Below, piece by piece: positions 1 through 43,323 of a stretch of DNA of 43,323 nt. The notes under the pieces are model-generated. The model saw only the letters and a program-made list of their open reading frames with translations, searched no databases and was not told the DNA's origin. The first letter of the stretch is position 1, and each line of letters opens with the position of its first letter. A program made the position numbers and the translations under genes. This stretch comes from a virus. The stretch spans positions 1 through 43,323 of IMG/VR virus record IMGVR_UViG_3300031539_000094. One strand, given 5' to 3'.

Positions 1-77
1 TCATTTGCGGCGGCATAAATGGCAAGTGTGTCAGCACCCGTTACGATTGTCCCTGAACCGGCGAAGGCGGAACAGCG
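1..77. repeat. Terminal overlap, left patch
   Basis: Bases 1-77 are identical to 41933-42009; divergence begins at the next base. Confidence 0.9.
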
Positions 78-1022
78 GCAGGAGTCGGTGTAGAGGGTTC
101 CGACGACGGCGGGGTTGATGGTCAGGGTGTCGATGCGGGCGGAGGCAGAGCCCCACGCAATGTTTGCATTGGCCGCCACCGTGATGTTCAACACGCCCGT
201 CTTCGTGCCAGAAACGTAGGTCGCGCCACCGGCCCCAACCGTGATGGTCTTGGCCGTCGCGCAGGTGACGTTCCCCTGCATGTTGAACCCGCCGCACGCG
301 AACGAGGCCCCGATGGTCACGGCAGCGGCGACCGTTACGGCAATGCCGTTGGGGGTCGTCGTGCCGAGGTCGAGGGTTCCGGACTGGTCCGCAAGGATCA
401 CAGCACCGTTCGTGTTCGTGTGCGCGACCGTGTATCCCGCCGCATTGAACCCGCCGAAAATATCCCCTGTCGTGCCCCACTCCACTGCGGCGGTTGCTGC
501 CGTGACCCGAATCGGCACGGAGCAGTCCAGGGCGATGCCGCCGAGATCGAGCGTACCCGCCAGGGTGACTTCGCCCACAGCCGTTATGGTACCTGAAAGA
601 GGATATGTTATATCAAACCGTCCAGCCGCCGCAATGTCTGTCGTGCCGGAAATTGTAAGACTGGCTGGGTCAAACGTTCCGCTTGTCACTACAACGTCGC
701 CGGTAATGTTGGCACCACAGTATACATGGGCTGACGCATGATTGACCGTCACATCCCCGATTGCCGCGCCGTTCAGGAAACTGGAAATCGTCGTCTCTAC
801 GGCGTTGGTGATTGAAAAATGGAACGTGCCCGTGGTCGGCCGGTTCGTGTTCGGCGCGGTGCCGGTGGATGAGCCAAGCGTGGACGTGGCATCGGGATAG
901 TTCCCCGTCCCCATCGCCGAGTCATCCGAAACGAGACGCCAGTTGTTCCCCGCGCCGCCGTTCTTAAAGTCGCGGTCGGTGTCCTCGTTCGTCCAGTAGG
1001 CCGCAACGACAGAGGCTCCCAT
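1..1022 (-). CDS. Adhesin / tail-fibre-like beta-repeat protein, version 1 (C-terminus cut by window edge)
   Basis: An uninterrupted minus-strand frame starts at ATG 1022 and runs off the left edge (340 codons visible). From about residue 55 it is homologous to the 505-residue protein at 41389-42906, with the same short Gly/Thr/Ala-rich strands (TISGTTDIA, VTLAGTLDL, ITVGAGGATYVSGTKTG) typical of right-handed beta-helix or beta-solenoid phage adhesins. The first ~50 residues (MGASVVAAYWTNEDTDRDF) are unrelated to the other copy, although both then enter the same block TNRPTTGTFHFSITNAVE. The start overlaps the stop of the upstream gene as TAATG. Receptor binding is inferred from repeat architecture and position, not from a recognised domain. 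Confidence 0.75.
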   Translation of the reverse strand, partial: MGASVVAAYWTNEDTDRDFKNGGAGNNWRLVSDDSAMGTGNYPDATSTLGSSTGTAPNTNRPTTGTFHFSITNAVETTISSFLNGAAIGDVTVNHASAHVYCGANITGDVVVTSGTFDPASLTISGTTDIAAAGRFDITYPLSGTITAVGEVTLAGTLDLGGIALDCSVPIRVTAATAAVEWGTTGDIFGGFNAAGYTVAHTNTNGAVILADQSGTLDLGTTTPNGIAVTVAAAVTIGASFACGGFNMQGNVTCATAKTITVGAGGATYVSGTKTGVLNITVAANANIAWGSASARIDTLTINPAVVGTLYTDSCRCSAFAGSGTIVTGADTLAIYAAAN

Positions 1023-1327
1023 TAGAGCACCTCTTTCATTTCCGCCGGCTTCTCGGCTACGCTCGTGGTGTCAATCGCCGCCAGGGACACGCGGACGAGA
1101 ATCCGGTTCTGCTTATCCTTCGCAGGAACAGGGAGCATGAAACTCGCCAACGTCTTCTCCGTCCCGTCCGCGAGCCGGATAACGACAGTGCCCGCCCCGC
1201 TCTTCGTCGTGTCGAACACCGCCCAACCCTTGTGACCGATGGGGTCAGCCGACCCTATGGAGATAGCCGTCGTAGGCTTCGTCAGCGTGATACCCGCAAC
1301 CGCGTCAAACTCGGTAGAAGATTGCAT
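1022..1327 (-). CDS. Small virion-associated protein upstream of the adhesin, version 1
   Basis: 101 residues. ATG 1327 is chosen because AGGAG lies about 8 nt upstream and the paralogue at 42906-43205 starts at the same place. The compact protein is rich in beta-branched residues (GITLTKPTTAISIGS, VVIRLADGTEKTLASF) with no signal peptide or membrane segment. It is identical or nearly so to the 99-residue copy at the other end of the window except near residues 8-12 (a 2-residue indel) and the C-terminus. Its stop overlaps the adhesin start (TAATG), so the two are translated together; it may be an adhesin adaptor or fibre-base protein. I do not recognise the family. Confidence 0.7.
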   Translation of the reverse strand: MQSSTEFDAVAGITLTKPTTAISIGSADPIGHKGWAVFDTTKSGAGTVVIRLADGTEKTLASFMLPVPAKDKQNRILVRVSLAAIDTTSVAEKPAEMKEVL

Positions 1328-1341
1328 GGTCAAGGCTCCTA

Positions 1342-1917
1342 TCAGGCGATTGCATTCCAGGACAAAATCGCCGTGGCATCTGCCAAGACGTGAAGGTAGG
1401 TGCAACCTGAAACGGGAAGTCTAAAGTTTAGATTCGGCGAGTAGGTTACCCCATGATTCGTTCCAAACGGCGTAGTGGCCGTAGCATTGGCGATAACGTG
1501 ACAAGCCACGTCCAACATGAAGTCAATAAAGGTCGTGCCAGCGGGAATGGCTGCAGCGGCCCACGCTCCACCAGCCACAGTAGATAGCGCGGCTTGTGGA
1601 ACGCCGACACCGCTCTTGATGGCGGCAGCAATCGCGGCGGCGGTGGGACCAGTGAACGTGCCAGTGACAGTGGCAGAGTTGAAGGCGATGTATTCACTGG
1701 TCGCGTCCGGGTTCGTCGTCCAGTTGGCCGTCATGGTTAAGACCGTGGCGGTATTGGTGGATACTTCCCCTAACTGGCCGACGCCCGTTCCGCTAATAAT
1801 GCGAACGAGCGCCCCGGCCAAGAGGTCTGTACCCCACACCTTCGTCGCATCGGTCAACGTGGCCGCACCGCCCGCAGACGCCCGGCCAGAGTCCAAAACG
1901 CTTCCCACCGTGAACAT
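1342..1917 (-). CDS. Virion protein with a GTGxGQ beta module at its N-terminus
   Basis: 191 residues; AAAGGAG sits 6 nt before ATG 1917. Residues ~15-78 contain a module (TKVW...SGTGVGQLGEV...NTATVLTMT...PDATSEYIAF) that recurs in the proteins at 10676-12049, 12046-12849 and more distantly 13226-14002. The middle is Ala/Thr-rich and the end (YSPNLNFRLPVSGCTYLHV) resembles small beta-sandwich receptor or tail-tip domains. It is the first minus-strand gene after the plus-strand insert at 2018-2170 and has a promoter-like GATAATATAAA about 30 nt upstream. A fibre or tail-tip role is inferred from its place before the adhesin. Confidence 0.7.
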   Translation of the reverse strand: MFTVGSVLDSGRASAGGAATLTDATKVWGTDLLAGALVRIISGTGVGQLGEVSTNTATVLTMTANWTTNPDATSEYIAFNSATVTGTFTGPTAAAIAAAIKSGVGVPQAALSTVAGGAWAAAAIPAGTTFIDFMLDVACHVIANATATTPFGTNHGVTYSPNLNFRLPVSGCTYLHVLADATAILSWNAIA

Positions 1918-1946
1918 GGCTTACTCCTTTAGTGTGTTTCCTGTCC

Positions 1947-1957
1947 TTTATATTATC
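1947..1957 (-). promoter_or_regulatory. Promoter -10 element (GCGATAATATAAA type) for 1342-1917
   Basis: The minus strand reads GGGCGATAATATAAAGG just upstream of gene 1342-1917. The same core, (G/C)CGATAATA, occurs at the promoters near 28850 (minus) and 23683 (plus). No TTGACA-like -35 is visible 16-18 nt upstream. It lies back to back with the plus-strand promoter at 1964-1991. Confidence 0.5.
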
Positions 1958-1963
1958 GCCCAT

Positions 1964-1991
1964 TTGACTTCTTCGTTTTCCGTGGTATACT
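1964..1991 (+). promoter_or_regulatory. Sigma-70-type promoter for the plus-strand membrane peptide
   Basis: TTGACT at 1964-1969, a 16-nt spacer and TATACT at 1986-1991: 5/6 and 5/6 matches to the bacterial consensus. It is followed after 26 nt by the start codon of 2018-2170. The only plus-strand promoter in the 20-kb virion block. Confidence 0.8.
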
Positions 1992-2017
1992 TCGCACGGC
2001 CAATTGGAGGATTCAGA

Positions 2018-2170
2018 ATGACTGGCAAGGTTTGGCAGATCGCGCGTTGGATTCTGGTGGTCGAGTTGATCGTTTTGCTCCTCAGCCTAAACTGGATCGC
2101 GTTCAAGGTGGCGACAGACTGGTGTCCGCGCCTGTGGCACGAGACCCAAGTAATAATGAGGCACATCTAG
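2018..2170 (+). CDS. Small single-pass membrane protein, independently transcribed (moron-like)
   Basis: 50 residues starting at ATG 2018, with TTGGAGG 7-8 nt upstream and a strong promoter at 1964-1991. After a short charged start (MTGKVWQIAR) there is one hydrophobic segment (residues ~11-31, WILVVELIVLLLSLNWIAF) and a polar tail. It runs opposite to every neighbour, between the last internal-virion gene and the fibre genes. This position and autonomous promoter are the hallmarks of a moron, a gene expressed apart from the late operon, often to alter the host envelope. A holin-like role cannot be excluded. Function is unknown. Confidence 0.7.
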   Translation: MTGKVWQIARWILVVELIVLLLSLNWIAFKVATDWCPRLWHETQVIMRHI

Positions 2171-2198
2171 TAGCACTAGGGTTGCCAACACTTTTTCC

Positions 2199-5100
2199 TC
2201 ACTTCCCAACTTTGGCCGGGCGAATCAACCCTTTCTTTTTTGGAGTTTTCTGATAAGTCTGAACGCCGACTCCAGTCCACGAGATTCCCGTGGCCCCCAC
2301 GCCCCAAAGCAACGCCTTCGTAATATCGGGATTTTCCGCGTAGGCATCCTTAAAAGCATCCACGCCATCGTTCAACCACATGAAAAGGAATTGGTTGCGC
2401 GCTTCTTCGCCCCAACCTTCCCATCCCTTGATTTCCTTGCCAAATGCGTCCCGCCCCGTGGTGACTTTCCAGATGCCACTGATTAGCGGGGCCGCCTTGC
2501 CCTTGGCCGCCATCATAATGATTTGACTTCGGTCCTCGGCCTTCTCTTTCGGCGCACCGAATCCCTGAAGATAGGCCGAATAACCCAATCGGGCCATCAG
2601 GCGAATGACGATGCCGTGGCCGCCAGTCAAATCCATGCGCGTATTACCCTTTTTGGCTTTCAGAAAATCCGGTGATAGGGGATTCGTGTCCGTATCCCAA
2701 CCCAGCGCCCTTAAAACCAAGGCCAAGGCCGCTACCTTAAGAGTTCCACCGGCCAGGGTTTCAAGCCCCTGGCGTCGGATAACGGGGTCCGTGGAAAGTG
2801 TCCCGAAAAGCGTAGCCACACTATGAACCCGGCTCCATGTGTAGCGTGTTGAATAAAGCAGCGCGTTGGATATTTCCGTGGCCGAGCGGACGATTTTCGC
2901 GTCCGGCAACACGCCACGACCAATCATGTCGCCAATCCATACGGCGGCTTTGCGTTGTTGTTTGGCAGTGCTAAAACGTCCTTTTGCCTCTAGTTTGGGA
3001 ACGAGTTCCTGATACATCATGTGGGCCGCCAGGTTGGTCCCCGTCACCGCAGCGCGGTTCCCGGCCCGGATAATGGGAATCTTGTTTAATTTACCAGAAG
3101 GATAAAACTCTTCTCGCCGTGCAGCGGGCGTGTCAATGCCCGTTTCTGTGGTCAAGGCATATTTATCCAGCAAGGCCCTTTCGGGAAGTGTTTTCATCCA
3201 GGCATCTATCTCATTGAACTTCCTTTCGCTGAAGAAGGTCACAAGTTCCCACCAAGCCAAACGCGGGAAGTTGGCCGACGGCTTGAGTAAGGCAAGATTT
3301 TTCGCGTCAATCCAGGCCGTCTTTTCAAGTTGTCGACCCACGTTGGAAATATCTCCGGCGGCCTGTAACATTCTGAAAATGGCCCCGACTTCAAGGAAAT
3401 TACGCCAGGCCCGTTCCAGGCCGGACATACGGAGTTGGTCCAGTTGCCATTTGATGTGGTTAACCTCTTCCCTGAGATGAGTTTCTTCCGGACTCAATTT
3501 ACGCACGGGCCGTTCTTCAACGGAATAGTCGCCCTTAGCGAGTTTTTCTTGTAGGACGGCCAGTTCGTTCGTCTTGCGCGTGATATAGGATTTCCGGGCG
3601 CGCTCTTCGGGCGTAGCCTTCGGATTCGCCAAGGCCCGGAGTTCGTCGTACTCGGCCCGCAACGCATCCCGCCGTGAACGCAAGGCTTCAAGTTCTGGGC
3701 TTGTCGGTCCCGGTTGGCGGGTCTTGGCCGCCACGTCGCCTTCACGGATACGCCGTTCGTATTCCGCGATGGACTTTTCGGTGGCGCGAATCGAGGTATT
3801 GAGTCGGGCTTGAGTTTTGGCGGGCTTGACGGGCTTTGCTTCTTTTGCTGGAACCGTCGGCCGAAGCAGTTCACGCCGATTCATCAAGGCCATTTTCCAG
3901 GCATCTTCAAGGAACGGCCTTATTTTCTCACCCAATTTCTTAATGATCGGCGCGGCGGCATCTGCCAGTTTAAAGAACCCGTTTTCTATCTGCCGACCCA
4001 ATAGAACACTCAGGTCGGTCACGATGGCAGGGTCCACGCCGACATTGAGGCGCGACAATCGCGTTTTCAGGTTGGCCTCGGCCCGCGATACCATTTCGTC
4101 CGTGAATAAACGAGAGCGTGGTGCGGTCCCTCGAACCGTGGCTTCCAATTCGGCCACTGTCGTTTCTAATTCGGTTATCGTGGGTCCACGACGGGCCGTT
4201 TCGAGTTCGCGCACTTTGGCTTCGAGTTCCGCGATGCGTTCGGTCTTGGCCTTGAGATTAGCCAACACTTTCGGCGGCGGCTCGATGCCGCCATGCTTAT
4301 CCGCCCAGTCGCGCGTAACGCGAGCCAGGCTGTAATCGGCCTTAAGTTCCGTGTTACGGAATTGCAGCGCCCGGCCAGCCGTTGTTCCACTGGCCCGCGT
4401 GGCTTCGATGACGCGGGTTTCCTCGCCCCGAAGTCTGGCGATGGTCTGTTCCGTTTCCGCCTGGGTTGCCGTGTCGCTGGTTTTCGATTGAGCGATTTTC
4501 TTGTCCAACGCCGAATCCAGTTGATTCCGCACTTCGCGGAGCCGGACCCCAAGAAGGGCCTCGTCTCGAAGCGTCGGAGGCTTGGAAGGATCGGCGGCGA
4601 TACTGTCTATGACTTTCTCGACGGCCTGCGGGTCTTGGCGGTGTTCGGCCAAGGCAAGATCGGCGACTTCCTTATTGGGCAACCGCTCGGGCGTTGCGCG
4701 CTCGGCATAACCCATTTCGGCGGCCCGCTGGTCAGTGTAGGCATTCTTGATAGATGTGGTTTCAGGGACCTGCCCTGCTTGCGCCTGGGCCTCTACGGCT
4801 TCGCCAGGGACGCGCGGAGCCTCGCCCTTGACCTCCGGGGCCTGTTTTGCCGTCGGCGTCGTTCCTGGGGCCTCTGGCACAGGCAATGTGGGCTTCCCCG
4901 GCTGCCATTCCGCCAAGGTCTTGGCAGGCGTACCAGGAGGCTCACCGGGCCGCACGGGGGGTTTAGCACCGGGAGCCTCCTGGGAGGTGATAGCCCGCCC
5001 CGCCACTTCAACCGCCCGCACGGGGGGTGTAGCGGTTTCAACGGCGGGCGCGGGCAACATCTTGGCGATGGCCGTATCCATCTCGGCGAACGACCTATCT

Positions 5101-6215
5101 CCCAACTCCGGCCTTATTGTCTTTATGGCCTGGATAATAGCCTGCTTATTCTTGGGTTTGGCGAGTGCCCATGCCTTGCCGGTCATCTCCATGCCCATGA
5201 AGACAACGCCAATTCCCGAATTGATGATAATTTCTTCCGTGTCTCCACCCGTGGCGGCGGTAGTGCCTCCGAACAAACCGGCCGTGACGACCCCACGTTT
5301 AGCCATCGCACCGAACGTCTTGCCGGGAAACAGTTCACCGACAGTTCCGAACGTTACCTCCATCAGCGCCCCGGTTCCTGGGAATCCGCCGCCGATCTGA
5401 TTGGGTATTTCCCACGTTAAGGATTTCCGAAAAGGAATATTGCTCGGCAAGATTTTCCTTAAGATAATTGTCTGTGCTATAAAGACGGAAAGTCCTGCCA
5501 CGCCATCTACTGTTTTCTCCGCAAAGGTTTCGGCAGGAGTCAGTTTGACCGAAGGCGCATAGAGTTCTACTTCATGAACAGTGGATTCCGTCCTTTTCCT
5601 CCAGTTGGCCCACATCTCGTCAACTTTTTCCAGATTTTCTTCGGTATATGGGATGTGAAAGAAATCGTCGAGCGCCTTAATCATATTCACGACCCGGCCT
5701 GGCGTATTTAACAATTCAATGACACCTTGGTTCCAGATAACGCCCCCAAATCGTTTCAACAGTCCGGGTTTTGCCACATGAACCGCCGCCTCAATGTCGG
5801 CCTGAAGTTGGGCCAGTTCGATGGGTTTATTATCCCTGACCGCAATCCCCATACCGGCTTTGTGCCGGGCGCTGACTTCCGGCAGAGCGTTCCAATCATT
5901 AAAGGCATTCTCCGGCGACGTGCTTTCGTAGATGTACGCCATGTCTTCGGGCGTGATCTTCCGCATCCCGGTCGTGTCGAGTTCCGGTTGCGTCAAGTCC
6001 GATACGCCGAACGACAGGGCGCGACGACCGAACGTAGTCTCGCTGGAAAAGGGTTCGGCGGGCGGCTCTGGCACAAAACCGGATTCAGTAGGCGTCAGCG
6101 TCGGCGCGGGGGCGGCAGGCGCGGCAGGTTCGCCGAGAACCTCCGCGTCGGACAATCCGCGCTGCGGTTGCGGCGCAAGGCCCAAAACTTCCTCATCGGT
6201 TAATGCTAGTGTCAT
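2199..6215 (-). CDS. Very large internal virion / DNA-ejection-like protein
   Basis: 1338 residues, the largest protein of the window. The N-terminus is polar with proline-rich stretches. A hydrophobic stretch lies near residue 235 (VAGLSVFIAQTIILRKIL), followed by a long Pro/Ala/Glu linker (~390-480) and several coiled-coil segments (~645-690, ~800-870, ~905-930). The C-terminal third is more globular and partly hydrophobic. This mosaic matches the giant internal or polyvalent proteins that podophages eject with their DNA; I see no catalytic motif for RNA polymerase, methylase or lysozyme. The start is coupled to the preceding gene by an ATGA overlap. The assignment rests on size, composition and position. 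Confidence 0.7.
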   Translation of the reverse strand: MTLALTDEEVLGLAPQPQRGLSDAEVLGEPAAPAAPAPTLTPTESGFVPEPPAEPFSSETTFGRRALSFGVSDLTQPELDTTGMRKITPEDMAYIYESTSPENAFNDWNALPEVSARHKAGMGIAVRDNKPIELAQLQADIEAAVHVAKPGLLKRFGGVIWNQGVIELLNTPGRVVNMIKALDDFFHIPYTEENLEKVDEMWANWRKRTESTVHEVELYAPSVKLTPAETFAEKTVDGVAGLSVFIAQTIILRKILPSNIPFRKSLTWEIPNQIGGGFPGTGALMEVTFGTVGELFPGKTFGAMAKRGVVTAGLFGGTTAATGGDTEEIIINSGIGVVFMGMEMTGKAWALAKPKNKQAIIQAIKTIRPELGDRSFAEMDTAIAKMLPAPAVETATPPVRAVEVAGRAITSQEAPGAKPPVRPGEPPGTPAKTLAEWQPGKPTLPVPEAPGTTPTAKQAPEVKGEAPRVPGEAVEAQAQAGQVPETTSIKNAYTDQRAAEMGYAERATPERLPNKEVADLALAEHRQDPQAVEKVIDSIAADPSKPPTLRDEALLGVRLREVRNQLDSALDKKIAQSKTSDTATQAETEQTIARLRGEETRVIEATRASGTTAGRALQFRNTELKADYSLARVTRDWADKHGGIEPPPKVLANLKAKTERIAELEAKVRELETARRGPTITELETTVAELEATVRGTAPRSRLFTDEMVSRAEANLKTRLSRLNVGVDPAIVTDLSVLLGRQIENGFFKLADAAAPIIKKLGEKIRPFLEDAWKMALMNRRELLRPTVPAKEAKPVKPAKTQARLNTSIRATEKSIAEYERRIREGDVAAKTRQPGPTSPELEALRSRRDALRAEYDELRALANPKATPEERARKSYITRKTNELAVLQEKLAKGDYSVEERPVRKLSPEETHLREEVNHIKWQLDQLRMSGLERAWRNFLEVGAIFRMLQAAGDISNVGRQLEKTAWIDAKNLALLKPSANFPRLAWWELVTFFSERKFNEIDAWMKTLPERALLDKYALTTETGIDTPAARREEFYPSGKLNKIPIIRAGNRAAVTGTNLAAHMMYQELVPKLEAKGRFSTAKQQRKAAVWIGDMIGRGVLPDAKIVRSATEISNALLYSTRYTWSRVHSVATLFGTLSTDPVIRRQGLETLAGGTLKVAALALVLRALGWDTDTNPLSPDFLKAKKGNTRMDLTGGHGIVIRLMARLGYSAYLQGFGAPKEKAEDRSQIIMMAAKGKAAPLISGIWKVTTGRDAFGKEIKGWEGWGEEARNQFLFMWLNDGVDAFKDAYAENPDITKALLWGVGATGISWTGVGVQTYQKTPKKKGLIRPAKVGK

Positions 6216-8071
6216 GGTGCTTTATGCCAACCATCCTTTTGCCATTCGTACCGCGTGCCCCGAATCTCGTAGGTCTTTCCAACAACTCGCTCGGCGACGG
6301 GTGGAAGTGTTGCCGTCGCCGACTCCGCGCTCGGCCACCCCGCTATCCACGGCGGTTCGCCTTTAAGGTATTCCTCGAACGCCGCAACATCACCGGCGCT
6401 CCGCTTAGCCGCCTCCACGTCCTTCTTGTTCCACCTGTTTCCTGATGGCGTCGGCGCGGTCAACCCGCTATCTTTGTCCACCACGGCGTCTTTCAGCGCC
6501 GCCAAGTCCTGTTTCTTGATACCCGCATCAAGGTCGTTCCACTCAAGATACGGAATATCCGCCTTGTCGAACGCCTCGGCCGCATCGGAATAATTCTCGG
6601 CAATGATTTTGACGGCTTCCGGCGCATGGTCCTGCCAGTCCTCGCCGAGGCGGTCTATCAAGGCTTCAATGGCCGCCGTCGCCGTCGCCTTGTCGTCCTT
6701 GTCAACATATCGCTTATTCCGCAACTTGCCGTAAATCGGCAACAGCACCTTTTGCGAAAAAACGGGGGCCTCTTTCTTGGCACGGTTGGCCCGCCACGAC
6801 ACATAGACCGTGGGAACCAAGACGTGAACCTCTTCATCTGTCAGTTTCTTCCCGCCGTTCGCCTTTTCCTTCTCGGCTATCATATCGTGAACGTATTTTA
6901 GGAATGGCCCCCGTTCCTGAAGCGGGTCGGTTCCAAGGGTAAGGTTAACGGAAGCCGTGATCGCCTCATACGCGCCTTTGCCCTTACGGTTGTAGAGTTC
7001 TTTCACGCGCTGGTCGTAGGTCGAACCGAACGCCTCGATATTGCCCCTCATCCACTCGCGCAAATCCTTGAAGTCCTGTTCGGACTGTGCACGGTCCATG
7101 CGGTCATAGAACTCCGCCTGAATCTTCATGTCGGGCTGTGGCTTAATAGTGGCCTTGGCCATGTTGTCCAGAGTTCTTAAGGCATTCAGCGCCACCTTGC
7201 CTTTCGTGCCGTCAATCTCTCCTGACCGTATTTGGGCATCAGCGCCCCTGCGGAGCGCCGCCGTCGCCGTGAACACTTCGGCCGGAGTAAGACTTGTGTC
7301 GGCGGCCACCTTATCAATCTCGACGGCCAGCGCATCGTAGTTCTTCCCTTGGAAAAACGTGGTCTGCGCCTTGGCCTGATCCAGCAATGTATCCAACTGT
7401 GCCACGAGTTCGGTTCGCAGACCTTCCCGTTTAATGCCACCCAGAATCCCGGTTCCCCGCACCACGTCAACCGGATTTTCACTTCGCACAAGGTTGGCGG
7501 CCTGGGCCAGCGCGCTGGCTGTATCAAATTCCGCGTCTTGCTGGTCATAGAGCACGGCATTTTCTGGATGCAGTCGCCTAAGAGCCGCATTGGTTGTGAC
7601 TGCGAGTTGCAGGTTTCCGGTTTCGAGTGCGCGCTGGCGGTTCTGGTCAGCCAGGGCGTCGGTCTGTTTCATCTTGACCGCGTGAACGTGCGCCGCCACG
7701 TTTTCGTCCATCTCCGTTTCCATGCCCTGATACGACGCGCTGTAGGCTGTCTGAATGCGCGGGTTCTTTGATTGAGTCGGTATGGACTGGGCAACCTTCT
7801 TGGCCTGATCAAGAACCGCCGGGTCGTTCGTCTCGGCGTAGGCCCTCATCCCCGCATTGAGTGTCTCTTGTGCCTGTAACCGCATGGCCGAGAGTTCAAT
7901 GGCGTCCTGGGCGGCCTGATGTTCTTCCAGCGTCTCGCGCTGATCTTGCGGGATAGGCCCCGGAGCGACCGGCGCGCGGTAAGGTATATCTTTGCCACCG
8001 ATACGCCGTGGAGTCCGATAAGGAGCGGGCGGCGACGGCTCTTGGTTTTGTCTGTAAGGGAATTGCGGCAC
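6212..8071 (-). CDS. Internal virion protein, alpha-helical (619 aa)
   Basis: The start is GTG 8071, one base after the TAA of the upstream gene, with GGAGGGAG upstream. After a proline-rich N-terminus (residues 1-45) the protein is almost entirely predicted helix, rich in Ala, Glu, Lys and Gln. There are no Cys pairs and no hydrophobic membrane span. A short C-terminal beta element (VVGKTYEIRGTRYEWQKDG) follows. Such soluble helical proteins encoded just before a giant protein are typical of podophage inner-core proteins. It overlaps the next gene by ATGA. Function inferred from context only. Confidence 0.65.
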   Translation of the reverse strand: MPQFPYRQNQEPSPPAPYRTPRRIGGKDIPYRAPVAPGPIPQDQRETLEEHQAAQDAIELSAMRLQAQETLNAGMRAYAETNDPAVLDQAKKVAQSIPTQSKNPRIQTAYSASYQGMETEMDENVAAHVHAVKMKQTDALADQNRQRALETGNLQLAVTTNAALRRLHPENAVLYDQQDAEFDTASALAQAANLVRSENPVDVVRGTGILGGIKREGLRTELVAQLDTLLDQAKAQTTFFQGKNYDALAVEIDKVAADTSLTPAEVFTATAALRRGADAQIRSGEIDGTKGKVALNALRTLDNMAKATIKPQPDMKIQAEFYDRMDRAQSEQDFKDLREWMRGNIEAFGSTYDQRVKELYNRKGKGAYEAITASVNLTLGTDPLQERGPFLKYVHDMIAEKEKANGGKKLTDEEVHVLVPTVYVSWRANRAKKEAPVFSQKVLLPIYGKLRNKRYVDKDDKATATAAIEALIDRLGEDWQDHAPEAVKIIAENYSDAAEAFDKADIPYLEWNDLDAGIKKQDLAALKDAVVDKDSGLTAPTPSGNRWNKKDVEAAKRSAGDVAAFEEYLKGEPPWIAGWPSAESATATLPPVAERVVGKTYEIRGTRYEWQKDGWHKAP

Positions 8072-8072
8072 G

Positions 8073-8579
8073 TTAGAATCTCCCTCCGAACCCTGTCAGG
8101 AACGTTCGTTTCCGTTCGGCCGCGCTCGAGGCTTGGCGCATCGGCTTCGGCTTGAGACTGTCCAACTCGGCCTGCGCCGCCTGTTGAGCCTGTTGAAGCA
8201 AAGTCGGTTGCTGCCCCGCGATGCGTTCCTTGTTGCGAGCCATCGCGGCGGCGTAACCCTCATAGGGTGGGGTCAAATCTTGTCCCAACGACGCATTTGC
8301 GTCTCTCTCGATACGACGCTGGTTTCGCTTCATCGTGTCGGCGTAGGATTCCGTTGTGGGATCAAGTCCGCCCAGGAGCGTCTGACGTTTTTCCGCCGAC
8401 GCTGCGATGCTCCTGGCCCGGATGTTGCGAGCCGCAGCCGTCAGTCCCGTCACAGGATCAAGGCCGAACTGCCCGATGCGCTTTCCGCTGTCAGGAACAG
8501 TCGGCGCGCTTGGCGTGGGCGACTTGGGCTTCTGTTGCGGATTCAGAAAGTTTAGAAACGTCGCGGCCATGTCGCCCAT
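8073..8579 (-). CDS. Hypothetical Gln/Ala/Arg-rich virion-operon protein
   Basis: 168 residues; ATG 8579 follows AAAGGGGA by 5 nt (a second in-frame ATG lies at 8570). The sequence is helical and basic with two related segments, TTESYADTMKRNQRRIERDA and PPYEGYAAAMARNKERIAGQ, an internal repeat of the pattern YxxxMxRNxxRI. No domain recognised. Its place just before the internal virion proteins suggests a minor core or ejection component. Confidence 0.6.
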   Translation of the reverse strand: MGDMAATFLNFLNPQQKPKSPTPSAPTVPDSGKRIGQFGLDPVTGLTAAARNIRARSIAASAEKRQTLLGGLDPTTESYADTMKRNQRRIERDANASLGQDLTPPYEGYAAAMARNKERIAGQQPTLLQQAQQAAQAELDSLKPKPMRQASSAAERKRTFLTGFGGRF

Positions 8580-8590
8580 GTCAGTCCCCT

Positions 8591-9220
8591 TTACGAAGTG
8601 CGAAGTGCGCGAGTGTATTCGATCCAGGCCCCATACAGATAAATGGAATCGGTGTCGTGGGCGTCTGGCAATAGCGACAGGTTCAATACGCCCGGCGATC
8701 CTGCAATGTCGCTGGCACTTAATGTCACGGTAGATTCGACGACAAGGTTCGCGGCCGACGATAGCGCCGTTATCTTGCCGCCCATTTCGGTGTCTGCGCC
8801 ATAGGCCCCTGCGCCGTTCTCATAGGCCAGAACGTCAATCTGGATACCGTTCGTGGTCCCGCTCCGCGCAAGCAACAGGTGGACTACCACATTCTCGGCG
8901 GGGTCCAGGTCCGGCGGCCAGGGGATAGGCGGACACGCCACTTCCGCCACGTCGTTGGCAACCCATGTGAGGCGAAGTGCCCTATCCGTGGCCCCATTGA
9001 CGCGACTAAGGGTCGGCGTCGAATCAACGGCCATAATCCCGCCGTGCGCCGCGAGGTTCTGGACGGCGTTCGTGGCGATTTCCCGGAAGGCCGTGATGTC
9101 CAGCGGAATGATACACTGGGCCGATTGCAAGTCGGCCTGGAGTGTCGCATTCATGTCGGCAATATCGAGAAGTTCGCCAAAGAAATCTTCATAACTGTAA
9201 AGTGTCACCGCTGCGGCCAT
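8591..9220 (-). CDS. Virion protein with beta-sandwich-like C-terminus
   Basis: 209 residues; AAAGGAG ends 7 nt before ATG 9220, and the start lies one base after the upstream stop. A helical first third (YEDFFGELLDIADMNATLQ) leads into a beta-rich part with hydrophobic alternation (NVVVHLLLARSGTTNGIQID, STVTLSASDIAGSPGVLNLS) resembling carbohydrate-binding or tail beta-sandwich proteins. No catalytic motif visible. It is probably a tail component because it lies within the tightly packed tail block. Confidence 0.6.
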   Translation of the reverse strand: MAAAVTLYSYEDFFGELLDIADMNATLQADLQSAQCIIPLDITAFREIATNAVQNLAAHGGIMAVDSTPTLSRVNGATDRALRLTWVANDVAEVACPPIPWPPDLDPAENVVVHLLLARSGTTNGIQIDVLAYENGAGAYGADTEMGGKITALSSAANLVVESTVTLSASDIAGSPGVLNLSLLPDAHDTDSIYLYGAWIEYTRALRTS

Positions 9221-9221
9221 G

Positions 9222-9614
9222 TCAGTTCTCCTTTAACTGTTTCGTCCAATATCCCATCGGGCACGTTGACTCCTGCGCCGCGATGTATTTTCTAAACCAG
9301 CATTCGACGCCGCGCGTCTCTTGCAACATGCGGCGGTATCTCACCGAGCAATCCAGTCCGTCGCCCGTACACGCGTCGCAGGCGGCCCGGCGTTCGGCGA
9401 CGTAGGACGGAACCGGCCTCACCTGCACGGTCGCCTTCCCTTCCGGCACGAATCCCCACGCCTTCCCGTGCGGACAAACGAAGTCAGGTGCGCCTTCTGG
9501 CAACGTGAACGCCGTCGCCAGCCCCACCCGCCATACTCGACCACCTTCCAAAGAGCGGCAGACCCGACAGTGAACATTCGCTTGGCAGTTTAGACTGCTT
9601 GTAAAATCCCTCAC
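9222..9614 (-). CDS. Cysteine-rich small protein of the tail operon
   Basis: 130 residues, GTG start at 9614 inside a GTGA overlap with the preceding gene. It contains paired cysteines (HCRVC near residue 16, CDACTG near 85, and single Cys near the end) suggesting a metal-binding or disulphide-stabilised fold. The preceding gene is also Cys-rich. No family recognised. Confidence 0.55.
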   Translation of the reverse strand: MRDFTSSLNCQANVHCRVCRSLEGGRVWRVGLATAFTLPEGAPDFVCPHGKAWGFVPEGKATVQVRPVPSYVAERRAACDACTGDGLDCSVRYRRMLQETRGVECWFRKYIAAQESTCPMGYWTKQLKEN

Positions 9615-10120
9615 GATAACACCACAGTTGCAACATCAGGCGCACACGCACCGTCACCGTTCAATGTAAATGTTCCAGTAAGGCGTCCATTAACACAAGA
9701 GACCAGCCCGGTAATGTCCGTCGCCTTTGTTACCACACGCTGAATGCAAGATGCCCAACAAAGACAGGTATCGTCGTTGGCTCCATAGGTGGGGCCTGCG
9801 ACATTAACCACCAAAACGGCACAAAAGGTTTTAGTCTCGGAGCAATATCCTATACACAAGACCCATCCATTAGTGGGGAACGTAACATCGCCAAACCACT
9901 CACAGCCGCAAGGTCCATGGTCGTAAGTGCTAGACAAAATTGCCGTTCCTTCTGGAGTCCAACAAGTACCTCCTCCTGAATGAGTTATCGTTGCAACATA
10001 ATCTGTCCCAGTACATTCCACACAGACATCGCCGCAGCAGCAGTCATCCGCCGTGGCGACTTTGCCCGCCGCGCTCACCAGCACCTTGCCGCCGACGAGT
10101 TGAACTTTACCGTCGCTCAT
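9611..10120 (-). CDS. Cysteine-rich virion-operon protein (16 Cys in 169 aa)
   Basis: ATG 10120 is preferred because it forms an ATGA overlap with the upstream stop; an upstream GTG at 10126 is an alternative. The N-terminal quarter is a small beta-hairpin domain (GKVQLVGGKVLVSAAGKV). The rest carries 16 cysteines in tight pairs and triplets (DDCCCGDVCVEC, GPCGCEW, CLCWASC). Such density implies disulphide cross-linking in the mature virion or metal binding. Because cytosolic assembly is reducing, disulphides would form only after release. I do not recognise a family. Confidence 0.6.
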   Translation of the reverse strand: MSDGKVQLVGGKVLVSAAGKVATADDCCCGDVCVECTGTDYVATITHSGGGTCWTPEGTAILSSTYDHGPCGCEWFGDVTFPTNGWVLCIGYCSETKTFCAVLVVNVAGPTYGANDDTCLCWASCIQRVVTKATDITGLVSCVNGRLTGTFTLNGDGACAPDVATVVLS

Positions 10121-10692
10121 GGGCACACATCCGTTTGCTCTATCTCGCTGAAACAGACGAGGAGTTTCAGTGTCTCTCCATCATACGCCGCGAGGCCGTA
10201 GGAATTGTCCGGCGCTTGCGTGTAAATGGTTTTCGTGTACCGGGCGCGCTGCGGAGCAACCGTCGTTCCTAGTGAGTTCCCGTACAAGTCCTTGACGGTG
10301 TAGGTCCACGAACAGTTAGAGCCACCGGGGTCTGGCGCTCCGGCATAACCGCCATCTTTCGTGACCTTGACGGCGAACACTTCCAATCGCAACAACAATC
10401 CGTCGTCGCGCAAGTCGCCTGAGCGCGGTCCGGCATCCCCTCCTACCTTGTCGCGGAGTTCTTTAATCTCCTGGTCCACGGACTCGGCAAATCGCGTCAG
10501 GCTGTCGGGGTCAGGAACCTCCGGCATAGAGGACAGAATGCCCTTGAACGCCTTGTGCCATTCAATGAGTCCCTTGACATCTTCGCTCTCCGCCGGAACA
10601 GGTATCTGGCGCAGTTGGTCCAGCGTGTCGAGCAGGGCCGCGTACCCGCCCTCAAAGTCGGCGATATTTTGCGTGTCAGGCAAGGTAGCCAT
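10117..10692 (-). CDS. Hypothetical tail-operon protein, helical N-terminus and beta C-terminus
   Basis: 191 residues from ATG 10692, which lies 17 nt inside the 3' end of the preceding gene; TTG 10704 is an alternative start. Residues ~5-85 are helical (ADFEGGYAALLDTLDQL, FAESVDQEIKELRDKVGG). Residues ~100-190 are beta-rich with the motif WTYTVKDLYGNSLG, common in phage virion proteins of environmental origin. It overlaps the next gene by ATGA. No function assigned. Confidence 0.6.
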   Translation of the reverse strand: MATLPDTQNIADFEGGYAALLDTLDQLRQIPVPAESEDVKGLIEWHKAFKGILSSMPEVPDPDSLTRFAESVDQEIKELRDKVGGDAGPRSGDLRDDGLLLRLEVFAVKVTKDGGYAGAPDPGGSNCSWTYTVKDLYGNSLGTTVAPQRARYTKTIYTQAPDNSYGLAAYDGETLKLLVCFSEIEQTDVCP

Positions 10693-12049
10693 CCAATAAA
10701 GCAAACGAGACCCTAGAGTCCGTGAACGGCATATCTGTCAAGGCCCCCGTCGGGTTATCGGGCATCCAAAAGGCCGTCGTTATTGACTGTTCCGAAGGCG
10801 TCCCATCCACCTTACTAATTATGGACCGTTCTATGTCGTACTTTTGCAACTGGACTTGGGTTCTTGTATCCCATCCCGCAGGGTCGTAGGCCAGTCCCAT
10901 GATGCAGTCAAAGAGAAGTCCGGTTCCCCATTTTCGCTGATAGAAGTTGAACCTGTTGAACCACAACTTCCCTGCCGTCACCCCAAAGATGTTGGTGCAG
11001 GTGTTGCTGTTAATCAGCCCCACCAAGGCCCGAACCGCATTCAGATTGGAAGTATCCAAGAGCGCACGAATTTGGAAAATGGCCCTGGTCAAGGGTTTTC
11101 CATTGTTCCCTAAGACCTTGACCCACTTCATCGGAACCCGGCCCTTGCCCTCCACGTCTTTGTAATACACTTGGTCAATGCGCACGGCGGGATCGGTATC
11201 GGGAACCACGTCATTGTTCCACAGCACAATCGTCGAGGCTTCGCATTCGAGGATGCCTTTGTTGATAACAATGGTCTCGCCGATGGGCGCGTAGGAATCA
11301 TACTGACAAGTGATTTTCGCCAGGCCGACGCGCCAACGACGTTCGACTTGCTTCTCGCGCAGGAGCGCGTACTGCCAGTTGCCGGTCGCCGCCATCGGCG
11401 TCAGTTCTGGAAACATGGACTCCGCCAACGCCTCGGCCACCGAGTCCACGCAGAGAAACGTCCGCGTTCCAAGATGGCGGCCCTTGCGTCCGGTCAATGG
11501 CTTGCGTTCGATCTCCGTCATCGCCCAAATCTTGTAAGTGATGGTCCCGGTCGGCAGCGGGTCCCAAGCCTTTGCTACTGTGACGACCCCGGCCGTGGTG
11601 TGCGACAGGATAGGTCGCCATTGGCCCGCGCCCGCCGTGGCGGTGACGATGTTGATGGCGTAGTCCACATACAGATTCGCTGCCCAGGTTAGGCCGGTGC
11701 TTAACGTCGAGGCCCCGACCGCCGTAGCCGTTCCAGACACGGCGGAAATGCCGGTGTCGTAGGGCCGCTTCGGTTTCTGATACTGGACCCCCGTCAGATA
11801 GGCCCCATAATCTGGAGCCTTGGCAGCCAAGGCAGACCCCGTGGCCGTAACGACGTAATCCCACGGAGCGCATTCGCCTTCGCGCGCGTCGCCTAGTTGC
11901 GGAACCTGGGCGGGTTGATAGGCGGGCGGAAGTCCGAAATCCTGGAAAATTGTGTAATCTTCCAGCGTCTCGTCGTAACGGAGCGATTCGGGGACCGCAC
12001 GAACGTTCGCCGCCAAAATCCCAAGTTGGCCGTCAGTCATCGCGGTCAC
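10676..12049 (-). CDS. Tail/connector protein of unknown fold carrying the GAGQW beta module
   Basis: 457 residues, GTG start 12049 in a GTGA overlap with the tail tubular gene; ATG 12040 is an alternative. Residues ~105-170 hold the module shared with 12046-12849 and 1342-1917 (TWAANLYVDYAINIV...GAGQWRPILSHTTAGVVTV...TITYKIW). The rest is mixed alpha/beta with no signal peptide. Its place directly after the tail tubular protein corresponds to tail tubular protein B or a tail hub in T7-like phages, but it is shorter and I cannot recognise that family in it. Confidence 0.65.
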   Translation of the reverse strand: MTAMTDGQLGILAANVRAVPESLRYDETLEDYTIFQDFGLPPAYQPAQVPQLGDAREGECAPWDYVVTATGSALAAKAPDYGAYLTGVQYQKPKRPYDTGISAVSGTATAVGASTLSTGLTWAANLYVDYAINIVTATAGAGQWRPILSHTTAGVVTVAKAWDPLPTGTITYKIWAMTEIERKPLTGRKGRHLGTRTFLCVDSVAEALAESMFPELTPMAATGNWQYALLREKQVERRWRVGLAKITCQYDSYAPIGETIVINKGILECEASTIVLWNNDVVPDTDPAVRIDQVYYKDVEGKGRVPMKWVKVLGNNGKPLTRAIFQIRALLDTSNLNAVRALVGLINSNTCTNIFGVTAGKLWFNRFNFYQRKWGTGLLFDCIMGLAYDPAGWDTRTQVQLQKYDIERSIISKVDGTPSEQSITTAFWMPDNPTGALTDMPFTDSRVSFALLDGYLA

Positions 12050-12849
12050 GCGCGCGCCTCATTCCATGTCTCGTCATGGTCAACTCTCGATGTTTCTACA
12101 AGATTAACTAACCTGGCCTGGGCTAATGCCGCCGTCAATTCCGCGTTCAACTGTGGAATCATAACCTTGTCCAACATGAGTGGTCTGCACAACTTGGCCG
12201 CCAGTGACAAAACTAACACTTCCACGAACAGCGGATCGAACAGGGCGGGGTCGGTGATCTGTTGAACGTACTTAACGTACACATTGTCGTCGTCGGATTT
12301 CAGACGAGGGCCGGTCAACTCGTAACCTTCATCGGCCACGCTGGTCTTGACGATGCGCAGGCAATCACTCGGCAATGAGTATCGGTAATCGTATGGCGTC
12401 GGCGGGTAGTATTGCCATACTTCATAGGTGCTGGTGCTGTCGGGTACAGTAGTGAAGGCATTGGTGACGGTCAGATAAGTCGCGGCGGTGTCGGCGATAT
12501 CTCGAATCTGCCCCGACCCCGTGCCGCCCGTTATCCACAAATAGTAGTTGGTGTTGTAGGCATCCGGCGTCCACGACTTTCCGGTGTCGTAGAGCAGGAG
12601 CGTCGTGTTACCCGTTCCCGTGGACGTGCCGGAAACCGTTGCCGAATCTACCGCCAAATTGGCCCAGACGGTCGCAAATCGCCAGGTGTGCGACCGGAGC
12701 AACGAATCGCGCGTCTGCTCGTAAAACAGGGTGCATTGCTCTGCCGCCAGTTTCGCCGCAGGGGGCGTGGTGTCGGTCAAGGTCGTTATCTGTGTGTGCC
12801 CCAGCCTACCGAGGCTCATGTTGCAGACTGCGACAGCCGTGAGTGCCAT
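12046..12849 (-). CDS. Tail tubular protein A-like head-tail connector protein (T7 gp11-type) with inserted module
   Basis: 267 residues; AAGGAG 8 nt before ATG 12849. The N-terminus ALTAVAVCNMSLGRLGHTQI, then TPPAAKLAAEQCTLFYEQ and RDSLLRSHTWRFAT, follows the T7 gp11 / tail tubular A pattern (Cys-Asn-x-x-L near the start, conserved Cys in the second helix, L-R-x-H-x-W-x-F-A). That family joins the portal ring to the tail. A ~80-residue insert (~65-148, GGTGSGQIRDI...PDSTSTYEVW) interrupts the fold after WRFAT and is the module repeated in other virion proteins here. The protein resumes with YDYRYSLPSDCLRI, the usual family continuation. Confidence 0.8.
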   Translation of the reverse strand: MALTAVAVCNMSLGRLGHTQITTLTDTTPPAAKLAAEQCTLFYEQTRDSLLRSHTWRFATVWANLAVDSATVSGTSTGTGNTTLLLYDTGKSWTPDAYNTNYYLWITGGTGSGQIRDIADTAATYLTVTNAFTTVPDSTSTYEVWQYYPPTPYDYRYSLPSDCLRIVKTSVADEGYELTGPRLKSDDDNVYVKYVQQITDPALFDPLFVEVLVLSLAAKLCRPLMLDKVMIPQLNAELTAALAQARLVNLVETSRVDHDETWNEARA

Positions 12850-12874
12850 CGGCGGCTCTCCTTATGGTCTATTT

Positions 12875-13144
12875 TCACGCCCCCGCGTGCCGTTCGGGAT
12901 ACCACGCCTGGTCCACAGTAGCCGTGGTCGCCGACACCGTTCCGGCCCCGTCCTGATCCGGCCATTCGATAGTGTCGAACGTGCCGGGATCGGTTGAAGA
13001 CGTGATCTCGGTCGTGTTGGCGGCCTGGAACTTGGCTACCATGTTGTTGAAATCGTCGAACGTCATTCCGCCTGGTCCCTTGAACGGGTTATTGCGGACG
13101 TACACGACGAACGCCCAAAATGCCTGGTTACATGATGCGGCCAT
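12875..13144 (-). CDS. Small conserved-looking virion-operon protein (89 aa)
   Basis: ATG 13144 is preceded by AAAGGAG with a 7-nt spacer.  The protein has a helical N-terminal half (NQAFWAFVVYVRNNPFKG, DDFNNMVAKFQAANTTE) and an acidic Asp/Thr-rich tail. It lies between the decoration-like gene and the connector gene, downstream of a strong RNA hairpin (13176-13210). Function unknown. Confidence 0.6.
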   Translation of the reverse strand: MAASCNQAFWAFVVYVRNNPFKGPGGMTFDDFNNMVAKFQAANTTEITSSTDPGTFDTIEWPDQDGAGTVSATTATVDQAWYPERHAGA

Positions 13145-13175
13145 TGCAAGACTCCTTTCGTGTTCGATGCGGCCC

Positions 13176-13210
13176 GGCAGGAGTCGCCATTAGGCTGGGC
13201 GACCCCTGCC
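13176..13210 (-). promoter_or_regulatory. Intergenic RNA hairpin after the capsid/decoration genes
   Basis: The minus-strand transcript can form a 13-bp stem (one G-U) from 13210-13198 and 13188-13176 around a 9-nt loop. No U-tract follows, so it is not a textbook terminator. It may be a partial attenuator or 3' stabiliser separating high-level capsid expression from the connector and tail genes. Confidence 0.55.
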
Positions 13211-13225
13211 CTTCCGCAAGTTTCT

Positions 13226-14002
13226 TTACCGACTGACCGTCAGGAAGATGAACGGCGGGTTATCGCTGCCGTTCCCTGTCCGGTCAATGACGTACCCGGC
13301 TACCTGATGCCCCGTCTCTCCCACGGCATCGTCGTAACCGCGAATCGAGCCGTTGCCCTGGAACACAACCGTGCGCCAGTTGGCCGTATCGGCTACCGGA
13401 GTTTCCGGCGTGGCCCACGTCGGACCCCACGTCTGAATCCAGCCATAGTGCCCGGCCGCAATCGCGGTCGTCGGGATACCGCCGAACGTGACGTATCCGC
13501 CATAGGTGCTGAGGACGCCCCCGCCGAGACTCGACCAGGGGTTATACATCAACTCGGCGAAACTGTTGACGGCCAACGTCCGCGTGAGCGGACCATCCAG
13601 CGTCAGGGTCGTTGCGGCCCCTGACGTGGCGGCGGTGTTGGCGATGATGCGACGGAACTGTTTGTTCGTCCCGTCCGGTTGACTGTAATACCCGCCGACC
13701 AGTTCGTTCTTGGCGAAGGCCGTGGTCGTCACCGTAATCGTGATCTGGTTGTCGCCGATGGCCTGCGCGGTCGCGGTTGCACAGCCCTTATACTGTGGGA
13801 AGAACGCCGCACCGAAACCCGGATTCAGGAGTTCAGTGGCATAACCGTACACGAACGAACGCTCGTCAATGTTGTGCCTTGTCCCGATGGCGGCCTGCGC
13901 CACGGCTCCCGTCCCGTACAAACCGAATTGGGTCGTATCCGTTCGGTTGGGGTCGACCTTCAGTTTGCCGGTAATGGTGTTGAGAAAATTGGTATAAGAC
14001 AT
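13226..14002 (-). CDS. Capsid decoration or minor virion protein candidate
   Basis: 258 residues; AAAGGAA 7 nt before ATG 14002. The protein is beta-rich with many Thr/Gly. The stretch VGGYYSQPDG...RRIIANTAATS...TLTLDGPL...FAELMYNPW resembles the module shared by other virion proteins and is common in capsid-adjacent proteins of environmental phages. It immediately follows the major capsid gene. Decoration is inferred from position. Confidence 0.6.
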   Translation of the reverse strand: MSYTNFLNTITGKLKVDPNRTDTTQFGLYGTGAVAQAAIGTRHNIDERSFVYGYATELLNPGFGAAFFPQYKGCATATAQAIGDNQITITVTTTAFAKNELVGGYYSQPDGTNKQFRRIIANTAATSGAATTLTLDGPLTRTLAVNSFAELMYNPWSSLGGGVLSTYGGYVTFGGIPTTAIAAGHYGWIQTWGPTWATPETPVADTANWRTVVFQGNGSIRGYDDAVGETGHQVAGYVIDRTGNGSDNPPFIFLTVSR

Positions 14003-14065
14003 TGTAGATTCCTTTCACTTGTCGTACTGGTTGTCCCTGGCTCCAACGGCCAAGGTTGCATTGGT

Positions 14066-14989
14066 TTACACCGTGTCGAGATTGATTTCGACGACCGCCG
14101 GGCCTTCGACCCGCGTCGCACCGATACTGAGCGTCGAAAACACCTGCGTCGAATTGAGCAGGTCCGCACGACGGTCCACGTTGACCTTCGGTTCCTCGGC
14201 CACGGCCAGAACAATGGCGTCCTGGGCAAAGGCGTAGCAGTTCGTCGCGCCGGTGTCCGTACCGTCGGCCGCAAGCCGCGTGGACTTGATGAACTTGAAC
14301 CCCATGTAGGTGTCAATCTGGCCCTGAGCCAACGCCTTGACCGTGTTGTAGTCCGAGGACTTCACTTCGGTCGTGTTCAGGAGTTGGTTCAGGTTGTAGG
14401 GGTTCGTGACGAAATACCGCTGCCGGGCATCGTCAATCTCGGCGTCGTCGAGCAGTTGTTTGCACGTCAACAACTTGGCGATGGTCAACGGCGTTTCCGT
14501 CAGGGCGGTGTGATTGCTGCCTGCGGCCACGATAACGCCGCTGGACCCGACGAGACGGCATTCGCCCACATCGTAGTTGTTGATGGTGGTCGTGCCGGTG
14601 TGGCCGCCATAGGCCGGCCCGCCGAGGGCCGCGATGATCACGTCGTCAATGACGCGATTCAGCGAGAACACCTGATTCTGGACATAGACCGATTGCGGGT
14701 CTATGAGGAGTTTCAGGCGGTCGTCGGTGTCAATGAGGTCGGCCGGCACGACGTAATCGGCCATAGACAACTTACGCCGAGTATGTGACGCATCGGAGAT
14801 TGGCGTTTCGCCGTGCCGAGCGCCGCGCAACTGCGCGTCTTTCGGACCCATGCGCTCGACGAACATGGTGTCGCCGGTAATGGATTCCATCCGGCAGGCC
14901 TGCCGCAACACAGACTGTTTCATCTGCGAGAGCAGCAGGATGTTGGCCTTGAACTGGTCAACAAAGGCAATTGGGATTTCGGTACTCAT
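14066..14989 (-). CDS. Major capsid protein (HK97-fold, podophage type)
   Basis: 307 residues; AAAGGAA 7 nt before ATG 14989. Features of HK97-fold podophage capsid proteins are visible: no delta domain, a helical start (IPIAFVDQFKANILLLSQMKQ), the block RRKLSMADYVVPADLIDTDD and SLNRVIDDVIIAALGG near residues 105-125 (spine helix), and a beta-rich end with TLSIGATRVEGPAVVEI. The gene lies after the scaffold and before the decoration candidate, the standard order. I am confident of the role from motif pattern plus context. Confidence 0.82.
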   Translation of the reverse strand: MSTEIPIAFVDQFKANILLLSQMKQSVLRQACRMESITGDTMFVERMGPKDAQLRGARHGETPISDASHTRRKLSMADYVVPADLIDTDDRLKLLIDPQSVYVQNQVFSLNRVIDDVIIAALGGPAYGGHTGTTTINNYDVGECRLVGSSGVIVAAGSNHTALTETPLTIAKLLTCKQLLDDAEIDDARQRYFVTNPYNLNQLLNTTEVKSSDYNTVKALAQGQIDTYMGFKFIKSTRLAADGTDTGATNCYAFAQDAIVLAVAEEPKVNVDRRADLLNSTQVFSTLSIGATRVEGPAVVEINLDTV

Positions 14990-15035
14990 GGGACAATTCC
15001 TTTCCGATTACTTTTTTGCTGTTACGGCACTCGGA

Positions 15036-15117
15036 AGGCTTGTCCCAGTGGGGCCTTTCCTACCTCGCGCGGTTAGCGGGCCGATTACGGCCATCTTCGG
15101 GGTCCGCCAGGGGCGGA
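15036..15117 (-). promoter_or_regulatory. Scaffold-capsid intergenic region with clustered small hairpins
   Basis: The 158-nt gap between the scaffold stop (15148) and the capsid start (14989) contains three short hairpins on the minus transcript: TCCGCC/GGCGGA with a 3-nt loop (15103-15117), GGCCG/CGGCC with a 4-nt loop (15079-15092) and AAGGC/GCCTT (15036-15058). None has a U-tract. They may be processing or stabilising elements that let capsid mRNA accumulate apart from scaffold mRNA; no clear promoter was found. Confidence 0.4.
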
Positions 15118-15147
15118 TTGTCCCACGTCACCCACGTTCAAGGGGCT

Positions 15148-15996
15148 TTACACTTGTCCTTGAGCGTTCTTAGACACAAACAACTTCTGGACGGCTTCGA
15201 CGGCCGCCTTGTGACCGGGATGATTCTTGTTGGTGTAGGCGTCCTGCATCATCAGTTCGTGAATCTTCACATCAATGTCTGCGGGAGTCGGGATCAACGA
15301 TCCCTTGACGCCATGCTCGGCGAACTTGCCGCCAAGCGTCGCCGCAAATCGGATGAAGTCGGGGTCGTTGCCAAACTTCTGCGTCAACCGCTCTTTGAGT
15401 TCATCGTTGCCCGCCGTGCCTTGTTCAATGGCGACGTTGCCGAGATGAACCTTCTGCTCGTAAGCCTTACCCCATTCCTTGTGCAGGCCGTCCTCCAGTT
15501 CCCGCATAGCCATTTCCTGGCCCGTGGTATGATTCTTCAGGGCCGCCATAGCGTTTTCGTTGTTGAAAGCGAACAGGGCTTCGGCTTGTTTCTTGTTCAG
15601 GCCAATCTTGTGGAACAACTCCTGTGCCTTGGAAACGAGTTCCTTGTCGTAGTATTCTTCGGGCAAGGTTTCGGGCCGTTTCAGGTTGTAGTCGGCGGCG
15701 GTCTTGGGCCGACCGCCCGCATTGTAAAACTCCTCCCATTCCCCGTCCGTCGAACTCTCACTGGGAATCGCCACTTTGTCCTTGCCGAGCATCCGTCTGG
15801 CACTGACCCAACTCTTAGCGAGACCCGTCACGTCCTTGAAATCCCGCAGGCTTTTCTCGCCCCGGATGTCCTCCGGCAAGGTCTCTTGCCAGTTCGTCAC
15901 AAACTTCCCGTCCTCGCCGATAATCGGGGTAGGGGTTGTCGTCGCCTCGGCTTCCGCCTCGACTTCGGTCTCTACTTGTCCGGTTTCCTCGCCCAT
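15148..15996 (-). CDS. Capsid scaffolding protein
   Basis: 282 residues; AAAGGAA upstream of ATG 15996. An acidic, low-complexity N-terminus (ETGQVETEVEAEAEATTTP) leads to a helical body. It contains the pattern KTAADYNLKRPETLPEEYYDKE and GLNKKQAEALFAFNNENAMA, as in many phage scaffold proteins of the 'DYxLxxPE..LPxE' type. Directly upstream of the major capsid gene. No protease domain is present. Confidence 0.75.
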   Translation of the reverse strand: MGEETGQVETEVEAEAEATTTPTPIIGEDGKFVTNWQETLPEDIRGEKSLRDFKDVTGLAKSWVSARRMLGKDKVAIPSESSTDGEWEEFYNAGGRPKTAADYNLKRPETLPEEYYDKELVSKAQELFHKIGLNKKQAEALFAFNNENAMAALKNHTTGQEMAMRELEDGLHKEWGKAYEQKVHLGNVAIEQGTAGNDELKERLTQKFGNDPDFIRFAATLGGKFAEHGVKGSLIPTPADIDVKIHELMMQDAYTNKNHPGHKAAVEAVQKLFVSKNAQGQV

Positions 15997-16015
15997 GAGT
16001 CACGTTCCTTTCCGG

Positions 16016-16228
16016 TTAGAGTGCCATTGCCAACAAGCGACGGATGTGTAAAATCACGGCCCGTCGACCCTCATTGAAAGCCGTTCCATGTGGATTATCG
16101 TCCACATACGTCATCATGTTTTCGTAGGTTTGCAGGGACAGGTCCGCCAGAACCCGTTGTCCGTCGGGACTTCCGAACGTGAACTGATAGTCCCGAATCA
16201 GTTGCTTCTTCTGTTCTTCGGGCGTCAT
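16016..16228 (-). CDS. Bbp19-like small phage protein
   Basis: 70 residues. The pattern F-x-x-x-F-G-S-P-D-G-Q-R-V-L-A-D-L near the start and FNEGRRAVILHIRRLL near the end matches the short Bbp19-type family found between portal and scaffold genes in podophages; its exact role is unknown. The ATG at 16228 overlaps the stop of the preceding 49-residue gene (ATGA), and GGGGAAGA gives a ribosome site. Confidence 0.65.
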   Translation of the reverse strand: MTPEEQKKQLIRDYQFTFGSPDGQRVLADLSLQTYENMMTYVDDNPHGTAFNEGRRAVILHIRRLLAMAL

Positions 16229-16374
16229 TTCTTCCCCGTCAAAAGGGTTTTCTTTTTCTTCCTACGCCAGCCCCTGCTCGACATTATGCCGTAAACGAAA
16301 TGGTCGGCCCGTTCGCCCTTAAACCCCTTCTTCTTGGCCTCGCGCTTAAGCGCCCGTTCCATTGCCAGCGGCAT
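16225..16374 (-). CDS. Short highly basic protein between portal and Bbp19-like gene
   Basis: 49 residues, beginning MPLAMERALKREAKKKGFKG and ending in a Lys-rich tail (RRKKKKTLLTGKK). It starts 3 nt after the portal stop and its TGA overlaps the next ATG (ATGA), so it is fully embedded in the operon. A short Lys-rich protein starting MPL at this position is seen next to the portal gene in many phages. Easily missed because of its length. It probably binds DNA or acts in head assembly (inference). Confidence 0.7.
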   Translation of the reverse strand: MPLAMERALKREAKKKGFKGERADHFVYGIMSSRGWRRKKKKTLLTGKK

Positions 16375-16377
16375 CGG

Positions 16378-18012
16378 TTATTGCCTCGTTCCCGCCATGA
16401 GTTCCGCCGCCGGACTGCCCGGCTGTGGGGCCTGGCTGAGTCCTTTGTTCGCTTTCCCGGCGCTTTCCGCCGCCATCATCGCCTGTTGCGCCTGCATCTG
16501 TTCCTGCCGCGCTTGGCGTTTGGCCGCGACCTCATCCTCGGTCGCCACGTCGTCAATGTTCACGCCGCCCGTCTCGGCCAAGCGCCGGATACCCCGGTCC
16601 ACGTTGACGAGATCGGCGGCGTCGGGGAACAGGGGGACCATCGCACCGACCGTACTGACCCAATTCACATAACCTTTGGCCTGCTGGTTGCGCAGGGCCA
16701 GGCCGAGTTCGCCCAGGTACTCGATGTTGAACATGCCTTGAAGTTCGTCCGGCGGATAAGGTATCCGGCCGTTCTGAATCAAGAGCCACACCGACCGCTC
16801 GATAACCGGCGTCAGAAGTTCGCTCTCGATGCGCGACACGGGCAGAGCAAGACGCCGCAAGCCTTCTCGCAACCGTTCGACCACTTCGACTGTCGTCATG
16901 CGCTGTGTCAGGTCGCTCAGGGCTGAGAAGATGTCGCGGTAAAACGCCTTGTGGATAATCTCCTGTTGCCGGTCGAGCATCTTTTCGGCAAACGGGAAGT
17001 TGCCGAGCAACGCCTGGTCGAGCGCCTTGATCTCGCCATCCTGCCCGATATAGTTCAAGGCCCCCGGCGTCACATTGACCACGCCCTCGAACGTGCCCTT
17101 GACCGTCCTGGGCGGGTTGACCCACTTGTTGCCGCACTCAATCAGGTCGCGCATCATCACCTGGAGAACCTTGACGGCGGATAGGATTTCCGTACCCTGT
17201 CCGCGCCCATACTTCTCGGATGAACTTTTCATCCAGCGAGCGACGGCGAACGGGAACCGCTCGAAGCCGCCTTCACTGACAATCGCCTTCCCCTGCACGT
17301 CCACGAAACACGATTGCCATTGCATGTTCTTCGCGTCAGTCAACCGTGGATTCCGCTCATTGCGCGGTCCGATGAACTGGATGAACTCAAACGTCTTGGA
17401 TGAGGATTCTGGTTTGTCGGCGGCCTCTTGAATCTTCTTCGATACGTTCTCGTAGCCAAACTCCTGAATCGCCTGTTTCGCCGAGAAGGTGAACGTGATG
17501 TAAATCGTGTCTACGTTCCCGTGGTTGTCCTCGCCGATCTGGTACGACGAAATGGGATAGTCCTTGTAGTTCAACCCGCCACTTGCGGAGTCCCATTCCG
17601 TGTAGAGGTTGCACGTTCCGAACACCACCAGGCCCCGCAACGACTCGTTCCACTGGAGCATGAAGTTCGACTCGAACATTTCCTCGTGGCAAATCTCCGT
17701 CGCCTGTGAGAGATAACGTCGAATCGCATCATCCGATTCCACTTGCCGATTCTTCCCCTTCAGGCCGAAGAACTCCTGGCCCGTGGGGATGAGGGCCGAG
17801 GACATGCCGGAGGCCATCTCCTGCGAATCGAGTATGGCCGTGGGGTCGTACACCTTCTGCGACTTGTCTTCTCCCGCCATCGGCATACTCGTAATACGGT
17901 TCTCGCGCGGAAAGATGAGGTCGGCCGTTTCCTGCCAGAGCGTTCGGAAAGTAGATTGCTCAGACAATTCCTTGTCACGCATTTTTACAATGTCGGAAGC
18001 CGTGTAGGCCAT
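16378..18012 (-). CDS. Portal protein (T7-type head-tail connector)
   Basis: 544 residues from ATG 18012 (MAYTASDIV), which has AAGGA with a 7-nt spacer; an 18-residue upstream extension in the same frame lacks a ribosome site. The family pattern is clear: an N-terminal helix with REN(R) (LIFPRENRITSMP), VYDPTAILDSQEMASGMSSALIPTG, long wing and stem segments, and a Gln/Ala-rich C-terminus (RQARQEQMQAQQAMMAA). It forms the dodecameric DNA gate that docks TerL. Preceded by strong hairpins after terL. Confidence 0.88.
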   Translation of the reverse strand: MAYTASDIVKMRDKELSEQSTFRTLWQETADLIFPRENRITSMPMAGEDKSQKVYDPTAILDSQEMASGMSSALIPTGQEFFGLKGKNRQVESDDAIRRYLSQATEICHEEMFESNFMLQWNESLRGLVVFGTCNLYTEWDSASGGLNYKDYPISSYQIGEDNHGNVDTIYITFTFSAKQAIQEFGYENVSKKIQEAADKPESSSKTFEFIQFIGPRNERNPRLTDAKNMQWQSCFVDVQGKAIVSEGGFERFPFAVARWMKSSSEKYGRGQGTEILSAVKVLQVMMRDLIECGNKWVNPPRTVKGTFEGVVNVTPGALNYIGQDGEIKALDQALLGNFPFAEKMLDRQQEIIHKAFYRDIFSALSDLTQRMTTVEVVERLREGLRRLALPVSRIESELLTPVIERSVWLLIQNGRIPYPPDELQGMFNIEYLGELGLALRNQQAKGYVNWVSTVGAMVPLFPDAADLVNVDRGIRRLAETGGVNIDDVATEDEVAAKRQARQEQMQAQQAMMAAESAGKANKGLSQAPQPGSPAAELMAGTRQ

Positions 18013-18029
18013 GTCGTTGTCCTTGGGGC

Positions 18030-18083
18030 AACAAGAAGCGGCAGCATGAGTGGTATGGGCACCCATACTGCCGCTTCGTTGTT
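18030..18083 (-). promoter_or_regulatory. Long hairpin just upstream of the portal gene
   Basis: The minus transcript forms a 15-bp stem with one bulged C (arms 18083-18068 and 18044-18030). The loop itself contains the near-palindrome TATGGG-TG-CCCATA. It ends 18 nt before the portal start and would sit next to its AAGGA site. It may be an RNA-processing or translational control element. Confidence 0.55.
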
Positions 18084-18089
18084 CTTGCG

Positions 18090-18120
18090 TCGTCCTTCTA
18101 GGTGGCCGCCTGAAGGACGA
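18090..18120 (-). promoter_or_regulatory. Hairpin immediately after terL
   Basis: TCGTCCTTC (18120-18112) pairs with GAAGGACGA (18098-18090), extended by AGG/CCT, to give a 12-bp hairpin with an A bulge starting ~10 nt after the terL stop. No U-tract follows; it may act with 18030-18083 to set the terL:portal expression ratio. Confidence 0.5.
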
Positions 18121-18129
18121 ACCCGGTTT

Positions 18130-19800
18130 TTAGATTCTCCGGTACTCGCAAATCGCCTGGCGCGGACGTTGAACCGACCCGTAAGGCGACACCACCTGAA
18201 GCCCCTGCGCCGCCAGATAAAAGTAATTCAGCGCATGACGGTAATGGTCGTCTTCTGGCCCGATGTACCGATACACCTGCGCTCCCGTTTTCTTGTTCGT
18301 CTCTAGTATTTTCGCCATACTCGCCACATGCTTTGCATATAATTCCACTTCCGGGCATCGGCGCGGAATCCTGAGCGCTCCTTCCGCCACCAGCCGATGC
18401 GTCGCGTCACAGATACCCGTTCGGTAGACTTTCACCACGCCCGTTTCGTCGTTGACGACGTTTTCAATCAAGGCGTTCTCGGTGTATTCGCACAAGAGGA
18501 TGCGGTACGGCTCAGACGCCCTGAACTTTCTGGCATCGTGTTCATAGGGCCGGATGTCCACTACAGCGCTTCGAACGTTGAACGCGCGGGACAGGTCATG
18601 TACCGCCGCCCATGCCGAGTTCATCGTCACCTGATTGGCGGCACAGGGAATCCGGGCCATCCGCAAAATCTCGTACCTGTCCTTGGCCGTCCTGGTCCCG
18701 ATAACGACGTGGAACTCGCGGCCGATGTCCACGCCCATCGCACACGGACCGCCGTGGTACGTCGGCATGGCTTCGGACCCGCAGCACTCGAATACCTGGC
18801 CTTGCGACAACCGGGCCTCTTTGGGGGTATGAGGCAGGCCAAGGCGCAAGTGATAGGTGTCCGAGAGATTCGGATTCTGCGGGTCGTTGAACTCTTTCAG
18901 GATGTCGGCGGGATCGTTGTAGGCACTCGACAACTGGCTCCAGTGATACCCGGCCATTTCCTTTACATCAGGTCTCTTGGCTACCCATTCTCCCGTGCCA
19001 GGCCCCGCATGGGTCGGGACCGGCTTCCCGCATTTCGGACACGCGATGTACCCGCGCCCGTCGTCGCCCAGGCGAATACAGTCAGGGAACCGCTCATCGG
19101 CCGAGAACCGTTCACCGCAAGAACACCGGCGGAACCAATACCGCTGGTCAGATTGCTGGAACAGTTTGTCTATCCCGATCCCCTCGGCCGTGGGATTCGA
19201 GATATAGGCTTCCTCCTGAATCGCCGAGGACCGCGACCGGCCAAGACCCTTGGCAATGGCGTCCTCGTCCATCAGGTCTAATTCATCGAACACCACGCGG
19301 TTGACCTGAATCCCCCGCAACTTCGAGGCTTCCTTGTCGGACGTTCCGCCCTCGATAATCTGCGTCAACCGCGCCCCGCGAAGAAACAGGTTGGCGTCGC
19401 CCACCTTCTTCAGGCTCGTGGTATCCGTTCCCTTGCCACCCGACTTCACGAACTTCCCGATACTGACGGGATTGGCCGCAATCAAGGGACCGAACCTCGA
19501 CTTGGAATACTCGCCCACGTCGTCCGTCGTCGGAAAGAGGTAGAGGACGCCAAGAGGATACCGCCCGTAAATCATCCCGTGCAACGCCCGCAGAATCTCC
19601 AACTCCGAAAACCCGCCGCCCGTGGCCTTCATGTAACAGACCCGACGATGCCGCGAAGTCATGGGTTCCAACTGGTAGGCGTGGTGCGGATAAAGTTCGA
19701 ACGTGCCGCTCTGAAGGCGTATCTGGTTAAGACACGCCCAGAACGCGGCATCGTAGGTCGCCACGGTTGCCGGTTTCACCTGTTCAGGCGTCAGGGGCAT
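18130..19800 (-). CDS. Terminase large subunit
   Basis: 556 residues from ATG 19800. The ATPase half shows a variant phosphate loop region (CYMKATGGGFSE) and Walker B in NRVVFDELDLMD (D-E). A zinc-ribbon (C-S-C-G ... C-P-K-C-G, ~225-260) sits between the domains, as in GpA-like terminases. The nuclease half has acidic clusters GVDIGREF, VVDIRPYEHD and PEDDHYRHALNY. It powers DNA packaging at the portal. The start overlaps the end of the preceding gene by 10 nt, and its first 20 nt are repeated at 20679-20698 (see findings). Confidence 0.88.
   Translation of the reverse strand: MPLTPEQVKPATVATYDAAFWACLNQIRLQSGTFELYPHHAYQLEPMTSRHRRVCYMKATGGGFSELEILRALHGMIYGRYPLGVLYLFPTTDDVGEYSKSRFGPLIAANPVSIGKFVKSGGKGTDTTSLKKVGDANLFLRGARLTQIIEGGTSDKEASKLRGIQVNRVVFDELDLMDEDAIAKGLGRSRSSAIQEEAYISNPTAEGIGIDKLFQQSDQRYWFRRCSCGERFSADERFPDCIRLGDDGRGYIACPKCGKPVPTHAGPGTGEWVAKRPDVKEMAGYHWSQLSSAYNDPADILKEFNDPQNPNLSDTYHLRLGLPHTPKEARLSQGQVFECCGSEAMPTYHGGPCAMGVDIGREFHVVIGTRTAKDRYEILRMARIPCAANQVTMNSAWAAVHDLSRAFNVRSAVVDIRPYEHDARKFRASEPYRILLCEYTENALIENVVNDETGVVKVYRTGICDATHRLVAEGALRIPRRCPEVELYAKHVASMAKILETNKKTGAQVYRYIGPEDDHYRHALNYFYLAAQGLQVVSPYGSVQRPRQAICEYRRI
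19781..19800 (-). repeat. 20-nt direct repeat, copy at the true terL start
   Basis: The plus strand reads tgttcaggcgtcaggggcat; the other copy at 20679-20698 differs at one base. The two copies bracket the 290-residue gene 19791-20663. Confidence 0.8.
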
Positions 19801-20663
19801 ACTGTCGCCACTTCCTTTGCAACCTTCACGGCATAATCCTTGACCACGGTTCCGTATTCCTCCGTCCCACGAACGTGAGGATGCCACCAGTACCGTCCTA
19901 TGTGCCGGCCCAGTAACGGAGCATCGGGAGTGTATTCCTTGAAGTGACCGCGAACCGAATGAAGCGGCAGCATCCTTGATTCACTTGTGAGGTCCGAAAG
20001 CCGCACCGTTCCGCGCCTCGGAACTTTGACGGTCAGCACTTTGTAGGTGATGCGATTCCGCTTCCCGCCGAACCGGTAGTTCATTTCCTTGACGGAGCGC
20101 CGGTCGTGTTCCACGTCCTCCGTACCGACGTTCTTGCAACCGAGCATGGCAAGGGCATAAACCACTACCAACATGTTGGTCGCAACCAGAGTATCGTATT
20201 CCTCCCCACGACCATGAGATGTTTGCCGCGTTTTTTTTAAGAGGTCGCCAAAAGTGAAATCTTCACGCTCTATATCCCAGCCGACCACATGGACTAGCGC
20301 GGGTTTTGTTATATTAGAAGACACAAAAAGATACCAGGTCATCTTCGTCGAGGTTCCTCTTGTATCTTCCAAGCCAAGCACGCCACCCTTCACACCAGAT
20401 TCTGAAAGCCCACCCAGGCTGTCGGCCCACTCAAACCAGGTTTTTGTATACGGCAATCTAGGAATTGGAAGTTCCGCAACCTCTTTCTCGCCCAAAGCCT
20501 TGTTGTTGAGCATCCTTTCCACGGGCGATAGATTAAAAGATGTCGTCTTGGACAACGCGTCTCTTATTGCTGCGTGAACCAATCGTGGTTCTTTCCCACC
20601 ACACGCCGCGATGTTAAGGTTAAAGCCGTGATAGGCTATCCGCTCTATCAGCATTTGGCTCAT
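19791..20663 (-). CDS. Conserved-type phage protein of unknown function inserted before terL
   Basis: 290 residues from ATG 20663 with GGAGG 7 nt upstream (TTG 20669 is an alternative). An alpha/beta protein whose C-terminal part has the motif HSVRGHFKEY...PLLGRHIGRYWW..HVRG, a signature I associate with phage hypothetical proteins of unknown role. No nuclease or membrane signature. It sits between the sigma gene and terL, flanked by 20-nt repeats, so it is likely an acquired cargo gene. It ends ...TVCP, with the stop inside terL. Confidence 0.6.
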   Translation of the reverse strand: MSQMLIERIAYHGFNLNIAACGGKEPRLVHAAIRDALSKTTSFNLSPVERMLNNKALGEKEVAELPIPRLPYTKTWFEWADSLGGLSESGVKGGVLGLEDTRGTSTKMTWYLFVSSNITKPALVHVVGWDIEREDFTFGDLLKKTRQTSHGRGEEYDTLVATNMLVVVYALAMLGCKNVGTEDVEHDRRSVKEMNYRFGGKRNRITYKVLTVKVPRRGTVRLSDLTSESRMLPLHSVRGHFKEYTPDAPLLGRHIGRYWWHPHVRGTEEYGTVVKDYAVKVAKEVATVCP

Positions 20664-20698
20664 CGGCAAACCTCCGCATGTTCAGGAGTCAGGGGCAT
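20660..20698 (-). pseudogene. Vestigial terL start turned into a 12-codon coupling peptide
   Basis: The minus strand reads ATG, then codons for MPLTPEHAEVCR and TGA. The first six residues are the true terL N-terminus MPLTPE. It carries the GGAGG site for gene 19791-20663 and ends on it as ATGA. Confidence 0.6.
20679..20698 (-). repeat. 20-nt direct repeat, upstream copy
   Basis: 19 of 20 bases match 19781-19800; it overlaps the 3' end of the sigma-factor gene (...ARCP-stop) and the vestigial peptide. Confidence 0.8.
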
Positions 20699-21390
20699 CG
20701 CGCCTCCATCCGTTCCCGTATCCGACCCTTGGCCCGTTCGATTACCTGAAACACCCGCGTCGTGCTGATCCCCACTGTTGCCCCAACTTGCTTCAACGTC
20801 AACCCCTGCTGAAAATGGAGCGACAGAATCAACCGAGTCCGATCTGGAGGCCCCTTCACCAACCTCTCCCATTCATCCTGGTCATCCAACCCCGGCGTCT
20901 CCCCCAAACACGAAACCCCATATGGCTCGTTCCTCGCATCCCCGTCCCGACAATCCGTGAACCGCCGACATCCCGCCAACCGACCCGCCATCATTGCCCT
21001 CCGGCTCTCGTCCCCACACTCCGCTTTGTTCGCCCACATCCGACCCTGCCGCCCCATCACGTCCTGGCCCCGAAGTTCGTTCATCATCCGACACCACATC
21101 TTCCGATAAGCCCACGTCTTAAACTTCGCCCCATGCCCGTCTTCCCACGTCTCAATCGCCGCCAACAACCCCTCCGCCGCCATCTGCGCCATGTCACCCG
21201 CCGTCACGTCAAAACTGTGATTCATCCGCCGACGCACCTGGCCCGCCAACCCCACCGCCAGCGGATAGTAGTGCTCCCACAGCCGATTCCGGTCCTCCAA
21301 CCCCCGGCCCCGACGATACCGGCCCCATAGCCGCTCAACCTCGGCCTCGCCCATCCCGTTCAACGGAACACTAATCTCGGCGATGTTCAT
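20689..21390 (-). CDS. FliA-type sigma-70 family sigma factor
   Basis: 233 residues from ATG 21390, coupled to the preceding gene by ATGA. Region 2 is clear at ~18-105: VERLWGRYRRGRG, HYYPLAVGLAGQV, DMAQMAAEGLLAAIETWEDG, KFKTWAYRKMWCRMMNELRG (the region 2.2-2.4 helices that bind core and melt the -10). Region 4 at ~185-230 (LILSLHFQQGLTLKQVGATV, TRVFQVIERAKGRIRERM) is a -35-binding helix-turn-helix. Region 3 is short and divergent. The sigma-28/FliA subtype is inferred from the WxxY-R start and motif spacing. Lying upstream of terL, it likely directs host RNA polymerase to phage promoters. Confidence 0.8.
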   Translation of the reverse strand: MNIAEISVPLNGMGEAEVERLWGRYRRGRGLEDRNRLWEHYYPLAVGLAGQVRRRMNHSFDVTAGDMAQMAAEGLLAAIETWEDGHGAKFKTWAYRKMWCRMMNELRGQDVMGRQGRMWANKAECGDESRRAMMAGRLAGCRRFTDCRDGDARNEPYGVSCLGETPGLDDQDEWERLVKGPPDRTRLILSLHFQQGLTLKQVGATVGISTTRVFQVIERAKGRIRERMEARCP

Positions 21391-21653
21391 CTGTTTGGAT
21401 TGGCCCAAAACCAATCACCGGGCTTGCCACCAGCGACCCTCTGCGCGAACCCATTGATCTCGATTCCGGCCATCCTTGTCACCACCCGCTCACCGCCACA
21501 ACACGGACACCGCTCCACGTCCGGCATCGAAAGTGCCTTATACGCGGCCTCGTCCAGCGTCACAGCCAAAACCGCGCCCCCGGCTTCCTCCGCCAACTGA
21601 CGCAAATCCAAAAGCACATTCACAAACTTTACGTGCTGCCTGTTCGACACCAT
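21387..21653 (-). CDS. Small zinc-ribbon-like protein opening the sigma-terL operon
   Basis: 88 residues; AAGGAG with a 7-nt spacer before ATG 21653. A helical first half (VNVLLDLRQLAEEAGGAV) is followed by RCPCCGGERVV, a single CxCC knuckle. It is the first gene after the terminator at 21791-21820 and overlaps the sigma gene by ATGA. It could be a transcription-associated or regulatory partner of the sigma factor (inference). Confidence 0.6.
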   Translation of the reverse strand: MVSNRQHVKFVNVLLDLRQLAEEAGGAVLAVTLDEAAYKALSMPDVERCPCCGGERVVTRMAGIEINGFAQRVAGGKPGDWFWANPNR

Positions 21654-21786
21654 GTGATTCTCCTTGTCTCGGCAATCTCCATCTCACGAAGCCTCCGCAA
21701 TCTTGATGGTCGCGTGACGGGTAAGGTAGGCGCGGATTTTGTCCACAGAATCCGGTCTTGTTTCTACCCAACCCACCGACCCAACG

Positions 21787-21820
21787 AAAAGGGCAACCTC
21801 CCTCGCGCGAGAGGTTGCCC
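21787..21820 (-). terminator. Rho-independent terminator for the TerS-HNH-membrane protein operon
   Basis: A perfect 10-bp stem GGGCAACCTC/GAGGTTGCCC (21791-21800 with 21811-21820) around a 10-nt loop containing TCGCGCGA, followed on the minus strand by TTTTCGTT. It lies after gene 21910-22134 and before gene 21387-21653. I found no clear promoter in the ~130 nt between it and 21653. Confidence 0.85.
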
Positions 21821-21909
21821 TGAATCTTCTGATTCGCGCCCGGCCCGTCAGCCCGACGCTATCGTTGGATTTTACTCAAACCCCGTCCACTCAAGGGCCG
21901 GGGAGTGTC

Positions 21910-22134
21910 TCACTTCCAGAAATGTAATACCACCGCACAGGCCAACAGCACGATCCCGACGACGATAGTCCCAACCATGCACCCCCTGGCGGCTTTATAC
22001 CAACGGCACGCCGACGTGCATGACCCCACCGCCTCGCACGCTGCCTGCCGAGCATCGGCCGCGTGCCCCGCTGCCGCCCATGCCAACTCCTGAATGTCCG
22101 CCATCGTCGCCTTCGAGTCTATTCGCTTTGCCAT
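21910..22134 (-). CDS. Small membrane protein with Ala/Cys-rich cytoplasmic helix
   Basis: 74 residues from ATG 22134, AGGAGG with a 7-nt spacer; GTG 22137 is an alternative. Residues 1-50 form an Ala-rich helix with four Cys (DARQAACEAVGSCTSACRWY). Residues ~53-72 are one membrane span (MVGTIVVGIVLLACAVVLHF). It is followed by a terminator. It could be a lysis- or exclusion-type protein; I cannot assign it. Confidence 0.6.
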   Translation of the reverse strand: MAKRIDSKATMADIQELAWAAAGHAADARQAACEAVGSCTSACRWYKAARGCMVGTIVVGIVLLACAVVLHFWK

Positions 22135-22235
22135 CACCTACCTCCTATCTTATAGACCAAGTTCAATAACACTACCAAAATCAGAAATATGCCGGAGCAA
22201 CAGGATACGTACAAGGCCCCGGCCCCTTTGGGGGT

Positions 22236-22607
22236 TTAGGCTCCCTTGGAATTAAACAGGGGCAGCCTGTCATGCCCAGCGCCCGCCTCTCCCTCAACCC
22301 CGACCTGTTCAACGCGCAACTCGCCAACATGAATCAGACGATGACAGTTAGGACACACGGCCATTGTGTTTCCTGACTCGTACTGTCCCCCATTACATCC
22401 GAACACTATACGATGCACGTCACATGGCCCCGCCCACCCGCATAGAGCACACTTGTTTGACTCTAGGCCCTTGTTCTTCCTTTGTCGGTGCATACCGCAT
22501 TCTCTGCGATAGAACACTCGGCCCTTATAGCGCCCCTTCTTTTCTTGCAGCCTTGTGCATCCGGGAACCACGCACGTTCCGCGAATGTAACACGACCCAC
22601 TACCCAT
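22236..22607 (-). CDS. HNH endonuclease of the terminase-associated kind
   Basis: 123 residues; ATG 22607 overlaps the TerS stop by 8 nt, with GAGGG upstream. It has N-terminal Cys pairs (C-V-V-P-G-C ... C-G-M-H), then the HNH core CALCGWAGPCDVHRI...N...AVCPNCHRLIH, with Cys ligands flanking the catalytic His-Asn-His. HNH proteins encoded beside terminase genes (HK97 gp74 is the model) assist DNA cutting during packaging. Position next to TerS favours that role over homing, although its partner terL is 2.4 kb away. Confidence 0.75.
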   Translation of the reverse strand: MGSGSCYIRGTCVVPGCTRLQEKKGRYKGRVFYRRECGMHRQRKNKGLESNKCALCGWAGPCDVHRIVFGCNGGQYESGNTMAVCPNCHRLIHVGELRVEQVGVEGEAGAGHDRLPLFNSKGA

Positions 22608-23532
22608 TGTGTGTGCCCTCGTCTGAATCGCTCGACCCTTGATCCTGCGCTACTGGCGGGGGTGCTTGCGCAACAGACTGCTCATTATCGGACCTTGCCG
22701 CCTCTGCTGCTGCCCTGGAGGCCCTGGCCTTGTCGAGCCGCTCTTGCTTGTGCAGTTCGCGCATCCGCTCGTTGTGCCGCCGCCTAAGTTGCCCTTTGCT
22801 GCACCCGCGCTTACGCCTGGCCTTGTGATCGTCTCCAATAGGCTCTACGGCTTGCGCTTGCTCGGCTTGGACCTGGACATCGAGGGCGGGCGTCGGCGCT
22901 CCTGCGCAATCCTGGCGCGTCTCTTGCGGCTGCTCAAGGCTAACATCGCCCATATCCGGCCCTACAACCGGCGCAGCCAGCATCGCTACCGGCTCGTGCT
23001 CTACGTCTATCACGGCCCCCAGCCCCGCCGCCCCCGCTTGCTCAAGTCTCACACGAGCCAGTGCATGATACTCCGCCTCTAACCGCGCGTCGTATTCCAC
23101 CTTCACACGAACATCAACGTGCAACGACTCATCGTACGCACCGCACGTCTTGCCCAAGTCCTCAAGATTTCGCGTCGCATTCGTCAAGTCCTCAGCCAAC
23201 AGCGCCTTCGCAATCAACGTCTCGTGCCCGGCCTGGACCTTAGCCACAGTGACAAGTCCATCAAACTCCAACTTCGCCGCGAATTGCTTTTCAAGGCGCT
23301 CGATCTCGGCGCGAACTACCTGTTGACTCACCAGCGCCGATGCCGTCTTAACCGCGCTTGTCTCTTTGTATCCTGCGGCTATGGCTGATCTTGTACCATT
23401 ATGATAAGTATCGGTTCCTGGCGTAGCGTAGGCTCTGATGAAGGCAGCGCGCCGTTGATTGGCTCGGTAGGTTGCGGGTTTATCTGCTGGCGGTTTTTGG
23501 ATAGTTGCTGCGCTGGAGTTGGCTGCTGTCAC
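22600..23532 (-). CDS. Terminase small subunit
   Basis: 310 residues, GTG 23532, coupled to an 11-codon upstream frame by GTGA. Residues ~25-80 form the DNA-binding helical domain of terminase small subunits (RRAAFIRAYATPG, NGTRSAIAAGYKETSAVKTA, VVRAEIERLEKQF). The C-terminal half is a long, low-complexity, charged tail ending in basic helices (KARRKRGCSKGQLRRRHNER). It selects the packaging site and regulates TerL. It is longer than usual (~150-200 aa), owing to the tail. It has its own promoter at 23608-23636. Confidence 0.8.
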   Translation of the reverse strand: MTAANSSAATIQKPPADKPATYRANQRRAAFIRAYATPGTDTYHNGTRSAIAAGYKETSAVKTASALVSQQVVRAEIERLEKQFAAKLEFDGLVTVAKVQAGHETLIAKALLAEDLTNATRNLEDLGKTCGAYDESLHVDVRVKVEYDARLEAEYHALARVRLEQAGAAGLGAVIDVEHEPVAMLAAPVVGPDMGDVSLEQPQETRQDCAGAPTPALDVQVQAEQAQAVEPIGDDHKARRKRGCSKGQLRRRHNERMRELHKQERLDKARASRAAAEAARSDNEQSVAQAPPPVAQDQGSSDSDEGTHNG

Positions 23533-23565
23533 TGCTTCGTTCCGTTTCTCAGTACCATCGTCACA
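23530..23565 (-). CDS. 11-codon leader frame coupled to the TerS gene
   Basis: The minus strand reads GGAGG, 6 nt, then GTG ACG ATG and on to CAG TGA; the TGA overlaps the GTG of TerS as GTGA. The GGAGG site lies in front of this leader, not in front of TerS, suggesting that TerS is translated by coupling. The peptide itself (MTMVLRNGTKQ) shows nothing recognisable. Confidence 0.45.
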
Positions 23566-23607
23566 AAGCGCCTCCGATTTTCAGTAGTCGTTAGAATTAT
23601 TTGTCAG

Positions 23608-23636
23608 ATTATGGGAACGGGCTTGTGCGGTGTCAA
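23608..23636 (-). promoter_or_regulatory. Sigma-70-type promoter for TerS
   Basis: On the minus strand TTGACA (23636-23631), 17 nt, CATAAT (23613-23608). It is divergent from and ~50 nt away from the plus-strand -10 at 23683-23688. Confidence 0.85.
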
Positions 23637-23682
23637 GTCTATTCCGTTCACGTTTGCGCTGGATTTTTCTAACCCTTGTGCC

Positions 23683-23688
23683 GATAAT
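23683..23688 (+). promoter_or_regulatory. -10 element (GTGCCGATAATA) for the plus-strand HNH gene
   Basis: GATAAT within GTGCCGATAATA; the identical 12-mer occurs at the replication promoter near 28850. GCCGATAA is also the sigma-28 -10 consensus, but no TAAAGTTT-type -35 is seen. The expected start (~23694) coincides with the first base of helix A1 of the leader pseudoknot. Confidence 0.6.
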
Positions 23689-23692
23689 ACCA

Positions 23693-23799
23693 GTGTCAAT
23701 GGAGTGCGTAGCGTGAACACAGAAGAGGAGCCGCAAGATCGCTCACGGGGAAGCCCCTGCCTAACGGCTGCGGATTCCATTGACACCGTGGGCGATCTT
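23693..23799 (+). promoter_or_regulatory. 5' leader pseudoknot L5 (HNH gene)
   Basis: A1 23693-23703 (GTGTCAATGGA) pairs perfectly with A2 23776-23786 (11 bp). B1 23735-23747 pairs with B2 23787-23799 (13 bp, one G-U). The order A1-B1-A2-B2 makes a pseudoknot with no gap between A2 and B2. A1 ends in the TGGAG ribosome site of the GTG start at 23713. AGCC/GGCT can pair inside the B1-A2 loop. Confidence 0.8.
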
Positions 23800-24180
23800 A
23801 CTGCCCCTCAAGAGTGGGTAGATTTTGTCGCTTGGCGAAACAAGAACCCCGAAAAGATCGCCACGGGGCTGCGAACGGGACTTTCTCGGCGGCCCACGCG
23901 CGAAGAAGCATATTGGGAGTGGAAGCGCAAGTACGATCTTGAATGGACGAGGGAACTACGAGACGAAATCCGCAAACGGGATGGCTGCGTTTGTCAGTTG
24001 TGCAGCAAGCCGCAGACCGAGTGTGCGCGCAAACTAGACGTTCATCATGTGAATTATAACAAGAAAAACAGTGAACCGCTAAACCTCATTTCTCTCTGCC
24101 GCAGTTGCCATATCACCGTCAACGCCCATCGCGCAAATTGGACAAAATATTTTTCGGAATTCCTATTGACAGGGGCCTGA
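23713..24180 (+). CDS. HNH homing-type endonuclease, plus strand
   Basis: 155 residues from GTG 23713 (TGGAG, 8-nt spacer). Residues 1-45 are encoded by the leader pseudoknot and show no conserved fold. The domain proper begins near EWVDFVAWRNKNPEKI and contains LRDEIRKRDGCVCQLC, then DVHHVNYNKKNSEPLNLISL and CRSCH: Cys knuckles plus His-His...Asn...His. It closely resembles the HNH domain of the recE-fused protein at 32583-34073. A free-standing homing nuclease opposite to its neighbours, between TerS and two small genes. The actual start could lie further downstream. Confidence 0.75.
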   Translation: MNTEEEPQDRSRGSPCLTAADSIDTVGDLTAPQEWVDFVAWRNKNPEKIATGLRTGLSRRPTREEAYWEWKRKYDLEWTRELRDEIRKRDGCVCQLCSKPQTECARKLDVHHVNYNKKNSEPLNLISLCRSCHITVNAHRANWTKYFSEFLLTGA

Positions 24181-24194
24181 TTGTGTCGTATGTT
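24166..24194 (+). promoter_or_regulatory. Sigma-70-type promoter for the 24213-24836 genes
   Basis: TTGACA at 24166-24171, 17-nt spacer, TATGTT at 24189-24194. It overlaps the 3' end of the HNH gene. The predicted transcript starts at about 24200, i.e. at helix A1 of leader L6. Confidence 0.85.
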
Positions 24195-24198
24195 ACGG

Positions 24199-24295
24199 TT
24201 GAAGGGTGCAACATGGAATCCAACACACAGAATCCGGGAACGCGGGCAAGCGGGCGGCAGTTGCGCCCTTCAAGCCCACCGTCGTCCGCCCCCGC
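24199..24295 (+). promoter_or_regulatory. 5' leader pseudoknot L6 (small plus-strand gene)
   Basis: A1 24199-24212 (TTGAAGGGTGCAAC) pairs with A2 24260-24273 (14 bp, one G-U). B1 24250-24258 pairs with B2 24281-24289 (9 bp, two G-U), and 24242-24246 can extend the helix with 24291-24295. A1 holds the AAGGG site of ATG 24213. It ends 12 nt before the AGGAG site of the internal start ATG 24321. Confidence 0.72.
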
Positions 24296-24494
24296 CCCCG
24301 GACAATCTAGGAGATTGGCAATGGAAACCCGCTACGATTACGAGCATCAGGCGTGGGTCGTAAATGGCCGGTACGAAGCCTGCGGGCATCCGGCCGAAAT
24401 GGATTGCCGCTGCTACGGCCGTGTCCACGCGGGCGAGTGTGCGATCCCAGAGCCGGAGATTCACGGCGGCGACGATGATTCAGACCAGACCTAG
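24213..24494 (+). CDS. Small acidic Cys/His protein with leader-encoded N-terminus
   Basis: 93 residues from ATG 24213; an internal ATG 24321 with a better site (TAGGAGA, 6 nt) gives 57 residues beginning METRYDYEHQAWVVNGRYEA. Residues 1-36 are Ser/Pro-rich and coincide with pseudoknot L6. The conserved-looking part is YDYEHQAW..GRYEACGHP..MDCRCYGRVHAGE, with Cys/His spacing suggesting a single metal site, followed by an acidic tail (GGDDDSDQT). Function unknown. The short form is probably the main product. Confidence 0.6.
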   Translation: MESNTQNPGTRASGRQLRPSSPPSSAPAPGQSRRLAMETRYDYEHQAWVVNGRYEACGHPAEMDCRCYGRVHAGECAIPEPEIHGGDDDSDQT

Positions 24495-24575
24495 TGTCCC
24501 CCCTCCGCTCGCCCCGGCGGGCGGCGATGGTGACACTAAGGGCATCGCGCGGCCGACGCGCGGGAGGTGAGGAAC

Positions 24576-24836
24576 ATGAAAAACGTGCAGTTGTTAGCCT
24601 GGGTTAAGCGAGCATCGGATAGCCGGGACACCGCGAGCGACACGGCGGCCGCCATTGTTCCACAGGCGGGAGCGCTGGCGGTGGCGCGAGCGGTGGACGG
24701 TGGCGACTGCCCGCCCGACGTACATTTCGACACAAAGCCACAAATGGCCTATGAGGACGGGCCGCCACGTCTGGCGGTCGGCCACGGTGTAACCATCGTG
24801 TACGACAGCGGCCGGATGCGGACTGTAAGGGCCTGA
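24576..24836 (+). CDS. Hypothetical 86-residue protein
   Basis: ATG 24576 follows GGGAGGTGAGGAAC; GTG 24567 is an in-frame alternative. The Ala-rich helix (ASDTAAAIVPQAGALAVARAV) is followed by a short beta part (RLAVGHGVTIVYDSGRM). It is the last gene of the plus-strand island, with a terminator 25 nt downstream. No family recognised. Confidence 0.55.
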   Translation: MKNVQLLAWVKRASDSRDTASDTAAAIVPQAGALAVARAVDGGDCPPDVHFDTKPQMAYEDGPPRLAVGHGVTIVYDSGRMRTVRA

Positions 24837-24860
24837 CCGGACCCGACGGCGGCGTGTCCT

Positions 24861-24894
24861 AAACGGGGTCCGGCGGTTTTCGGACCCCGTTTTA
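24861..24894 (+). terminator. Strong rho-independent terminator ending the plus-strand island
   Basis: A perfect 12-bp stem AAACGGGGTCCG/CGGACCCCGTTT (24861-24872 with 24881-24892), an 8-nt loop GCGGTTTT and a TTTT run. On the minus strand the same stem ends in GTTTAGG, so it may also weakly stop transcripts from the rusA side. Confidence 0.9.
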
Positions 24895-24983
24895 TGCGCT
24901 GGCGTGCGTGAGGGCCGTCTAGTGTACCAGAGCGACGATTCCCCGCAAGCCACAGCACCTCTACTATCTCGACCTCGACAAAG

Positions 24984-25556
24984 TCAAGGGTTTTCAACTA
25001 TTTCTACTTCAAGACGAGGATTTTTGTCTACCCCAACAGCAACGGAACCCACGCGAAACGCGGAATCATCCTTGACGATCCCCGCATCGGCCAGACCATC
25101 GCGCGCCGCCTTGAAGGAGGCCACGAGGTTATCCGAATCCCGACGATTCGCTCGTGAGAAGAAAAAATGCAGGTTCAGCGTGGCGGCGACCATCCGCCTG
25201 AACGGAAAGGCTTTAACCGAGAGGCCCCGCAAGCAAGACGCCTCCCGATACGCCTTGACCGCCCGTCGTTTCGTGCCCCAATGGCCGCGCCAGTTGGGCG
25301 AACATTCGCGCGGCGGCAGCGCGAGCGTCAGGCGCAGAACCCGCATGGTCAAGGGAATGCCTGACGCGCCAGAGGCCATTCCAGCCGCGCGGACGGCCCC
25401 GGACGGCCCAGGAGTCGAACCGACCCCTCCGCGCGGCTCTACGGCCCTGCCAGACGCCTTCTGCGCGATTCTAGGCCGGTCCCTGAGTTGGCGTTCGACT
25501 GCTTCCCGCGCTCGCGGGTCATGGCTGACCATCCTGCGGAGATCGTCGCGGTTCAT
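24984..25556 (-). CDS. rusA: RusA-like Holliday-junction resolvase
   Basis: 190 residues from ATG 25556 (GGAGG, 7-nt spacer). Residues ~1-70 are an unusual Arg/Pro/Gly-rich extension. The RusA fold follows: LRLTLALPPRECSPNWRGHWG, then RRDSDNLVASFKAARDGLAD and AGIVKDDS near residues 138-165, giving the D-x-D-N and D-D catalytic carboxylates. RusA resolves branched DNA before packaging. The start is coupled to a short upstream frame ending ATGA. It is the last gene of the replication operon. Confidence 0.75.
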   Translation of the reverse strand: MNRDDLRRMVSHDPRAREAVERQLRDRPRIAQKASGRAVEPRGGVGSTPGPSGAVRAAGMASGASGIPLTMRVLRLTLALPPRECSPNWRGHWGTKRRAVKAYREASCLRGLSVKAFPFRRMVAATLNLHFFFSRANRRDSDNLVASFKAARDGLADAGIVKDDSAFRVGSVAVGVDKNPRLEVEIVENP

Positions 25557-25777
25557 TCGCATTCCTCCAGGATCACGCGGTTCTGCGCCACAGTTAACAC
25601 TCCAAAAAGCCGAAATAGGCCCCAGTGGTCACGTTCCGAAAAAGCCTTCGATTTCTGCCCCAAAACCCCAATGATTTCATAGGGTATTTTCCGTTAACTG
25701 TTGCGCGTCATGCGCGCGAGGCATTTTCGGCAAACGGAGGTTGTCTCTAACGTTCGAACATCGGCGTTCTTGCCTCG
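25557..25777 (-). other. Intergenic stretch upstream of rusA
   Basis: About 220 nt without a convincing gene. It holds an inverted repeat around GTTAAC (ACAGTTAAC near 25590 and GTTAACTGT near 25693), a possible 28-codon frame (MKSLGFWGRNRRLFRNVTTG...) and a ~15-codon frame ending ATGA on rusA. One arm of a 21-nt direct repeat (25754-25774) also lies here. Confidence 0.45.
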
Positions 25778-25831
25778 CTACTCGTCAAGAGCCTCCAGAA
25801 TTACGCGGTATCGAACATCGGCGTTCTTGCC
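25754..25831 (-). repeat. 21-nt direct repeat straddling the stop of gene 25778-26167
   Basis: The plus-strand sequence tcgaacatcggcgttcttgc plus c occurs at 25754-25774 and 25811-25831, 57 nt apart. The second copy encodes GGKNADVR near the C-terminus of the gene; the first lies just beyond its stop. A small tandem duplication or a remnant of a recombined gene end. Confidence 0.75.
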
Positions 25832-26167
25832 GCCTCGCCAGCGTCGCGGATGAAGAATGACCCCGCCTCCCTGCCGGTTCCAGATCACGATAGCCCCGGA
25901 AACCAACAGCATAGGCCACCCGACGGCCAAAACGATGCTCGGGGCGCGGTCCAGTTCCTCTCGAAACGACTTTCTCGATGCTCGTAACCGCTCCCGGTCG
26001 GCCTTCGTTGGCTTGCTCGCGGCGCGCTTCGGCCACACACGAGCGGCGGCCTTGCGCGACAAGCCTTGTCCGCATTGGGGACAATCTTTGCCGCTCGCCC
26101 CTTGCCGCGCACCGCACGTCATGTCCAGGCGACAGGTTGGACACACAACCTTCTTCGGCTTCTTCAT
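25778..26167 (-). CDS. Zinc-ribbon protein with a membrane segment
   Basis: 129 residues from ATG 26167 (AAGGGAAA upstream, ATGA overlap with the preceding gene). MKKPKKVVCPTC...DMTC...GKDCPQCG is a double-knuckle zinc ribbon at residues ~8-35, followed by a basic linker. A hydrophobic segment (~84-103, PSIVLAVGWPMLLVSGAIVI) could span the membrane, with a basic/beta C-terminus (RYRVILEALDE). Function unknown. Confidence 0.55.
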   Translation of the reverse strand: MKKPKKVVCPTCRLDMTCGARQGASGKDCPQCGQGLSRKAAARVWPKRAASKPTKADRERLRASRKSFREELDRAPSIVLAVGWPMLLVSGAIVIWNRQGGGVILHPRRWRGGKNADVRYRVILEALDE

Positions 26168-26514
26168 TTCGTTTCCCTTTCTGCAGTCTGTGCTTGTTTC
26201 GCGCACCGGAACTCCAGGTCGGCCACCTGGCGGCGCAGGTCGTCGAAGGCGGCCCAAGCCCAACCCACGCGCCACGCGTCGTAATCTGTGTGACGTGGGG
26301 CGTCCTCATAGGCCACGCCTGCGTTGCGGGCTTCGTATCCCGCATTAAACTCGGCCGCTTCGTCGGCCTCCGCCTTCCGAAGTTGCTTGACCTTCAATTC
26401 GAGCGCGGCGATCTCGGCCTTGTAGTATCGAGCCTCCTCGTATCCCTCTCCATTCTGCTCTGTGGCCTTGACCGCCCTTTTCCGCCAGTCCACCTTCGCC
26501 TTCGCCTTCGCCAT
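26164..26514 (-). CDS. Helical protein with a ribosome-modulation-factor-like motif
   Basis: 116 residues from ATG 26514 (GGAG with a 7-nt spacer). A basic N-terminus (MAKAKAKVDWRKRAVKA) and coiled coil (YKAEIAALELKVKQLRKAEA) precede FNAGYEARNAGVAYEDAP..TDYDAWRVGW. The spacing G-Y-x-A-x-x-A-G...P...W-x-x-G-W recalls the RMF/CrpP small fold that binds ribosomes, but the similarity is weak and the protein is longer. A host-ribosome-modifying role is only a suggestion. Confidence 0.5.
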   Translation of the reverse strand: MAKAKAKVDWRKRAVKATEQNGEGYEEARYYKAEIAALELKVKQLRKAEADEAAEFNAGYEARNAGVAYEDAPRHTDYDAWRVGWAWAAFDDLRRQVADLEFRCAKQAQTAERETK

Positions 26515-26528
26515 TGTCATTCTCCAAT

Positions 26529-26552
26529 TCCTTCGCCCGCCGCGCGGGTCAC
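26529..26552 (-). repeat. 24-nt gene-boundary repeat, copy 1
   Basis: The 24 bases are identical to 31153-31176; on the minus strand they end in GAAGGA, the ribosome site for the next gene. This copy overlaps the dnaB stop. Confidence 0.8.
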
Positions 26553-27919
26553 CAGGGGTTCGGTTCGCCCTCTTGATATTGTTCCACGTTCGCGCCCGGC
26601 TCCGGCGCGGCACTCTCGAAGCGCACGAGATCGTCGTGGAAAATCAGCGGTATCGTGAGGCCCCCGCGCCCGTTTCGTTGCTTCGCTATCAAGAGTTCTG
26701 TTTTGCGGTGCGCGTCGGGGTTCGCCTTGTCGCGCCGGAGTTCCCGGTTCATCAAGAGCACCACGTCCGCGTCGGCCTCGATGCCCGATTCCTTGATGTG
26801 ATGCAATTCGGGTTCGGCTTCCGCCGCCTTGCGATTCAACTGCACGACGCCCAGGACCGGCACTTGACACTCGCGGGCCAGTTGTTTTAGGCCCCGCCCG
26901 ATGCCCGCCACTTCCTCTTGTCGGCTCATGTTTCCCGTCCGCACACCACTCACCAGTTGAACGTAATCCACGATAACCAGTTTGATGCCGCGCTTGGCTA
27001 CCATACGCCGAACCTTGGACCGAATGTCTATCAGCCGCAGCATGGAGGTGTCGTCCACAAAAAGGCCGCTCTCCTGGAGGTCCGCAGCGGCCGTCGCTAT
27101 GCTATCGCGGTACACGCCTTCCAGCCTTCCCGACCGCACCTGATAGAGCGGCACACGGGCGCGGCTCGACACGATCCGTAAGGCGATTTCCTCGACCGTC
27201 ATTTCGAGAGAAAATAGCAACGTCGGCGCGTTTTCGTGCATGACGGCGTACTCGGCCATGTTCGCGCTCAATGTGGACTTCCCGATAGACGTGAACGCAC
27301 CCAGGAGCGTAAGTTCACCCGCATGAAACCCGCCCGTCTCTTTGTCGAGTTTGGCGAAGCCCGTCAAGATGCCGGGGTTGGGCGGCTTCCCTTCCAAAAG
27401 CCGCGACACAAGAGGCCCCAGGATCGTCCCTAACCGCACTGCATCACGCCCGCCGGTCACACCAGAGAGATTCATCAAGCCCGCTTCGGTGGCTGCCAGC
27501 ACTTCATCGGCGGTCGTTCCCGTCGCGTGAACCAGGCGGATCGTTTCGGCGGCCAGTTGTATATGTCCGCGCAGGAGCGCCTTTTCTTTGACGATGCGAG
27601 CGTAGTATAAGGCGTTGGCAGAGGTCGGAGTCGAGTCGTAAACGTCCACAAGGTATCCCTGCCCGCCACATTCCTCCAGGCCCCCGCTTTGGCGCAGGTG
27701 GGCCGTCAAGGTCACGATGTCAAGCGGCTCGCCCCGTTCCCACATATCCAGCATGGCCGAATACAACAAGCCATGCGCAGGCCGGTAGAAATCCGCCGAC
27801 TCTACGATGCTGGCGACTTCGGCAATCGCCATCTTTTCCCGCATCATGGACCCTAAGAGCGCCATTTCGGACTCCAGGTTGTGCGGCGGCGGTCGATCAA
27901 GCAGGGGGTCGTCGTTCAT
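26549..27919 (-). CDS. dnaB: DnaB-family replicative helicase
   Basis: 456 residues. The N-terminal domain (~10-150, PPHNLESEMALLGSMM ... YYARIVKEKALLRGHI) is the DnaG-interacting helical domain. RecA-like ATPase: Walker A as GAFTSIGKST (~207-217; the family norm is GRPSMGKT, so Arg-Pro is replaced by Ala-Phe), SLEMTVEEIALRI, Walker B VIVDYVQL (~313-321), GVVQLNRKAAE and ESGIEADADVVLLMNR. It unwinds the phage fork with host polymerase, since no polymerase is encoded here. The start is coupled by ATGA to the initiator gene. Confidence 0.9.
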   Translation of the reverse strand: MNDDPLLDRPPPHNLESEMALLGSMMREKMAIAEVASIVESADFYRPAHGLLYSAMLDMWERGEPLDIVTLTAHLRQSGGLEECGGQGYLVDVYDSTPTSANALYYARIVKEKALLRGHIQLAAETIRLVHATGTTADEVLAATEAGLMNLSGVTGGRDAVRLGTILGPLVSRLLEGKPPNPGILTGFAKLDKETGGFHAGELTLLGAFTSIGKSTLSANMAEYAVMHENAPTLLFSLEMTVEEIALRIVSSRARVPLYQVRSGRLEGVYRDSIATAAADLQESGLFVDDTSMLRLIDIRSKVRRMVAKRGIKLVIVDYVQLVSGVRTGNMSRQEEVAGIGRGLKQLARECQVPVLGVVQLNRKAAEAEPELHHIKESGIEADADVVLLMNRELRRDKANPDAHRKTELLIAKQRNGRGGLTIPLIFHDDLVRFESAAPEPGANVEQYQEGEPNPW

Positions 27920-28704
27920 GGTGTTCCCGCCCTTCTCGCAGCGTCCATCGCGTCGGCTTCCTCTGGCGAAATATACTTCGATTCCTTCGGCTCCTGTTGA
28001 TATTTGCCCTCAAGAATCTTCGTTACAGTGTCGGGCCTTAGAAAAAAGTCCATGTCCGCAACCCATCCCCGGTCATTTTCGCCCCGGCAGAAAGGGATGT
28101 CCTTCATCTTTGCCATTGCTTCTCGCCAATGCTCAATCCACCAAGGATCGTCTAGCCGTCGTTGCAGATGCAGTCGCCGGCTACCCACCCTCAACACCTT
28201 AGCAAACGGTCTCCCCAACTCATTCCACGCATCAACAACAACAGACACTTCTTTGGGTAAAGACTCCTTTCCTTTCCTATCCGTACCCGCAGTTGCTGAG
28301 TTTTGCTGCCTTTTGCTGTCCTCTTTTTGCTGACGTTTTGCTTCGGCTCCAAGCCTACCGGCTTCGGCCCGTTTTTCGCTAAGGTCCGTAGGCCGCCACA
28401 TCTTGCGGCAGATAATCCCTCCGTCATCGCGGGAAAATACCCTTGCTGCCTCTAACTCGGCCACGAGTGCGTCTATTTCCTCAACAGTACCCCCCAACTG
28501 GTTTGCTATCCACTTGCTATCGGCATTTGCTCCTACATGGTCCAAAAGTTTGCCACGTTTTGCTGACCGCGCCATGAGGCACAACATGCCGATCCAAAGT
28601 CCCTTGGCGGCGAAGGATACGGACCTCAAGTCTTCAGCCGAAAGCCAGTCGCCAGGATACCAGGTGAAGCCAGCGCGCACGTCGTCTCTCAAGGAGCCGT
28701 TCAT
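27916..28704 (-). CDS. Replication initiation / helicase-loader-like protein
   Basis: 262 residues from ATG 28704. Upstream in-frame ATG 28716 exists, but ATG 28704 overlaps the stop of the leader frame (ATGA). The N-terminal part (FTWYPGDWLS...LRSVSFAAKGLWIGMLCLMA...) is a winged-helix-like fold typical of phage replisome organisers. A basic low-complexity middle (EAKRQQKEDSKRQQN) leads to a C-terminal WWIEHWREAMAKM ... DFFLRP block. Directly upstream of dnaB, as expected of an origin-binding initiator or loader. Expressed behind leader pseudoknot L1. Confidence 0.7.
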   Translation of the reverse strand: MNGSLRDDVRAGFTWYPGDWLSAEDLRSVSFAAKGLWIGMLCLMARSAKRGKLLDHVGANADSKWIANQLGGTVEEIDALVAELEAARVFSRDDGGIICRKMWRPTDLSEKRAEAGRLGAEAKRQQKEDSKRQQNSATAGTDRKGKESLPKEVSVVVDAWNELGRPFAKVLRVGSRRLHLQRRLDDPWWIEHWREAMAKMKDIPFCRGENDRGWVADMDFFLRPDTVTKILEGKYQQEPKESKYISPEEADAMDAARRAGTP

Positions 28705-28820
28705 TCGGAGTCCCATGATATGCCATTCCAAAACAGCGACGGCCTACCCGCAGAGAGTGAAGGCTGGAGCCTTGCGGCTGGAACCTTCGCGGATAGGCCG
28801 TCTCGATTTCGGAAAGTCAC
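28701..28820 (-). CDS. 39-codon leader frame overlapping L1 and coupled to the initiator
   Basis: GTG 28820 (AAGG with a 6-nt spacer) to TGA 28701, which overlaps ATG 28704 as ATGA. It runs through B1, A2 and B2. The peptide is basic and unremarkable; the frame, not the product, seems to matter. Confidence 0.5.
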   Translation of the reverse strand: MTFRNRDGLSAKVPAARLQPSLSAGRPSLFWNGISWDSE

Positions 28821-28838
28821 ACTCCACCTTCACTCTCT
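28738..28838 (-). promoter_or_regulatory. 5' leader pseudoknot L1 (replication operon)
   Basis: On the minus transcript A1 28838-28827 (AGAGAGTGAAGG) pairs perfectly with A2 28763-28752 (12 bp). B1 28802-28789 pairs with B2 28751-28738 (14 bp, one G-U). A2 and B2 abut. Between B1 and A2 a local hairpin with AGCC-GCAA-GGCT (GNRA tetraloop) competes with A1 for the CCTTC of A2. The transcript should begin at A1. Confidence 0.85.
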
Positions 28839-28844
28839 ATTTAT

Positions 28845-28873
28845 ATTATCGGCACTTCTCCGCCACCCGTCCA
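28845..28873 (-). promoter_or_regulatory. Promoter of the initiator-dnaB operon
   Basis: -10 GATAAT (28850-28845) inside GTGCCGATAATATAAA; TGGACG (28873-28868) at a 17-nt spacing is a weak -35. It shares GTGCCGATAATA with the promoter at 23683 and GATAATATAAA with 1947-1957. Confidence 0.65.
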
Positions 28874-28888
28874 GTAAAATCCGCCGCC

Positions 28889-29806
28889 CTACCTCCCGTG
28901 GGGGTCAAACAGCGGCGCGAACCCTGCACGGTCGCTGCGGTAGGTGGCGGGCGCGGCCGCCGCAGTCAGTCGCCGTTTCGTCAACTCGATTTGACTCTCG
29001 CGGATGTCTATGCCGATGCCCCTGCGACCGTGCTTGACCGCCACAGCAAGCGTCGTACCAGAGCCGCAGAACGGGTCCAATACGATACGGTTGGGGGGAC
29101 AGAATGACCGGATGAAAAATTCAGCGAGGGCCTCAGGAAATGGGGCTTCGGTTTCATGGGCCAAATCGCTCCCGAGATGACCTCCGCTACAATGAATAAC
29201 ATTGCCGGGGTTGGCAATGACAGAGGGAATCCAGGGTTGCCGCTCGGTAGAACCATCCTTGAGATTACCCTTGATGCCCTTACCACGCCCCAACAGGACA
29301 CGAGACCCGTCGGCTCGGCGATATGCCATAGGCCCTCCCGGTTTGAACTTGGGTGGGTGACCCATCGCGGTGTTATCAGACCACGGCAGTTTCCCTAGAG
29401 CGGTGCAGATGACAACCTCGTAATCATTCCGCAACCAATCAGGACCGCCGGACCCCGGGATTCCTGACCGATGATAAATGGGTGGACATCGTAACTTGAA
29501 GCCTGCCCGATGAAGGTCAGCCATGAGAAGAGCGGGGGTTGCGGACCACTGATAATTGTGGGTTCGTCCTGCGATGACGAAGGCGACAAGACCCTTGGAG
29601 ACGCGGGCACACTCACGCCACACAGCCATCATCCAGTCTACCCACGCCTGGCCTTTGAGCGCAAAGCCAATGCCATAGGTACGGCAATCTTCGTAAGGAG
29701 GGCTGCCGAAAACAAGGTCAACGGAATCGGGCGGCAAAGAGCGCATGACTTCAAGGCAATCGCCCGTGTGCAGCACCGCCCGGCCGTCGCCGAAAAGGTC
29801 GTTCAT
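28889..29806 (-). CDS. DNA (adenine- or cytosine-N4) methyltransferase, beta class
   Basis: 305 residues from ATG 29806. Catalytic motif IV SPPY (~33-36) comes before the AdoMet motif I LDPFCGSGTTLAVA (~243-256), the order of beta-class N6A/N4C enzymes. GIGIDIRESQIELTKRRL completes the AdoMet pocket. The target-recognition region lies between. It has no restriction partner, so it is likely a protective or regulatory orphan enzyme modifying phage DNA. The start overlaps the preceding stop (ATGA). Confidence 0.88.
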   Translation of the reverse strand: MNDLFGDGRAVLHTGDCLEVMRSLPPDSVDLVFGSPPYEDCRTYGIGFALKGQAWVDWMMAVWRECARVSKGLVAFVIAGRTHNYQWSATPALLMADLHRAGFKLRCPPIYHRSGIPGSGGPDWLRNDYEVVICTALGKLPWSDNTAMGHPPKFKPGGPMAYRRADGSRVLLGRGKGIKGNLKDGSTERQPWIPSVIANPGNVIHCSGGHLGSDLAHETEAPFPEALAEFFIRSFCPPNRIVLDPFCGSGTTLAVAVKHGRRGIGIDIRESQIELTKRRLTAAAAPATYRSDRAGFAPLFDPHGR

Positions 29807-30120
29807 GCCCCGCCCTCCTCCGCCGCCTCGGCGGCCTCGCGCGTGGAATAGCACTCACCCGGCAGCCTAGACTCGTGTTCAAATAAAATGTGGGTTCCGC
29901 AGAGTCCGCTCCATTTTGTGCCCCACACAATCTTGGGATTAATTGCTCCTTCTTCACAGAGCCACACAACCATATCTCCAGCAATCGGCACGCCATCCGC
30001 CGTCTTCGGCAGCCGCGCCACGAGCGCCTCGAGCGCCTTCACGCGGGCTTCGATAACCGGCCACAATTCCGGCCGATGCTTCAAGTCCTGGTACGTTATC
30101 TCTTGGCCCTGAATCTTCAT
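29803..30120 (-). CDS. Hypothetical 105-residue early protein
   Basis: ATG 30120, coupled to the preceding gene by ATGA with AAGGAGG upstream. A helical start (ELWPVIEARVKALEALVARL) resembles the second half of the protein at 30278-30997 (KALEAVVARLREVM). A middle beta part (DMVVWLCEEGAINPKIVWGT) and the terminal AAEAAEEGGA, which carries the next ribosome site, follow. Function unknown. Confidence 0.55.
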   Translation of the reverse strand: MKIQGQEITYQDLKHRPELWPVIEARVKALEALVARLPKTADGVPIAGDMVVWLCEEGAINPKIVWGTKWSGLCGTHILFEHESRLPGECYSTREAAEAAEEGGA

Positions 30121-30310
30121 GGCTTGCCCTCCTTCGCCGCCTCGGCGGCCTTCGCCATTTTCTGTTCGCCTTTGCATTGCGGGCATTCGTGCTCATCGCC
30201 CAAGCGCTCAACGCCTTGTGTCAAGTCCTCTCCGAACCCTGCAACTCCATACCGATGACCCTTTGGGCACTTGTAGATTAGCATGTCTCCTCCTTCGCCG
30301 CCTCGGCGGC
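29821..30310 (-). repeat. Repeated gene-end cassette encoding EAAEAAKE plus ribosome site
   Basis: Near-identical ~25-nt segments containing cgccgcctcggcggcc occur at about 29821-29840, 30129-30152 and 30294-30315. Each encodes a terminal AAEAA(K/E)E in one gene while its minus-strand GAAGGAGG forms the ribosome site of the next gene. Confidence 0.7.
30117..30284 (-). CDS. Tiny zinc-ribbon protein
   Basis: 55 residues from ATG 30284 (AAGGAGG upstream). MLIYKCPKGHRYGVAGF ... EHECPQCKGE is a C-x-x-x-H ... C-x-x-C metal site, followed by the AKAAEAAKEG tail shared with neighbouring genes. Overlaps its neighbours on both sides. Confidence 0.6.
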   Translation of the reverse strand: MLIYKCPKGHRYGVAGFGEDLTQGVERLGDEHECPQCKGEQKMAKAAEAAKEGKP

Positions 30311-30997
30311 CTCGATGCGGTCGGCCGTCTGATAGAGTTCTCTGCGCGTCGTTCCCTCGTGCAGCAGGCATGCCGCATTTCGCAACTCTGCGGGCGACGG
30401 CATGACCTCGCGCAGCCGCGCCACGACCGCTTCGAGCGCCTTTGCGCGGACTTCGGCGGCTCGAAGATTTCTCGCCTTCGGGATTGCCCAGTCAAGCCAG
30501 TCCTTCCAAGGCATGTGATAATAGGCGGGAGGCCCGGCCCCGACGAACTCTTCCCCAATACGCTGTGCCGCGCTCTGCCATCCCAGCACCTCGATTTCGG
30601 CTCTCTGGCGTCGGAGAATCTCGTTGTGGAGAGCAGCATCGGGCGGCGCAAGGGCTTCAAGCGCGGCGACCCTGGCCTCTAGCGTTCGTATTGCCTCACC
30701 CTTCATCCCCGCTTCGGCTGTTAAGCAAATGGGACACGCACCCTGTCCCACCCATTCATACATGCGGGCGGTTTCATGTTTGCAACCCTCTTTAACTCGC
30801 TTCGGCTCCGCCCTGGCCCGCCCGACCTCGCGGAGAAGGGAGATATACGCATAGGCCACATCTCCCCACCCGTTCGCGTCAGGATGGCGTGTAGAAAACC
30901 CGTCCGCGGTTATGCGACATTCCACCAATGCCTCATCGCTGATTCGCTCGCTCATGTCACGCTCCCCTCGCTCGTCCAGTCCGTCATTAAGGCTCAT
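30278..30997 (-). CDS. Coiled-coil early protein with a Cys/His knuckle
   Basis: 239 residues; AGGAGAGAAACC precedes ATG 30997, and ATG 30955 with GGGGAG is an equally good internal start. The pattern GCKHETARMYEWVGQGACPIC (near residue 72) is a Cys-His/Cys-Cys metal site seen in phage early proteins. Helices rich in Ala/Arg follow (RTLEARVAALEAL, KALEAVVARLREVM). The tail EAAEAAKEETC overlaps the next start. Unknown function. Confidence 0.55.
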   Translation of the reverse strand: MSLNDGLDERGERDMSERISDEALVECRITADGFSTRHPDANGWGDVAYAYISLLREVGRARAEPKRVKEGCKHETARMYEWVGQGACPICLTAEAGMKGEAIRTLEARVAALEALAPPDAALHNEILRRQRAEIEVLGWQSAAQRIGEEFVGAGPPAYYHMPWKDWLDWAIPKARNLRAAEVRAKALEAVVARLREVMPSPAELRNAACLLHEGTTRRELYQTADRIEAAEAAKEETC

Positions 30998-31007
30998 GGT
31001 TTCTCTC

Positions 31008-31145
31008 CTAAATCGTGACCGCCACGTTCAACGTCGCCGCCGCTGCCCAATAGACCATACGCCGCCAGTCGCCTCCGCAACCGTAACCGATGGACGCCAG
31101 GGCGCTGACCACGATTATCGTCCACGCCAGATATTTACCTATCAC
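31008..31145 (-). CDS. 45-residue two-segment membrane protein
   Basis: GTG 31145 with AAGGAG and a 6-nt spacer; it overlaps the upstream gene by 11 nt and ends just before the next ribosome site. It reads MIGKYLAWTIIVVSALASIG, then YGCGGDWRRM and VYWAAAATLNVAVTI: two hydrophobic stretches separated by a charged turn. Size and topology fit a small pinholin-like or unknown membrane peptide; its location in the early operon argues against lysis. Confidence 0.65.
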   Translation of the reverse strand: MIGKYLAWTIIVVSALASIGYGCGGDWRRMVYWAAAATLNVAVTI

Positions 31146-31626
31146 GTTCCACTCCTTCGCCCGCCGCGCGGGTCACGTCGCCCTGGTGTTCCGGCATTCC
31201 TATCATCGCGTGGCCAGAAGACAACTGAGCCAGCAACAAACACAACTCCTCCGACCATGCTCGGTCTTGGCGTTTCTCTGCTTCCCGCTCCACCACCACG
31301 CGATTCCCCTTCAAGCGAAGCAACCCCGCGCCCCGCTCCATATAATCCGGCCATTTCACGACATCGGTTGCCAGATAGTATTTCTGGTAGCCCATGCCCT
31401 TTGATGAGCGGCGCCACGGCTTTCTCAGATCTACCGCAGCGTCGGCTTGGCTGACTTTGCATTCTACCACGATGCTCTCACCTCCGGGCAGCCAGCCGAT
31501 AGCATCTGGGTGCTCCTGACAAGCCCAAGGCTTGGCATTGACGATGACGAGTTTGCATCGGCGACTATTGCAGAGCCAACGACCGGCGCGCTCAACAAGT
31601 TGCTCGTGTTTAACAACGTCGCTCAC
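31135..31626 (-). CDS. PD-(D/E)XK-type nuclease-like protein
   Basis: 163 residues, GTG 31626 with GGAGGG upstream. HEQLVERAGRWLCNS, then DAIGWLPGGESIVVECKVSQ gives the D...E-x-K catalytic pattern of the restriction-endonuclease fold (~residues 41-58). MGYQKYYLATDVV follows, as in Holliday-junction or restriction-type enzymes. It sits directly after recT and may trim or cut recombination intermediates. Its C-terminal codons contain the 24-nt boundary repeat. Confidence 0.65.
   Translation of the reverse strand: MSDVVKHEQLVERAGRWLCNSRRCKLVIVNAKPWACQEHPDAIGWLPGGESIVVECKVSQADAAVDLRKPWRRSSKGMGYQKYYLATDVVKWPDYMERGAGLLRLKGNRVVVEREAEKRQDRAWSEELCLLLAQLSSGHAMIGMPEHQGDVTRAAGEGVERDR
31153..31176 (-). 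repeat. 24-nt gene-boundary repeat, copy 2
   Basis: Identical to 26529-26552; here it encodes the end of the nuclease-like protein (VTRAAGEG) and supplies GAAGGAG for gene 31008-31145. Confidence 0.8.
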
Positions 31627-31702
31627 GCCCCGCCCTCCGCCGCCGAGTTATCCTTTCGCGTATGCACGATGCTCCGGCCCGCCCGCAAGGAACGGGCTTT
31701 GG

Positions 31703-32599
31703 TTACAGCAGTTCACCTTGTTCCTCAGTCACAGGCGGCACGACTTCGCCGGTATTGGGATCGCGTTCGACTGCCCCCGGCTCGACTTCCTGACAAGCCG
31801 CCAGAACGTCACCGGCCCGTTTGTTAGCCTCGCCCGATGGCGTTGCCGCCCCATTTCTTGAATCTTCCAGCGACGCAATCTCGTCCAGAATCGCCCGGTC
31901 GCTGGGACTAAGGTTGACGTGCTTACAAAGTCTGCGGATTGGGGCCTTGCGTAGCATCTCGGCCAGGTCTGTGACATAGGCCCCCTGCTGTGCCTGTCTG
32001 CTCTTGCTGCGGATATGGTCTAGGTCCTGGCGGTTCATGTGTTCGGCCAGGGCCTCGCCGCCGCCGAGAAGGGCTATGGCGTAGGCCGCGACGATATGTT
32101 TGTCGTCGTGGCTGGCCGTCATACTCGGCCTGTGGACGATGGGCGGCTGCAAGCCTATCTGGACAACGTACTCGTCGCCCTCATAGACGACGCCGCTCTG
32201 GATGCCCTTGACCTGTCCGCTCCGATAGGCCAGCGCCTCATAACCTCGGAAGCCCACCATCAGCGTACAGGTGTTCTTGAAGGGGATCAAATATGCCTGC
32301 CCCATCACGCCACCTATGACCATGCCATACCGCGCCGCGTCGGCCACGCTCTTCAGGATGCTCGTGCCAGTGCAGGCGAGTAGGTACGGTTGCAACTTCG
32401 GATCGGCCAGGGCGATAGCGCTGATGCCCGTGGAGATGATAAGGTCGGCCGAGACTCCCGCGACCTTGGCGACGTGCTCCGCGACCGCCGCCGCGTTCGC
32501 CAAGAGCATCGTCCGCGCGTTCTCGACCGTTTGCACGGGGGCCGACAGGGGCCGCGTATAGACCACCACGGCCTTGCCATTATCAGGTGATGTAGCCAT
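31703..32599 (-). CDS. recT: RecT-family single-strand annealing protein
   Basis: 298 residues from ATG 32599 (AAGGAGG with a 6-nt spacer; overlaps recE by 17 nt). RecT-core features: helical start (AVAEHVAKVAGVSADLII), QPYLLACTGTSILKSVADAA, GQAYLIPFKNTCTLMVGFRG, a basic SPSDRA/RKAPIRRLCKHV stretch and the low-complexity acidic C-terminus (EVVPPVTEEQGELL). It pairs with the exonuclease encoded just upstream to recombine linear DNA ends. Confidence 0.88.
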   Translation of the reverse strand: MATSPDNGKAVVVYTRPLSAPVQTVENARTMLLANAAAVAEHVAKVAGVSADLIISTGISAIALADPKLQPYLLACTGTSILKSVADAARYGMVIGGVMGQAYLIPFKNTCTLMVGFRGYEALAYRSGQVKGIQSGVVYEGDEYVVQIGLQPPIVHRPSMTASHDDKHIVAAYAIALLGGGEALAEHMNRQDLDHIRSKSRQAQQGAYVTDLAEMLRKAPIRRLCKHVNLSPSDRAILDEIASLEDSRNGAATPSGEANKRAGDVLAACQEVEPGAVERDPNTGEVVPPVTEEQGELL

Positions 32600-33515
32600 C
32601 GTCATCCTCCTTTTCTTCTTCCAGTGGCAGCGCACGGCCCGCCAGTTGTGCGCGTCGTTTCAGTTCTTCTTCGAGGCCCTCGCTGTAGGCGCTCCACTCT
32701 TGACCCGCCCACCCCGGTAATAATAAATCTTGCAAGCCAGTCGGGTACGCGGGCCAGTCCTGGTATTTCTCGCACAAGGCCAGCGACCGCAAGGCGTCGG
32801 CCACCTGAGCGCGGCCGAGTTCAATCTGTTCTTCGCCGATGCGGAAGCACTGAATCTGGTACGGCGGTTCCTTCTCGAGCGCCGCCAGGATGTACGTCTT
32901 AAACTCGTGGCCGCAAGCCTTCAGGCCCTCGGCGTACATGGCCGCTTGAAAGAGGTATCCGTTGCGGTAAGCGTCGCTGCCGAACCGCTGGGCGCTGGCC
33001 GACTGGCAGGTTTTCAGGTCAACGATGACGCCCGCATGGGTGTTCACGGCGTCCAGGCGACCCTTCAACAGCAGCCCGCTCTCGGCCTGTGTCCACTGAA
33101 GGCTGACCTCGGTTTTCATTGTCGCCAGGAGTTTGCCAAGATAGGGGTCGGCGTGGATGGCTTGGCTTAGCGCAAGTCCGGTGTCGTAGGTCGCCTGCGG
33201 GAGTACCGGCTTGGCTTGCGCCGCCGACCATTCCGCATAGGCTTTCGTTTCCTCTCCAAACGGCTTGCCCGTGCGCTCGTTAACAGGCCCTCCGACGATG
33301 TATTCCGCTTTGAACCGCTCCGGTTCCAGGAGCATCATGTGAATGGCCGCTCCGTCACGCATGGCTTTGGTTGTGGTTTCGTCGGGGTGATCCTGTTCCC
33401 ACTTAAACCGCGCCGGGGTCTCCCCATACAAGGTCCAGCAACGGGAGCGCGACAGACCTTCCCAAGCGTGGTAAGTCTCGAACGGCACATCGTAGAAGAT
33501 TCCGGTATCGCTCAT
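32583..33515 (-). CDS. recE: RecE-like PD-(D/E)XK exonuclease (internal start form)
   Basis: 310 residues from ATG 33515, which has its own AAGGGAG site with a 4-5 nt spacer. RecE/YqaJ-type signature: YHAWEGLSRSRCWTLYGETPARF, KAMRDGAAIHMMLLEPERF, then LLLKGRLDAV...GVIVDLKTC (catalytic D and D-x-K, residues ~153-172) and GYLFQAAMYAEGL. It degrades one strand of duplex ends to load RecT. The frame continues upstream without a stop into an HNH domain (next entry), so this protein is probably made both alone and fused. Confidence 0.8.
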   Translation of the reverse strand: MSDTGIFYDVPFETYHAWEGLSRSRCWTLYGETPARFKWEQDHPDETTTKAMRDGAAIHMMLLEPERFKAEYIVGGPVNERTGKPFGEETKAYAEWSAAQAKPVLPQATYDTGLALSQAIHADPYLGKLLATMKTEVSLQWTQAESGLLLKGRLDAVNTHAGVIVDLKTCQSASAQRFGSDAYRNGYLFQAAMYAEGLKACGHEFKTYILAALEKEPPYQIQCFRIGEEQIELGRAQVADALRSLALCEKYQDWPAYPTGLQDLLLPGWAGQEWSAYSEGLEEELKRRAQLAGRALPLEEEKEDDDGYIT

Positions 33516-34073
33516 GTTCTCCCTTTCAGCGCTCGCTTCAAGCCTAACCTTCCAATATTGCCGCCGCATGTTCGTCCGAGAATGACATGACACACAAAGC
33601 GTAATCAGGTTGAGTGGGTCGCTGTCCTTTTTGTTGTAGTTAATATGGTGGACCGACAGGGCCGTCTTGCACTCGGCCTGCGGTACACCGCACAACTGAC
33701 ACTTATAAAAATCCCGACGGCGGACCTCCTCTTTCAATTCCTCATTGAACGCCCAGGCGTAGAGATTGCGCAAATTTCCGCCCAACCACGCCGGGCTATT
33801 TGGACCACTCAAGGCCGCGCTTATTTTAGCCCGCGTCTCTGGAGAAACCACGCGCCCTCTGTTCGCCGCGCTTATTTTGGCCCGCGTCTCTGGAGAAAAC
33901 ACGTGCCTTCTTTTCGCCGCACTCATCTTGGCCCGCGTCTCTGGAGAAACCACGTGCCCCTTAAGCGCGGCGCTCAGCCTTGCCCGCGTCTCTGGAGTGT
34001 ATCTGTGCCCCCTCCTCGCCGCACTCATCTTGGCCCGCATCTCTGGAGTGTGTTTGTGGCCTAACATTGACAT
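32583..34073 (-). CDS. NUMOD3-HNH endonuclease fused in frame to RecE
   Basis: 496 residues from ATG 34073 (CAGGAG, 6-7 nt). Residues ~8-92 hold five tandem NUMOD3 DNA-binding repeats (SPETRAKMSAAKRR-like, period 17). The HNH domain follows at ~118-172: RRRDFYKCQLC, VHHINYNKKDSDPLNLITLC, CHSR. Residues 187-496 are complete RecE. No stop separates them and the native recE start is intact. This looks like a homing-endonuclease cassette inserted just before recE whose stop was lost. The HNH domain is a close relative of that at 23713-24180. Confidence 0.75.
   Translation of the reverse strand: MSMLGHKHTPEMRAKMSAARRGHRYTPETRARLSAALKGHVVSPETRAKMSAAKRRHVFSPETRAKISAANRGRVVSPETRAKISAALSGPNSPAWLGGNLRNLYAWAFNEELKEEVRRRDFYKCQLCGVPQAECKTALSVHHINYNKKDSDPLNLITLCVSCHSRTNMRRQYWKVRLEASAERENMSDTGIFYDVPFETYHAWEGLSRSRCWTLYGETPARFKWEQDHPDETTTKAMRDGAAIHMMLLEPERFKAEYIVGGPVNERTGKPFGEETKAYAEWSAAQAKPVLPQATYDTGLALSQAIHADPYLGKLLATMKTEVSLQWTQAESGLLLKGRLDAVNTHAGVIVDLKTCQSASAQRFGSDAYRNGYLFQAAMYAEGLKACGHEFKTYILAALEKEPPYQIQCFRIGEEQIELGRAQVADALRSLALCEKYQDWPAYPTGLQDLLLPGWAGQEWSAYSEGLEEELKRRAQLAGRALPLEEEKEDDDGYIT
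33797..34052 (-). repeat. Five 51-nt tandem repeats encoding NUMOD3 motifs
   Basis: Each unit encodes (S/T)PE(T/M)RA(K/R)(M/L/I)SAA with a variable 5-residue tail. Coding repeat, not a CRISPR. Confidence 0.85.
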
Positions 34074-34174
34074 GACGTTCTCCTGATGTCAGAAAGCGGT
34101 CCACGCACAGACAGGAGGTAGTGGAGAGATAGGACTCTCGCGCCTGCCCAGCATGGACCGCCTTGCAACATCAT
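34061..34174 (-). CDS. 37-codon leader frame of L2
   Basis: ATG 34174 (GGAG in A1, 8-nt spacer) to TAG 34061, running through B1, A2 and B2 and overlapping the first codons of the HNH-recE gene out of frame. Peptide not conserved with the other leaders. Confidence 0.5.
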   Translation of the reverse strand: MMLQGGPCWAGARVLSLHYLLSVRGPLSDIRRTSCQC

Positions 34175-34192
34175 TGGATTCTCTCCACTACC
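34093..34192 (-). promoter_or_regulatory. 5' leader pseudoknot L2 (HNH-recE-recT operon)
   Basis: A1 34192-34180 (GGTAGTGGAGAGA) pairs perfectly with A2 34129-34117 (13 bp). B1 34164-34151 pairs with B2 34106-34093 (14 bp, two G-U). A 10-nt spacer separates A2 and B2. A1 contains the GGAG site for ATG 34174. The transcript from the promoter at 34199-34226 should begin at A1. Confidence 0.85.
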
Positions 34193-34198
34193 ACAAGC

Positions 34199-34226
34199 AT
34201 GTTAGCACCCCGCCAAACCGCGTCAA
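34199..34226 (-). promoter_or_regulatory. Sigma-70-type promoter of the HNH-recE operon
   Basis: TTGACG (34226-34221), 16 nt, TAACAT (34204-34199) on the minus strand. Confidence 0.82.
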
Positions 34227-34239
34227 GAGAAAAAACCGC

Positions 34240-34482
34240 TCATTCCTCAATCTTCCGCAGGTCGTCCTCGGCGTACTCTAGGAGCGTCTCGGCCGGGTCG
34301 TCGCCGCGCGTCCAGTCCTCGGAGTCGATGAAACTATCCAGCACCCGTGCAGCCATTGTAATTAGGTGGCGTGTGTCGGGGTCGCCAATCTCAACGAGCA
34401 AACCCCAATGACCGCAATTCACGATGCGCCGCATCGCCCACTTGGCCCGCTCGCGGATTGCCTTGTCAGTCGGGTTAGTCAC
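34240..34482 (-). CDS. Hypothetical acidic 80-residue protein
   Basis: GTG 34482 with AAGGAGG and a 6-nt spacer. Predicted all-helical (TDKAIRERAKWAMRRIVN, LITMAARVLDSFIDS) with an acidic C-terminus (DDPAETLLEYAEDDLRKIEE). Last gene of its operon. No family recognised. Confidence 0.55.
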   Translation of the reverse strand: MTNPTDKAIRERAKWAMRRIVNCGHWGLLVEIGDPDTRHLITMAARVLDSFIDSEDWTRGDDPAETLLEYAEDDLRKIEE

Positions 34483-34750
34483 GGTCGGCCTCCTTCCTGT
34501 CAGTGAATCGCACGCTAACTGGCGGCGACAGTATTTCCAAGAGGTCGGCGGCCAATTCGCAGCGGGCACTCCACTCGCTCAGCGACTCGACGAGCCGGCC
34601 TGCCGCATCGTCATGGTCGGAAACCAAGCGGAGATACATCTTGTGAGCCGCATCGCCGCTGGAGCGCAGGTTAGCCGCCATCGACCTGGCCATCGTCCGC
34701 TGCTCCCGGAGAAACATCCCCGCCGCCTGCACGACTTCTTGTTCAGTCAT
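34475..34750 (-). CDS. Hypothetical helical 91-residue protein
   Basis: ATG 34750 with AAGGGAG upstream. Helical (AAGMFLREQRTMARSMAANL, RLVESLSEWSARCELAADLL), no motif. One base after the upstream stop and 8 nt overlap with the next gene. Confidence 0.55.
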   Translation of the reverse strand: MTEQEVVQAAGMFLREQRTMARSMAANLRSSGDAAHKMYLRLVSDHDDAAGRLVESLSEWSARCELAADLLEILSPPVSVRFTDRKEADRD

Positions 34751-34751
34751 G

Positions 34752-35570
34752 CTATTCTCCCTTCTCTAGCCGGTCGGCCTCGCGCTTAAAGGCAGTATCC
34801 AGGTCCGACTGCGACTCGTCGCGTAATCGCCGCAGAGTCGCCGCTATCGCCAGGGATACCCCTCTCTGCGTTACCGCCCCGCGCGCCGCATTAACCACTT
34901 TCATATAGTCCATGACGCCGGGGCCAGGCGCGGGACGGAGATTGCGGAGGTCAATGTTAAACCCAATGCCGTCGCCAAATCGCACGAAGGCGAAAGGAGC
35001 ACGGGCCTTCGGAAAAACCCCTTCAACCACGCCTGCCTTCCCTGCGCACACCTGGTCTGACACATAGTCATCAACTTGCTCGTCCACTACTACCATTACC
35101 GGCTCGCCATTCTTCGGCTTCCACTCCGGCGTCACCGACCGCTTGGCGGGGTTCTCGGCAGGAATCAAATCCCCCAAGGGCACTTTGCCAATCGTGGCAG
35201 CAAACTCGCCGAAAGATTTCAGCGTGGCAAGATTATCCTCGATGGCCGTTATCTTGCCGACAAACCGCTGCCCCGCAATGCCCGCCCACTTTCCCACTTC
35301 CGCCTTCCACTCCGGCGCGGGCTTCGGGACTTTTGCAACGAGGATGGGGATGCAATCCTCAAAGCCCGCCTTGCCCTCCAGTTCCTCGACCCGGCGCTCG
35401 GCGGCTTGGGCACGTTCGCTCCAAGTGACGGATAGTTCTTCGGTCTTTACTAGACTGACTCGAAGCCGTTCCGCTTCCTTCTCGGCCTCGACGGCGAAGT
35501 GGCGGACAGTCTCATTGCAGGTATGCCCGCTGCATAGGTACTGATTGATTTGTTCATCTGTGGACTTCAT
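34752..35570 (-). CDS. Hypothetical protein with coiled coil and SH3-like middle
   Basis: 272 residues; GGAGG with a 6-nt spacer before ATG 35570, coupled by ATGA to the lysozyme gene. Residues ~25-70 form a coiled coil (VEAEKEAERLRVSLV, ERAQAAERRVEELEGK). A middle beta part (GEPVMVVVDEQVDDYVSDQ ... FVRFGDGIGFNIDLRNLRP) looks like a small beta-barrel. A helical tail closes. Function unknown. Confidence 0.55.
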   Translation of the reverse strand: MKSTDEQINQYLCSGHTCNETVRHFAVEAEKEAERLRVSLVKTEELSVTWSERAQAAERRVEELEGKAGFEDCIPILVAKVPKPAPEWKAEVGKWAGIAGQRFVGKITAIEDNLATLKSFGEFAATIGKVPLGDLIPAENPAKRSVTPEWKPKNGEPVMVVVDEQVDDYVSDQVCAGKAGVVEGVFPKARAPFAFVRFGDGIGFNIDLRNLRPAPGPGVMDYMKVVNAARGAVTQRGVSLAIAATLRRLRDESQSDLDTAFKREADRLEKGE

Positions 35571-36400
35571 GCTCCACCTCCCGCTGCCCGGACTTTCGCC
35601 AGATACTTTTCATCAACCTCGCCGCGACGCGCGGCGGTCCTGCCCAAGTGGAATGTGTTAGCCAACGTCCGCCAGTCTCTGCGCGCCAAAGCCTGCGGGC
35701 AGAACTTCGTCCAGTAGGCCACAATCACGCGCTGCGCGTACTCGGCATCGCGGCAATCCTGCCAGTCGCCCTTGACGCCGGAGTCCTTGTGGAACGATTC
35801 GTGAATCTGACAAGGTCCGATGGCGAGGAACTTGCGATGCTTCTTGCTCCAATCGCCGTCCGGCGGGTTCGCTCGACCGCCGCTCTCCACCAGGCGGATT
35901 GCGTTCAACAGGGGGGTTAGAGCCAATAGCAATTCAGCCTCTTTTATTCGTTGCGCTCTAGCGGAGAGATAAGCAATGTGCGCCTTTTCGGCGGTATCAA
36001 AAACGCCGACCACTATGGGTTGATCTCCGCCAATTCTTGCCTGAAATCTTCCTTCGTTTTGGCTGCGGACACCCAAGGGCAATCCCAAGCGTGTTGGGTT
36101 ACGACGATGACCATTACGATGGTTCAGTAATTCCGTTGAAGGCCGTAGGTTAGAACGCCTATTGTCCAATCCATCACCGTTAATATGGTCAACCTGCAAT
36201 TCTTTGTCCGGGTTTAAGATAACGCGGTGCATTAGTATGTTCGCCGCACCTACCCCATCCGACAGTAATCGTCCCCGTGCCGCATACCACGGCCACGTTG
36301 GGGCCGAGTGCATGGCGTGCCATTTCCACTGTGAAAGAAAACCATAATCTCTATCGTCCACGAGTGCCACTTTACCCTGCGTCAGCGGAATTGTTTTCAT
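35567..36400 (-). CDS. AP2/HNH endonuclease fused in frame to a lysozyme/transglycosylase domain
   Basis: 277 residues from ATG 36400 (CGGAG upstream; it overlaps the leader stop as ATGA). Residues 1-140 are an AP2-type HNH protein: MKTIPLTQGKVALVDDRDYG, LMHRVILNPDKELQVDHING, DGLDNRRSNLRP, then an AP2 segment (GRFQARIGG...VGVFDTAEKAHIAYL). From ~155 the fold is an SLT/lysozyme-like muralytic domain: LLNAIRLVESGGRANPPDGD (catalytic E in VESGG), LAIGPCQIHESFHKD, YAQRVIVAYWTKFCP, ANTFHLG. The muralytic part is presumably the phage endolysin, now translated behind an invading HNH module. Confidence 0.7.
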   Translation of the reverse strand: MKTIPLTQGKVALVDDRDYGFLSQWKWHAMHSAPTWPWYAARGRLLSDGVGAANILMHRVILNPDKELQVDHINGDGLDNRRSNLRPSTELLNHRNGHRRNPTRLGLPLGVRSQNEGRFQARIGGDQPIVVGVFDTAEKAHIAYLSARAQRIKEAELLLALTPLLNAIRLVESGGRANPPDGDWSKKHRKFLAIGPCQIHESFHKDSGVKGDWQDCRDAEYAQRVIVAYWTKFCPQALARRDWRTLANTFHLGRTAARRGEVDEKYLAKVRAAGGGA

Positions 36401-37072
36401 GGCGCGAATCTCCGGCGCAGAGAAGCGGCACGCTCGAAGCCGGGTGTCAAGCAAGAGCCTTGGTGGGCTTTCGCAGCCGACTTGAACGTGCCGCCTCTGT
36501 GCGTCATTGGATTCGCTCCTGCTTGACACTGTAATCATAGCAGTATTTCTTGTGGTGTCAAGCCTTTTTTCTTTAGACAGGCGGCGTGTTGGTCGGCGAC
36601 CTGGCCCCAACAATGGACTTTTGGCCCTATTATTGGAGGACACTACCGCACCAGGCGGCAGATGGGCCTTCACCTTTAAGCCACGTTCTCCGCCGCCCGT
36701 CAAGTTCAAGTTAGATGGGCGGCTGGCCCGGAATTGGTCACTCCAAGACAACGACGCCTTCGCGCCTGCACATGGAGGTAGTTCCGTCACCGGGCTTTCA
36801 GGGTTCCCCATGCACCTAGTCTCTTTATGGGAACCACCCGCTAGGCCGGAGTGCGTCGTGTCCGCACCGCAGCCGCCCATCGTTTCCATCAAGTCCGGCG
36901 CGGGCCGGGGGGAGAGCCGCGCGCCGGGAGGACCGCCTTCCCGGACGATCCGGGCAGGTCGGCTCAAAGCGGGGTAGAGATACACGATTGCCGCCGTGGC
37001 CGCCATCAGGATGCCGAGGGCCACGGCCAGGACAACACGCAAACGACGCTCATCGGTGCGGGTCCAAGTCAT
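35567..37072 (-). CDS. Continuous open frame: signal-anchor start, non-protein-like middle, then HNH-lysozyme
   Basis: The frame of the HNH-lysozyme stays open upstream to ATG 37072 (501 codons). Residues 1-40 are a credible signal anchor (RRLRVVLAVALGILMAATAAIVYLY). Residues ~55-224 look untranslated: no folding pattern, many Arg/Pro/Ser/Cys, overlapping three RNA hairpins, a promoter and leader L3. The most economical reading is that the native gene encoded anchor plus lysozyme, and that a DNA segment (promoter, L3 and AP2-HNH) was inserted between them without introducing a stop. Whether the full 501-residue product is made, or an RNA is spliced out, cannot be told from sequence. Confidence 0.45.
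   Translation of the reverse strand: MTWTRTDERRLRVVLAVALGILMAATAAIVYLYPALSRPARIVREGGPPGARLSPRPAPDLMETMGGCGADTTHSGLAGGSHKETRCMGNPESPVTELPPCAGAKASLSWSDQFRASRPSNLNLTGGGERGLKVKAHLPPGAVVSSNNRAKSPLLGPGRRPTRRLSKEKRLDTTRNTAMITVSSRSESNDAQRRHVQVGCESPPRLLLDTRLRACRFSAPEIRAMKTIPLTQGKVALVDDRDYGFLSQWKWHAMHSAPTWPWYAARGRLLSDGVGAANILMHRVILNPDKELQVDHINGDGLDNRRSNLRPSTELLNHRNGHRRNPTRLGLPLGVRSQNEGRFQARIGGDQPIVVGVFDTAEKAHIAYLSARAQRIKEAELLLALTPLLNAIRLVESGGRANPPDGDWSKKHRKFLAIGPCQIHESFHKDSGVKGDWQDCRDAEYAQRVIVAYWTKFCPQALARRDWRTLANTFHLGRTAARRGEVDEKYLAKVRAAGGGA
36397..36507 (-). CDS. 36-codon leader frame of L3
   Basis: ATG 36507 (GGAG in A1, 7-nt spacer) to TGA 36397, overlapping ATG 36400 as ATGA. It spans B1, A2 and B2 out of frame with the HNH gene. 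Basic peptide, not conserved. Confidence 0.5.
   Translation of the reverse strand: MTHRGGTFKSAAKAHQGSCLTPGFERAASLRRRFAP
36423..36529 (-). promoter_or_regulatory. 5' leader pseudoknot L3 (AP2-HNH-lysozyme)
   Basis: A1 36529-36516 (GTGTCAAGCAGGAG) pairs with A2 36457-36444 (14 bp, one G-U). B1 36496-36484 pairs with B2 36435-36423 (13 bp, two G-U). GGCT/AGCC hairpin possible between B1 and A2. A1 carries AGGAG of the leader frame. A1 is also the inverted copy of the promoter -35 region (GCTTGACAC). Confidence 0.82.
36534..36561 (-). promoter_or_regulatory. Sigma-70-type promoter with flanking inverted repeat
   Basis: TTGACA (36561-36556), 16 nt, TATGAT (36539-36534) on the minus strand. A perfect 9-bp inverted repeat, GCTTGACAC at 36521-36529 and GTGTCAAGC at 36555-36563, brackets it and could be an operator. 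Confidence 0.85.
36562..36850 (-). other. Structured segment without recognisable coding, inside the 37072 frame
   Basis: Minus-strand hairpins: CCAATAAT/ATTGTTGG with inner GGGC/GTCC (36607-36636), GCCGCCC/GGGCGGC (36692-36723) and GGTTCCC.AT/ATGGGGAACC (36802-36835). They are regularly spaced and separated by A-rich or purine-rich joints, more like a structured RNA than protein coding. I could not match it to group I/II introns, RNase P or omega-RNA from memory. Confidence 0.4.
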
Positions 37073-37147
37073 TCTTGCGCCTTTTTGTCAGCGTGGACAT
37101 CATTCTGGTATGGACGATAAGACCACAACGGGCAAGCCCAGACCGAG

Positions 37148-37663
37148 CTATCCCGCCAGTTTTATTGATGCTCCGTGCCAGAACTTGCGGTGACAGTCTA
37201 TGTGTGCCGTGATTCCGTTGGCGACTTCGTAACGGAGTTTGGGATACTTAACCCACGCAAACAGATGGTGGGCGTGCAACTTGCCACTGCGTTCTCCACA
37301 AACAGAGCACCGGAAATCGTCGCGGACGAAAATGGCTTTTCGCCACTCTTTATATCTGACGCATCCTATTTCTCGGTGTCTATCTGTCCCCCTTCCGCCT
37401 CGCCAATTTGAGTTGCTAGCGCCCCTCTGGTTCACACTTAACCTTGCCCGTGTCTCTGGCGAACGCTTACAACCCAAGGAACGCTTATTGCCCAATGCAG
37501 CAACGCTCATTCGATAGCGGGTCTCGGCGAGGTGTCGCGTTCCAAGATGTGCCGCATGAAGAATTTCTAACGCAGCCGCCTGTTTTTCAGACGGTTGGCG
37601 TCCCCTGCGCATTTTGCTCATTTGGGCGCGAGTTTCTGCGGAATGGTGGCTTCCCAATTTCAT
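37148..37663 (-). CDS. NUMOD3-HNH homing endonuclease
   Basis: 171 residues from ATG 37663 (GCGGGAAA upstream). NUMOD3-like repeats at ~5-75 (HSAETRAQMSKMRRG, HLAETRYRMSVAALG, RSPETRARLSVNQRG) precede an HNH domain: WRKAIFVRDDFRCSVCGERS, LHAHHLFAWVKYPKLRYEVA, NGITAHIDCHRKFWHG. Free-standing, with its own perfect -10 promoter and no pseudoknot leader. It lies just upstream of the anchor-lysozyme gene, a plausible homing target. Confidence 0.82.
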   Translation of the reverse strand: MKLGSHHSAETRAQMSKMRRGRQPSEKQAAALEILHAAHLGTRHLAETRYRMSVAALGNKRSLGCKRSPETRARLSVNQRGASNSNWRGGRGTDRHREIGCVRYKEWRKAIFVRDDFRCSVCGERSGKLHAHHLFAWVKYPKLRYEVANGITAHIDCHRKFWHGASIKLAG

Positions 37664-37681
37664 GATAATTTTCCCGCTTCT

Positions 37682-37709
37682 ATTATAAAACTACCATGGT
37701 GCCTTGCAA
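37682..37709 (-). promoter_or_regulatory. Sigma-70-type promoter of the NUMOD3-HNH gene
   Basis: TTGCAA (37709-37704), 16 nt, TATAAT (37687-37682) on the minus strand; the start codon follows 18 nt after the -10. Confidence 0.82.
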
Positions 37710-38015
37710 TCATATCCCATAGGGACGGTATCCCCAAAGTGGGCAAGCCAACACGGTGCAATGTGCGATTTCCGCCCTTTGCCAATTTGTGCAATCTTGG
37801 CACTTCGCGCGGATAGCGGCGGCCTTGGACTTGGTGTTGACGGCCCGCAGGTAGGCCGACCTCATCCCGTCTGGGATGTTATGCAGACGTTCATTGCACT
37901 CTCCGTCGCGCTCTACGATGCCCGTTCTACAGATTTCCGCTTGCGCCATTGATGCTTTTGGCCGCGCGGACGTTTTTTTCGACTCCCGATACCTCTTTAG
38001 CCCGTCAATGCTCAT
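37710..38015 (-). CDS. Small conserved-type phage protein with CPLW motif
   Basis: 101 residues; GGAGACCAAA precedes ATG 38015, overlapping the upstream gene by 11 nt. The C-terminal block AAAIRAKCQDCTNWQRAEIA and HCTVLACPLWGYRPYG, with four Cys in C-x-x-C...C...C spacing, is a widespread signature of phage hypothetical proteins. Probably metal binding. Function unknown. Confidence 0.65.
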   Translation of the reverse strand: MSIDGLKRYRESKKTSARPKASMAQAEICRTGIVERDGECNERLHNIPDGMRSAYLRAVNTKSKAAAIRAKCQDCTNWQRAEIAHCTVLACPLWGYRPYGI

Positions 38016-38223
38016 TTTGGTCTCCGTGCGTCAGTTCGCCCTTCGCCTGGGCTTCTTGCAGATTCGCCAGGTCAAGGCATTGCTCGGCGGCGGCGTTGCA
38101 AATCGCTTGGAGCGCGGGGTTGTCCATACGGGCCTCGAAGTTCGCTTTGTCATCGAGGTACTTAGCGACCGCGCGGACCGTCACGATGCGGCGATGCTGC
38201 TCCTGTTGTGCCGGCGTCATCAT
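38005..38223 (-). CDS. Hypothetical helical 72-residue protein
   Basis: ATG 38223 overlaps the stop of the AP2-HNH gene (ATGA), with GGGAG upstream. All-helical (QQEQHRRIVTVRAVAKYLDD, ALQAICNAAAEQCLDLANLQ). No family recognised. Confidence 0.55.
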   Translation of the reverse strand: MMTPAQQEQHRRIVTVRAVAKYLDDKANFEARMDNPALQAICNAAAEQCLDLANLQEAQAKGELTHGDQNEH

Positions 38224-38837
38224 GTCAGGCTCCCTTGCATTTCTGTAATTGCCACTTCGGCCTCCGAAATGCTCTTCGCCCGCGCTTCCAAGTAGGCTGC
38301 ATGGGCCTCGGCGGGCGTATCAAATGTGCCGAGGTGACATTGCTTTCCAGCACAGATAATCTTGGACTGGAAACGGCCCCGACCCTTCCTCTGCTTAACG
38401 CCCATCGGCAAATCAGATTTATGGTTAGATGGAACTCCGTGACGATTCAGAGAATTAAGCGACCGAGTTGCATGCCGAAGGTTGGCCCTGCGATTGTCCA
38501 AACCATTGCCGTTAATGTGGTCAATAATAAGTCCCTCTCGATAACCTAAAACCATCTGGTGCATATAGACAATGCGATCTTTTTGACATGGGGACGCCCG
38601 CCAAGAGAAACAAGCGTAAGAGGTAGCCTTTCGACGCTCCACGCGCCATTCTAATTTTGACAACTTCTCATAGTCGGCAGCATCAACAAGAGCCGCCCTT
38701 CCGTGCCCCAAAGGAATCGTGCGCGGACGAGCAACGCCGCCCTGGTTGATTGGGGAATCGGCCGTGGACCCGGAGGTCCGTGGCATGACCAGGACGGCGT
38801 TGCAAGCATCCGCTTGAATGATGGTGTTTCGTCGCAT
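38220..38837 (-). CDS. AP2/HNH homing endonuclease
   Basis: 205 residues from ATG 38837 (GGAAGGGG upstream). Residues 1-45 are encoded by pseudoknot L4 and are not conserved. The canonical AP2-HNH start TIPLGHGRAALVDAADYEKL appears only after them. HNH: MHQMVLGYREGLIIDHINGN, GLDNRRANLRHATRSLNSLN; AP2: RGRFQSKIICAGKQCHLGTF, DTPAEAHAAYLEARA. A paralogue of the HNH part of 35567-36400. Free-standing and coupled to the next gene by ATGA. Confidence 0.82.
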   Translation of the reverse strand: MRRNTIIQADACNAVLVMPRTSGSTADSPINQGGVARPRTIPLGHGRAALVDAADYEKLSKLEWRVERRKATSYACFSWRASPCQKDRIVYMHQMVLGYREGLIIDHINGNGLDNRRANLRHATRSLNSLNRHGVPSNHKSDLPMGVKQRKGRGRFQSKIICAGKQCHLGTFDTPAEAHAAYLEARAKSISEAEVAITEMQGSLT

Positions 38838-38849
38838 TGCCGATTCCCC
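38731..38849 (-). promoter_or_regulatory. 5' leader pseudoknot L4 (AP2-HNH gene)
   Basis: A1 38849-38839 (GGGGAATCGGC) pairs perfectly with A2 38762-38752 (11 bp). B1 38803-38789 pairs with B2 38745-38731 (15 bp, one G-U). GGACC-TCCG-GGTCC forms a hairpin between B1 and A2. A1 overlaps the ribosome site of ATG 38837; the leader frame is in frame with the HNH protein. Confidence 0.83.
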
Positions 38850-38866
38850 TTCCAACTTCTGCTTCA

Positions 38867-38894
38867 ACTATAGCATGGAATCGGCTAGATGCAA
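38867..38894 (-). promoter_or_regulatory. Sigma-70-type promoter of the AP2-HNH gene
   Basis: TTGCAT (38894-38889), 16 nt, TATAGT (38872-38867) on the minus strand. The spacer contains GCCGATTCC, identical to the core of A2 and inverted relative to A1. Confidence 0.8.
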
Positions 38895-38922
38895 GCGGAA
38901 ACTGAAGCGTAAAAGGGAATAT

Positions 38923-39657
38923 TTACAACCCCTGCGGGCGCAAGGGTTTACGCGGGGGAGATTTTGCGGGTGCGATGCCCCATCCTGACGGCTTGAGCGC
39001 TCCGCCCTTCCAGGTCTCGGCGTGAACGCGACCGTCGTCCTCGATGACAAGGTACTGAGGCCACCGGCCGGAGTTCGCGTATCGCTCTTTGACGGCCATC
39101 CTGTGTGTGTGCCCGCAGACGATGAAGTCCGCTCCCATGAGTTGCCGATACCGCTCGGCGGCGGCCTCGAACCGGGCATCGTCGGGCGCATGGCCGATGA
39201 GCCGGAACAGGCGCTCGTCAACGGTCTCCCCTGTCGGCCAGATAGGCGAGCCGTTCCAGTCCATGACGAGGGCCGCGATCTTCGTCGCCAACCAGCCGAT
39301 GATGCGCCTGACACCGGAGTTGGCCGCGTCAAGCCGCGTGCCGTGGTGGAATAGGAACCTCTTGCCGCCGACGTTCAGCATCAAGGACACAGGCCCGGTT
39401 CCGGGGTCGTGGTTGCCTTCAAGCCGCACGTCCCGCTTGCGTCCCGCCCACAAATGCTCCGCCCCGCTCTCACATCCAGCGACTCGCCCGCGACGACCAC
39501 GCCAAAAATCGTACCAGTCGCCAAGGCGGATAATCGGGTTGTCGTCAGCCATTGCCACGAAGCCCTTGAGGTCCAGGGCGAACCGGGGGTTACACGCCGA
39601 ATAATCCCGCGCGTCTCCGCCGGTCTCGTGCGCGTCGCTAATGATGTAGTACGGCAT
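38923..39657 (-). CDS. Calcineurin-like metallophosphoesterase
   Basis: 244 residues from ATG 39657 (GAGGAAA upstream; TGATG overlap with the preceding stop). All family motifs are present: SDAH (D-x-H) at ~7-10, RLGDWYDFW (G-D-x-x-D), LEGNHDPG (G-N-H-D), LFHHGTRLD and CGHTHRMAV (G-H-x-H). These bind two metals and hydrolyse phosphodiesters or phosphomonoesters. It resembles LpxH-type enzymes in the GDWYDFW stretch, but the phage substrate is unknown (nucleotide signal, DNA end or lipid). Confidence 0.85.
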   Translation of the reverse strand: MPYYIISDAHETGGDARDYSACNPRFALDLKGFVAMADDNPIIRLGDWYDFWRGRRGRVAGCESGAEHLWAGRKRDVRLEGNHDPGTGPVSLMLNVGGKRFLFHHGTRLDAANSGVRRIIGWLATKIAALVMDWNGSPIWPTGETVDERLFRLIGHAPDDARFEAAAERYRQLMGADFIVCGHTHRMAVKERYANSGRWPQYLVIEDDGRVHAETWKGGALKPSGWGIAPAKSPPRKPLRPQGL

Positions 39658-40544
39658 CAGGCTTTCCTCAGTTTGTTGATGGCGCTGCCTGCCGTCTGGA
39701 CCCTCATCGCCGCCGAGTTCCAAGCCCGCCTGAGCGCTGCCTTGAAATCCTCGACAACGATGCCGGCCTTGGCGAGATCGGCGGCATGAGCGTCCACTAC
39801 CTTGTCCTGCTCGGCCTTTCCCGCATCGCCGCTTTCCACGGCCACCTTCGCCGTCTTGGCCGTGCGCCATGCTTGATAACCGACATAGGCCAAGACCGCG
39901 ACCACGATGGCCACGGCACCGAACGCGATCCAGACAAGATAAGCATTGACGAAGTAAGCCAGGCCCAAGACGATAAGGCCGCCCGCCGCCATAGCGATGC
40001 CGGCCTTGGGGTTCACCCAGATAAACACGGGGATGCCCCCGGCGAAAATGGCAAAGCCCGCTATCTGGACCCAGAACAAAAAGTCGCGGAATCGGTTGGC
40101 CTTCACGTCCTCTAACGCCTGACTCAAGTCCGCAACTTGGCCGATCAGCCCCTCGATGGTCTCGGCGTCCTTGCCGACCGCCTCTTCGACTTTGGCCGTC
40201 GTTGCGGCGTGCTCCGTCGCATCCGTGACCGCCGCCGCAGCAGCAGTCGAGGCGGCGGCCAGGGGCTTGCCTACCTTCTCCTCAAGTTCAACCTTCACCG
40301 GAGCGGCTTCGGGCTTTTCCTTGACCTCATTCAGCCCCGTACTGGCTTCGTCCACCTTGCTCTTGATGCCTTGGATTGCCGGTACGAGTTTCTTGGCCTC
40401 GACCGAGGACTGCGCGGCGGGGGCTTTGGCGGCGGGTTCCTGGGGTCTGGGTTTCTCGCACCACGACCAGTCGACCCCGTAGCCGCAGCAGCCCGCCGAA
40501 GTAATAGCAAGTATCAGAATCGCGCAAATGTTACTCATCGGCAT
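39657..40544 (-). CDS. Lipoprotein-like multi-membrane protein with Ala-rich coiled coil
   Basis: 295 residues from ATG 40544 (GGAG with a 6-nt spacer). The N-terminus MPMSNICAILILAITSAGCC has a signal peptide and a lipobox-like S-A-G-C. A periplasm-type Pro/Ala/Lys-rich and helical region (~30-150) follows. Two or three membrane spans at ~155-220 (FWVQIAGFAIFAGGIPVFIW, AGIAMAAGGLIVLGLAYF, VWIAFGAVAIVVAVLAYVGY) lead to a cytoplasmic helical tail. Topology suits a lysis/spanin-like or envelope protein. Not a recognised family. Confidence 0.6.
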   Translation of the reverse strand: MPMSNICAILILAITSAGCCGYGVDWSWCEKPRPQEPAAKAPAAQSSVEAKKLVPAIQGIKSKVDEASTGLNEVKEKPEAAPVKVELEEKVGKPLAAASTAAAAAVTDATEHAATTAKVEEAVGKDAETIEGLIGQVADLSQALEDVKANRFRDFLFWVQIAGFAIFAGGIPVFIWVNPKAGIAMAAGGLIVLGLAYFVNAYLVWIAFGAVAIVVAVLAYVGYQAWRTAKTAKVAVESGDAGKAEQDKVVDAHAADLAKAGIVVEDFKAALRRAWNSAAMRVQTAGSAINKLRKA

Positions 40545-40640
40545 CAGTCGCTCCAACGACCCGACTTTTACTTGACCTATAGTGAACAGGCCCAGATGTT
40601 GTACGTTGCGCTTCTGACTGCGACTGTTGACTAAGTCAGC

Positions 40641-40982
40641 CTACACCACCTGAAATATCTGCGCGGTCAAGTTGCGCCCGACAGTCGGAGGTCGGTGGCT
40701 CGGTGGCGCTGCATAGTCTGGGCCTTGACATGAGACGGATTGGATACCGCTCGACCCCAATACCTTTCGCTCTTCTGAGATATTCGACCTCTGCGCCAGA
40801 GGCCCGCCGCCAGAGAACGGATAGAGAAGCGGCCGTCGCATGGATGTAGAAACAAAAGCGCATCGGCCGCCTTCCAATCCGAGCGACGCTTTGGCCTGGT
40901 CCGTCCCGACTCCTCTGCGTCCAGGCAGCCAATGCGCTTCGACTTCTTCATCCCAGATAAACCGAATGGTGTTACCCATCAT
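40641..40982 (-). CDS. Hypothetical 113-residue protein
   Basis: ATG 40982 or 40979 lies in the 3' arm of a hairpin and overlaps the stop of an 18-codon leader frame; the frame stays open up to ATG 41060. MGNTIRFIWDEEVEAHWLPG looks like a real N-terminus; from ~60 the composition (Ser/Pro/Gln-rich) is less convincing. A strong promoter lies upstream (41072-41101). Confidence in the exact extent is low. Confidence 0.4.
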   Translation of the reverse strand: MMGNTIRFIWDEEVEAHWLPGRRGVGTDQAKASLGLEGGRCAFVSTSMRRPLLYPFSGGGPLAQRSNISEERKVLGSSGIQSVSCQGPDYAAPPSHRPPTVGRNLTAQIFQVV

Positions 40983-41030
40983 GGCGAGGACTGGGGGAGA
41001 TAACACATCCCCTATGCGCCCTCGCCATGA
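40966..41030 (-). promoter_or_regulatory. Possible seventh leader pseudoknot (L7)
   Basis: A1 41030-41020 (TCATGGCGAGG) pairs perfectly with A2 40989-40979 (11 bp). B1 41008-40999 can pair with B2 40976-40966 (10 bp, one bulge, one G-U). An 18-codon frame (41028-40972) ends on the next start. It begins ~35 nt after the expected transcription start, unlike L1-L6, and GGGGA/TCCCC could instead form a nested hairpin. Confidence 0.4.
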
Positions 41031-41071
41031 AAAACAACGCTCTTCGGCCTCTCTGTGCATGTTATTTGCTT

Positions 41072-41101
41072 TTTATAACGAACAGTGTTCTACCCTGTCA
41101 A
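41072..41101 (-). promoter_or_regulatory. Sigma-70-type promoter upstream of 40641-40982
   Basis: TTGACA (41101-41096), 18 nt, TATAAA (41077-41072) on the minus strand (17 nt if TTATAA is taken). Confidence 0.82.
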
Positions 41102-41110
41102 AGGAAATCC

Positions 41111-41374
41111 CTACCTCCCGAATACACTGGCGATAGTGGCGCTGACTGCGGCGGCCGAAGCGAGGATCGCCACGATGACGGCGGCGGTCTTGCCGACGCC
41201 CCGGCCCTGGTTGACAAGAGAACTGACCTCTTTCTTGACAGGACAGTCCGAAGCATGGAATTCAACGTCCTTATTCCATTCCCTACGGAGGTCGGGGATG
41301 ACCCGATTCATCACTTCATCCACCACCTGCCGCGCCATCTCACGAACATCGTTCTCATTGAATGCGCTCGCCAC
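41111..41374 (-). CDS. Small protein with C-terminal membrane anchor
   Basis: 87 residues, GTG 41374, AGGAG with a 6-nt spacer. Helical acidic N-terminus (ENDVREMARQVVDEVMNRV), one Cys, then a hydrophobic C-terminal segment (~64-84, AAVIVAILASAAAVSATIAS). The plan of soluble helix plus C-terminal span resembles XhlA-type holin-associated proteins, and it follows the fibre gene as lysis genes often do. No firm assignment. Confidence 0.6.
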   Translation of the reverse strand: MASAFNENDVREMARQVVDEVMNRVIPDLRREWNKDVEFHASDCPVKKEVSSLVNQGRGVGKTAAVIVAILASAAAVSATIASVFGR

Positions 41375-41388
41375 GATGTTCTCCTATC

Positions 41389-42906
41389 CTAAGCCGCCAT
41401 GCAGGGGTTCATCAAAGGCGACGGCATCTCGATAACCCCTGCCCCGTTCCCCGAATCCGCCGCCCCGTTACGTCCGAAATGATAGACCGGGTTGGCGGCG
41501 GTCACGGCAAGGTTCTGAATCGCGCCGCCATGCACATGCGCCCCCTTGCTCGTCGGCGTCGTGGCGGATGCGCCGTCGATGACTTTGCCCGTCGCGGTGA
41601 ACTTTAGACTCGCTGCACCAAAGGTCGGGACAATGCCCGCCAGCGTTACATTCGCCCCCAACTTGACCACTTCGCCGAACGTGATCTTTCCGGCTCCTGA
41701 TATCGCACCGGAAATGGTAGCGCCATTCGGAAGAACCAGACCACCCGAAAGAAATGTAAGCGTGGCGCAACTGAATCCGCCGGTGGCCGTCAAACCATAG
41801 TTGGAGGATGTGGCTCTTATGTAAGTTGTGCCACCAGCAACGACAATGGGTGCTGTGTTAGAGAGGTTGGCGGCGGGCCTGATGTCAACGAAACCAGATG
41901 TGGCCGTGCATATTCCCGAAAAAAGCCAGAAATCATTTGCGGCGGCATAAATGGCAAGTGTGTCAGCACCCGTTACGATTGTCCCTGAACCGGCGAAGGC
42001 GGAACAGCGCAAGGAGTCGACGTAGAGGGTTCCGACGACGCCGGGGTTGATGGTCATGGTGTCGATGCGGGCGGAGGCAGAGCCCCACGCAATGTTTGCA
42101 TTGACCGCCATCGTGATGTTCAACACGCCCGTCTTCGTGCCAGAAACATAGGTCGCGCCACCGGCCCCGACCGTGATGGTCCTGGCGGTCGCGCACAGGA
42201 CGTTGCCTTGCATCGTGAACCCGCCGCAAGCGAACGAGGCCCCGATGGTGATGGCACCCGTGGCGGGTATGGCGGTGACGGCAATGGCATTCGCGTCCGT
42301 CGTGCCGAGGTCGAGGGTTCCGGCCACGTCGCAGGTTAACGTCTCGCCGCCCGCGAGCGCGTGCGCGACCGGGAAACCCGCCGCATTGAACCCGCCGTCA
42401 ATTTCTCCGCCAGCCCAGTACACCACAGCCGTGGAAGCCGTGACCCGCAGCGGCACGGAACAGTCCAGAATACTGCCGGAGAGGGCCAGCGTACCCGCCA
42501 GGGTGACTTCGCCAACTGCAGTTACATTACCGTTCAGATTCAGTGTTCCTGCAACCGCAATGTCTGTCGTGCCGGAAATAGTGATAGCCGCCATCGGACG
42601 TAAATAGCCGCTCGTAACCACGACGTTGCCGGTAATGTCGCTCGTACAACGCGCAATGGCTCCCGCATTGACCGTCACATCCCCGATTGCCGCCCCGTTC
42701 AGGAAACTGGAAATCGTCGGCTCTACGGCGTTGGTGATTGAGAAATGGAACGTGCCCGTGGTCGGCCGGTTCGCGGTCGGCGCGGTTCCAGAGGACGCAT
42801 CAATCGTATCCCCGTCCACCGCCACGCCGTTGTCCCAATTATCGGCAGCGTCAAACAGCGTCGGGTCAGCGCCCAGGCGGGTCCAGGTGGTGGTCTTGGC
42901 AGGCAT
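41389..42906 (-). CDS. Adhesin / tail-fibre-like beta-repeat protein, version 2 (complete)
   Basis: 505 residues from ATG 42906, overlapping the upstream stop as TAATG. The N-terminus TTTWTRLGADPTLFDAADNW ... GVAVDGDTIDASSGTAP is the W...NWDNGV.VDGDT pattern found at the start of solenoid-type phage fibres. It is followed by ~20 irregular beta-strand repeats (ITISGTTDIA, VTLAGTLALSG, ITIGASFACGG) and a Gly/His-rich end (SKGAHVHGGAIQNLA). No intramolecular chaperone or lyase motif. It probably binds the host surface. Homologous to the partial protein at 1-1022 but with a different N-terminal domain and many indels. Confidence 0.8.
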   Translation of the reverse strand: MPAKTTTWTRLGADPTLFDAADNWDNGVAVDGDTIDASSGTAPTANRPTTGTFHFSITNAVEPTISSFLNGAAIGDVTVNAGAIARCTSDITGNVVVTSGYLRPMAAITISGTTDIAVAGTLNLNGNVTAVGEVTLAGTLALSGSILDCSVPLRVTASTAVVYWAGGEIDGGFNAAGFPVAHALAGGETLTCDVAGTLDLGTTDANAIAVTAIPATGAITIGASFACGGFTMQGNVLCATARTITVGAGGATYVSGTKTGVLNITMAVNANIAWGSASARIDTMTINPGVVGTLYVDSLRCSAFAGSGTIVTGADTLAIYAAANDFWLFSGICTATSGFVDIRPAANLSNTAPIVVAGGTTYIRATSSNYGLTATGGFSCATLTFLSGGLVLPNGATISGAISGAGKITFGEVVKLGANVTLAGIVPTFGAASLKFTATGKVIDGASATTPTSKGAHVHGGAIQNLAVTAANPVYHFGRNGAADSGNGAGVIEMPSPLMNPCMAA

Positions 42907-43205
42907 TAGATCACCCCTTCCACTTCCACCGGCTTCACGACCACGCTCGTGGTGTCAACCACCGCCACGGACACGCGAACGAGTATCCGGTTCTGCTTAT
43001 CCTTCGCAGGAACAGGGAGCATGAAACTCGCCAACGTCTTCTCCGTCCCGTCCGCGAGCCGGATAACGACAACGCCCGCCCCGCTCTTAGTCGTGTCGAA
43101 CACCGCCCAACCCTTGTGACCGATAGGATCAGCCGACCCTATGGAGATGGCCGTCGTAGGCTTCGTCAGCGTGATGCCCGCGTCAAACTCGGTAGCAGAT
43201 TGCAT
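42906..43205 (-). CDS. Small virion-associated protein upstream of the adhesin, version 2
   Basis: 99 residues; ATG 43205 with AGGAG ~8 nt upstream. Paralogue or allele of 1022-1327, two residues shorter (TEFDAGITL versus TEFDAVAGITL) and with a different C-terminus (VVVKPVEVEGVI versus VAEKPAEMKEVL) immediately before the variable adhesin N-terminus. Confidence 0.7.
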   Translation of the reverse strand: MQSATEFDAGITLTKPTTAISIGSADPIGHKGWAVFDTTKSGAGVVVIRLADGTEKTLASFMLPVPAKDKQNRILVRVSVAVVDTTSVVVKPVEVEGVI

Positions 43206-43323
43206 GGTCAAGGCTCCTATCAGGCGATTGCATTCCAGGACAAAATCGCCGTGGCATCTGCCAAGACGTGAAGGTAGGTGCAACCTGAAACGGGAAGTCT
43301 AAAGTTTAGATTCGGCGAGTAGG
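43197..43323. repeat. Terminal overlap, right patch (exactly 127 nt)
   Basis: Bases 43197-43323 are identical to 1319-1445, bounded on the left by a mismatch (43196 c, 1318 a). The length equals a standard assembler k-mer, implying that the contig closes on itself at this point. Confidence 0.85.
43220..43323 (-). CDS. C-terminal part of the GTGxGQ-module virion protein (second copy, cut by window edge)
   Basis: The last 34 codons are identical to the end of 1342-1917 (NLNFRLPVSGCTYLHVLADA...); the rest lies beyond the right edge. The DNA here (43197-43323) is identical to 1319-1445. Confidence 0.75.
   Translation of the reverse strand, partial: YSPNLNFRLPVSGCTYLHVLADATAILSWNAIA

Follow-up and report, generated by a model that had tools for sequence, protein, structure and literature searches.

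On the minus strand of the window, by which we mean the whole 43,323-nucleotide stretch of viral DNA analysed here, positions 34073 to 32583 form a single open reading frame of 496 codons that begins with ATG and contains no internal stop. Two complete proteins are joined in this frame without a stop between them: a homing endonuclease of the HNH type and a RecE / exonuclease VIII (Table 1). Pfam searches with the 496-residue product returned NUMOD3 in five stretches (E = 2.5e-20), HNH (PF01844, E = 1e-5, over the cut-off), and the DUF3799/RecE PDDEXK domain (E = 3.4e-31), and its PHROG matches comprise exonuclease VIII (2e-74) as well as HNH/homing endonuclease families. The adjoining gene encodes RecT (PF03837, E = 2e-33), so that RecE is found in the pairing with RecT that characterizes RecE / exonuclease VIII. 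These results bear out the initial annotation, which had described a NUMOD3-HNH protein running stop-free into a complete RecE with RecT directly behind it.

Table 1. Features of the HNH-recE-recT locus, further HNH genes of the window, and leader elements in the window and in other phage contigs.
Feature	Sequence	Position	Strand	Remarks
RecT single-strand annealing protein	window	31703..32605	-	start inside recE end
RecE / exonuclease VIII (DUF3799, PDDEXK)	window	32583..33515	-	residues 187-496, complete; own ATG and Shine-Dalgarno site, in frame with HNH
NUMOD3 x5-HNH homing endonuclease part	window	33516..34073	-	residues 1-186, without stop codon of its own
Leader ORF, 37 codons	window	34061..34174	-	start codon immediately follows helix A, which contains GGAG; stop codon 13 nt beyond HNH start codon; putatively translated
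Structured leader, interleaved helices A and B	window	34084..34192	-	109 nt; before HNH gene; crossing-helix scan score 33.6
Predicted sigma-70-type promoter TTGACG-N16-TAACAT	window	34199..34226	-	9/12 consensus; -10 box ends 6 nt before leader element
Further HNH gene	window	23713-24180	+
Further HNH gene	window	37148-37663	-
Further HNH gene	window	38220-38837	-
Leader element	window	23693-23809	+	before HNH gene
Leader element	window	28838-28726	-	before DnaD-like replication initiation gene
Leader element	window	36529-36416	-	before HNH gene
Leader element	window	38856-38731	-	before HNH gene
Leader elements	G001 (L093 contig)	5215-5331, 1230-1347		one before HNH gene, one elsewhere
Leader element	G002 (L094 contig)	11240-11350		before ortholog of the window's replication initiation gene
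Leader elements	L076 (apparently unrelated phage)	2603-2693, 4629-4725		before two GIY-YIG-like/NUMOD3 genes (GIY-YIG called by eye)

The HNH part has a natural length, as the free-standing relatives L038, L041, and L057 stop one residue beyond query residue 186. RecE, read from ATG 33515, aligns from residue 1 with the point where independent RecE proteins begin, and the ribosome site of this gene, GAAAGGGAGAAC, scores -7.7 kcal/mol against the anti-Shine-Dalgarno sequence (start region GAAAGGGAG, likewise -7.7 kcal/mol). The claim that RecE has preserved its own start codon and ribosome site thus holds. The HNH start has the site AGGAG (-7.4 kcal/mol). In the alignment, the HNH catalytic residues H142, H143, and N155 are invariant and the four zinc cysteines intact; catalytic motif and DNA-binding motifs, i.e., PF01844 and the five NUMOD3 stretches, together identify an HNH homing endonuclease. 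The RecE part carries the invariant residues H59, D155, D166, and K168 of the PDDEXK fold and matches E. coli RecE (PDB 3h4r; 26% identity, Foldseek E = 6.6e-15). Judged by these residues, both nuclease active sites are intact. An AlphaFold2 model of the fusion shows two confident domains (mean pLDDT 87, HNH and RecE blocks mostly >90) that are connected by a short, less certain linker (residues 181-190, pLDDT 64). An intron-encoded homing endonuclease or a ribozyme was rejected, as recE is unsplit and a search of the whole window produced neither an Rfam match at E values up to 1 nor a tRNA.

The products that can be encoded by this arrangement are the 496-residue fusion and the 310-residue RecE. 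Because there is no stop between the parts, starts at 34073 yield only the fusion, any HNH made carries RecE, and native RecE needs the internal start. The initial annotation had placed a fusion beside the native RecE start; by sequence this stands, with the correction that a separate 186-residue HNH protein cannot be made. At its start recE has the sequence ATGA, in which the TGA is shifted by one frame relative to HNH, so that a one-base difference separates the genes. In the usual state the HNH stop might then overlap the recE start, and the join could result from an error in sequencing or assembly or from a recent frameshift of one base. A single-base length change would give the same ATGA overlap that is present in the relative L093 (see below) and after the HNH gene at 38220, and the junction rests on one assembly since L191, the one other contig found to be identical to part of this virus, does not contain recE. 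We consider this explanation not very likely, however, because L191 shows 0 differences over 3,465 overlapping bases, suggesting that the assembly is accurate, and because the junction lies outside any long homopolymer.

The nearest relatives of the locus were found via RecT. In the closest one, L093 (IMGVR_UViG_3300032046_000065; contig labelled G001), HNH and RecE are 59 and 60% identical, respectively, to their counterparts in the window. There, HNH is a separate gene that ends with its own TGA stop and overlaps its next gene by ATGA; a 68-codon ORF follows and then recE, placing HNH two genes upstream of recE. An exact direct repeat, AAAGGGGCGGGCGAATGA, at positions 3802-3819 and 4008-4025 of L093 ends both the HNH gene and the 68-codon ORF, and judging from its placement the small ORF could be deleted through it by recombination. 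A recE without the HNH part, for which the initial annotation had proposed to look, is found in the next relative, L094 (contig labelled G002; recE 64%, recT 63%), but the genes upstream of it differ from those of the window and it does not represent a clean empty site. No other HNH near recE was detected among 51 RecE loci retrieved with a profile search of viral and genome contigs, a set in which L093 and L094 appear again. The NUMOD3-HNH phage endonucleases (PHROG 314, 8446, 119; L093, L009, L010) share the motifs, zinc cysteines, and HNH residues of the window protein, but none of the HNH/NUMOD3 relatives examined is continued by another long gene, and no tail extends more than 120 residues beyond the match. 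The fusion protein has matches in 1,674 phage records, none of which reaches 80% coverage of its length. The names of the best BFVD fold matches include no HNH-RecE fusion, nor did the open-access literature yield one. Instead of a fusion family conserved in several lineages, we thus find the two genes separate in L093 and HNH absent in L094, with no fusion at the other loci searched. As far as these sequences go, the fused state is seen in one lineage only, and they do not prove the direction of change, i.e., loss of a stop or gene here versus gain in L093.

The fold and the conserved PDDEXK residues are shared with known RecE / exonuclease VIII proteins (PDB 3h4r, PHROG 412), but these have no HNH nuclease at the N-terminus: the long N-terminus of E. 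coli RecE is unrelated to HNH, and Mycobacterium phage RecE carries a Cys-rich ribbon. Apparent HNH-RecE homologs in Mycobacterium phages were dismissed because the tblastn match, from residue 124 on, is to this ribbon and not to HNH; the ribbon probably also accounts for the match of PHROG 412 in the HNH region. The Cys-rich, ribbon-like region comprises about 65 residues in RecE of Gclasvirinae Mycobacterium phages (L089 2974-4065, L090 1977-3065, L092 1974-3053).

Comparison with L093 gave a dN of 0.36 for HNH and 0.34 for RecE, with silent sites near or past saturation. Equal dN of the two parts at saturated silent sites indicates that HNH is under purifying selection, is not decaying, and has long been linked to recE. 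GC3 of the HNH genes in the window (0.48-0.66) is lower than that of core genes (0.72-0.76), as would be expected of mobile genes; the recE-adjoining HNH, at 0.66, is nearer to recE than the other HNH genes (0.48-0.57), which would fit a long residence. HNH genes often decay, and recE has a start of its own, two points that would speak for a dead HNH remnant with only RecE from ATG 33515 being made. We regard this as highly improbable in view of the dN of 0.36 against saturated silent sites, the intact catalytic residues and zinc cysteines, and the presence of a promoter-like sequence, a leader, and a ribosome site.

We consider it reasonably probable that what sits directly upstream of recE-recT is a free-standing homing endonuclease gene of the phage, equipped with a promoter and a structured leader of its own, and that the fusion is tolerated as a by-product without having been selected for. 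In this lineage, the HNH stop would have been lost, or a small intervening gene deleted, bringing HNH and recE into one frame; with no spacing and no stop, chance would yield a fusion in one of three frames. The HNH 3' end would also supply the recE ribosome site. Ribosomes starting at 34073 would produce the 496-residue HNH-RecE and those starting at 33515 native RecE. In a mixed infection, HNH would presumably nick or cut the HNH-less allele, following the general homing mechanism (PMC2988022), and the phage RecE/RecT, fused or free, would repair the lesion by copying the cassette in.

The other HNH genes of the window, which contains five in total, point in the same direction. The gene at 38220 ends in an ATGA overlap with its next gene, and at 36400-35567 (minus strand) there is a second in-frame join, in which an HNH_3 homing endonuclease is continued by a transglycosylase-like domain (weak match to PHROG 21776, E = 0.0055). 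The HNH genes of this phage are thus commonly packed tightly against the next start, a setting in which in-frame joins arise naturally. Clusters of homing endonuclease genes beside essential phage genes are known (PMC10448857). Even as a by-product, the join would illustrate that a mobile nuclease at a start codon easily becomes part of a host protein.

Alternatively, the fusion might have been selected as an enzyme in which HNH brings RecE to its own nick or break, RecE and then RecT process it, and homing becomes faster. Purifying selection on HNH and the intact two-domain model would also be expected of a useful fusion and count against a mere by-product. Both active sites are intact, the domains are well folded in the model with a short linker between them, RecT comes directly next, and 496 codons are free of stops. 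Other RecE proteins also have N-terminal additions, such as the ribbon of the Mycobacterium phages and the long N-terminal region in PHROG 607, and the route from the nick of an HNH enzyme to recombination is an open question (PMC2988022). Against selection of the fusion, the nearest relative L093 has two separate genes with an ORF between them, no second instance was seen among phage records, HNH ORFs, RecE loci, or best BFVD fold matches, and RecE has kept its own start and ribosome site. We therefore judge a selected fusion to be distinctly unlikely. Of the two readings offered by the initial annotation, the stronger support goes to a fusion that arose as a by-product of where the cassette sits, given L093, L094, and the lack of any other fusion in the collections searched; its 'cut-resect-anneal homing machine' finds no comparative support and is unlikely, though the two intact active sites and the two predicted folded domains leave it some probability. 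The join probably arose in this lineage as a side effect of where a selfish gene is located, rather than as a purpose-built cutting-and-repair machine. A fusion that is both expressed and active would nevertheless provide a natural experiment on how a possibly nick-only HNH lesion becomes recombination, a question that is open in the homing field.

A phage HNH gene as such is known already, whereas an HNH gene in frame with recE is new. The arrangement resembles that of T4-like MobE (T4, Aeh1), where an HNH gene lies between phage genes and adjoins a nucleotide or recombination gene, a structured RNA covers the translation start, and start and stop codons overlap (PMC2988022; PMC3014915). In contrast to MobE, the nuclease described here has no stop before the next gene and has a predicted promoter of its own, and the mobE hairpin is replaced by an interleaved helix pair and a leader ORF. 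A long and a short product from one frame with an internal start are likewise reported for lysA of mycobacteriophage Ms6, which has a second endolysin within its frame (PMC3111421); both Ms6 products belong to one enzyme, whereas the longer product here adds an unrelated mobile nuclease.

In the leader of the HNH-RecE gene, helix A pairs 34192-34180 with 34129-34117 (13 bp) and helix B pairs 34173-34151 with 34106-34084 (about 20 bp), the B' end adjoining the HNH Shine-Dalgarno site. The order A-B-A'-B' corresponds to a pseudoknot topology. Helix A would hold the ribosome site of the leader ORF while B' abuts that of the gene, and both sites would become accessible once ribosomes translate the leader; the effect of the leader is thus likely translational. 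In effect it would resemble the mobE hairpin and the I-TevI leader (PMC3014915; PMC2988022), but its form differs. An HDV-like ribozyme was considered on topology and dropped, since a helix A of 11-20 bp and loops of this kind appear to be a poor match for it.

A crossing-helix scan of the window revealed five such elements with scores of 31.7-34.5, compared to a best score of 30.0 and a median of 22 in 200 composition-preserving shuffles. In the window and in the L093 and L094 contigs, the leader elements are 109-126 nt long and coincide with the predicted start of transcription. The architecture is common to four of the window's five HNH genes and to relatives, with mutually unrelated helix sequences; the HNH gene at 37663 has a near-consensus promoter, read by eye as TTGCAA-N16-TATAAT, and no leader element. 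Pairing that is kept at orthologous positions while the helix sequences are unrelated is as expected of a structure maintained by compensation. In the L076 copies, helix A is wholly changed on both sides, and B and an inner helix show compensating changes. A separate leader ORF of 36-43 codons is present in five elements, where it begins at or just behind A (in one case requiring a GTG start) and has its stop 4-26 nt beyond the start codon of the following gene; in three elements the leader ORF continues into the gene, and it is absent from both L076 copies.

The leader is not a general property of HNH genes: of 75 HNH upstream regions only two, both in L076, scored above random controls, and in other phages the genes related to the HNH-AP2 gene are without it. 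A search of viral contigs found no orthologs of the replication gene. The elements in the window matched no Rfam family (E up to 1), and such a leader was not found in the open-access literature. We give roughly even chances to the proposal that these elements form an undescribed 5' leader family, with a long hairpin terminating at the ribosome site, a loop region that pairs with the first transcript bases, and usually a 36-43 codon ORF stopping 4-26 nt past the next start or running into that gene in frame, and that in this phage group, and perhaps in a phage unrelated to it, they regulate how homing endonuclease genes and a replication gene are translated. The leader is a more novel item than the fusion, and the shared leader would offer a new view of how phages restrain selfish nucleases. 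We also observed that the region 37072-36401, upstream of the HNH gene at 36400, is open in the same frame as that gene despite containing a promoter and leader.
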